Positions 1-38,461 of a DNA stretch of 38,461 nt are shown here, in pieces. This DNA comes from Candidatus Hydrogenedentota bacterium (lineage in GTDB: Bacteria; Hydrogenedentota; Hydrogenedentia; Hydrogenedentales; JAEUWI01): contig JACPGE010000029.1 in the NCBI GenBank assembly GCA_016182605.1, forward strand, positions 1 to 38,461, given 5' to 3'. The stretch's first letter is position 1; every line of letters starts with the position of its first letter. The translations under genes were made by a program, and so were the position numbers. Below the pieces are notes generated by a model. That model saw nothing but the letters and a program-made list of their open reading frames with translations, was not told the origin of the DNA and did not search any database.

Positions 1-5
1 ATTCA

Positions 6-90
6 TGGGAAGTCTCCTTGGGTTTCGTGGCCGACCCGTCGGTCCACGCCATTCGATTTGCGAATATTGCCCGGAGGCTTCCCACTTTTT
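6..90 (+). other. Three-way-junction stem-loop followed by a T-run (terminator or structured RNA end)
   Basis: Bases 6-17 pair fully with 73-84 (12 bp, one G-U), extended by GGG 20-22 with CCC 70-72 after a TT bulge. Inside lie two hairpins: 26-48 (CGTGG/CCACG plus CCGAC/GTCGG) and 51-65 (ATTCG/CGAAT, 5-nt loop). The sequence CTTTTT follows at 85-90. The arrangement is seen directly; the role is inferred. It may be the intrinsic terminator of a plus-strand gene lying left of the window, the 3' end of a structured RNA, or a repeat element. Base pairing was judged by eye without energies. Confidence 0.45.
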
Positions 91-126
91 CATCTCCGCT
101 TGAAAAAACCACGCCTATGCATGCTA

Positions 127-196
127 ACAGTCCCTGCCGGTGCGCGACTTCAATCCGGTTCGGGGATTTGATAGCCGGCAGGTACAGTCCCCTTGG
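127..196 (+). repeat. REP-like repeat, copy 1 (70 nt)
   Basis: The unit begins ACAGTCCCTGCCGG and ends GGTACAGTCCCCTTGG, with internal inverted arms CTGCCGG / CCGGCAG that can form a hairpin. A second 70-nt copy starts 93 nt further on. The same terminal motifs (ACAGTCCCTG and GGACAGTCCCCT) flank the RAYT transposase at 32397, so this is probably a mobilised REP of that family. It lies just past the 3' end of the polymerase gene, a usual REP location. Confidence 0.7.
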
Positions 197-219
197 GTGG
201 TGCACAGTGCGTTTTGGGT

Positions 220-289
220 ACAGTCCCTGCCGGTGTGCGAACTCAGTCTTGTTCAGGGGTTTGCTTGCCGACAGGTACAGTCCCCTTGG
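220..289 (+). repeat. REP-like repeat, copy 2 (70 nt)
   Basis: This has the same length and ends as the copy at 127-196. The hairpin arms are CTGCCGG and CCGACAG, with one mismatch. The central loop has diverged while the ends are identical, the pattern expected of REP elements in tandem. Together they fill most of the space between the window edge and the polymerase stop codon; no gene is seen in 1-304. Confidence 0.7.
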
Positions 290-304
290 TGCAGGGTACA
301 GGAG

Positions 305-2590
305 CTATGTGGCGCCCGGGGGGAAGAGCCAGAGCTGATCGCCGGTGAGATCGGCGAAGCGCAGGCCGAGCACCTGGAGGATGGAGTCGGCCGCGGGGGC
401 GAGTTGGCGTTCGAGGTAGTGCTGGTAGTCGATGGGGTGTTCGCGTTGCGAGGCGGGTTCGGGACCGGCGGTGGTGACCCAGTAGGAGATGAATGTGCCG
501 GGCTTCTTGAGTTTGCGCGCGGCCTGCACATGGGGCGGCACGTTCTTCGTATAGGCTTCCGGCGCCTTGCGCAGGCGCTTGCGGTAGATGAGGGCGTCGT
601 CCAGTTCGCCGCGCACTACGGCCCGCGCGATCTGGCGGATGTAGTCCTCCACGGGTTCATCGAGGAAGACGCGGCGGAAGAGTTCGCGTTGGAAGCTGCG
701 CGCGAGGGGCGTCCAGTCCGTGCGCACGCTCTCGAGTCCCTTGAAGGCCACTTCGAGTTTGCCCTGACTGTTGCGGAGCAGGCCCGCGTAGCGTTTTTTG
801 GTGCCCTCTTCCGAGTTGCGGATGGTGGGCATGAGGAAGCGGAGGTAGAGGGTTTCGAATTCGATTTCGAGGTGGCTCTCCACGTCAAATTCCACGCGCA
901 GGGTTTCGCGCCACCAGGCGTTCAGTGCGGCGGCGAGTTCCGCGGCCTTCTCCAGCGCCGCAGGTTCGGCATAGTCGGCGCCGAGCAGAACAAAGACGGA
1001 ATCGGTGTCGCCGTAGATCACGGTGCAGCCGGCGGCCTCCACGAAGTCCTTGCTGCGCGTGAGCAGTTGGTGCCCATAGCGTGTGATGGAACCCGCGAGT
1101 CTGGGATCGTAGAAGCGGCAGCCTGGTGTGCCCAACACGCCATAAAAGGCGTTCATGATGATCTTGATGGCGGTGCTGTGGCTCTTTTGGCCGTGGGCCT
1201 TGGCCACATCGCGCGCTGCCCAGAGCCGCGCGATGATGCCGGGAAGGATGGCCTGATCCCGCGAGAAGGCGCCGCCGAAGAAACCGGGAATGGCATCGTC
1301 CCCGCCGCGGTACATTGCGAGCGGATCGATATTGAAGGTGCGGATGATGCTGGGGTACAGGCTCTTGAAATCGAGCACGGCCACGTTGTGGTAGAGGCCC
1401 GGCTGCGAATCCATGACGTAGCCGCCCGGACTCGGGTTGACGTTGGGATCCTCGGGCAGATCGGGCGCGACATAGCCCGCACGGTGCAGGTGGGGCAGAT
1501 AGAGGAAGTCGAAAGCCGCCACGGATCCGCCGTGACGATCCATGGCGAGGCCGGTGAGGCGGCTGCGCTCGATCATGAATTCGATGGCACTGGTGCGGTC
1601 GAAGATCTCCAGCACGAGCCGGCAGTCTTCCAGATTGTAGGCCGCGAGGGTGGCGGGATCCTCCCGGAATAGGGTGTCGATGGCCTCCACCTGATCGGCT
1701 TCGTGGATGAGCTTGCCTTTGCCGAGCAGTTCGCGCGCCACCGCTTCCAGGGAGTATTGCTCGAACTGGTAGGTCATGGTCTGCAAGGTGGCGATGCCGT
1801 CCAGCACCACGCGGCCTGGCACGTAGATCTGGTCGAGTTGACGGCTCTGCCGCGCGGGACGAAAGATCGCCTCGCCTTGGGCGCGTCCGAGGCGGAAGGG
1901 CAGGCCGAGCAGCTTGCTCCGGTTGATGAGGTAGTTCAGGTCGAAGCTGACCACGTTCCAGCCGAGGAGCACGTCGGGATCTTCCTCGGCGATCCACGCG
2001 AGGAAGCCGGCAATGACGGACTGCTCCGAATCGCACCAGCGGATTGCGCCGCCGGGGGCGCCCGCACCGCGCATGAAGACCACTTCCGTGTCCCGCCCCA
2101 CGCAGGCGATACTGTAGAGTTCGCCGTCGAGCCCTTGCGTTTCGATGTCGATGGACAGCACCTTGAGGGCAGGCACATGCTCCCCCGGACGGAGTTCCGG
2201 ATTGCGCGCCTGCAAGAAACCGCTGGCCTGCGAAAGGGCGGCGCGGAGTTGTGCGCTGCCATAGACGAAGCGTTCCATAAGGTAGCGGTCCACCGGGCGC
2301 ACGTCCGATTCGTAGCGCGCGGTACCTGCGCGGGCCCGGGTGTCCTGCGCTTCCTGCCAGGTGCGGTAATAGACGGCGTCCACGGGTTCGCCTGCGGGCG
2401 TGATCAGGGCCACCTCTTTACGTTCCGCACCCTCCAGGGTGGTGGCGCGCGGAATGAAGAAGACCCCGCGCTCACCCGTGACGGTGGCCTGCACGGGGCC
2501 CTCCGGCGTGGCGAACCAGTAGGTCAGGGCATAGCCTTCCCGGGTGCTGCGCTGGTTGCGAGTGAGGAGGAAAGCGGGCAGATCGTGCAT
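305..2590 (-). CDS. polB: DNA polymerase II, family B, with 3'-5' proofreading exonuclease
   Basis: This 761-residue protein is close to the length of E. coli Pol II (783). The exonuclease motifs are present: Exo I DIET at 148-151, Exo II WNVVSFDLNYL with Asp217, and Exo III YNLEDCRLV with Asp322. The polymerase palm is complete: motif A DFKSLYPSI at 407-415, motif B KIIMNAFYGVLG at 476-487, motif C YGDTDS at 526-531, and KKRYAG near 600. All acidic metal ligands are retained, so an active replicative-repair polymerase is expected. In Enterobacteria Pol II acts in SOS-linked lesion bypass and fork restart; I see no E. coli-type LexA box upstream. It stands alone, divergent from glpK. Its start at 2590 lacks a strong ribosome-binding site, but the N-terminus matches the family. 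Confidence 0.95.
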   Translation of the reverse strand: MHDLPAFLLTRNQRSTREGYALTYWFATPEGPVQATVTGERGVFFIPRATTLEGAERKEVALITPAGEPVDAVYYRTWQEAQDTRARAGTARYESDVRPVDRYLMERFVYGSAQLRAALSQASGFLQARNPELRPGEHVPALKVLSIDIETQGLDGELYSIACVGRDTEVVFMRGAGAPGGAIRWCDSEQSVIAGFLAWIAEEDPDVLLGWNVVSFDLNYLINRSKLLGLPFRLGRAQGEAIFRPARQSRQLDQIYVPGRVVLDGIATLQTMTYQFEQYSLEAVARELLGKGKLIHEADQVEAIDTLFREDPATLAAYNLEDCRLVLEIFDRTSAIEFMIERSRLTGLAMDRHGGSVAAFDFLYLPHLHRAGYVAPDLPEDPNVNPSPGGYVMDSQPGLYHNVAVLDFKSLYPSIIRTFNIDPLAMYRGGDDAIPGFFGGAFSRDQAILPGIIARLWAARDVAKAHGQKSHSTAIKIIMNAFYGVLGTPGCRFYDPRLAGSITRYGHQLLTRSKDFVEAAGCTVIYGDTDSVFVLLGADYAEPAALEKAAELAAALNAWWRETLRVEFDVESHLEIEFETLYLRFLMPTIRNSEEGTKKRYAGLLRNSQGKLEVAFKGLESVRTDWTPLARSFQRELFRRVFLDEPVEDYIRQIARAVVRGELDDALIYRKRLRKAPEAYTKNVPPHVQAARKLKKPGTFISYWVTTAGPEPASQREHPIDYQHYLERQLAPAADSILQVLGLRFADLTGDQLWLFPPGAT

Positions 2591-2635
2591 GGAAAGGCTG
2601 GGCGCTCCAAGAAGATAAGGTCATCGTGGGCTTGG

Positions 2636-2644
2636 AGTATAACA
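2636..2644 (-). promoter_or_regulatory. Candidate extended -10 promoter of polB
   Basis: Read on the minus strand this is TGTTATACT, a TG-N-TATACT extended -10 element about 46 nt ahead of the polB start. No good -35 hexamer is visible at the expected distance, which is tolerated for extended -10 promoters. Inference from motif only. Confidence 0.35.
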
Positions 2645-2758
2645 GGGACAGCGCCTCGCCGGTGTGGGATGGTGCTGCGGGCGGGAAGTCTGTGGGGCTG
2701 GCGGGGACAGCCCCCTGGTTGAGGCGCAGTTCGTCGAAGTAAGCATCGACGCTTCCAA

Positions 2759-2791
2759 AGTAGCACGTCGCTCGACGAGCGTCGTGATTGG
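2759..2791 (+). repeat. 33-nt hairpin repeat, copy A
   Basis: The core CACGTCGCTCG / CGAGCGTCGTG forms a near-perfect hairpin. A second copy at 36331-36363 matches at 28 of 33 positions, including the flanking GTAGCACG and GTGATTGG. Both copies are intergenic, so this is probably a dispersed palindromic repeat family distinct from the ACAGTCCC REP family. Confidence 0.6.
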
Positions 2792-2893
2792 CGCTTCGAT
2801 TTGCGCCGTCTGCTGCGAACAGAAGCAGCCCCGGGGGAAGTGGATTTGACTGGGAGACGTTCATGGAGCTGCGACAGTGAAGAAGCGATGGAG

Positions 2894-2922
2894 TTGCCGT
2901 GTGGGGGCAATCGTGTTATGTT
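2894..2922 (+). promoter_or_regulatory. Candidate sigma70-type promoter of glpK
   Basis: TTGCCG, a 17-nt spacer, then TATGTT, placing transcription start about 28 nt before the glpK ATG. A short GGGG-containing ribosome-binding site sits between. Motif-based inference. Confidence 0.4.
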
Positions 2923-2956
2923 GTGCGGGCCTGAAGTGAGGCTTGGGGAACGGTAT

Positions 2957-4459
2957 ATGGCGAAGAAGTACATTTTGGCCCTGGATCAGGGGACCACGAG
3001 TTCCCGGTCAATCTTGTTCGATCACGCGGGGACTCCGGTGGCGTCGGCGCAACGGGAGTTCCGGCAGATCTACCCGAAGGCGGGGTGGGTGGAGCATGAC
3101 CCGGAAGAGATTTGGGCGAGCCAGTTGGCGACGGCGGAGCAGGTATTGCGGGAGAGCGGGGTGGGGGTGGAGGAGGTCGCGGCGATGGGGATCACGAATC
3201 AGCGGGAGACGACGGTGGTGTGGGAGCGGGCGACGGGCAAGCCGGTGTACAACGCGATCGTGTGGCAGTGCCGGCGGACGGCGGAGCGGTGCCGGGAGTT
3301 GAAGGAGGCGGGTCATGAGGCGCTTTTCCAGGCGCGCACGGGGCTGGTGCTGGACGCTTATTTTTCCGGGACGAAGGTGGCGTGGATCCTGGAGCAGATC
3401 CCGGAGGGGCGGAAACGTGCGGAGGCGGGGGATCTGTGTTTTGGCACTGTCGACGCGTGGCTGCTCTTCAAACTCACCGGGCGCCACGCGACCGACTATT
3501 CCAATGCCTCTCGGACGCTACTCTTTAATATTGAGACGTGCGCGTGGGATCCGGAGCTGCTGAGTATTCTGGGGGTGCCTGCGGCAATGCTTCCCGAGGC
3601 ACTGCCCACGAGCCACCACTTTGGGGACACGACAATTCTGGGCGGGTCCGTCCCGGTGTGCAGTCTGGTGGGGGATCAACAGGCGGCGCTTTTCGGTCAG
3701 GCGGCCTTCTCGCTGGGCGAAGCCAAGAACACCTATGGCACGGGCTGCTTCCTGCTCATGAACATTGGCAAGACCTGCACGCTGTCGAAGCATGGACTGC
3801 TGACCACGGTGGCATGGGGGCTGGATGGCGAGGTCACCTATGCCCTTGAAGGCAGTGTCTTCATCGGTGGCGCGGTTATCCAATGGCTGCGGGATGAACT
3901 CGGCATGCTCCAGAGCGCGGCAGAAAGCGAGACGCTTGCGGCGGCGGTGGAAGATACCAATGGCGTACACATCGTGCCGGCTTTCGTGGGACTGGGCGCG
4001 CCGTATTGGGACATGGAGGCGAAGGGCATCATCACTGGATTGACCCGGGGCGTAAACCGGAACCATCTCGTGCGTGCGGCGCTGGAATCGATTTCGTATC
4101 AGTCGGCGGACGTGGTGGAGACGATGGCGTTGGATACCGGTGTGGCGTTGAAGACCCTTCGCGTGGACGGGGGCGCGTCTGCGAACAACCTGCTGATGCA
4201 GCACCAGTCGGACTGTCTTGGGATTGGCGTGGAGCGGGGGAAGACGATCGAGACGACGGCACTAGGCGCGGCGTACCTCGCGGGGATTTGCGTCGGTTTT
4301 TGGAATAATAAGTCTGAACTTATCAATATATGGCAACTTGATCGTCGTTTTGATCCGCAATGGACTTTAGCAGAAATAGACACAAACCGACACAAATGGC
4401 ACCATGCCGTGCGCCAGACCCGTACCGGCGATCACGGCCCGTCCCCCCCAATAATCTGA
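2957..4459 (+). CDS. glpK: Glycerol kinase
   Basis: This enzyme phosphorylates glycerol with ATP to sn-glycerol 3-phosphate in the cytoplasm. The 500 residues match the FGGY family length. The N-terminus reads ALDQGTTSSRSILFD, the phosphate-binding loop. ITNQRETTVVWERATG and IVWQCRRT follow, then the glycerol-site region YSNASRTLLFNI, the GDQQAALFGQ segment, and the C-terminal VDGGASANNLLMQ ATP-binding motif. The ATG at 2957 was chosen because the family homology begins there and GGGGAA precedes it; the open frame extends upstream to 2801 without family similarity. The last 25 residues run past the usual end and may be a lineage-specific tail. No glpF or glpD is nearby, so it is likely a single-gene unit. 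Confidence 0.95.
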   Translation: MAKKYILALDQGTTSSRSILFDHAGTPVASAQREFRQIYPKAGWVEHDPEEIWASQLATAEQVLRESGVGVEEVAAMGITNQRETTVVWERATGKPVYNAIVWQCRRTAERCRELKEAGHEALFQARTGLVLDAYFSGTKVAWILEQIPEGRKRAEAGDLCFGTVDAWLLFKLTGRHATDYSNASRTLLFNIETCAWDPELLSILGVPAAMLPEALPTSHHFGDTTILGGSVPVCSLVGDQQAALFGQAAFSLGEAKNTYGTGCFLLMNIGKTCTLSKHGLLTTVAWGLDGEVTYALEGSVFIGGAVIQWLRDELGMLQSAAESETLAAAVEDTNGVHIVPAFVGLGAPYWDMEAKGIITGLTRGVNRNHLVRAALESISYQSADVVETMALDTGVALKTLRVDGGASANNLLMQHQSDCLGIGVERGKTIETTALGAAYLAGICVGFWNNKSELINIWQLDRRFDPQWTLAEIDTNRHKWHHAVRQTRTGDHGPSPPII

Positions 4460-4460
4460 C

Positions 4461-4489
4461 TTGCCTCGCCACTGTTTCCGTGGTAGAAT
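4461..4489 (+). promoter_or_regulatory. Candidate promoter of the isocitrate dehydrogenase operon
   Basis: TTGCCT, a 17-nt spacer and TAGAAT form a good sigma70-type match directly after the glpK stop codon. It would give a leader of about 140 nt before the ATG at 4638. Inference from motif. Confidence 0.45.
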
Positions 4490-4501
4490 TGGATTGGTCA
4501 G

Positions 4502-4515
4502 CGCCACATGTGGCG
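4502..4515. promoter_or_regulatory. Perfect 14-bp palindrome in the icd leader
   Basis: CGCCACATGTGGCG is a perfect inverted repeat lying just downstream of the candidate promoter at 4461-4489. Its position suggests an operator. With the following TTTCT it could instead be a weak glpK terminator. Confidence 0.3.
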
Positions 4516-4637
4516 TTTCTCCTTCCGCGGAGGCTTGGTGCGGTTCTACGTATCAAGCCTCTTATATTTTTAAACGAGTTCAATTTCTTGATGCGTGTGT
4601 CGGGTGCGCAACCGCTAAACCATGTAAGGAAGCACCC

Positions 4638-5645
4638 ATGTCACACACAGTCTGTCTTGTTCCCGGCGACGGTATTGGCCCTGAAGTAACGGAAGCGGCC
4701 CGAAGGGTATTGGAAGCCTCCGGCGCCGCCTTTCAGTGGGTGGAACTCCCCGCGGGGGCGGGCGCGGTGGAGATCTACGACAAGGTTTTGCCCACCCACA
4801 CCCTGGACGAAATCGAAAAGCACAAGGTGGCATTGAAGGGGCCGGTGACGACGCCGATTGGCCGGGGCTTCAAAAGCGTGAATGTGCAATTGCGCAAGAA
4901 GCTCAATCTCTACGCTGCGGTGCGTCCCGTGCGGAGCCTGCCCGGCATCAAGACCCGCTACGAGAATGTGGACCTGGTCGTGTTCCGCGAGAACACCGAG
5001 GGGCTGTACTCGGGGTTGGAGAACGAGATCGTGGAGGGGGTGGTGACGAGTCTGAAGGTGGTGACGAAGGTGGCGAGCGAGCGGATTGCCCGCGCGGCCT
5101 TCGCGTACTGCAAGGAGCGTAACCGGAAGAAGGTTACGGTGTTCCACAAGGCCAACATCATGAAGAAGTCGGACGGGCTCTTTCTGGAGTGCACGCGGCG
5201 GATTCACGCGGAGGTGGCGCCGGAGATCGAATACGACGAACTGATCATCGACAACGGGTGCATGCAACTGGTCCGCGATCCCACCCGTTTCGATGTGTTG
5301 TTGATGGAGAATTTGTACGGGGACGTGATCAGCGACCTATGCGCAGGTCTCGTGGGCGGACTGGGGGTGGTGCCTGGCGCGAACTATGGGGACGATTGCG
5401 CGGTATTTGAGGCGGTGCATGGCAGCGCGCCGGATATCGCGGGGAAGAACGTGGCCAATCCCCTGGCGCTGATCATGAGCGGGGTGATGATGCTGCGCCA
5501 TCTGGGCGAGATCGAGGCCGCGCGGCGCGTGCGGCAGGCCTACGACGGCCTGCTCGATTCCGGGAACCTGTCGGAACTGACGCGGGACCTGGGCGGGACG
5601 GCGGGCACCCGGCAGTTCGCGGATGCTATAATCGCCCGGCTGTGA
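4638..5645 (+). CDS. icd: NAD-type isocitrate/isopropylmalate dehydrogenase family protein
   Basis: This is a metal-dependent beta-decarboxylating dehydrogenase, most probably isocitrate to 2-oxoglutarate in the TCA cycle. It has 335 residues, the size of short NAD-dependent homologues. Visible motifs are PGDGIGPEV (9-17), KSVNVQLRKK (79-88) and RPVRSLPG (96-103), FRENTEGLYSGLE (116-128), HKANIMKKSDG (170-180), metal ligands in NLYGDVISDL (225-234), and the cofactor loop EAVHGSAPDIAGKN (258-271). The N-Q-L-R-K pattern with YSGLE favours isocitrate over isopropylmalate, but homoisocitrate or tartrate relatives cannot be excluded by eye. The start at 4638 follows an AAGGA ribosome-binding site; the open frame upstream lacks homology. 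The next two genes follow closely on the same strand. Confidence 0.85.
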   Translation: MSHTVCLVPGDGIGPEVTEAARRVLEASGAAFQWVELPAGAGAVEIYDKVLPTHTLDEIEKHKVALKGPVTTPIGRGFKSVNVQLRKKLNLYAAVRPVRSLPGIKTRYENVDLVVFRENTEGLYSGLENEIVEGVVTSLKVVTKVASERIARAAFAYCKERNRKKVTVFHKANIMKKSDGLFLECTRRIHAEVAPEIEYDELIIDNGCMQLVRDPTRFDVLLMENLYGDVISDLCAGLVGGLGVVPGANYGDDCAVFEAVHGSAPDIAGKNVANPLALIMSGVMMLRHLGEIEAARRVRQAYDGLLDSGNLSELTRDLGGTAGTRQFADAIIARL

Positions 5646-5668
5646 GCGAAACCATGCCGGGGTAGATT

Positions 5669-6307
5669 GTGCCATTATTCGAATTGGAAAAGGTTGTCCG
5701 GTTGCGGCCGGTGGAGCAGGGAGTGCTCCGTTGGAGCTGCCTTGGGAGCGCCGCCGCCGCCGGGCTCTGGTGCATTCTGGCGCTGTTTCGCATCGTCAAC
5801 GGCGGATCCTTCGAGCAGGTACCGGTGTTTGTGGCGTGGGTGCTGGCTGTGGCGGGTCTGGGCATCTCCCTGCTATGGCTGGCCCGGGCGGCCAACCGGC
5901 CCATACGTGAATTGGGCAGCCGGGCGACGCCAATCCTAGTGGCTGTGTTCGTGATTCGCATTGTGGAAAGCCTGCAGTACGTCTTCACCGGGGGCATCCT
6001 GTTCCTGGTGTACACCTTCCTTGCGATCCTGGGGCTGTGGACCGTGTGGAGCATGGAGGGTGTCGAACAGACGGGGCTGACGCGGCTGGCCTTTCTTGCG
6101 GGGGTCTTTGCGTTTTTGTGGTGCATGTTTGCCGCGCTCGCGGCGGGCAATGTAATCACGGGGCTGCAACCGCTCCAGGATCTATTCTGGGTGCTGACGC
6201 CCCAGGCGGTCTTGCTGGCGCCCCACGTGCTGTTCGTCTGGGGTGCTTGGCGCTACAAACACGTCTTTCTGATGTCTTCACCGGAGGATCACGCTTTTGA
6301 AGAATGA
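5669..6307 (+). CDS. Unrecognised six-helix membrane protein
   Basis: The 212-residue protein has about six hydrophobic helices (roughly residues 22-42, 50-72, 88-105, 107-125, 140-162 and 170-193), short loops and a charged acidic C-terminus. The start is a GTG at 5669, preceded by CCGGGG. I do not recognise the family and see no catalytic motif. It begins 23 nt after the icd stop and ends 33 nt before queA, so the three are probably co-transcribed. A housekeeping membrane protein of the inner membrane is all that can be inferred. Confidence 0.8.
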   Translation: MPLFELEKVVRLRPVEQGVLRWSCLGSAAAAGLWCILALFRIVNGGSFEQVPVFVAWVLAVAGLGISLLWLARAANRPIRELGSRATPILVAVFVIRIVESLQYVFTGGILFLVYTFLAILGLWTVWSMEGVEQTGLTRLAFLAGVFAFLWCMFAALAAGNVITGLQPLQDLFWVLTPQAVLLAPHVLFVWGAWRYKHVFLMSSPEDHAFEE

Positions 6308-6340
6308 ACCTACACGCGGGAGGCGGGGCGCGTCCGCGAG

Positions 6341-7363
6341 ATGAAGACCAGCGAACTCGACTATGAACTGCCCGAAGCGCTCATTGCACAGGCGCCGTCG
6401 CCCGAGCGGGGCGCATCGCGCCTGCTGGTGGTGGATCGCGCGACGGGGGAGTTGTGCACCGACGTCTATGCGAATGTGGGGCGCTACTTGAAGGCGGGCG
6501 ATTGCCTGGTTTTGAACGACACGCGGGTAATCCGGGCGCGGCTGCACGGCCAGAAAATAACGGGCGGCAAGGTGGAGATCTTTCTGCTGCATGAGGACGG
6601 GCCGGGGGTGTGGACGGCGCTGGTGCGGCCCTCGGCGAAGGTAAAGCCGGGCTCTCTGGTGCGGCTTGCCGGGGGTATCGAGGTGCGCGTGGCGGAGGTC
6701 TTGCCGGAAGGCAGGCGCCGGGTGGTCTTTGATCGGCCCGATGTGCTGGAGTTGCTGGAATCCATTGGGGAGATTCCGCTGCCGCCGTATATACATCGGG
6801 ACGGCGCCGACCCGAGCGATCTGCGGCGCTACCAGACGGTGTACGCGGCGCAGCCGGGCGCGGTGGCGGCGCCCACGGCAGGGCTGCATCTTACGGAGGC
6901 GTTGTTGCAGGCGCTGACGGAGCAAGGGGTGCAGCAGGCGCGGCTGACGCTGCATGTGGGATACGGCACCTTCAAGCCGATCTCGGTGGAGACGCTGGAG
7001 GCGCACCAGGTAGACGGCGAAGACTTTGAGTTATCCGAGGCCGCGGCGGAACGGCTCGACGCCACACGCGCAGCAGGCGGCCGGGTGATCGCCGTGGGCA
7101 CCACGAGCACGCGCGTGCTGGAATCGCAGTACCGGGATGGGCGCTACCGGGCGGGCAAGGGCGCCACCCACGCGTATATCTATCCGCCCTACACTTTTCA
7201 GGCGGTGGACGTATTGCAGACGAATTTTCATCTGCCACGATCGAGTCTGCTCGCGCTGGTGTGCGCCTTCGCAGGGCATGAACTGGTGATGAAGGCGTAC
7301 CGGCACGCGGTGCAGGAACGGTTCCGCTTTTACTCGTATGGGGACGCGATGCTGATCCTGTAA
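6341..7363 (+). CDS. queA: S-adenosylmethionine:tRNA ribosyltransferase-isomerase
   Basis: QueA transfers and isomerises the ribosyl moiety of AdoMet onto preQ1-modified tRNA to make epoxyqueuosine at wobble position 34. The 340 residues match the family. Signature segments are the N-terminal ELPEALIAQAPSPERGASRL, LNDTRVIRARL, GEIPLPPYIHR, APTAGLHLT, GTTSTRVLE and the C-terminal NFHLPRSSLLALVCAFAG. The ATG at 6341 starts the conserved SELDYELPE stretch. It follows the membrane protein by 33 nt. Other queuosine genes (tgt, queG) are not in the window. Confidence 0.95.
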   Translation: MKTSELDYELPEALIAQAPSPERGASRLLVVDRATGELCTDVYANVGRYLKAGDCLVLNDTRVIRARLHGQKITGGKVEIFLLHEDGPGVWTALVRPSAKVKPGSLVRLAGGIEVRVAEVLPEGRRRVVFDRPDVLELLESIGEIPLPPYIHRDGADPSDLRRYQTVYAAQPGAVAAPTAGLHLTEALLQALTEQGVQQARLTLHVGYGTFKPISVETLEAHQVDGEDFELSEAAAERLDATRAAGGRVIAVGTTSTRVLESQYRDGRYRAGKGATHAYIYPPYTFQAVDVLQTNFHLPRSSLLALVCAFAGHELVMKAYRHAVQERFRFYSYGDAMLIL

Positions 7364-7420
7364 GGGAGCGAAAGAGTGCGGCATCATTGATCTTGCAAGC
7401 GGAATAGCGGTGGGTCAGCG

Positions 7421-7822
7421 TCATTCATTCGGGCCGGCTACCCGTTGGTTGTCTGGACCGATTGGGGGTTGAGCATCCTCACTGTGGCGCCGCCGCCACT
7501 TGCGAATACTCTGGATAGCAGTCCAGATGGTATACAGGCTCAAGAGTATCCCGATGCCTATGCCCAATCTTGATATCAGCGAATCGAACAATTCATGCTG
7601 CACCAAGGCAAAGAGCCAGTAGAGCCCCAATCCTCCGATTCTGACCAAGACCCCCGTGGCATAGATGACGCATGGAGCGAACGAGGCAATTAAGAGGAAC
7701 TGAAAGAGCCACTCGTAATTCGAAAGCCCGAAGAACATATCCACGAGAAGATAAACGATCACCGCAACGAACGTCACGTTTGACCAAATGATTTCGTTTC
7801 TGGACCAGGGACTTTCCGGCAT
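7421..7822 (-). CDS. Small hypothetical membrane protein
   Basis: This 133-residue protein has three hydrophobic helices (about 15-32, 38-60 and 84-104), then a basic KWRRRH stretch and a hydrophilic tail. No family is recognised. The ATG at 7822 lies 32 nt past the stop of the lytic transglycosylase on the same strand, so it is probably the last gene of that operon. A GTG 15 nt upstream is an alternative start. It is less GC-rich in appearance than its neighbours, so recent acquisition or relaxed selection is possible. Confidence 0.65.
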   Translation of the reverse strand: MPESPWSRNEIIWSNVTFVAVIVYLLVDMFFGLSNYEWLFQFLLIASFAPCVIYATGVLVRIGGLGLYWLFALVQHELFDSLISRLGIGIGILLSLYTIWTAIQSIRKWRRRHSEDAQPPIGPDNQRVAGPNE

Positions 7823-7854
7823 GTGTGATCCATTCACACCGAGGTTTGCGCGCG

Positions 7855-9885
7855 TTATTGCCCGACCGCGGAGTACATGGAGCGGTAGGCGGCGTAGTAG
7901 CCTAGGACGCGCTTGACGTAGTTTTGGGTTTCGTCGAAGGGGATCGCTTCGATGAAGTCGTCGGAGCCGAGATCGGGAAATTTCTTGCGCCATTTGTCGC
8001 AGTTGCCGGGGCCGCCGTTGTAGGAGGCGAGGGTGTCGATGAGGTTGCCCCCGGATCGATCATACATGCGGCTGAGGTAGTGTGCGCCGACTTTCAGGGA
8101 GTTCTCGGGGGACATGAGATTGCCGATGTTGTCTTCGGTGATGTCCGGCTCTACTTTCACGAGCCACTTCGCAGTGCCGGGCATGATCTGCATGAGCCCT
8201 TGGGCGCCCGCGGAACTGGTAAGTCCCGGGCGGAAGGTGCTTTCCTGTTTCGCGACGGCGAGCAGCAGGTAGGGGTCGAGTCCGACGGCGTCGGCCTCGC
8301 GCTTCACTTGCTGCCAGTAGGCGCGGGGATATTCCAGTTGCAGACGCGACATGGGGGGCATGGCTTCATTGGCCGCGCCGACCTTCTTGGCGTCGGCAAA
8401 TTGGAGGGCCGTGTGGGCGAAACCGGCATCGGCTGCGACCCGCAGATAGTCCGAGGTTGCGTCGGGATCCGCGTTGAGGCACCAGTCCAGGGCTTCCCAC
8501 TCGCCGGCATCGAGGCCATGCGCGCCGAAGAAGCGCAGGCGTGCGACTTCCGGGCGCTGCTCCAGATTCGGGGTGTCCGTCAAGCGCAGGGGTTCCCTGG
8601 TTGGTATCAACGCCATGGAGGGGCGGACGCCGTCCACCTTGATCATCGCGGGGGGTGCCGGTTGCGCGGAGAGTTCCTGTAGGCGGCCGAGGGCGCGGTG
8701 GGCGTAGTAGTTGCCAAAGCCGATGCGCGCTGCGAGTTCATAGCTTTCGATGGCAGCGTCGGCCTGCTTCAGATTTTCCTGAAGACGGGCGCATTCGAAG
8801 AGGGCCTGGGGTGCGAGGCGGGTGCCGGGGAGCAGTTCACCGACTTGGGCGTAGGCTTCAATACCGGCGGCGGTGTTTCCCGCTTCAAGATGAATCTCGG
8901 CGATGCGGTAGAGGGCATCGTCCGCACGGTAATGGGTGGTGCAGGCTTCGCCGAGCCGGCGGTAAATGGGGATGGCGGCGGCGTGGTCGCGCGTAGCTTC
9001 CACGTGTTTCGCGTACCACCAGAGCGCGTCGCCGGTGTCGCGCCGTTGCGGATCGAGCGCGATCATGCGATCCATGAGGTAGTCGGCGGCGGGCCATTGC
9101 TCGTTCACGGCGGAATTGCGCAGGGTGCAGGCCATCCACACCCAGAGCCAAGGGTGGTAGGGATTTTCGTTCCAGACGGGCGCGAGCGCGGCTTCGTCGC
9201 CGTTGAGGGCGTGGAAGAGGCGTTCATTGAGCGCGGAGGGGGCGAGTTCCAGATCGCCCGCGCGGACGGAGAAGGATTGCTTGAGGTATTCCTGCGCGGC
9301 CTCGGGGTAGGCGTTGGAACGCAGCATGCCGAGGATGGCGAGGGCGCGATCGAGGGAATCGTTGGAGTGAATGAGTTTTCGTGCGGCGTCGAGGCGGGGC
9401 TGGAGGAGTCCGACATACTCGACGATGTTTCGGAATTGAAGATGGCCGAAGTCTGCGGCGTGTCCGGTTTCGACGAGTCGTTCGCCGGCTTGCCAGCGGA
9501 TGGAATCGATCCACCACGGTTGCGGAGCGACCTGGAGTACATCCTGGTAAATGCCGGGGAGGGCTTCATTGCGGTTTTGGTCGTGGTAGAGGCTGGCGAG
9601 CATGGCTTTGGCCATGCGCACCCACGGTCCGCCGCCGAACTCGGTTATGGCGCGCTGGTAGGCGGCTTCGGCCCTTGCGAAATCGCCCTGCCGTTCATAG
9701 CACTGCCCGAGTTGTGCCGTGGCGTAGGGGGCGAGATTGGGGTCTTCCTGGGCACAGGCGCTGTAGGCGAGAATGGCGGCGTCCAGGCGTCCGATCCGTT
9801 CTGCACTGCTTCCCGCGAGATAGGAGCCTTGTCCGGGCAACATTTGCGCCCCAAGCAACAACAACAGTGCCCATGTGCTGGTCAT
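7855..9885 (-). CDS. slt: TPR-containing soluble lytic murein transglycosylase (SLT domain)
   Basis: It cleaves the MurNAc-GlcNAc bond of peptidoglycan with formation of 1,6-anhydroMurNAc in the periplasm. The 676-residue protein begins with a short hydrophobic signal segment (5-17). A long helical TPR-like superhelix follows (about 28-400: repeated A-x(3)-Y, LGQCYERQGDFARAE, ADDALYRIAEIHLEAGN). The C-terminal SLT domain starts near 525. Catalytic Glu548 lies in AVAKQESTF, followed by SSAGAQGLMQIMPGTA (557-572) and ASYNGGPGN (620-628). This resembles E. coli Slt70 in architecture. It sits downstream of the sulfatase-fold gene with a 74-nt gap. Confidence 0.92.
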   Translation of the reverse strand: MTSTWALLLLLGAQMLPGQGSYLAGSSAERIGRLDAAILAYSACAQEDPNLAPYATAQLGQCYERQGDFARAEAAYQRAITEFGGGPWVRMAKAMLASLYHDQNRNEALPGIYQDVLQVAPQPWWIDSIRWQAGERLVETGHAADFGHLQFRNIVEYVGLLQPRLDAARKLIHSNDSLDRALAILGMLRSNAYPEAAQEYLKQSFSVRAGDLELAPSALNERLFHALNGDEAALAPVWNENPYHPWLWVWMACTLRNSAVNEQWPAADYLMDRMIALDPQRRDTGDALWWYAKHVEATRDHAAAIPIYRRLGEACTTHYRADDALYRIAEIHLEAGNTAAGIEAYAQVGELLPGTRLAPQALFECARLQENLKQADAAIESYELAARIGFGNYYAHRALGRLQELSAQPAPPAMIKVDGVRPSMALIPTREPLRLTDTPNLEQRPEVARLRFFGAHGLDAGEWEALDWCLNADPDATSDYLRVAADAGFAHTALQFADAKKVGAANEAMPPMSRLQLEYPRAYWQQVKREADAVGLDPYLLLAVAKQESTFRPGLTSSAGAQGLMQIMPGTAKWLVKVEPDITEDNIGNLMSPENSLKVGAHYLSRMYDRSGGNLIDTLASYNGGPGNCDKWRKKFPDLGSDDFIEAIPFDETQNYVKRVLGYYAAYRSMYSAVGQ

Positions 9886-9959
9886 ACTATCTCCACGGGT
9901 GCTACATCGATCAAATCGTTTCTCCAGCCGCGGCCCCCCTGGCTGCGGCGCGCCTTATT

Positions 9960-11069
9960 CTACCCTACTGGGAGATAACGGGCAAGCGCGGATTGTATGG
10001 TGCCGCCTTTTGCCGTGTGGTAGAGGTTGATTTGTTCGTTGGGGTCCGATTGCAGATCATAGAAGGCCTTTCTGGCGGGGGAGGCGCTTTCCACGAGTTT
10101 GTATCGTGCGCTGCGGGCCAGGTGCGTTTGTGTATCGATGCTCGAAACGGCCACCGTGCGCGCTATGCCGCCTTTGCCCATCAGCGGGGCCAGCAGGCTC
10201 CTGCCCAGGCGGTCTTCTCCCTGGCAAATCTCCAGGAGGGTTGCGGGAATGTCGCTTGTCTGGGCGAGTGCGGCGTCGCGGACGTTTCGTTGTTGACCAC
10301 GCAAACCCGCGATGATGAGCGGCACCCGGATCACGGCGTCGTGTGCGGCTTCCAGGCCCTCGCCCGGATCGAGGCTCTCGAGTGCGCTGCCTGCGGCGGC
10401 GCTGAAGACAATGAGGTTGTTGGTCATGCCGCGCGCGGTGAGGGAGGCGAGCACCCGCCCAATCTGGTGGTCGATCTGGCTCATGCTGCCATAGCGTGCG
10501 AGCAGCGTTTGCTTGCGTTCGGCGGCGCCGTCCAGGGCCGCTGCCTTGGCATCGCACAGTGTATTCCACGGGGCCGGGACGAGGTGGGGAGCTTGCGCAA
10601 CGCGGAAATGGATCCACATGAAGAAAGGCTCGTTCATGGGCTGTATGTGGCGCACCGCTTGATCGCCGGCCCAGGCTACGGAGTCACGATCTTCGGCGGA
10701 GGCATTGCGGTTTCCGGCGTGAACGAAGGCGTCGAAGTGGTCTTGGAGGGGATTCAACGACGCGGGGAAATCGCCGGCGGCGAGGGTCACGTAGTGCCGG
10801 GCGCGCAGGAGTGCGGGCAGGGCCCGTTTTGGATCGGGGAGGGGATCGGTTTCGGTCCAGCATCTGTGCTCGATGGGGGTTTGTCCCCAGAGCAAGGAGA
10901 CGAGCGAAACGTATTCGGTGGGACACGGGCAAATGGTTTGATCGAGCACGATGCCGTGGTTGGCCAGGCTGTCGAGATTGGGTGTGGCGAGCGGCAGTTC
11001 ACCGGTCACGCCCAGGGCGTTCCAGGGCCAGGCGTTGGCGGTAATCAGGATGATATTCGGTGAGGCCAT
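9960..11069 (-). CDS. Sulfatase-fold protein lacking catalytic and metal-binding residues (probable pseudoenzyme)
   Basis: The 369 residues follow the alkaline-phosphatase/sulfatase core: PNIILIT at 4-10, TPNLDSLANHGIVLDQ at 29-44, a helix ending in LLWGQTP, QIDHQIGRVLASL near 198-210, NNLIVFSAAAGS near 217-228, and a C-terminal YKLVESASPARKAFYDLQSD. Active sulfatases carry an Asp-Asp pair after the first strand, a C/S-x-P-x-R site modified to formylglycine, and S-D-H-G. Here these read AN (11-12), EYVSL (52-56, no Cys or Arg at the aligned places) and SAAAG (223-227). Catalysis by the normal mechanism is therefore unlikely; a binding role is inferred. There is no signal peptide. It lies 30 nt after the YfhO-like gene, probably in one operon. 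Confidence 0.8.
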   Translation of the reverse strand: MASPNIILITANAWPWNALGVTGELPLATPNLDSLANHGIVLDQTICPCPTEYVSLVSLLWGQTPIEHRCWTETDPLPDPKRALPALLRARHYVTLAAGDFPASLNPLQDHFDAFVHAGNRNASAEDRDSVAWAGDQAVRHIQPMNEPFFMWIHFRVAQAPHLVPAPWNTLCDAKAAALDGAAERKQTLLARYGSMSQIDHQIGRVLASLTARGMTNNLIVFSAAAGSALESLDPGEGLEAAHDAVIRVPLIIAGLRGQQRNVRDAALAQTSDIPATLLEICQGEDRLGRSLLAPLMGKGGIARTVAVSSIDTQTHLARSARYKLVESASPARKAFYDLQSDPNEQINLYHTAKGGTIQSALARYLPVG

Positions 11070-11099
11070 GGCATCGATTCTTGTGGGTGTCTCACGCCG

Positions 11100-13391
11100 T
11101 TAACGAGTGCGAAGGGCGCTCCGCCACAAGGTTGCGAGCCCCCAGAGCGCAAGGGCGGCAATGGTGGAAAAGCTTATCGCAAAGCCGGTTTGAAAAGCAC
11201 GGGGCACATAACGCAGTTGAAGGGTGTGTTCGCCGGCGCCAACCGCAATGCCCCGGAGTAACCCGTTGACGCAGAGGATGGGGACGGGCGATCCGTCGAG
11301 TTCCGCGTGCCAGCCCGGGTAGTAGGCATCGGCGACGACGACAATGCCGGGTTGCGGGGCGTTCAAGGAGATCCCGATGGATTCCTGGTTTGCCTGCTGG
11401 ACGGTGCAGACGGTTCGGGGGCCTGCAGGCGCCACGCCGGGTACTGGATCCTGGGGCACCTGTTGCGCGAGGGCTTCGAAACCGGGAGAGTCCGAGTCGA
11501 CGAAGCAGGCCGTTTGCCAGGGGAATTCGGGCGCGAGCGCGCCTTTGAGCCCTTCGGGAGGGCTTGCCGCGACGCGCCAGCCTGTGGCCAGCCAAGCCCG
11601 GGGAAAATCCACATCGGAGACCCAGATCTGGCCGTATTCGTTGCGCTGTTGCAGGCGGTAGCCGAGCTGGTTGAGATACCAGGCGGAGGTGGCAAAGGGG
11701 TGATCCGCGGCAATGCGCAAGGTGGTGACGCCCGCCAGCGCGAGGGCGCGCTGAAACTCGCTACTTGTTGCGGGATCGTCCTGATAGGGCGATATGTCCT
11801 GCGCTGCGCGGTGCCGCTGTATGAGTTCCATCCAGGGCTGCTGCCAGCGGCTGACGGGAATGCCTGTGCCATCGGCGGCGGGCCGGAGTGTCATGAGTCC
11901 GTCGTTTTGTTGAAAGCCGGCGTTGAATTCGTGGGCGAGAGTCAGGCTTTTGCCTTCATACTCCGGTTCGTCTGGCGGCGGGGCGGTCCGGAGGGGCGCC
12001 TGGTTGGGCAGGGCGCTGCGGTCGAGGTAGGGATGGGCGTAATAGTTTTTTGTGGCGAGCAGGAGATCGAGAAAGAGGCACGCGATAAAGAGCGCGCCAC
12101 ACACGCGGCGCAGCCAGCCGGCGCGGAAGATGAAATAAGGCAGGGTGATGCAGAGGGCGACGAGGAGCAGTCCGCGCGCCTTGCCCGAGCCGGCGTAGAG
12201 GAGGAAGGCGGTCGAGGCAAGAAAGAGCAGCACGGGAAACCAGATGAAGACGGAGCGTGGATCGCGGCTGTCTACGAAGAGGCGGTCTGTGCCAAGGGCC
12301 ACGAGCACGGCGGCGGCAAAGCCCGCGGGGAAAAGCAAGGCGGCGTAGGGGAAGGCGCTTCCTGCGCCGGAGCCGCGCCAGACCATCAGCAAGAGGAGTG
12401 GCAGCAGGAGGAGCATGAAGAGGCATTCCAGCCGGGCCGTGCGGTGGAAGAGGCTGGGCGGCAGGGTGAGCAGCGCGACGATGCCCAGGTAATAGACGGG
12501 TGTCAGCGCGCCGGACTTCGCGAGCACCAATTGCCCTGCCATTTCATTCCAGTCTTGCGGGAAGGCTCCCGCGAGGGAGAAGCGCCAGAGTGCGCTGGCA
12601 GGATCGGCGAGGTTGAAGAGCCAGAAGGCGCTGGGGAGCCATTGGACGGCGGCGGCGCCTGTGGCCACGCCGAGGAAGAGGGCGAGATCCATTGCAACGC
12701 GCGATAGCCGGATGGTTTTTCCCCGGAGGGGGACGAGGTTGTGTATCAAGTAGTAAAGGATCGCGATGATGCCGAAAGGAAGCGCGAGCGCGGGAATGCC
12801 CGCGAGCAGACAGAAGGCCAGCGCGAGGGCGCCGATCACCAGGGGCGCGCGCTGGCCTTCCCGGGCGTGTTCGCGGATACCCCAGAAGAGCAGCGGGGTC
12901 CAGGCGAGTGTGGCCATGTTTTCGGGGTGGGTCATGGCGGCGGCGGTGATTCCGCAGAAGGCGAATACGACGGCGCCGGCGATGCTGCTGGTGTAGCGGA
13001 GATCGAGGCTGCGCGCGAAGAGAACGAAGAAGATCCCCATGAGCGCCAGGCCGGCGAAGGAGGTGGTGGCCATGGCCTGGTCGGCGGGGAGCAGGTAGAA
13101 GAGGATGTAGAGGGGTTGAAAGATGCCGGTCAGCGGATCGGCCATGAACGGGATGCCACACCACTGAGCGTTGCTCCACAGCGGCAGTTCTCCCTGGCGC
13201 AGGCGCTCAAAAGCGAAGCTGAAATAGGGGAGGCTGCGGTTGTAGAGGTCCACGTTTTCCGCGCCGCGGCTGATGAGCGACTGGGTGGGCGCCTCGCCAT
13301 GCAACCAAAAGAGCGGTGAAGCGATGACGAAGGCGACACCGGTGAGGAACAGGGGAAAGAGGCGGTATCGGCTGTAGTCTTCCTCAAACAC
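11100..13391 (-). CDS. YfhO-family multi-spanning membrane protein (GT-C-like)
   Basis: This 763-residue protein has a dozen or more hydrophobic helices in its first 450 residues. A soluble, probably extracytoplasmic domain spans about 480-730, and a last helix lies near the C-terminus. The N-terminal pattern NRSLPYFSFAFERLRQGELP followed by LWSNAQWCGIPFMADPLTGIFQPLY, and the C-terminal YYPGWHAELDG, are typical of bacterial YfhO-like proteins. In Bacillus and Listeria, YfhO relatives glycosylate lipoteichoic or wall teichoic acids using polyprenyl-linked sugars. The acceptor here is unknown. It heads the minus-strand cluster with the sulfatase-fold and transglycosylase genes, which suggests envelope glycan work. 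Confidence 0.82.
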   Translation of the reverse strand: MFEEDYSRYRLFPLFLTGVAFVIASPLFWLHGEAPTQSLISRGAENVDLYNRSLPYFSFAFERLRQGELPLWSNAQWCGIPFMADPLTGIFQPLYILFYLLPADQAMATTSFAGLALMGIFFVLFARSLDLRYTSSIAGAVVFAFCGITAAAMTHPENMATLAWTPLLFWGIREHAREGQRAPLVIGALALAFCLLAGIPALALPFGIIAILYYLIHNLVPLRGKTIRLSRVAMDLALFLGVATGAAAVQWLPSAFWLFNLADPASALWRFSLAGAFPQDWNEMAGQLVLAKSGALTPVYYLGIVALLTLPPSLFHRTARLECLFMLLLLPLLLLMVWRGSGAGSAFPYAALLFPAGFAAAVLVALGTDRLFVDSRDPRSVFIWFPVLLFLASTAFLLYAGSGKARGLLLVALCITLPYFIFRAGWLRRVCGALFIACLFLDLLLATKNYYAHPYLDRSALPNQAPLRTAPPPDEPEYEGKSLTLAHEFNAGFQQNDGLMTLRPAADGTGIPVSRWQQPWMELIQRHRAAQDISPYQDDPATSSEFQRALALAGVTTLRIAADHPFATSAWYLNQLGYRLQQRNEYGQIWVSDVDFPRAWLATGWRVAASPPEGLKGALAPEFPWQTACFVDSDSPGFEALAQQVPQDPVPGVAPAGPRTVCTVQQANQESIGISLNAPQPGIVVVADAYYPGWHAELDGSPVPILCVNGLLRGIAVGAGEHTLQLRYVPRAFQTGFAISFSTIAALALWGLATLWRSALRTR

Positions 13392-13540
13392 GGAGTGGGT
13401 GGGTCCTCAGGGGCCGGTTGTGACCGCAAAGCGTTGCATGGCCGGGAGTACATCGGCGCGGGGCTGCCGCGCAATGGGGAGATGGTAGCACTTTGGCGCG
13501 CCGGGATGCATGCGCACGGGCAGGCCGCGCGATCCCCGTC

Positions 13541-13569
13541 TTGCAATCGGCCGGGCTTCGCCGTATGCT
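13541..13569 (+). promoter_or_regulatory. Candidate promoter of the GT2 gene
   Basis: TTGCAA, a 17-nt spacer and TATGCT lie in the divergent gap between the YfhO-like gene and the glycosyltransferase, giving a leader of about 65 nt. Inference from motif. Confidence 0.45.
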
Positions 13570-13639
13570 GGCGGAGTCCGTGACTGGGCTCGAATCGGGG
13601 CGGCATGGCCGGCCGCGGCAAAGAACAGTGGGAAGCTTC

Positions 13640-14587
13640 ATGGAGAAGTGTGATCTTTCGGTCGTCATCATCAGTCCCGATCGGGGCGGCTTGCTGGCGC
13701 AGTCTCTGTCCCATCTGGAGCAGCAGAGCTTTCCGGCGGCGCGCTTTGAAATAGTCGTGGTGTGTTACGGGCCGACGGCCAACTCCCGCATACAGGTGCA
13801 GCGCTTCTCCGAAGGCTCGCCTGTGCGCACGAAGTGGCTCTGGCACCACGGGGAGAATGGCGTGGCCGCGCGCAATCTGGGCCTGCGGGAAGCCAGCGGG
13901 CGCTATGTGCTGTTCCTGGACGACGATCTTGTGGCGGCTCCCGCCCTGGTGCGGGAGCATGTCTTGGAGCACCAGAACGGCGCCACACCGATCGCGGTCG
14001 CGGGTGTGGTGAAGCGCCATCCGCAGTTGCCCGTCCACCGGCTCCACCGGCTGTTCTTTTCCGGGGAACGGCTACGCGAAGACCGGGGCGCGGCACTGGG
14101 GTATCTGGACTGGAATATTGCCAATCTCAGTTTGCCGCGGCAGCTCCTGCTGGATTCCGGGGGCTTTGACGAGGCCTTGTGTTATCCGCATTTCGACGGC
14201 GCCGATCTGGGATGGCGTTTGAAACCGGAGAACGTGCAACTCATCGAGAATCCGCGCGCGTCGGGCTATGTCTGGAATCCGGTGACCTTTGCCTCGGAGC
14301 GCAACCGGCACTATGCGCGCGGCTATGCGCTGAACGGGCTGGTGGAGCGGACGCGATCGGTGGAGGTCCTGCGCCGCTATCCGGTGGTCCGGAGTTCGTT
14401 GCGGCACGGTCTTGACGCCCTGGCCATTCGCTTTTATTTGCAGGCCTGCGAGCGCCAGGAGGAAGATTTGCGGCTCTTTACGAGCATCTACCGCCGGGTC
14501 TTCCTCTTCGACCTGTGCAGTGGTTACGCGGATCGCCGCCGCCAGCGCCTGCCCCGGCTTCCCGTGCCGGAGCAAACGGGGCAATAG
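13640..14587 (+). CDS. Family 2 glycosyltransferase
   Basis: This 315-residue cytoplasmic GT-A enzyme is predicted to move a sugar from a nucleotide donor. The N-terminal strand DLSVVIISPDRGGLL starts the fold. NGVAARNLGLREASGRY leads to the metal-binding acidic motif LFLDDDLV at 92-98, and GFDEALCYPHFDGADLGWRL is the acceptor/catalytic loop. The ATG at 13640 is preceded by GGAAG and begins at the conserved first strand; the open frame upstream to 13493 lacks homology. It is divergent from the YfhO-like gene, with which it may share a surface-glycan function. The donor and acceptor are not deducible. Confidence 0.88.
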   Translation: MEKCDLSVVIISPDRGGLLAQSLSHLEQQSFPAARFEIVVVCYGPTANSRIQVQRFSEGSPVRTKWLWHHGENGVAARNLGLREASGRYVLFLDDDLVAAPALVREHVLEHQNGATPIAVAGVVKRHPQLPVHRLHRLFFSGERLREDRGAALGYLDWNIANLSLPRQLLLDSGGFDEALCYPHFDGADLGWRLKPENVQLIENPRASGYVWNPVTFASERNRHYARGYALNGLVERTRSVEVLRRYPVVRSSLRHGLDALAIRFYLQACERQEEDLRLFTSIYRRVFLFDLCSGYADRRRQRLPRLPVPEQTGQ

Positions 14588-14671
14588 GGTGTTCTCACGC
14601 GTGCAGCACTTGGATTCCGGGGCCTGAGTTTGCGACACTACGGCACGGAAAGCGGGTGACCAGTCACATTC

Positions 14672-15838
14672 ATGAAACTTATCCACACGGCCGACATACA
14701 CTTGGACGCTTCTTATGCGGGGGCGACAGCCCCGGTGGGTTATGGGAAGCGGCGCAGGCGCCGGTTGAGAGAGGTTTTTGCCGACATTCTCACGCGCGGG
14801 CTGGAGTGGCCGGCAGACGCCATCTTGATACCGGGCGATCTCTTCGATCACGATCGCGTGAGCCGCGACACGGTGGCGTTTCTTTCGGAACAGTTCATCC
14901 GCGTGGCGCCGTTGCCTGTGTTTATCGCGCCCGGCAACCACGATCCGTATCAGGCGGATTCGCCGTATGCCACGGAGCGCTGGCCGAAGAACGTGCATGT
15001 GTTTAGCGAGGCGGCGTGGCGCAGTGTGGAACTTGCGGGATTGCCGTTGACCGTGCACGGATTCGCCTTTGACGGCCCGGACATTTCGGACAATCCCTTT
15101 CCAGAGTTGAAGGTTCCCCGGGATGGCCGGATCCATGTTGCGCTTGGCCACGGATCGGAGCGCGCGCACCAGCCGGAACATGCTCAGTCCTATGCGGCAT
15201 TTTCCGCCGCGGAGGTCGTGCAACCCGGGCTGCATTATCTTGCGCTGGGACATTTCCACGCGTTTACACCAATCACCGGCAACTTTACCACGGCTGTCTG
15301 TTATTCGGGCGCTCCCGAGGGCCATTCCTTCAATGAATTGGGCGCGCGCCATTATCTAGAGATCGAAATTCCCGCGCCCGGAGAGGCGGGGGCCACGCGG
15401 ATCGCGCCGGTGTCGTTGTCGAAGTCGGTGTTTTGCGCGCAGACCCACGATTGCGGTCTCTACTCCTATACGGGCGAGCTGGTGAACGCGATCCTTGAGC
15501 CTCTGCGCGGCGAGAAAGCGGATGTCGTGCTCCGGGTGACACTCACCGGCATTTGCCCGCCGCAGATTGCGGAAGAGCTGGACGCGGTGCGGGAAGCGGT
15601 TGCAAATGAGGTGGATGCTTTCTTCCTGATCGACACTTCGCAGCCCGCGGAAGAGTTTGAAGCCGTTGCGGAAGAGCCGACGAGTCTCGGGCTCTTTGTG
15701 CGGCGCATCAACCAGGAGATCCTCGATGCGCCCACGCCGGAACAGCGCGCATTGCTTGTGCGTGCGCGTGAGCTGGGGGTGGCCGCGTACCGGGGCGGGA
15801 ATCTGCCCGTTCGCGGTCTTGAGGGGGCGGGCGCGTGA
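14672..15838 (+). CDS. yhaO: YhaO/SbcD-like metallophosphoesterase (DNA exonuclease subunit)
   Basis: This 388-residue calcineurin-like phosphoesterase is related to Mre11/SbcD. Metal-binding motifs are complete: HTADIHLD (D8, H10), GDLFDH (55-60), GNHDPY (88-93), the His of ALGHGSE (160) and ALGHFHA (191-197). By analogy with B. subtilis YhaO it would be the nuclease partner of the downstream coiled-coil ATPase. Its stop codon TGA overlaps the GTG start of that gene (GTGA, 15835-15838), a sign of translational coupling and a complex. The start at 14672 coincides with the first conserved strand, though no strong ribosome-binding site is visible. Confidence 0.9.
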   Translation: MKLIHTADIHLDASYAGATAPVGYGKRRRRRLREVFADILTRGLEWPADAILIPGDLFDHDRVSRDTVAFLSEQFIRVAPLPVFIAPGNHDPYQADSPYATERWPKNVHVFSEAAWRSVELAGLPLTVHGFAFDGPDISDNPFPELKVPRDGRIHVALGHGSERAHQPEHAQSYAAFSAAEVVQPGLHYLALGHFHAFTPITGNFTTAVCYSGAPEGHSFNELGARHYLEIEIPAPGEAGATRIAPVSLSKSVFCAQTHDCGLYSYTGELVNAILEPLRGEKADVVLRVTLTGICPPQIAEELDAVREAVANEVDAFFLIDTSQPAEEFEAVAEEPTSLGLFVRRINQEILDAPTPEQRALLVRARELGVAAYRGGNLPVRGLEGAGA

Positions 15839-18800
15839 AGATACAGAACCTGCTCATCAACGGCTATGGGAAACTTTCCGAGGCCGCCCACGAATTTGTG
15901 CCGGGGCTTCAGGTGATTGTCGGCCCGAATGAACGGGGCAAGTCCACGCTGCGCGCCTTCATCGCCGACATGCTCTACGGGCAGAAGCGCAATCCCCGGC
16001 AGCGGGTCTACGACGACGCAAACCGGCTTCGCGAGCCGTGGGACAAGGACGGCGATTACGGCGGCACCCTGGTGTATGCGCTGGACGATGGCGAGGTTTT
16101 CGAGGTCACACGATCGTTTTCGCGCAAGAGCGAGAACGTGCAGGTCTATTCCCGCACCCACGCGCGCGATCTCACGCGGTCCTTTCCGCGGCTGAAGAAT
16201 GGCGAACTCAATTTTGCCCCGGTGCATCTGGGCATCAGCAAGGATGTGTTTTTGAACGTGGCCACGATAGGCCACATCAGTCTTGATGGCCTGGGCGACG
16301 TGGACGCGATGAAGCAGATCCGGGAGAAGCTGCTCACGCTTGCGGATTCGGGTGACGAGCAGAACTCCTCCGAAGCCGCTTTGAAGAGCCTGGAGCAGCG
16401 CATACAGATCGTGGGCCAGCCCTCCGCGCGGACGCGTCCGCTGCCCTCGGCGCGCGCCCGGCTGGAGGAGCTGAACCGGGAACACCAAACGGCGGAGGCG
16501 CTTCAGCGCGAACTGGCCGCGGAAGAGACCGAACGGCAGGCGCTGCGGCATGCCCTCGCGGAACGCAAAGAGACCAAGAGCCTGCTGGAACGGCAGATCC
16601 GCGCGCTGGAGGCCCACGAACGGGCGGACCGGCTGGACGAGGCAGAAGCGCTGGCCCAAAAGATTGATGCCGCGACGCAGCAATGCTTCGCGCTGAGCAA
16701 GTACCGGGATTTTCCGGTGGAAGACGCGCCCGAGGCGCAGCGCCTGGAAGGATTGTGCCGCACCGCGGAGCAGGAGCTGGGCCGGATAGAACGGGACCAC
16801 CTGGAATTCACCGAGCAACTCGAGAACGAGCAGGGGAACGGCGGGGGCGACACGCGGGACGCGATGGAGGCGGTGCCGGAGGCGGACGAAACGCGGCTCA
16901 CGGATTTGAATGCGGCATTGCAGCACTTGCAGCAGCGCATCGATGAGACCGACGCCCAGGCGCGGGAGGCCGATCTGCGCCTGGAGACCAGTCTGCACGA
17001 GATTGGCAACCTGCCCGACTTCAGCCGGCTTGCATCGGATCCGGTCGAGTGGTTCACGCAGCTTGCCAGTTCGTTTGACGTGGCGCGGCGGACACGGAAC
17101 GAGGAATGCGCGCAACGCGCCCGCATGCGCGACGAGGTGGCGCGCCGGGAGGCGGAGATTGCGGGGGATGCGCTGCTCTTCGAGGGCGTGGAGAATTTTC
17201 TCGATACGGCGCGGGAGTATGATTTCCGCCGCCGCCAACTGGACGAGCAGACGGGGCAGAAGCAGAACTACCTGATGTCCCTTCAGGGGACGCGCGAGGA
17301 AGTGGCGGACAACACCGGCTTTCTGGTGATGGCGGGGCTGTGCGTGGCGGTGCTGGTCACGCTGCTCTACCTTTATTCCCAGGGCGGGCAGCAGGGGATA
17401 CTTATTGCCGTCACGATCATCTCCATCGCGATCGCATTTTTTCTGGGTAATTACGTGTACAGTAAGACGCGCACCGCGCAACTCGATCGCATTATCGAGA
17501 AGACCCGGCTGGAACTGAGCGCGATCGAGTTTGCGTCGGATCCCGGTAGCGATCCGCTGGAACAGCTCATGGCGGAGGCGGGCTGCGCCACAGTGCGCGA
17601 ATTGGAGGCGCGCCACGAAGAATACCGTGCCTTGCGCGCGGAACTGGATTCGCGGCGCGCGGCCCTGCTGATACAGGAGGAGAAGGCGCGCGAGGCCGAG
17701 GATCGCATTCCGTTGCTGCTGCTGCGCTTTCAGCAGACCTTTGCCCAGACGGGGGTGGAGATCGTGAGCGAAGACGACGTGTCGAGCGGCGCGGGCCGTG
17801 CCATATCGCGCTATCAGGAATACCGCGAGGCGAAGCGCCGCGCGAGCGAATGCCGCACGTTTTGCGAGCGCTATCGCAGCGAGTTGAAGCGCCTGGAGCA
17901 GGTTTATCAGGAGGCCATTGCCGAGCGCAGCCAGGTGGAGGCCGGGCTCTATGCCTTCATGGAAGCGCATGGATTCACCGAGGCGCGCCAGGCGGGCGGG
18001 ATCCTTGCGGCGCTCCGGGCGTACCGGGAACGGATCGCGCAGTTCCGGGAGCGCATGGGCCGCGCCGAGTTGATCGTGCAGAAGCAATCGCAACTGGCGC
18101 AGAAGCAGGCGGACGAAGAACAGATTCTCAAGAAGCACCGGGCCACATTTTTACGGGTGCTGGAGCGTGCCGGCGTGGATACAGCCGAGGCCTGGCACGC
18201 GGCGCGTCAGAAGGCCGGCGAGTACCGCGATATCTGGTCGCGGCGCACCGCACTCGAAGAGCAGCTCAATGCGTTGCTGCGCGGCCAGGATTTGAACCAG
18301 TTGCGCGCGCGGGTGGCGCAGGAAGCGCCCCTGCCCGAAAAGCCGGACCACGATGCGCTCGCGCTGGAAGGCGAACTGGAGTCGTGCATCGCCGAACTGG
18401 AAGTGCTGCAGGAAGAGGAGCACGCGATTCATCTTGAACTGACCGAGAAGAGCAGCGCGTGCCGCTCGCTCAACGAGATTGAAGAGGAGCAGGCGGTGTT
18501 GCAGCGGCGCGTGGAGGAGCTTTCCCTCGAGCTGGAAGCCGCGTCCTATGCGATGGCGCTTGTCGAAGACATTGCCCGCATGAAGCACGCGCAGATCGCG
18601 CCGGCCCTCGCCGAGACCGCGGGGCAATACCTTTCGCAGATTACCTCGGGCGCCTATGACGAGGTGCTCATCAGCCGCGACCTGTCCGTGAGCGTGCGCA
18701 TTCCGCAGACGAACCGGCTGAGCGAATCGCCCGAGAAAAGCCTCAGCAAGGGCACCGTGGACCAGGTTTATCTGGCCCTCCGGCTTGCCTTCGTGAAGGG

Positions 18801-18993
18801 GATCGGCGCTAACGGCGAATCCATTCCGATGCTGCTGGACGATCCCTTCGCCAACTACGACGACGAGCGGCTCGTGCAGACCCTTGGACTCATCGAGGCG
18901 GTCGCCGCGGAGAACCAGGTCCTGCTCTTCACCTGCCGCGAGGACGTCGTGACCGCCGCAGAGGGCATTGGGGCGAAGATCATTCGCATCTGA
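15835..18993 (+). CDS. yhaN: YhaN/Rad50-like coiled-coil AAA ATPase with internal membrane segment
   Basis: This 1052-residue SMC/Rad50-type ATPase has Walker A GPNERGKST at 30-38. Long heptad-rich arms rich in Glu, Arg, Ala and Leu follow (about 195-480 and 545-930). The ABC signature region SLSKGTVDQVYLALRLA lies near 968-985 and Walker B PMLLDDPFANYDD near 997-1009. Two adjacent hydrophobic stretches at about 493-545 (FLVMAGLCVAVLVTLLYLY and ILIAVTIISIAIAFFL) interrupt the coiled coil where Rad50 has its zinc hook; no CxxC hook is seen. B. subtilis YhaN shows the same layout, so membrane-tethered DNA-end processing is the best inference. It starts at GTG 15835 overlapping the nuclease gene. 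Confidence 0.9.
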   Translation: MKIQNLLINGYGKLSEAAHEFVPGLQVIVGPNERGKSTLRAFIADMLYGQKRNPRQRVYDDANRLREPWDKDGDYGGTLVYALDDGEVFEVTRSFSRKSENVQVYSRTHARDLTRSFPRLKNGELNFAPVHLGISKDVFLNVATIGHISLDGLGDVDAMKQIREKLLTLADSGDEQNSSEAALKSLEQRIQIVGQPSARTRPLPSARARLEELNREHQTAEALQRELAAEETERQALRHALAERKETKSLLERQIRALEAHERADRLDEAEALAQKIDAATQQCFALSKYRDFPVEDAPEAQRLEGLCRTAEQELGRIERDHLEFTEQLENEQGNGGGDTRDAMEAVPEADETRLTDLNAALQHLQQRIDETDAQAREADLRLETSLHEIGNLPDFSRLASDPVEWFTQLASSFDVARRTRNEECAQRARMRDEVARREAEIAGDALLFEGVENFLDTAREYDFRRRQLDEQTGQKQNYLMSLQGTREEVADNTGFLVMAGLCVAVLVTLLYLYSQGGQQGILIAVTIISIAIAFFLGNYVYSKTRTAQLDRIIEKTRLELSAIEFASDPGSDPLEQLMAEAGCATVRELEARHEEYRALRAELDSRRAALLIQEEKAREAEDRIPLLLLRFQQTFAQTGVEIVSEDDVSSGAGRAISRYQEYREAKRRASECRTFCERYRSELKRLEQVYQEAIAERSQVEAGLYAFMEAHGFTEARQAGGILAALRAYRERIAQFRERMGRAELIVQKQSQLAQKQADEEQILKKHRATFLRVLERAGVDTAEAWHAARQKAGEYRDIWSRRTALEEQLNALLRGQDLNQLRARVAQEAPLPEKPDHDALALEGELESCIAELEVLQEEEHAIHLELTEKSSACRSLNEIEEEQAVLQRRVEELSLELEAASYAMALVEDIARMKHAQIAPALAETAGQYLSQITSGAYDEVLISRDLSVSVRIPQTNRLSESPEKSLSKGTVDQVYLALRLAFVKGIGANGESIPMLLDDPFANYDDERLVQTLGLIEAVAAENQVLLFTCREDVVTAAEGIGAKIIRI

Positions 18994-19109
18994 TGCTTCC
19001 CCCGCCTACAATTCCCATCTTGATGTAGACTGTCCTCAAGCCCATGTTCTGCCTGGTCGGGCGCGTTGGGTGTTGTCTGGAACGCGCAGCGTCGGCGGTA
19101 TGCCGTCGA

Positions 19110-21113
19110 TCATTGTTCCGTGCGCGGGCCGTAACACCGGGCAATCCAGGCGGGCGGCGCGCCGAGCGCGTACATCAGCAGGGCCAGGGCGTTCTTCAGG
19201 GAGACGCGCCAGCGGCCGTGATGCTGCCAGCGCCGCGCCGAGGTGAGGGCGGGGGCGTCGAGCACGTGGATGCGCCCCAGCGATCGGCAGCGCCGCACCA
19301 TCCCGGCATCTTCCATGATGGGCAACAGTGGAAAGCCGCCGGCGGCCTCGAAGACGCTGCGGGTCATGAAGAAGGCCTGATCGCCGTAGGGCAGCCGCAG
19401 GCGCCGGCTGCGCAGCCTGGCGCCCCACTCGATGAAACGGTAGGCCGCGCCCGTGCCGTCGACCTGGAATTGAAAGGCCCCCAGGGAGACGTCTGCATAG
19501 GCCACGGTGCGGCGCACCTGATCAGGCCAATTGCGGGGCAGGGTCGTGTCTGCGTGGAGGAAGAGCAGGATCTTCCCCGTGGCCTGTGCCGCACCCGCAT
19601 TCATCTGTTGCGCGCGGCCACGTTCGCTTTGCAGGACACGCACCCCGGCGAAGCGCTGTGCCTCGGCCAGCGTCCCGTCGGTGCTGCCGCCATCGACGAC
19701 GAGGATCTCGACGTTCTCCAGATGCTGAAGGCGGTCGAGGGCGCTGGCGATGCATGCCGCCTCGTTGAGCACGGGAAGGATGACCGAGATTCGCTGGCGC
19801 GCGCGCGCTTCTTCCCAGGCGGGGAGGTCTTCCGGCAGATCGATGTCCGCGGCGGCTTCGAGTTGCGCGCAGGAAAGGCCCGCCGCGGCCGCATTGTCGA
19901 GGGTCTGTTGCAGGACACAGGCTGAACCCCAGTCCACGTTGGCGAGGAGCGCCTTCGCACAGACGGCCGCATCGATGCGCATGCCGATCAGATAATAGCC
20001 GCCATCGAGCGCGGGTCCGAGGACGAGATCCGCGCTGGACAGGGCATTGAAGGCTTCGGCGCTGCGCATGCTGGTGAGTGCCGGACAATCCGCGCCGATG
20101 ATCACCACCTTGTCGCAACCCAGATCAAAGTTTTCGGCAAAGGCGCGGGCCATGCGAGCGCCCAGATCGCCCGTGCCCTGGTCGGCGTAGTCATATTCCG
20201 CGCCCAGCCAGTCGCGCATGACGCCGCGATCGCAGCCGGTGAATCGGATCTCCACACTGGTGCGCCCGTCCGCGGGCGCCGCGGCGCTCAGTATGTGCGC
20301 CGTCATTGCGCGTTGAAGCTGCGCTGCGCCCTCCGCGCCCAGCGCGGGAATGAGCCGCGTTTTCGTGGCGCCGGCCTCGGGCCAGCGGGAGAAGAGTACG
20401 AGCCGCCGATCGCGGGGCATGGCATTTGCGAAGAGGGCCGCGACCGCGATGGTGCCCAGGATCTTGTATCCCGCGCCCAACACGCCCCGGACGGTGCCGC
20501 TCACCTTGGAAATGCCGATGCGCTTGCGGTAGCGCACAGGCACTTCAGTGGCGGGAACGCGCTGGAGTGCGGCGCGGATCTGCATTTCCACGGTCCAGCC
20601 GTAGCCGGGGTCGCGCATGCCGAGCGCGAGGAGTGTGCTGTAGCGGATGGCGCGGAAGGGGCCGAGGTCGGTGTAGGTGACGCCCCAGAAGAGACGGATG
20701 AGGCGCGTGGCGAGCCCGTTGCCAAAGGCGGCCTGCGGGGTGAGTGCGCCCCGCTCATGTTCGCCGCGCATGCGCGAGCCGATCACGAGATCCACCTCGC
20801 CCGCCAGAATGGGGTCCACCAGCAGCGCCATCTCTCCGGGATAATCGCTGTAGTCGCCGTCCAGAAAGACCACGATGTCGGGGTTGTTGAGTTGGGCCAT
20901 GGCGCACAGGCATGCGGAGCCGTAGCCCCGGCGCGATTCGTGCACCACCTTTGCGCCCGCGGCGGCGGCTACACTGGCGGTGGCGTCCGTCGATCCGTTG
21001 TCCGCCACGATAATCTCATCGGCCCACGGCGGGATCTCCGCGATGACTTGAGCGATGGAAGCGGCTTCGTTGAGCGCGGGAATGATCACTGCGATCCGGT
21101 GTTGCTCCCTCAT
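19110..21113 (-). CDS. Triple-domain protein: GT2 + TIGR04282/DUF2064 + TIGR04283 GT2
   Basis: One 667-residue reading frame holds three sugar-transfer domains. Domain 1 (5-230) is a dolichyl-phosphate-sugar-synthase-like GT2 with VIIPALNEAASI, VADNGSTDAT and the acidic motif FLDGDYSD (83-90). Domain 2 (237-435) is a DUF2064/TIGR04282 nucleotidyltransferase-like fold with LFSRWPEAGATKTRL, VVIIGADCPALT and LGPALDGGYYLIG. Domain 3 (441-667) is a TIGR04283 GT2 with VILPVLNEAACI, VVDGGSTDGT, FLHADTTLP and PYGDQAFFMTR. Families 2 and 3 are named for arsenosugar clusters but are common elsewhere; no arsenic gene is near. The ATG at 21113 overlaps the upstream GT-C stop by 4 nt (ATGA); the open frame extends further upstream without homology. 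Confidence 0.9.
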   Translation of the reverse strand: MREQHRIAVIIPALNEAASIAQVIAEIPPWADEIIVADNGSTDATASVAAAAGAKVVHESRRGYGSACLCAMAQLNNPDIVVFLDGDYSDYPGEMALLVDPILAGEVDLVIGSRMRGEHERGALTPQAAFGNGLATRLIRLFWGVTYTDLGPFRAIRYSTLLALGMRDPGYGWTVEMQIRAALQRVPATEVPVRYRKRIGISKVSGTVRGVLGAGYKILGTIAVAALFANAMPRDRRLVLFSRWPEAGATKTRLIPALGAEGAAQLQRAMTAHILSAAAPADGRTSVEIRFTGCDRGVMRDWLGAEYDYADQGTGDLGARMARAFAENFDLGCDKVVIIGADCPALTSMRSAEAFNALSSADLVLGPALDGGYYLIGMRIDAAVCAKALLANVDWGSACVLQQTLDNAAAAGLSCAQLEAAADIDLPEDLPAWEEARARQRISVILPVLNEAACIASALDRLQHLENVEILVVDGGSTDGTLAEAQRFAGVRVLQSERGRAQQMNAGAAQATGKILLFLHADTTLPRNWPDQVRRTVAYADVSLGAFQFQVDGTGAAYRFIEWGARLRSRRLRLPYGDQAFFMTRSVFEAAGGFPLLPIMEDAGMVRRCRSLGRIHVLDAPALTSARRWQHHGRWRVSLKNALALLMYALGAPPAWIARCYGPRTEQ

Positions 21114-22603
21114 GATGGATCGCTTCCGGCCAGGGGCGCTGCGAAGTTCTGCATGGCGTCCGCGTGGCGATCTGCGTGTTTCGATGCACTCCGCGCGCGC
21201 CACCACGCCCAGGCGAGCACCAGCCATACCGGGACAAACTCTATCCACACGACGCCATGATGAAATAGGGCCACGTGGTCCCGCGCGTCCAGATAGAAGC
21301 GCAGGTAGTACAGGGGCAGGGTCGCGGTGAGGAGGAGGAGTCCGGGAGATGGGACAAAGACCAGGAAGGGCAGCATCCACGAGAAGTACCACGGGAACTG
21401 GGTGGGGCTGACGAGGAAGAGCGTGGCCGTGATGATCAAAAGGGCGCGTGGCAGAAACGCGTTGCGGTGCACTTGCCCCTGCTCCACGCGCACCCAGCGC
21501 AGGGCCTGCCAGAGCATAACGAAGGCCACGATGCCCGTAGCGGCCATGCGTCCGGCACGATGGGCGAGCGCGGGGGCGAGATCTCCCCCGAAGAGGCTGG
21601 ATCCTTGCGCCGTGAGCCAGGGGAAGAGCATGAAGAGGGCATCGTTCATCTCCCATCCATTGCCGTATGCGGCCAGCCCCGAGGCTTCGCCGTGTACGCG
21701 GGAAGCGGCTAGAGGAACGAGCAGGGCCGCGCCCGCGCCCAAAGCGCACACCGCTAGGATGGCGCGCCACAGGTTGGAGCGGGCACAGGCACAGGTGAGC
21801 AGCGGCGCAAAGAGCACGGGCCAAATTTTGGTGGCCATGGCCAGGCTCAGCAGGAGGCCGCCGCGCCAGGCGCTGTTGGTGAGCATGGCGAGCAAGAGGG
21901 CGGCCAGCAGCGGCATGAGCAGGACGTCCATGTGCGCGCTGTTGTAGAACTCCTTGATGAGGAGCGGATTCCACCAATAGATGACGACGTGTGTGGCGGG
22001 CAGGCCGGTGGCGTGCAGCGCGCGCAGGAGCACGGTGAAGGTGCAGACGTCGATCACGAGGTAGAGAAACTTGAGCGCGGCCAGACTCCAGGGGACGAGG
22101 GTGTGTGCGATGGCGAAGATGAACTGAGCGCCGGGCGGATAGATCGTGCTGAGCCAGGGATGGTTGATGCGTTGGAAGATGATGCCGGCCTCGCTGGCCA
22201 GTTGCCGCAGTCGATCGGGGGCGCCTTCCCCCTGGAGCAGGTCATCGGGAACATAGGCGTATGGATTGAATCCGTTCGCGGTGACGGCGCCGTCCCAGAG
22301 ATAGCGGAACGAATCATCTTCCAAAATGGGGGCGCTGGGCAGGAGCAGGGCGCGCATGCCCAGCCCGCAGAGAAAGATCCAGGGAAGGAGGCAGGCCACA
22401 GGCCCGCGTTTCAGCGCGAGGAGGATGCTGGCGAAATAAGGGAGGGATGCGGCGATGAGGAGCGCGACGAGCAACAGGATGGGGCGATCGGCCATGTTCG
22501 CCCCGTAGGGGAAGCGTCTGGACAGCGCCAGGAGGGCGGCCATGCAGACGAGCAGCGTGAAGCCGCTGGCCAGCCACAAGATCCGTACACCGCGATTGCC
22601 CAC
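21110..22603 (-). CDS. GT-C membrane glycosyltransferase (GT87/DUF2029-like)
   Basis: The 497-residue protein has about 11-12 membrane helices. The acidic loop motif LEDDSFRYLWDG (94-105) lies after the first helices, where polyprenyl-phosphate-sugar-dependent GT-C enzymes carry their catalytic Asp or Glu. STIYPPGAQ (152-160) and WWNPLLIKEFYNSAHMD are also typical of this mannosyltransferase-like group. It should transfer a sugar from a lipid-linked donor on the outer face of the inner membrane. The downstream triple-domain protein starts inside its stop codon (ATGA), and the first domain of that protein resembles polyprenyl-phosphate-sugar synthases. Donor synthesis and use may thus be paired. 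Confidence 0.87.
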   Translation of the reverse strand: MGNRGVRILWLASGFTLLVCMAALLALSRRFPYGANMADRPILLLVALLIAASLPYFASILLALKRGPVACLLPWIFLCGLGMRALLLPSAPILEDDSFRYLWDGAVTANGFNPYAYVPDDLLQGEGAPDRLRQLASEAGIIFQRINHPWLSTIYPPGAQFIFAIAHTLVPWSLAALKFLYLVIDVCTFTVLLRALHATGLPATHVVIYWWNPLLIKEFYNSAHMDVLLMPLLAALLLAMLTNSAWRGGLLLSLAMATKIWPVLFAPLLTCACARSNLWRAILAVCALGAGAALLVPLAASRVHGEASGLAAYGNGWEMNDALFMLFPWLTAQGSSLFGGDLAPALAHRAGRMAATGIVAFVMLWQALRWVRVEQGQVHRNAFLPRALLIITATLFLVSPTQFPWYFSWMLPFLVFVPSPGLLLLTATLPLYYLRFYLDARDHVALFHHGVVWIEFVPVWLVLAWAWWRARSASKHADRHADAMQNFAAPLAGSDPS

Positions 22604-22742
22604 ACTGCTTATCCCTGTCGGTTGAATCCCAGCAAAAGGGTTGCGCGGAGATCCTAACGATATCGGCGGGAGAAGACCAGTTTGCGATCGGCGCCGGGCA
22701 TCGCTGGAAACCGGAGCGACGTCCGATTCGCCCTTCTCGCGG

Positions 22743-24212
22743 TCAGTGATCTTGCAGCACCTTCTCGATAATGCTGGTGGTACTGTGGCCCTCCACGCCG
22801 GGGATGATCGCGATGGCGCCGCCGTAGCCTTCTACGAGGCGGCGCTCTTCCTGCACGATGGTGTCGATCGTGTAGTCACCGCCCTTGGCGTAGATGTCCG
22901 GCTGAAGCGCTTCGAGCAGTTTCATGGGGGAGTTTTCGTCGAAGACCACGATGTAGTCGACGCATTCGAGGGCAGAGAGGACAAGCGCACGGTCCTTTTC
23001 ATTCACGACAGGCCGATCCGGCCCCTTGATGCGCTGCACCGATGCGTCGCTGTTGAGGCCGACCACCAACACATCGCCACGCTGGCGCGCGGTGAGGAGA
23101 TAGGTGATGTGGCCGACGTGGAGGATGTCGAAACAGCCGTTGGTCCACACGACTTTCTTGCCGTCTTTTTTCAGGGCCTGCACGGTTTTCTCCAGCGCGG
23201 GCAGGGATTTCACCTTTTCCGGGCCGCGCTCGCCAAAGAGCGCGTCGATAAGTTCCGCCTGGCTGACCGTCACCACGCCGGACTGCACGACCGCGATGCC
23301 CGCGGCCATGTTGCCGAGGTAGGCCGCATCGTGCAGTGAGCCGCCCGCGGCAAGGGCAAGCGTGACCGCCGCCGCCACGGTGTCGCCCGCTCCGGTGACA
23401 TCGATTGCCTTGACGGGCCGGATCGGCACGTCTTCGATGGCGCCGTTTTGGCCGAAGATGGTGATGCCGTGGGGGCCGCGCGTGATGAAGACGTTGGTGG
23501 CGGAGGAGAGGAGGGTGCTGCCCGCCTGGCGCAGGGAGTCCTCATCGGTGATTTCGATACCCGCGGCGAGGGCGGCCTCGTTGTCGTTGGGCACGATCAC
23601 GTCGATGCCGTGGAAGATGCCGGCGCGCGCGCGCGAGTCCGCCACCGTGACGAGCTTGTATTGCTTTGCGCAGGCGACGATGGTGTCCAAGACGCCCTGG
23701 CTAATGGTGGAGACGACCTGATCGCCGATCATGATGGCGTCCACGTGGGGCGCGAGGCGCTTGATCTGCGCGATGACCTGTGCTTCGACCTCCCCGGAGA
23801 TGAGGGTGGGCTTGGGCGTGTCGGTGCGCAGCACTTCCTGCAGGGGAATGTTGTGCCCGCCCGCCTTGAGCTTGCCATAGGTGTTCGTCTGGCGGGCGGG
23901 GTCGGTCACGATGCCTTCGGTGTTCACATTGCGCACCGAGAATTCGTGTTTCACAATGCCCGCATTGGTGTCGTTGCCGACGACGCCGACCATGGTTACC
24001 TGGCCCCCCAGGGAGGCGGCATTGCAGGCCGCATTGCCCGCCGCGCCCGGATTGTGGCGTTTTTCATGGACCTCAAATACCGGGATGGGTGCTTCCAGGC
24101 TCACCTCGGTGACGGAGCCGAAGACATTTTCATCGAGGTAGATATCGCCCACGGCGAGTACCCGGACGTTGTTGAATTTCTGGATCAGGTCACGCAAATG
24201 CTCGTCGGCCAT
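22743..24212 (-). CDS. hldE: Bifunctional heptose 7-phosphate kinase / heptose 1-phosphate adenylyltransferase
   Basis: HldE makes ADP-glycero-manno-heptose precursors for the LPS inner core. The 489 residues (E. coli 477) divide into an N-terminal ribokinase-fold kinase with NPGAAGNAACNAASLGG (54-70) and catalytic DVTGAGDTVAAA (271-282), and a C-terminal cytidylyltransferase-fold domain with TNGCFDILHVGH (357-368), GLNSDASV (385-392) and GHSTTSII (475-482). All key residues are present. The ATG at 24212 has AAGGTG 7 nt upstream; the longer open frame upstream is not conserved. gmhA, gmhB and hldD are not in the window. It implies a diderm cell with heptose-containing LPS or a related glycan. 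Confidence 0.95.
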   Translation of the reverse strand: MADEHLRDLIQKFNNVRVLAVGDIYLDENVFGSVTEVSLEAPIPVFEVHEKRHNPGAAGNAACNAASLGGQVTMVGVVGNDTNAGIVKHEFSVRNVNTEGIVTDPARQTNTYGKLKAGGHNIPLQEVLRTDTPKPTLISGEVEAQVIAQIKRLAPHVDAIMIGDQVVSTISQGVLDTIVACAKQYKLVTVADSRARAGIFHGIDVIVPNDNEAALAAGIEITDEDSLRQAGSTLLSSATNVFITRGPHGITIFGQNGAIEDVPIRPVKAIDVTGAGDTVAAAVTLALAAGGSLHDAAYLGNMAAGIAVVQSGVVTVSQAELIDALFGERGPEKVKSLPALEKTVQALKKDGKKVVWTNGCFDILHVGHITYLLTARQRGDVLVVGLNSDASVQRIKGPDRPVVNEKDRALVLSALECVDYIVVFDENSPMKLLEALQPDIYAKGGDYTIDTIVQEERRLVEGYGGAIAIIPGVEGHSTTSIIEKVLQDH

Positions 24213-24345
24213 GGAAGTACACCTTAAATTTGGAGGATCGGGGATAAAGAGAGATTTTATTGAATTGGCAGGGGCAAATGCGAGAAATGATCGGCCTGGC
24301 CCGCAGCGCCGTGCCGCCGCCCGGTAGCGCGGAGACCGCCATCGT

Positions 24346-24774
24346 TCATGCGCAGCTTCCATCTCCCTCAGCAAGACCGTCCGCGGGCCTCGTTTCGAGA
24401 CGTTCGAGCCGTTCTGCGAGGCGGAGCACATCCACATGCATTTCCTTGAGGTCCCGCTGCAATTGGAGGCGGCCCTGCCAGACCCAATAAAGCAGTTTGC
24501 TGCCTGTGATCCAGCCATCCCCGAAGAGAAACATCATGGCGCCGATGACGACTACAACTGTATCGCCGATCTGCACGCCCACGATGAGTGCGCCGATGCC
24601 CAAGAGCATCAGCCAAAGGCCTACACCGGTGCCCAACCAACTTAACATGGCAGCCCGCCGCCGTTTCGTTTCGTACATGGTCTTCACCTCTTCTGTCATG
24701 CCACGGGCGCGCGCCCGCCACTCAGGCGATGCCGGCAGCAGTTTTTCCCGGATATTGTGGTCGAATTCATTCAT
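24346..24774 (-). CDS. Small membrane protein overlapping the ECF sigma gene (possible anti-sigma partner)
   Basis: The 142-residue protein has a hydrophilic N-terminus (1-42, with PASPEWRARARGMTEEV), two membrane helices (about 45-67 and 71-88) and a C-terminal amphipathic or coiled-coil stretch (100-128). The N-terminus is cytoplasmic by charge. Its ATG at 24774 overlaps the sigma factor's last codons by 8 nt, so the two are co-translated. That position is typical of anti-sigma factors, but I see no HxxxCxxC zinc anti-sigma motif. The role is inferred only from context. Confidence 0.72.
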   Translation of the reverse strand: MNEFDHNIREKLLPASPEWRARARGMTEEVKTMYETKRRRAAMLSWLGTGVGLWLMLLGIGALIVGVQIGDTVVVVIGAMMFLFGDGWITGSKLLYWVWQGRLQLQRDLKEMHVDVLRLAERLERLETRPADGLAEGDGSCA

Positions 24775-25297
24775 GGTCCTGTTCCAGTCTTGCCCTGAAG
24801 GTTTGCCGGGCCTTATGCAATCGCGACTTGACGGTTCCCAGCGGAATGCCGAGGATCCCGGCGAGTTCTTCGTACCCGAAGCCCTGCAGGTAGTGGAGCG
24901 CCAGCAGGCTGGCCTCCTCCTGCGGGAGCGACTCCAGCACATCGCGCACCTCAATCGGGTCGTTGCGCGCTTCCATGCGATCCGCATCCGCCCGATCCTG
25001 AATATAGGCGCGCTGACGCGACCGGCGCCGGATCAGATCGGCGGCCTTGTTTCGTGCAATACGAAATATCCAGGCGGGAAACCGCGCGGGGTCTTGAAGC
25101 TGGGGGAGTTCCCGCACGACTGCAAGCCACACCTCCTGGGTCACGTCCCAAGCGCTTTCATCGTGCCCCGTAAGAACGCGCGCAAAGGACCAAAGCCCCG
25201 CCTGCCAAGTCTCCACCAGTTCCGCGAAGCCTTCGGCGTCGCCGGTTTGGGCTCGTAATACGAGCGATTCGGTACGAATGGTCTCTGGCGTCTTCAT
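24767..25297 (-). CDS. ECF-family RNA polymerase sigma factor
   Basis: This 176-residue sigma-70 family protein has only regions 2 and 4. Region 2 runs from about 12 to 90, with DVTQEVWLAVVREL (51-64) and FPAWIFRIARNKAADLIRRR (73-92, core and -10 binding). Region 4 is at 118-172, with LPQEEASLLALHYLQGFGYEELAGILG then the recognition helix PLGTVKSRLHKAR (152-164). It should direct transcription in response to a signal passed through a partner protein, most likely the membrane protein translated in overlap. The start at 25297 lacks a clear ribosome-binding site. Confidence 0.93.
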   Translation of the reverse strand: MKTPETIRTESLVLRAQTGDAEGFAELVETWQAGLWSFARVLTGHDESAWDVTQEVWLAVVRELPQLQDPARFPAWIFRIARNKAADLIRRRSRQRAYIQDRADADRMEARNDPIEVRDVLESLPQEEASLLALHYLQGFGYEELAGILGIPLGTVKSRLHKARQTFRARLEQDHE

Positions 25298-25310
25298 AGT
25301 TCTGTCTATA

Positions 25311-25336
25311 GGTCGCGTGACCGGGGTGAAAGGTTC
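25311..25336 (-). promoter_or_regulatory. Possible ECF-type autoregulatory promoter
   Basis: On the minus strand GAACCT (25336-25331) is followed by about 16 nt and CGACC (25315-25311), a layout like GAAC...CGTC promoters of many ECF factors. Transcription would start only a few bases before the sigma ATG, so the mRNA would be almost leaderless. Weak, motif-based. Confidence 0.25.
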
Positions 25337-25527
25337 ACGTGTTTCCCCGCCAAGAGCTTAGGCCTCGCGCCAAGATAATTGTAACAAGTGGTGGTGATTG
25401 TGGCGGGCCAAACGCTGTGCCTCCCTACGTATTCACATCCCGGTATGCTGTACGCTGGTAGCGGCCCAATTCAAGCCCACCCAATATTGACACCGAATGG
25501 ATATTGGACGTTCCTGTCCGAGCCCCA

Positions 25528-25731
25528 CAAAGGATCTTGGACATTCCTGTCCGAGTCTTTCCTGGAAGCTCTTGGATATTCCGAGGTATCCCCGAGGTCG
25601 CGTTCAAAGGCTCTGTGGAGCCCCAAGGCCTTCGGCACGCCCGGTATAATCCAAGGTCCCCTTCGCTTGTTTGTTTTCATTTCCCCGTCCTCGCACAGAC
25701 CCGCTCGGACAGGAATGTCCAAGATCCTTTG
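25528..25731. repeat. 28-bp perfect inverted repeat around 148 nt (MITE-like)
   Basis: Bases 25528-25555 are exactly the reverse complement of 25704-25731. Each arm carries the small palindrome GGACATTCCTGTCC. A related but diverged unit (GGACGTTCCTGTCC) precedes at 25506-25519 and a partial one (TTGGATATTCC) occurs at 25573-25583. The spacer has no gene. A small non-autonomous element, or two oppositely oriented units of a dispersed repeat, would explain it. Confidence 0.7.
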
Positions 25732-25860
25732 GCCTTCGATCAAAATTACTGTACCAAGTTTGTTCGTGGATAGAGCGCGTATATCGAATCCATCCGAACA
25801 CGTCTTGTTAGATTTATTTTGGCGCGAGGCCTTAGCATTCGGCAGGCACTGCAAACCGGC

Positions 25861-27408
25861 TTAATTGACCGGCCGGAGGTAGAGGACGCCCTGACCCAAA
25901 ATGGGGGTGTGCCAGGGGGCGTAACCGTGCTTTGCTGCAAAGGCGAGGAACTCATGCTCGTGATCGGCCTCGAATCCGGTGAGGATGGCGGCGGGCATGA
26001 GCGACTCCAGATGGTCGAGCCCATGGCCGTCCTGCACGAGGCCGAGTTGTTGCTGGACGTCCGCGGGAATCACATCCCCCACGCGGTAGAAGAAGGCGGA
26101 ACCGGAGAAGGCCTGATCGAAGGGGAGGCCCGCTTCGACTACGAGCAAGGGGGACAGGGTGGAAACGAGGTGCGGTTCGGGGTGATGGGCGAGGGCGGTG
26201 GCCATGGCGCGGGCTTCGTGGTGCACCGTGGTGGGAATCCAGCGCGCGGGAGCGAGCCCGGTGAGGCCCTCTTGAAAGAGATAGCGTCCACCACTTACGA
26301 GCACCACAAGGGCGCAGATCGTCAGGGCAATGTGTACGGAGCGCAGGCGGGATGCTTCGAGCGCGGGGTAGAGCGAGGCGGCGAGCAGAATATAGAACGG
26401 CAGCGGGAAGACCAGGTAGTGGAGGTGCATGGGCCGGGGCAGCATGCAGCCGATGGTGGCGGTGATCGCGACGATGGCCCAGACGAGGGGCAGGGCGTTG
26501 GGGGCTTTGAAGCGTTGCACGAGGCCGGTGCGCCCCAGGCCGATCGCGAGGGCAATAAGGGTGATGGCTATGGCGGCGTTGCCGGTGTAGCCGAGCTTTT
26601 CGAGGGTGTAGCCCACGCGGCTTGACAGGGAAATGCGCCCGAGATCGCCAATGGCGATGCGCCACGCTGTATTGTACTGGTGGAAGATGTAATTGTTGAA
26701 CATGAAGGCATGGGGATCGTGGAAGAAGACCCAGAGTGTGGGGAGGCCCGCTGGCAAGGTGCCGATCACGTAGGCGGCGCCAAGGCGCAGGCGTTGCTTC
26801 GGAGACTCGCCGCCGGGATGGACGAAGTAGAAGAGGACCAGCAGTTCCGGCAGCAGGAGGAAGTAATAGAGTTTGAAGCCCGCGGCGAGACAGAAGAACG
26901 CGCCGCAGAGGGCCGCCCAGGCGCGTGAACGTTCCAGCAGGGCATGCTGCAACGCCCAGGCGCCGCCCAGGGCAAAGGTGAGCGCGGGGATATGGCAGGA
27001 GATGAGGCCGTTGGTGGAGTAGAGCACGAGGGTGTTGAAGAGGAGGAAGGCGGTGAGAATCAGGGATACGGTGTCGTTTCGGGTGGTGTGGCGCACGGCC
27101 AGGAAGAGGAAGAGGCCGCCGAGGGCCATGAGCAGCGCGCTCGCGGCGCGGAAATGCCAGAAGGGATACTCCGTGGGGACAAGCCGCAAGTAGGCCCCCA
27201 TGATCATGGGGTGCAGGGGCATGGCGGAGTAGGTGAAGCCTTGGTAAATGGCATGGTCCTTCGCCATGACCGCACCGGCGAGGTAGTGATCTTCGTCATG
27301 GTTCAGCGGGCTGGTCATGCCTTCGAGGAAGAGGAAGGCAAGCGTAAGCGCGGCACATACCACGAATACGGGCACAGGGATATTGTGTGGGAGCGTGAGG
27401 CCCTTCAT
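25861..27408 (-). CDS. GT-C family membrane glycosyltransferase (ArnT/PMT-like fold)
   Basis: The 515-residue protein has about 11-12 membrane helices and a C-terminal soluble part (about 400-515). The first extracytoplasmic loop carries SPLNHDEDHYLAG (33-45), the Asp-Glu pair typical of GT-C catalytic loops in GT39/GT83-like enzymes. PRPMHLHYLVFPLPF sits before a late helix, also as in that fold. It should use a lipid-linked sugar donor on the periplasmic side; the acceptor is unknown. Its ATG is 17 nt after the SelW-like gene stop, so it is the last gene of the haem protein operon. Confidence 0.82.
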   Translation of the reverse strand: MKGLTLPHNIPVPVFVVCAALTLAFLFLEGMTSPLNHDEDHYLAGAVMAKDHAIYQGFTYSAMPLHPMIMGAYLRLVPTEYPFWHFRAASALLMALGGLFLFLAVRHTTRNDTVSLILTAFLLFNTLVLYSTNGLISCHIPALTFALGGAWALQHALLERSRAWAALCGAFFCLAAGFKLYYFLLLPELLVLFYFVHPGGESPKQRLRLGAAYVIGTLPAGLPTLWVFFHDPHAFMFNNYIFHQYNTAWRIAIGDLGRISLSSRVGYTLEKLGYTGNAAIAITLIALAIGLGRTGLVQRFKAPNALPLVWAIVAITATIGCMLPRPMHLHYLVFPLPFYILLAASLYPALEASRLRSVHIALTICALVVLVSGGRYLFQEGLTGLAPARWIPTTVHHEARAMATALAHHPEPHLVSTLSPLLVVEAGLPFDQAFSGSAFFYRVGDVIPADVQQQLGLVQDGHGLDHLESLMPAAILTGFEADHEHEFLAFAAKHGYAPWHTPILGQGVLYLRPVN

Positions 27409-27425
27409 GATTGCCGAAAGTCTCT

Positions 27426-27713
27426 CTACTTGTTATCCGAGTGTCCGAGATCGCGGTTTGGGGCGATGATGTCGCGGACGCGCTGCTTGAGTTCCTTGGC
27501 TTCTGGGAAGCGGGATTCTTCCTTGCGCGACCAGACGAGAATGCCGTCGACGTAGACTTCGAAGACGCCGCCGGTGCCGGGCTGCAAGGCGACCTCACCG
27601 AGATCCTGCTCGAAGGTGGTGAGCAATTCCTGCGCGAGCCAGGCGGCGCGGAGCAGCCATTTGCACTGGGTGCAGTAGGTGATTTCGATTCGCGGCATGC
27701 GATGTGTGGTCAT
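27426..27713 (-). CDS. SelW/Rdx family CxxC protein
   Basis: This 95-residue thioredoxin-like-fold protein has the redox motif CTQC at 14-17 after the first strand (RIEITYCTQCKW). The family core follows: TGGVFEVYVDGILVWSRKE, RFPEAKELKQRVRDII. Eukaryotic SelW and some bacterial homologues carry selenocysteine at the second Cys; here it is an ordinary Cys. A redox or thiol-binding role is inferred. An internal ATG (residue 6) is an alternative start. It lies 2 nt after the haem protein stop and 17 nt before the GT-C start, so the three genes are certainly close-packed. Confidence 0.88.
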   Translation of the reverse strand: MTTHRMPRIEITYCTQCKWLLRAAWLAQELLTTFEQDLGEVALQPGTGGVFEVYVDGILVWSRKEESRFPEAKELKQRVRDIIAPNRDLGHSDNK

Positions 27714-27715
27714 GG

Positions 27716-30700
27716 CTATTTCAGGGTCCCCAGGTAGGCTACGAGGTTGGTCAATTCTTCCACGCTCAGACCGGCCACGAGCCCAGTGGGCATGAGCGAG
27801 GTGGTGGACTTGCGGCGTTCGAGGATGTCCTTGGTCTCAATCCGCGTGGTGGCGCCGGTGGCGTCGAGCAATTCTACCGCATCGGCGGTCTCACTGTGAA
27901 GAATGCCGCTCACGAAGCCTTCCCATTCGGTGCGCAGGAGCCATACCTCGTATTCGTGGGAGATGGCGGCGCTGGGGTTGAGGATGGATTCGAGCAGGGC
28001 CTCTTTGCTGAGTTTCTGGCCGATGACCGAGAGGTCCGGGCCGACCTTGCCGCCTTCCCCCTGCACCAGGTGGCATTGATAACACTGGGAGGCGCCCGCC
28101 TGAAAGAAGACCTCGCGGCCCCGGACGGGGTCGCCCGTCATGGCGGCGAGTTCCTTCAGGGAGGGAAGGGCCTGGCCTTCGCGGGTCTGTTCGCGCGGCA
28201 GCAATTGCGCGGCCATGAGGCGCACGTTTTCGAAACGGCTGGCATGGGCCAGGTCGCTGGTCTGGAGGAGCAGGTCCTGTGGGAGGGTGCGCTGTTCCAC
28301 GGCGTCGAGGAGGAGCACCTGTCCTGCTTCGCTTCCGGCGAGCGTGTTGAGGCAGGCGGAGCGGAATTCTTTCGGGCGGTTGGGGTCGAGCACGAGCTGG
28401 CCCATCATCTGGTGGGCTTCGTCTGTATGAAATAGGCCCAGCAATGCGATGCCTTCTGCTGCAATGGCGGGATCGGTATCGGCAAGCAGCGCCAGGATCG
28501 TGTCCTTCGGCAGGCCGTAGGTCTTCAGGTCCTCCTGGCGGACGACTTCACGCGCGCACTGCAACGCGGCGATGCGGCCCTCCACCGGAAGCGTGGCGTT
28601 CTGTCCACGGGTGAAGAGCGTGGGCAGCAGTGGCCGGTTACGCGCATCGGCAATGTACTGGTAGACGGACGCGGTCAATTCCGGCCGTTCCAGCATGGCG
28701 GTGAGGGTGTGTTCCAGGTCGGCCTCGCGGGTGACGTCGCGCCAGATATCGCCGCCATCGCGTGCTAGGAGTTGGAGGGCGTAGGTCTGCAATTCGACGG
28801 GCTGATCCGCCTCCAGCAGCCCCAGTATCGACTTGCCGGCTTCGGGTGTGCCGATTGCATCGAGGGTTTTCGCGGCGTCTTTGCGCAGTTCCAGGGCGAG
28901 CTTTGGGTTCTTGAGCGCTTTGAGGGCGTCCTCGAAGGCGCTTTCCGGGTGCAACTGAATCGCGAGTTGCGAGAACTCCTGGGTCCACTTCTTGCCCAGC
29001 TTCTTGCGCAATGCGGCGTAGGCCTCGGTTTCCAGGCCCTGAAATGCGATGCCGATGGCCTCCCGGTAGAAGCGGTCCTGGCCGTCGTAGTGTGCTGCGA
29101 GGGCCACAAGTTGCTTGAAGTGGGGCTGACGATCTTCGATACGGGCCAATTCGAGGAGCAGTTGGCGGCGCACCTGGGGCGCTTCCGAATCCGCCAGCGC
29201 AAGCGCGGCTGCGATACCGGCTGCATCGCGGCGGCAGAGCATGCGGACGGCCTGCACCTGAATATCCACGCTGGAATCGTGGAGCGCACCTTCAACTACT
29301 GCCGCGCCCTTCTCTGGCGACTCGGCCAGCAGCCACAACGCGCGCGCGCGGTTCACGGAATGCTCCGACGCATAGAGCGCTTCCAGCGCGGCGGTGTCGT
29401 TCGCGCGCGCGGCCTGCGCGAGGGCCTGCCACGCGAGATAGCGCACCGAACGGTTGGGGGATAGGAGGGCCACCGATGCCGCGGCGGGCGTGGAGACATC
29501 CGGCGTGGCGACGGTGTACTTCGCGCCGGGCTGGGCCACGCGGTAAACGCGCCCCTGTGCGGTGTCTCCCATGCGGTGGCCGCCCACACCGGGGTCATAC
29601 CAGTCGGCCACGAAGACGGAGCCATCGGGCGCGACGCAGACATCGCTCGGCCGGAACCACTTGTCTTCCTTGCACGAAAGGAGAATTTCGATTTCCGCGT
29701 CGTAGCCCGCGCCCTTTGGCGACAGTTTGTAGGCGCGGATGACGCCCGGGCCCGCGTCTGCGTGCAGGATCGTGCCGAAGAAGCGATCGGGCAGGTGCTG
29801 GCCTTCATATTCGTGGAGACCCGTGGGCGAACCGAATCCCGTGCGCAGCACGTTCGGCGCCACGCCCGGCAGATCCTTGTTCCAATGCACGGCGGGATCG
29901 TGGCGGTCACCCTTGCGGCGCGGCCAATAGCCGTAGTTGCCGCCTTCCATGATGTAGTTGAACTGGCACTGCTGGTTGCCGTCGTCGTCGTTGTCCGAAA
30001 TGAAGAGCGTGCCGAAGCTGTTTTCCGCGGGTTCGTAGGGATTGCGCATGCCCCACGCGATCATTTCGAGGTGATTGCCGTCCAGGTCACAGCGCAACAG
30101 CGTGGCGGCTGGTTTGCCCTCTCCCGCCTTGCCGCCGATGACGCGGTTACCCGATTTGTCCGTCACGTCGAGTCCCGAATCGCCCACGCTCAGATAGAGC
30201 CAGCCATCGGGACCGAAGTGCAGGCCGTGAATGGCGTGATCGTGATCCACCCCGGCAAAACCCGAGAGCACGACCGTCTTTTTGTCCGCCTTGCCATCGC
30301 CATCGGTGTCTTCCAGATAGAAGAGGTCGGGCGACTGGCAAACATAGACGCGATCGCCGAGCACGGCGATACCAATGGGCGCCTGCAACGACGGATCCTG
30401 GTACCACGTGGAGGCCTGATCGCAGACCCCGTCGCCATCCGTGTCCTCCAGAACGCGGATGCGGTCCCCTGCGGGATCGGCGGTGGGATGGTTGAAGAGG
30501 CGGTAATTGGCCGCTTCCGTGATCCAGATGCGTCCCCGGGCGTCGATATCCATCGCCGTGGGATTGCGGAGGTCGGGCTCCGCTGCGAAGAGGGAGACTG
30601 CGAGATCCGGCGGGGTTTCCATGGCCGCGAGTGCAGTGGCTGGATCGACCTGGGCGACGGTGGCCGGGGCGATCCACAGCGTGATCATGGCGGCAGCGCG

Positions 30701-30799
30701 GCCGAAAGGACTTAATGGACGGAAGGGAGCAAAAAGATGGAGCGGATGAAACGTGGGCGCAAGAGGGTGGATATACACGGCGCTTCTCCCGGAATCCAC
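27716..30799 (-). CDS. PVC-type beta-propeller / HEAT / cytochrome c protein
   Basis: This large exported protein has three parts in order. The N-terminal sugar-dehydrogenase-like beta-propeller (about 55-420) contains repeated Asp-rich loops such as EDTDGDGVCD and EDTDGDGKADK. A helical HEAT-like region spans about 430-870. The C-terminal cytochrome c domain has the haem site CYQCH (906-910) and ends near VEELTNLVAYLGTLK. The architecture is typical of membrane-bound dehydrogenase/haem-binding proteins (TIGR02604/TIGR02603) expanded in Planctomycetes and Verrucomicrobia. The substrate is unknown; an oxidised sugar or sugar alcohol is plausible. The start is uncertain: GTG 30799 gives a long lead before the hydrophobic AAAMITLWIAPATVA signal, and ATG 30688 cuts into it. 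Confidence 0.9.
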   Translation of the reverse strand: MDSGRSAVYIHPLAPTFHPLHLFAPFRPLSPFGRAAAMITLWIAPATVAQVDPATALAAMETPPDLAVSLFAAEPDLRNPTAMDIDARGRIWITEAANYRLFNHPTADPAGDRIRVLEDTDGDGVCDQASTWYQDPSLQAPIGIAVLGDRVYVCQSPDLFYLEDTDGDGKADKKTVVLSGFAGVDHDHAIHGLHFGPDGWLYLSVGDSGLDVTDKSGNRVIGGKAGEGKPAATLLRCDLDGNHLEMIAWGMRNPYEPAENSFGTLFISDNDDDGNQQCQFNYIMEGGNYGYWPRRKGDRHDPAVHWNKDLPGVAPNVLRTGFGSPTGLHEYEGQHLPDRFFGTILHADAGPGVIRAYKLSPKGAGYDAEIEILLSCKEDKWFRPSDVCVAPDGSVFVADWYDPGVGGHRMGDTAQGRVYRVAQPGAKYTVATPDVSTPAAASVALLSPNRSVRYLAWQALAQAARANDTAALEALYASEHSVNRARALWLLAESPEKGAAVVEGALHDSSVDIQVQAVRMLCRRDAAGIAAALALADSEAPQVRRQLLLELARIEDRQPHFKQLVALAAHYDGQDRFYREAIGIAFQGLETEAYAALRKKLGKKWTQEFSQLAIQLHPESAFEDALKALKNPKLALELRKDAAKTLDAIGTPEAGKSILGLLEADQPVELQTYALQLLARDGGDIWRDVTREADLEHTLTAMLERPELTASVYQYIADARNRPLLPTLFTRGQNATLPVEGRIAALQCAREVVRQEDLKTYGLPKDTILALLADTDPAIAAEGIALLGLFHTDEAHQMMGQLVLDPNRPKEFRSACLNTLAGSEAGQVLLLDAVEQRTLPQDLLLQTSDLAHASRFENVRLMAAQLLPREQTREGQALPSLKELAAMTGDPVRGREVFFQAGASQCYQCHLVQGEGGKVGPDLSVIGQKLSKEALLESILNPSAAISHEYEVWLLRTEWEGFVSGILHSETADAVELLDATGATTRIETKDILERRKSTTSLMPTGLVAGLSVEELTNLVAYLGTLK

Positions 30800-30814
30800 G
30801 GTGGGTCACCGTGG
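30796..30814. promoter_or_regulatory. Perfect 8-bp inverted repeat at the haem protein start
   Basis: CCACGGTG and CACCGTGG are separated by 3 nt and overlap the GTG at 30799. In a 180-nt divergent gap this could be an operator shared with the Gfo/Idh gene, or a hairpin that controls translation. A second hairpin (CCCCACGC ... GCGTGTGGGG) lies at 30843-30871. Confidence 0.35.
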
Positions 30815-30979
30815 CATGGCTGCACAATTGGGGGAAAGAAGGCCCCACGCTAACGCAGTCGGCGTGTGGGGTTCAAGGCGGGCACGTGGGCAGTTTGCTT
30901 TGCCGGGGGGAAAGTGCTGAAATGGGCGTCTTGGGTTGCGCAGCCGCCGGCAGGGCCGGCACAGCAGGAGTTTTCGATT

Positions 30980-32254
30980 ATGGAACCTACGATGAATCGC
31001 CGGGAGTTTGTGGGGCGCACGGCGCTTGGGGCCGTGGCGCTGGCGGCCAGTCTGCCGGCCCGGGCAGAGGAGGCGCCGCGCACGGTGGTGGTGGGCGTGA
31101 TGGGGTTGTCGCGGGGAATGGCGCTGGCTACGGAGTTCGCGGTGCAGCCGGGAGTGGAGGTGCGTTACGTGTGCGACGTGGACACGAAGCGCGCGGAGAC
31201 GTGCGCGGCGGAGGTGGAGAAGGCGTGTGGCAAGCGGCCGCAGATCGTGGACGACTTCCGGCGGATACTGGAGGATCAGGGCGTGGACGCGCTGGTGTGT
31301 GCCGCGCCGAACCATTGGCACGCACCCGCGACGATCCTGGCGTGTTCCGCGGGCAAGCATGTCTACGTGGAGAAGCCGTGCTGTCACAATCCGCGTGAGG
31401 GCGAACTGATGATCGAGGCGGCGCGCAAGCATAACCGTGCGGTGCAGGTGGGGACGCAGCGTCGCAGCAGCCCGAGTATCCGGAAGGCCATCGAAATGAT
31501 CCATGGGGGGGCCATCGGCCGGGTCTATGCGTCCCGGGCGACTTATGCGAGTGTGCGGCCATCGCTGGGCCGGGGAAAGCCCGTGGCGGTGCCGGCGGAA
31601 CTCAACTACGATCTGTGGCAGGGTCCCGCGCCGCGCATGGACTATCTGGACAACCGGGTGCACTACAACTGGCACTGGTTCTGGCACTGGGGCAATGGGG
31701 AACTGGGCAACAATGGGGTGCACACGCTGGACCTGTGCCGCTGGGGGCTCCAGGTGGACAACCCGGTGCGGGTGACGTCCTGCGGCGGGCGCTACCGATT
31801 CGCGGACGACCAGGAAACGCCGGACACGCACACGGTCGGGTTTGAGTTCGAGGGGAACCGGGCGATCACATGGCAGGGGCACAGTTGCAATGGTTATGGG
31901 GAGGATTTTGTGAATTTTTATGGCGAAACGGGGACCTTGTGTCTGGATGACGGCGGCGATTTCAAGCTGCTGGACCTCGATAACAAGGTGGTGCTGGAGG
32001 AGAAGGGCACGCTGGGCGGCCCGGAACACATCGCCGATTTTCTGACGGCCATTCGCGATGAGGCGCCCACGCGGCTGCATTGCGAAATTGGTGATGCGTA
32101 TAAGAGCACGCTGCTGTGTCATCTTGGCAACATCGCGCATCGCACGGGCCGGTCTCTGCGCTGCGACGCTGCGGACGGAAAGATCCTCGACGATGCAGAG
32201 GCCATGAAGCACTGGGCGCGGGACTATGAGCCGGGCTGGGAGCCGAAGGTATAG
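30980..32254 (+). CDS. Tat-exported Gfo/Idh/MocA family oxidoreductase
   Basis: The 424-residue protein starts with a twin-arginine signal (NRREFVGRTALGAVALAASL, 6-25, then ARAEE), so it is exported folded, probably with bound nucleotide. The Rossmann domain begins VVVGVMGLSRG. CAAPNHWHAPA (108-118) and VEKP (130-133) are the family nucleotide/substrate motifs, and GNNGVHTLDLCRWG (243-256) carries the His of the C-terminal domain. The ATG at 30980 follows CAGGAG by 9 nt. The substrate (a sugar or cyclitol) cannot be read. The next gene on this strand is the interrupting RAYT and then another Gfo/Idh. Confidence 0.92.
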   Translation: MEPTMNRREFVGRTALGAVALAASLPARAEEAPRTVVVGVMGLSRGMALATEFAVQPGVEVRYVCDVDTKRAETCAAEVEKACGKRPQIVDDFRRILEDQGVDALVCAAPNHWHAPATILACSAGKHVYVEKPCCHNPREGELMIEAARKHNRAVQVGTQRRSSPSIRKAIEMIHGGAIGRVYASRATYASVRPSLGRGKPVAVPAELNYDLWQGPAPRMDYLDNRVHYNWHWFWHWGNGELGNNGVHTLDLCRWGLQVDNPVRVTSCGGRYRFADDQETPDTHTVGFEFEGNRAITWQGHSCNGYGEDFVNFYGETGTLCLDDGGDFKLLDLDNKVVLEEKGTLGGPEHIADFLTAIRDEAPTRLHCEIGDAYKSTLLCHLGNIAHRTGRSLRCDAADGKILDDAEAMKHWARDYEPGWEPKV

Positions 32255-32313
32255 GGCGGAGGAGGAGGTTTGGGGGGGAGGTGTGGGTGCAAGATTGGTT
32301 TAATATGTTGGAT

Positions 32314-32370
32314 AGGGGACTGTCCTCTACCCGAGTTTCACGAGGGTTAGGGACTGTCCCCCGCATCCCC
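32314..32370 (+). repeat. REP-like flank, left of RAYT (57 nt)
   Basis: The unit begins AGGGGACTGTCCTC and ends AGGGACTGTCCCCC plus GCATCCCC. Its reverse complement occurs at 33058-33114 with 50 of 57 positions identical, so the pair brackets the RAYT gene. The changes fall mostly in the central hairpin. The terminal motifs match the REP-like units at 127-289. Confidence 0.75.
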
Positions 32371-32396
32371 GTCATGCAACAATTGGAGTCCTTCGC

Positions 32397-33040
32397 ATGC
32401 CCCGTAGTGCGCGCATTGTGGTTCCTGGCGCCGCGCATCATGTTACGCAACGTGGTCACAATCGTTGCGCTGTGTTTCACAACGACATTGATCGGCGATC
32501 GTATCTGTCCCTCTTGCAGGAGCATGCGGCGGCAGCCGACTGCCGCATTGCTGGATACTGTCTCATGACCAATCACGTGCATTTGGTTGTGGTGCCGCAG
32601 CGAGCAGAGGGTTTGTCCGCGATGATGCGCGGGATCAACACGAAGTATGGGAGTGGTTTCAACAGGCGTTCACGCCGGGTTGGCGCCATATGGCAGGGAC
32701 GGTTTTATTCTTGTCCCATGGATTATCCGCATGCCATAAATGCGTTGTGTTACGTGGAATTGAATCCAGTTCGCGCTGGCATGGCGGAATCAACTGAATT
32801 CTACGAGTGGTCCAGCGCAGGGCACACTTGGGATTGCGTGAGCGTGAGGAGTTGCTCGATTTGCCGCGGTGGTGGAGGAAGTGGGACGCGCAGGCATGGC
32901 GGGAGATGCTGGCCGCGTTTGGAGAACGTTCCCGCGATGCGGACGAGATTCGGAACTGCACCCGCAGTGGAAAGGCGTTGGGTGATACCGCGTTTTTGGA
33001 ACGTGTGTCGGCGATTCGGGCAGACTTGGGGATGTCGTAG
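32397..33040 (+). pseudogene. REP-associated tyrosine transposase (RAYT, Y1_Tnp), frameshifted
   Basis: The first 141 residues match the single-domain HUH transposase family that mobilises REP sequences: HHVTQRGHNR (14-23), the HUH histidines in MTNHVHLVV (57-65), IWQGRFYSCPMD (98-109), and the presumed catalytic Tyr119 in CYVELNPVRAG. After EWSSA (about 32820) the frame loses similarity. A one-base shift restores the expected continuation (AHLGLREREELLDLP ... FLERVSAIRADLG) to a stop at 33038-33040. So a single-base deletion near 32811-32821 probably broke the gene. Programmed frameshifting is not excluded, but no slippery heptamer is seen. A GGAG ribosome-binding site lies 8 nt before the ATG. 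In the unshifted frame translation would run to 33179. Confidence 0.85.
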
Positions 33041-33057
33041 TTCGGGTGTGGCATGTT

Positions 33058-33114
33058 GGGGATGCGGGGGACAGTCCCTGGCCCTCGCAGAACTCGGGCC
33101 GAGGACAGTCCCCT
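33058..33114 (-). repeat. REP-like flank, right of RAYT (57 nt, inverted)
   Basis: This is the inverted partner of 32314-32370. It can form a GGCCC/GGGCC hairpin at its centre (33080-33100). Inverted REPs around a RAYT are the classic arrangement for this family. Confidence 0.75.
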
Positions 33115-33117
33115 TGG

Positions 33118-33150
33118 GGGAGATCTCTCACTTTGTTCGAGATGACAATA
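33118..33150. repeat. Short dispersed-repeat remnant
   Basis: The reverse complement contains TGTCATCTCGAAC and GTGAGAGATCT, resembling the widespread bacterial intergenic repeat that reads TGTCATCCTGAGCGAAGC... in many genomes. It lies between the REP flank and the next gene. Recognition is by resemblance only. Confidence 0.35.
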
Positions 33151-33175
33151 GGATCGAGTTGACCGGGAGGACGGT

Positions 33176-34312
33176 GTGAAGGCAAAGCTTAATCGAAGGG
33201 ATTTTCTGGCGCATGCTGCGGTCGGAGTGGCCGGGCTTGGGGTTGTGGTGGAGGCGCATGCGCAGGAGAAGGCGGCATCCGCGCCGTACAAAGTGGCGCT
33301 CATTGCCGAGCCCGGGGCGGGGCACCTGGATCTGCATCTGTCCGTATTGGCACGTATCGACGCGGTGGGTTCTGTGATCTTTGTGGACCCCTCGGGGACC
33401 CTGGAGGAAATTGCGCGCAAGGCGCTGGGGACGAAGCTGGGCGCGGTGGGGAAGGATGCGGCGGCGCTGCTGGCTGCGGAGAAGCCGGTCTTGGCGCTGG
33501 TGACGGTGGAGGCGGTGCACGGTCCCGCTGCGATAGAAGCGGCACTGAACGCCGGTTGCTCCGTTCTTGCGGAGAAACCGGCCTGTGTGGATGCGGCGGA
33601 TTTTGAGCGGTGCGTGGCGCTGGCCGAGCGCCAGGGCCTGCACGTGATGCTTGCCCTGGTAAACCGGGTGAAGCCCGAGTTCGCGGAGGCACGGCGCATC
33701 GTCGCGGAGGGCCTGATCGGGAAGGTCTACGGCGTGGAGATGCACCTGATTCAGGATCAGACCCGGCTGACTTCGCCGACGTATCAGGCCTCCTGGATGG
33801 CGGACAAGGCGCGGGCCGGCGGGGGCCACCTGAGCTGGCTGGGCATCCACTGGCTCGACTTGGCTATGTTTATCACGGGTTCGAAGATCGATAAGGTGGC
33901 GGCCTTCACGGGCAACGTGGGCGGACAGGCCCTCAACATCGAAGACTCGGCGGCGGTGACGATGCGCTTCGACAACGGCACGTTTGGCACGCTGACGTCG
34001 GGGTACTATCTCGACAAAGGATACGAGTCCCGCCTGAAGATCTGGGGTTCGAAGGGGTGGCTGGAGGTAACGGACGATACGCAGACGCCCTTGCGCTGGC
34101 GCAGCACGGTGGAGGGGACGGAAGCAGCGGAGAGCAGCTTCAGTGCACCGGAGGAGCGCGATCCCTACCTCGTATTCACGCAGGTGGCACTGGAGGCCTG
34201 CGTGGCGGGCACGGCGCCCCCCATAAGCGGCGTGGAGTCGCTGCGGGTCTTGAAGACCGTCTACGGCGCCTACGAAGCGGCGTCGGCCGGAAAGACGGTG
34301 GAAGTAAAATAG
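33176..34312 (+). CDS. Second Tat-exported Gfo/Idh/MocA family oxidoreductase
   Basis: The 378-residue protein has a twin-arginine signal, NRRDFLAHAAVGVAGLGVVV (6-25) with AHA before QEK. The N-terminal nucleotide-binding domain is diverged: YKVALIAEPGAGH in place of a clean GxGxxG. AEKPACV (132-138) is the family Glu-Lys-Pro motif; GGGHLSWLGIHWLDLAMF (215-232) supplies the C-terminal histidines. The GTG at 33176 has GGGAGG 5 nt upstream. It shares orientation and type with the protein at 30980. The two may have formed one transcription unit before the RAYT/REP block inserted. A terminator follows immediately. Confidence 0.9.
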   Translation: MKAKLNRRDFLAHAAVGVAGLGVVVEAHAQEKAASAPYKVALIAEPGAGHLDLHLSVLARIDAVGSVIFVDPSGTLEEIARKALGTKLGAVGKDAAALLAAEKPVLALVTVEAVHGPAAIEAALNAGCSVLAEKPACVDAADFERCVALAERQGLHVMLALVNRVKPEFAEARRIVAEGLIGKVYGVEMHLIQDQTRLTSPTYQASWMADKARAGGGHLSWLGIHWLDLAMFITGSKIDKVAAFTGNVGGQALNIEDSAAVTMRFDNGTFGTLTSGYYLDKGYESRLKIWGSKGWLEVTDDTQTPLRWRSTVEGTEAAESSFSAPEERDPYLVFTQVALEACVAGTAPPISGVESLRVLKTVYGAYEAASAGKTVEVK

Positions 34313-34347
34313 GACCTGGACGGCGCAGGGGGCGTACAGGTCCTTTT
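34311..34347 (+). terminator. Intrinsic terminator after the second Gfo/Idh gene
   Basis: AGGACCTG (34311-34318) pairs with CAGGTCCT (34337-34344) and is followed by TTTT. The left arm overlaps the stop codon. Confidence 0.65.
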
Positions 34348-34357
34348 AAAAAGGAGG

Positions 34358-34394
34358 GGCGCCGTTCCCAGGGAGGGGGAGGAGGAACGGCGCC
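34358..34394 (-). terminator. Intrinsic terminator after htrA
   Basis: GGCGCCGTTCC (34358-34368) and GGAACGGCGCC (34384-34394) form a perfect 11-bp stem with a 15-nt loop. On the minus strand the stem is followed by CCTCCTTTTT, as expected for the end of the convergent htrA transcript. Confidence 0.7.
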
Positions 34395-34431
34395 TTGTCG
34401 TGTGGGGAGGGAAGGAGAACTCGAGAGCTAT

Positions 34432-35925
34432 TTAGTTCGTCTTGTTCAGGACTACCAGCCGGCTCAGTTCGCCGCGGCGGACCCGTAACATGACGGTGTC
34501 GTCGGTTTCATCGTCCAACTGTTTCTGTACTTCTCCAACGTTGCTCACCGGCTGGCGGTTGACTTCGATGATGAGGTCGCCTTCTTGCAGCCCTTTTTGT
34601 TCGGCGGACGATCCGGGCACCACACCGGTAATCAGGACGCCGGTGGCATCGCCGTATTCAAATTCCTTGGCCAGGTCGGGCGTCAGATCCTGAAGTTCGA
34701 GACCAATCCGGGTGCGCGGTGCGGCGGGATTGGCCGCGGAGACCATGTTTTCTTCGTCCAGGACGGCCAGGGTCACAGACTTCTTCTGGGACTCGCCGTC
34801 GCGCAGGATGGTCAGGTCGATCGCGGTGCCGGGCTGGGTGGAGGCGATGCGGCTGCGCAGGGAACTCGCGTCCTTCACCTTTTCCCCGTTTACTTCGGTG
34901 ATGATGTCATCGCGCTGGAGGCCGGCTTGCGCACTGGGGGAGTCTGGCTGCACGTCGGCCACGATGGCGCCCGAGGGATCGGCAAGCTGGAAATGTTTTG
35001 CGATGCCGGAGTCCACATCCTGAATGTGCACCCCGAGGAAGCCGCGCTGGATGGATCCGTTTTCAATCAACTGGTTGCTGATGAACTTCACCATGTTGAT
35101 CGGCACGGCGAAACCCACGCCCACATTGCCGCCCGAGCGGCTGAAGATGGCGGTGTTCAGACCGACCACTTCCCCGTGAACATTCAACAGCGGGCCACCC
35201 GAGTTGCCCGGGTTGATCGCGGCGTCGGTCTGGATGAAGTCGCTGTAGTCGGTGATGTCGACTTCGCTGCGGCCGCGCGCGCTCACAATGCCCGCGGTAA
35301 CCGTGTGCGAGAGGCCGAAGGGATTGCCGATGGCCAGCACCCATTCTCCCACCCGCAACTTGTCGGAATCGCCGAGCGGGAGGAAGGGGAAGGTGTGATC
35401 GCCTTCGATCTTGACGACGGCCACTTCGGTCTTGGGATCGCTGCCCACCACGGTCGCGGTATATTCCTTGCCATCGACCGTGCGCACCTTGATGCGATCG
35501 GCTTCGCTCACCACGTGGTTGTTGGTGACGATGTAGCCGTCTTCCCGAATCAGAAAGCCGCTGCCCTGGCCCATGGGGATGAGCTCATCCGCATTGGGCT
35601 GCTGCGGCTGGCGTCCCCGCTGCTGTTGATCGAAGAAGTCGCGGAAGAAATCCTCGGGGCTCATGCCGCCGCCGCCCCGCTGGTGGAAACGCATATCCAT
35701 GTTGCCGCGGCGCTTCTCGACTTCGACATAGACCACCGCGGGGGATGCTGCGCCGGACAGTTCCGCAAAGGCGTCGCTGAGGTTTTGCAGGGCGGCCACG
35801 GGCGCCGAGACTTCCTGGGCGGAAACCGGCCGGGGCTGGAGGTATGCCGCGGCCATAAGGGTAAAGAGCAGACCGCCCGCTGCCACCCGAGTGGAAAGGC
35901 GCTGCTGCTGCACGTGCTTGATCAT
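34432..35925 (-). CDS. htrA: HtrA/DegP-type periplasmic serine protease with two PDZ domains
   Basis: The 497-residue protein has a signal sequence (11-37, hydrophobic VAAGGLLFTLMAAAYL, cut near VSA-QE). A trypsin-like domain follows, then PDZ1 (about 290-385) and PDZ2 (about 405-495). Active-site segments are TNNHVV (His137) and NPGNSGGPL (Ser242). The place of the catalytic Asp, usually DPKTD(I/V/L)A, reads SDPKTEVAV, so Glu167 stands there. The Gln-rich loop (98-112, QQQRGRQPQQP) corresponds to the LA loop. It degrades or refolds damaged envelope proteins. A ribosome-binding site GGGAG precedes the ATG by about 9 nt. It is monocistronic and convergent with the Gfo/Idh gene. Confidence 0.94.
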   Translation of the reverse strand: MIKHVQQQRLSTRVAAGGLLFTLMAAAYLQPRPVSAQEVSAPVAALQNLSDAFAELSGAASPAVVYVEVEKRRGNMDMRFHQRGGGGMSPEDFFRDFFDQQQRGRQPQQPNADELIPMGQGSGFLIREDGYIVTNNHVVSEADRIKVRTVDGKEYTATVVGSDPKTEVAVVKIEGDHTFPFLPLGDSDKLRVGEWVLAIGNPFGLSHTVTAGIVSARGRSEVDITDYSDFIQTDAAINPGNSGGPLLNVHGEVVGLNTAIFSRSGGNVGVGFAVPINMVKFISNQLIENGSIQRGFLGVHIQDVDSGIAKHFQLADPSGAIVADVQPDSPSAQAGLQRDDIITEVNGEKVKDASSLRSRIASTQPGTAIDLTILRDGESQKKSVTLAVLDEENMVSAANPAAPRTRIGLELQDLTPDLAKEFEYGDATGVLITGVVPGSSAEQKGLQEGDLIIEVNRQPVSNVGEVQKQLDDETDDTVMLRVRRGELSRLVVLNKTN

Positions 35926-36003
35926 CTTCGTAAACTCCCTTCAATGTCGGCGTGCGGACCGTGCCCACAGGGGCGCAGTCTTTAGGCTTGAACTGTCAGG
36001 CGA

Positions 36004-36021
36004 ACGCATATTGTGTGCCAA
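36004..36021 (-). promoter_or_regulatory. Possible sigma54-type promoter of htrA
   Basis: On the minus strand TTGGCACACAATATGCGT has the GG-N10-GC spacing of -24/-12 promoters, with a good TGGCAC but a weak TTGC half. It would give a leader of about 68 nt. Whether the organism uses sigma54 is unknown from this window. Confidence 0.25.
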
Positions 36022-36222
36022 ACAGCGCCGCTGTGCGCTAAGTGATTGGCAATAAAGGGCAAGTGCCGCCGGGCGCGGGTGCGGGCGCAGGACCGGCGAT
36101 ACCCGGAGTACCTGAAATTCGCACGCGGCGCGGCGGGCGCCACCTCAAATGAGGTTTTGGCAGCCAAGGCGCGGCAACGGAGGATGCCCGGTGCAGGAGG
36201 GAAGAATTACACGTGTCCCGTA

Positions 36223-36388
36223 CGGCGCTAACTTTTCGCGTGGCATCGAGTTCGGATGCGGCCTTCAGGCGGGTACTAAGACGCGGAATGCCTACGCTCG
36301 GCGAGCGAAGGCCTACTTGGATGGCGTATTGGTAGCACGCTGCTCGCCGAGCGGCGTGATTGGGGTGAGACTGCAAAAGTTAGCACCG
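36223..36388. repeat. MITE-like segment with 14-bp terminal inverted repeats
   Basis: CGGCGCTAACTTTT (36223-36236) and AAAAGTTAGCACCG (36375-36388) are inverted with one mismatch. The 166-nt interval contains two hairpins built on GCTCGGCGAGC and GCTCGCCGAGC. No open frame of interest lies inside. Confidence 0.45.
36331..36363 (+). repeat. 33-nt hairpin repeat, copy B
   Basis: This is the partner of 2759-2791 (28 of 33 identical), with core CACGCTGCTCG / CGAGCGGCGTG. It lies within the MITE-like segment 36223-36388. Confidence 0.6.
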
Positions 36389-36710
36389 TTCAAACCTGTC
36401 CCCATCGATGCGACGGCCTTACGGACAGCCGAACGCAGCGAAGCTCCCCAGCCAGTATCTCTGACGGTCTGATCCATCGATGCGTAACGGGACTCGGGAG
36501 GCCTGCACCTTTTGAGATGGACCCCCGAGGGCGAGCTTGTGCGGATGTGCCAACGAAGCAAAGTACGCACTGCCAGCGGCCTGAATCGATGGTATAGCCA
36601 ACTGCATAGGCAGTAGGCTATCACCCGGGGCACCGGCGGCAGAGCCCAAGCAACCTCCCTACTGTTTGGCAGGCGCGGAGGGGGTAGGGGGAACAATTTT
36701 GGTGGCGCGC

Positions 36711-36740
36711 TTGACTTGTCCCGATTTCGTTTGGCATACT
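36711..36740 (+). promoter_or_regulatory. rrn promoter P1
   Basis: TTGACT, 18-nt spacer, CATACT, then ACGCATCC. It is the most distal of six tandem sigma70-type promoters ahead of the 16S gene. Confidence 0.55.
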
Positions 36741-36912
36741 ACGCATCCTTTCCCGCACAGCACCCCGGTTCGGTCGGTTGGGCCTGCGGAAAAGGATGCG
36801 CGAAAAGGTTGAAACGGCCGCCAAGAACTTGGTAAGCTAGCGTCAACCTCGACGTGAGGCCGGCAGGGATGACTGCCACACGGTGGTCAGGACTTGCCAA
36901 GGGCTGACGAAG

Positions 36913-36942
36913 TTGACACGGGCTGTAACGGCTTGCTATGCT
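36913..36942 (+). promoter_or_regulatory. rrn promoter P2
   Basis: TTGACA, 18-nt spacer, TATGCT. It has a consensus -35 and a near-consensus -10. Confidence 0.65.
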
Positions 36943-37029
36943 TCTGGCCTGCTCGCTCCGGCGAGACTGTTCTGATTCTCCCCCCTACGCCATGCGGGAC
37001 TTCCTGTGTGTCTGGGGCGAAGGAGAGAC

Positions 37030-37059
37030 TTGACAGGGATACAGTTTAATCAGTATTAT
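37030..37059 (+). promoter_or_regulatory. rrn promoter P3
   Basis: TTGACA, 18-nt spacer, TATTAT, then ACGGATTCGCA. The segment 37041-37070 matches 25 of 30 bases of the P5 segment 37257-37286, so P3 and P5 are duplicates. Confidence 0.7.
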
Positions 37060-37136
37060 ACGGATTCGCACTAAAGGTGCCAATTGGCGTGGGCTGGACC
37101 TGGAGACGGGGCTGGTGCGCGCGGCTGAAAAAGTAG

Positions 37137-37166
37137 TTGACATGATAAGATACTTCATGTTAGACT
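37137..37166 (+). promoter_or_regulatory. rrn promoter P4
   Basis: TTGACA, 18-nt spacer, TAGACT. A CCCTGC/GCAGGG hairpin follows at 37174-37189. Confidence 0.55.
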
Positions 37167-37245
37167 CTTAGCCCCCTGCTAACGCAGGGCAGGGTTGGGT
37201 GCTCAGGAAGGGGATTGCGGCAGCGCAAATTACCGGATGAGCGGC

Positions 37246-37275
37246 TTGACTTGGCAACAGTTTAATTAGTATGAT
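37246..37275 (+). promoter_or_regulatory. rrn promoter P5
   Basis: TTGACT, 18-nt spacer, TATGAT, then TAGAATTCGCA. A duplicate of P3. Confidence 0.65.
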
Positions 37276-37334
37276 TAGAATTCGCATCGAAAACATGCGA
37301 ATCCGGGTTGGCCCAAAGCTTTTCGGAGTTTGGG

Positions 37335-37364
37335 TTGACATGGCGGGAAAACGGGTGCTATACT
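37335..37364 (+). promoter_or_regulatory. rrn promoter P6 (proximal)
   Basis: TTGACA, 18-nt spacer, TATACT, then ACGATTTCGCC. It is closest to the 16S gene, giving a leader of about 290 nt that contains hairpins at 37425-37447, 37536-37559 and 37634-37649. Confidence 0.7.
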
Positions 37365-37486
37365 ACGATTTCGCCAGTGGGCTAAGGCGGGTCATCTTTG
37401 GTGATGCGTCTTGGTCTGGGTGCGCCCTGAAGGCCTTGCTTTCAGGGGGTGGAGACGACGCTCCCGGCCTGTTGGGCTGGCTGTAG

Positions 37487-37500
37487 CGCTCTTTGAAAAT
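37487..37500 (+). promoter_or_regulatory. boxA antitermination element of the rrn leader
   Basis: CGCTCTTTGAAAAT matches the boxA core (GCTCTTTgAAAA) that recruits NusB/NusE to rRNA transcripts. It sits about 175 nt ahead of the mature 16S end, as usual. Confidence 0.7.
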
Positions 37501-37661
37501 TGAATACGATGTATGTCAACAATCTGTGTTGTGCAGGGCATCCCAGCAATGGGATACCCCCAAAAACAAAAGATTCCTTAATACCAGAACAAAATGATGG
37601 TAGCAAGAATCAAACAAACCACTTGATGTCTACAGGCCGCTTGCGGCCTTAGCAATAAGTT

Positions 37662-38461
<800 letters not shown>

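Follow-up and report, generated by a model that had tools for sequence, protein, structure and literature searches.

A three-domain fusion protein and its GT-C partner in Hydrogenedentota: a candidate part of arsenosugar loci, kept in a clade without ArsS

We showed that a 38,461-nucleotide stretch of DNA from a Candidatus Hydrogenedentota bacterium (hereafter the window) encodes a three-domain fusion protein directly downstream of a GT-C membrane glycosyltransferase, and that this pair recurs in loci with ArsS and ArsM in related lineages, while the clade to which the window belongs lacks ArsS. In our judgement it is about evenly balanced whether the two genes represent the sugar-activation and transfer half of the arsenosugar pathway, kept here without ArsS. 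The protein is a fused variant of known families, and it is more closely tied to arsenosugar loci than was supposed in the original prediction. Our literature search found no paper describing the fusion or arsenosugar steps later than ArsS. The features concerned are as follows.

21110..22603, minus strand: GT-C gene, GT87/PimE-like integral membrane glycosyltransferase, 497 aa (Pfam GT87)
21110..21113, minus strand: ATGA overlap of the GT-C stop and the fusion start
19110..21113, minus strand: three-domain fusion gene, 667 aa, uninterrupted ORF whose ATG aligns with those of homologues
20409..21113, minus strand: domain 1, residues 1-235, GT2 like polyprenyl/dolichyl-phosphate sugar synthases and GpgS
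19815..20408, minus strand: domain 2, residues 236-433, TIGR04282/DUF2064, CofC/FbiD-like nucleotidyltransferase fold
19113..19805, minus strand: domain 3, residues 437-667, TIGR04283 GT2

The fusion frame runs from the ATG at 21113 to the stop at 19110 and contains no internal stops, which confirms the originally predicted unbroken three-domain frame starting within ATGA. In the alignment the same start methionine is found in nearly all fusion homologues. A longer ORF of 955 aa was rejected as a real protein, the frame merely staying open into the GT-C gene. The AlphaFold2 model of the fusion has a mean pLDDT of 92 and a pTM of 0.74. An assembly artefact or frameshift is excluded as the source of the fusion, because the identical domain order recurs in 17 distinct full-length, aligned fusions from at least five phylum-level lineages.

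Domain 2 matches the whole of TIGR04282 (residues 238-430; 199.2 bits, cut-off 134; model positions 1-189 of 189) and carries a KTR loop and the motifs GxDCP, DGGYY and DxDxPxD. In the 17 aligned fusions K251, T252, R253, D342 and D370 are invariant, and KTR, GxD and DGG are fixed. The modelled fold resembles 3CGX (Z 26.4) and 7P97 (3-phospho-D-glycerate guanylyltransferase; Z 21.0, rmsd 2.3, 189 residues), and profile matches were obtained to 3cgx, 6bwg (FbiD), 2i5e and 7p97. The domain thus shows the fold, the KTR loop and the acidic metal-site motifs of the CofC/FbiD-like superfamily. Since both fold and profile are CofC/FbiD-like, the term nucleotidyltransferase suits domain 2 better than glycosyltransferase, and its earlier description as a sugar-transfer domain is not supported. 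Domain 3, in turn, matches TIGR04283 from end to end (residues 442-661; 294.2 bits, cut-off 182; model positions 1-221 of 221), contains DGGSTD, LHADT, PYGDQ and ED motifs, of which HxD/GDQ/D are invariant in the 17 fusions, and resembles WrtF and PcManGT.

The assignment of domain 1 is broader. It has a GT-A fold, a DxD motif (Asp85 and Asp87, invariant in the 17 fusions) and likeness to dolichol-phosphate-mannose synthase (DPMS) along the catalytic domain. Its motifs (LDGD, DLGPFRA, YGWTVEMQ and RKRIGxSKxSGT) are conserved in these fusions and also in stand-alone homologues. GT2 models for lipid-phosphate sugar synthases and for GpgS align with residues 7-230, all below cut-off; the best NCBIfam model is AglJ (164 bits against a cut-off of 325), and PpgS (66.6/370 bits) and DPhHxTase_Halo (62.8/375 bits) likewise fall short. 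The profile aligns with positions 2-204 of 223 of the DPMS structure 5MLZ (9e-14), which bears out the idea of a donor-synthase-like first domain. As regards structure, the model gives Z scores of about 24 for GpgS, 25.1 for DPMS (a match whose range spans the model) and 21.8 for ArnC, so that the predicted fold appears tied, being as close to soluble GpgS as to the lipid-phosphate synthases.

The GT-C protein exceeds the Pfam GT87 cut-off (32.8 bits, cut-off 25) and has a GT-C fold (model pLDDT 89.7), with Asp97 invariant within a conserved DxxRxxWDG motif. Its nearest solved folds are ALG3 (Z 22.9), GPI mannosyltransferase I (21.7), ArnT (18.7) and PimE (17.0). All four of these enzymes use lipid-phosphate sugars, in agreement with the lipid-donor GT-C proposed at the outset. 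Further upstream (25861-27408, minus strand) lies a second, unrelated GT-C-like membrane protein, whose match to Pfam PMT_2 is barely over the cut-off.

The search for homologues covered related genomes and a collection of species genomes. Full-length fusions were found in Hydrogenedentota, Planctomycetota, Acidobacteriota (including Blastocatellia), a Syntrophaceae and a Kiritimatiellota. Partial architectures also occur: domains 1-2 were seen in a Phycisphaerae and a further Acidobacteria locus, a protein of domains 2 and 3 without domain 1 in Desulfatitalea and genome G011, and the parts are encoded as separate genes in Bacteroidota and others. The gene directly upstream of the fusion is the GT-C gene in most fusion loci (besides the window, L040, L041, L043, L044, L045, L046, L066, L129, L131, L132, L133, L134, L135 and L136), and the recurrence of the same order beside a GT-C gene, anticipated for related genomes, was therefore found. 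Among 60 related genomes, 15 carry both genes, three the fusion only, two the GT-C only and 40 neither (Fisher p 2e-9, relatedness being ignored). The two genes co-occur even when non-adjacent (G001, G003, G004, G005 and G013). One genome with GT-C and no fusion (G002) is a fragmented assembly.

Two other arrangements were observed. In G032 (L137:570-2257) a weak GT-C fragment accompanies domains 2-3 without domain 1, by deletion or misassembly. In Alphaproteobacteria (L058:4520-6714, L095:4374-6616, L089:3443-5805) GT-C is directly followed by domain 1 as separate genes, and the search for ArsS in these genomes gave no match; close to the two genes, L058 and L095 also have a rhodanese that resembles NF045521 but scores below its cut-off. 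The TIGR04283/TIGR04282 pairs of Alphaproteobacteria are distant homologues in unrelated-looking neighbourhoods, and may or may not belong to the same set.

The link with arsenic emerged from the relatives. In sister lineages GT-C and the fusion share their loci with genes for ArsS, ArsM, rhodanese and DUF547/VTT proteins. Eight sister genomes combine ArsS with the fusion or part of it, usually on one contig. In locus L135, for instance, the genes for ArsM, a rhodanese, a sterol-desaturase-like protein, ArsS (405 bits, cut-off 300), VTT-DUF547, an FAD oxidoreductase, GT-C and the fusion stand in a row. Within the 60 genomes the fusion and ArsS occur together in eight, the fusion only in ten, ArsS only in two and neither in 40 (p 5e-4, again with relatedness ignored). 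Thus, eight of the ten ArsS genomes carry the fusion; the remaining two have an ArsS contig that breaks off, within GT-C in G009 and within ArsS in G024. Moreover, all seven fusion genomes from other phyla (five with full-length fusions, two seen as domains 1-2 only) possess ArsS. Two ArsS matches (L042:850-1863 in G070 and L047:2324-3322 in G074) contain one in-frame TGA each, which was read through; this is consistent with the selenoprotein form of ArsS.

The Bacteroidota locus L080 is a full arsenosugar cluster in which the domains of the fusion are separate genes: AhpD-like, ArsS, rhodanese, domain 2, purine nucleoside phosphorylase, ArsM, DUF547, domain 3, a small membrane protein, domain 1, a membrane GT2 and GT-C. 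The phosphorylase gene, whose product forms a sugar 1-phosphate, stands between the domain-2 gene and ArsM in both L080 and L090. In Sinomicrobium weinanense, in whose genome no ArsS was found, it stands between domain 2 and domain 1, in a row that continues with a membrane GT2 and GT-C (L101:5842-11067). Such a placement would fit a ribose-type 1-phosphate, arsenical or not, as the substrate. The link with arsenic may represent one of several uses, because TIGR04282 and TIGR04283 homologues also occur in genomes without ArsS.

The clade of the window is of this latter kind. The original statement that neither arsM nor arsS lies nearby is correct for the window, and no ArsS (TIGR04167) above the cut-off was found in its own genome or in any of the seven family genomes. 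An incomplete genome hiding ArsS is an unlikely explanation, since five of the seven are 94-98% complete. The bacterium cannot make arsenosugars by the known route. The earlier view that the arsenosugar label is not supported therefore stands for this genome; it fails in general, given the position of the fusion and GT-C inside sister ArsS/ArsM loci and the presence of ArsS in all seven genomes from other phyla.

In the fusion tree the window falls in a clade of seven, all ArsS-minus (support 99/93), which lies among fusions of both kinds. The deep branches of the tree have little support, and mapping the ArsS label on it takes about seven changes, at least four of which are forced by well-supported branches. 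We infer that loss of ArsS in this clade is the simpler reading of the direction of change, but not the only one: ArsS may instead have been gained elsewhere, because the deep tree is poorly resolved. The clade kept the active-site motifs under purifying selection. Of the 161 columns invariant in ArsS-plus fusions, 135 are unchanged in it, ArsS-plus and ArsS-minus fusions are consistently distinguished by a single residue (K335), which lies outside the recognised motifs, and dN/dS is about 0.05-0.3 in all domains where computable, with dS near saturation. Five ArsS-minus genomes of the clade keep GT-C away from the fusion, and no neighbour of GT-C shared by the whole clade was found. GT-C and the fusion are thus kept for an ArsS-independent use.

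From these observations we infer a sequence of chemical steps and a class of substrate. Domain 2 would join a sugar 1-phosphate and a nucleotide into an NDP-sugar, domain 1 would transfer the activated sugar to polyprenyl phosphate at the inner membrane, and GT-C, working on the outer face, would hand it over from the lipid to a membrane acceptor; domain 3 may catalyse a second transfer, with a nucleotide sugar as donor. In the ArsS-bearing relatives the activated sugar would be dimethylarsinoyl-ribose, in the clade of the window a necessarily non-arsenical one. A more specific version, which we consider rather improbable, is that domain 2 converts the phosphorolysis product into NDP-dimethylarsinoyl-ribose, domain 1 forms an arsenoribose linked to polyprenyl phosphate and GT-C transfers the arsenoribose to a membrane lipid, with plain ribose or deoxyribose taking the place of this sugar in the clade of the window. 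To our knowledge, no lipid-phosphate-linked arsenosugar has been described. If this scheme were true, the fusion and GT-C would supply the late steps that are still missing from arsenosugar and arsenolipid synthesis.

Alternatively, GT-C and the fusion might build a surface glycan of the lipopolysaccharide or polysaccharide type, the arsenosugar setting in relatives being a later recruitment. We regard this as possible, if on the unlikely side. In the window, 139 bases separate GT-C from an upstream gene for an HldE-like bifunctional heptose kinase/adenylyltransferase (22743-24518, minus strand; kinase half below its family cut-off, 231/345, adenylyltransferase half above, 195/181.5). G004 and G006 have a GT9 heptosyltransferase-like gene, in G004 immediately upstream of GT-C and in G006 close to it, and the ArsS-less Alphaproteobacteria have GT-C beside domain 1, with TIGR04283/TIGR04282 elsewhere. 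However, the heptose neighbours vary by genome, none was found beside GT-C in the partly annotated G001, G003, G005 and G013, and the strongest gene link of the fusion across phyla is with ArsS and its companions. The absence of ArsS from the clade weighs against another explanation, namely that the genome of the window still makes arsenosugar-like compounds, with methylated arsenic supplied by ArsM and an unrecognised ArsS substitute or the uptake of arseno-nucleosides. Two ArsM loci above the NF008823 cut-off are indeed present in the genome, and the active-site motifs of the fusion are kept; but the ArsM genes belong to the generic family and lie on other contigs, no candidate ArsS replacement was recognised near GT-C or the fusion, and we consider this explanation very unlikely.

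The tied fold of domain 1 bears on a soluble, phosphoglycerate-type route, in which a GpgS-like domain 1 would act on a phosphorylated small acceptor and domain 2 would resemble 3-phosphoglycerate guanylyltransferase, with no lipid-linked donor. Among PDB entries, GpgS is nearest to domain 1 by sequence and by profile (2e-15), and domain 2 does resemble 7P97. The GpgS profile match, however, covers the first half of domain 1 only, while those of DPMS and ArnC cover most of its length; the AglJ model scores above the GpgS model; and the frequent GT-C neighbour needs, by family precedent, a lipid-phosphate sugar. We therefore hold such a route to be doubtful. The reading we prefer is still that of an arsenosugar-type activation and transfer set with a lipid-linked donor.

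We know of no enzymes assigned to the arsenosugar and arsenolipid steps that follow ArsS. Three candidate enzymes fused in one protein, with GT-C beside them and accompanied in several phyla by ArsS, whether in the locus or in the genome, narrow this gap to a few reactions that can be tested. The clade without ArsS serves as a natural control, since it reveals which of the parts function when that arsenic step is missing. Caution is also needed with the NCBI name "arsenosugar biosynthesis glycosyltransferase", which is put on proteins of ArsS-less genomes as well and which has been treated as evidence of arsenic detoxification (PMC13077682).

Domain 2 shares its fold and the KTR, GxD and DGG motifs with 3CGX, a putative nucleotide-diphospho-sugar transferase. 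It has its fold in common with the CofC/FbiD guanylyltransferases as well; their substrates are phospholactate-type acids, not sugars, in contrast to the role proposed for domain 2. For 3CGX we know of no tested function. DPMS (5MLZ), AglJ or ArnC with a GT-C partner (PimE, ArnT) offer the precedent of a GT2 and a membrane GT-C encoded together, as here. Full DPMS has a transmembrane part, whereas domain 1 lacks one and ends after one short helix; furthermore, domain 1 stays below every family cut-off of this group and continues, within the same protein, into a nucleotidyltransferase and another GT2. The arsenosugar loci (ArsM, ArsS TIGR04167, TIGR04282, TIGR04283, TIGR04169, NF045521) differ from the set of the window in that here three genes are fused and ArsS and its companions are absent from the clade. 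They comprise the same domain and GT-C families, and in sister Hydrogenedentota they contain the very same fusion.
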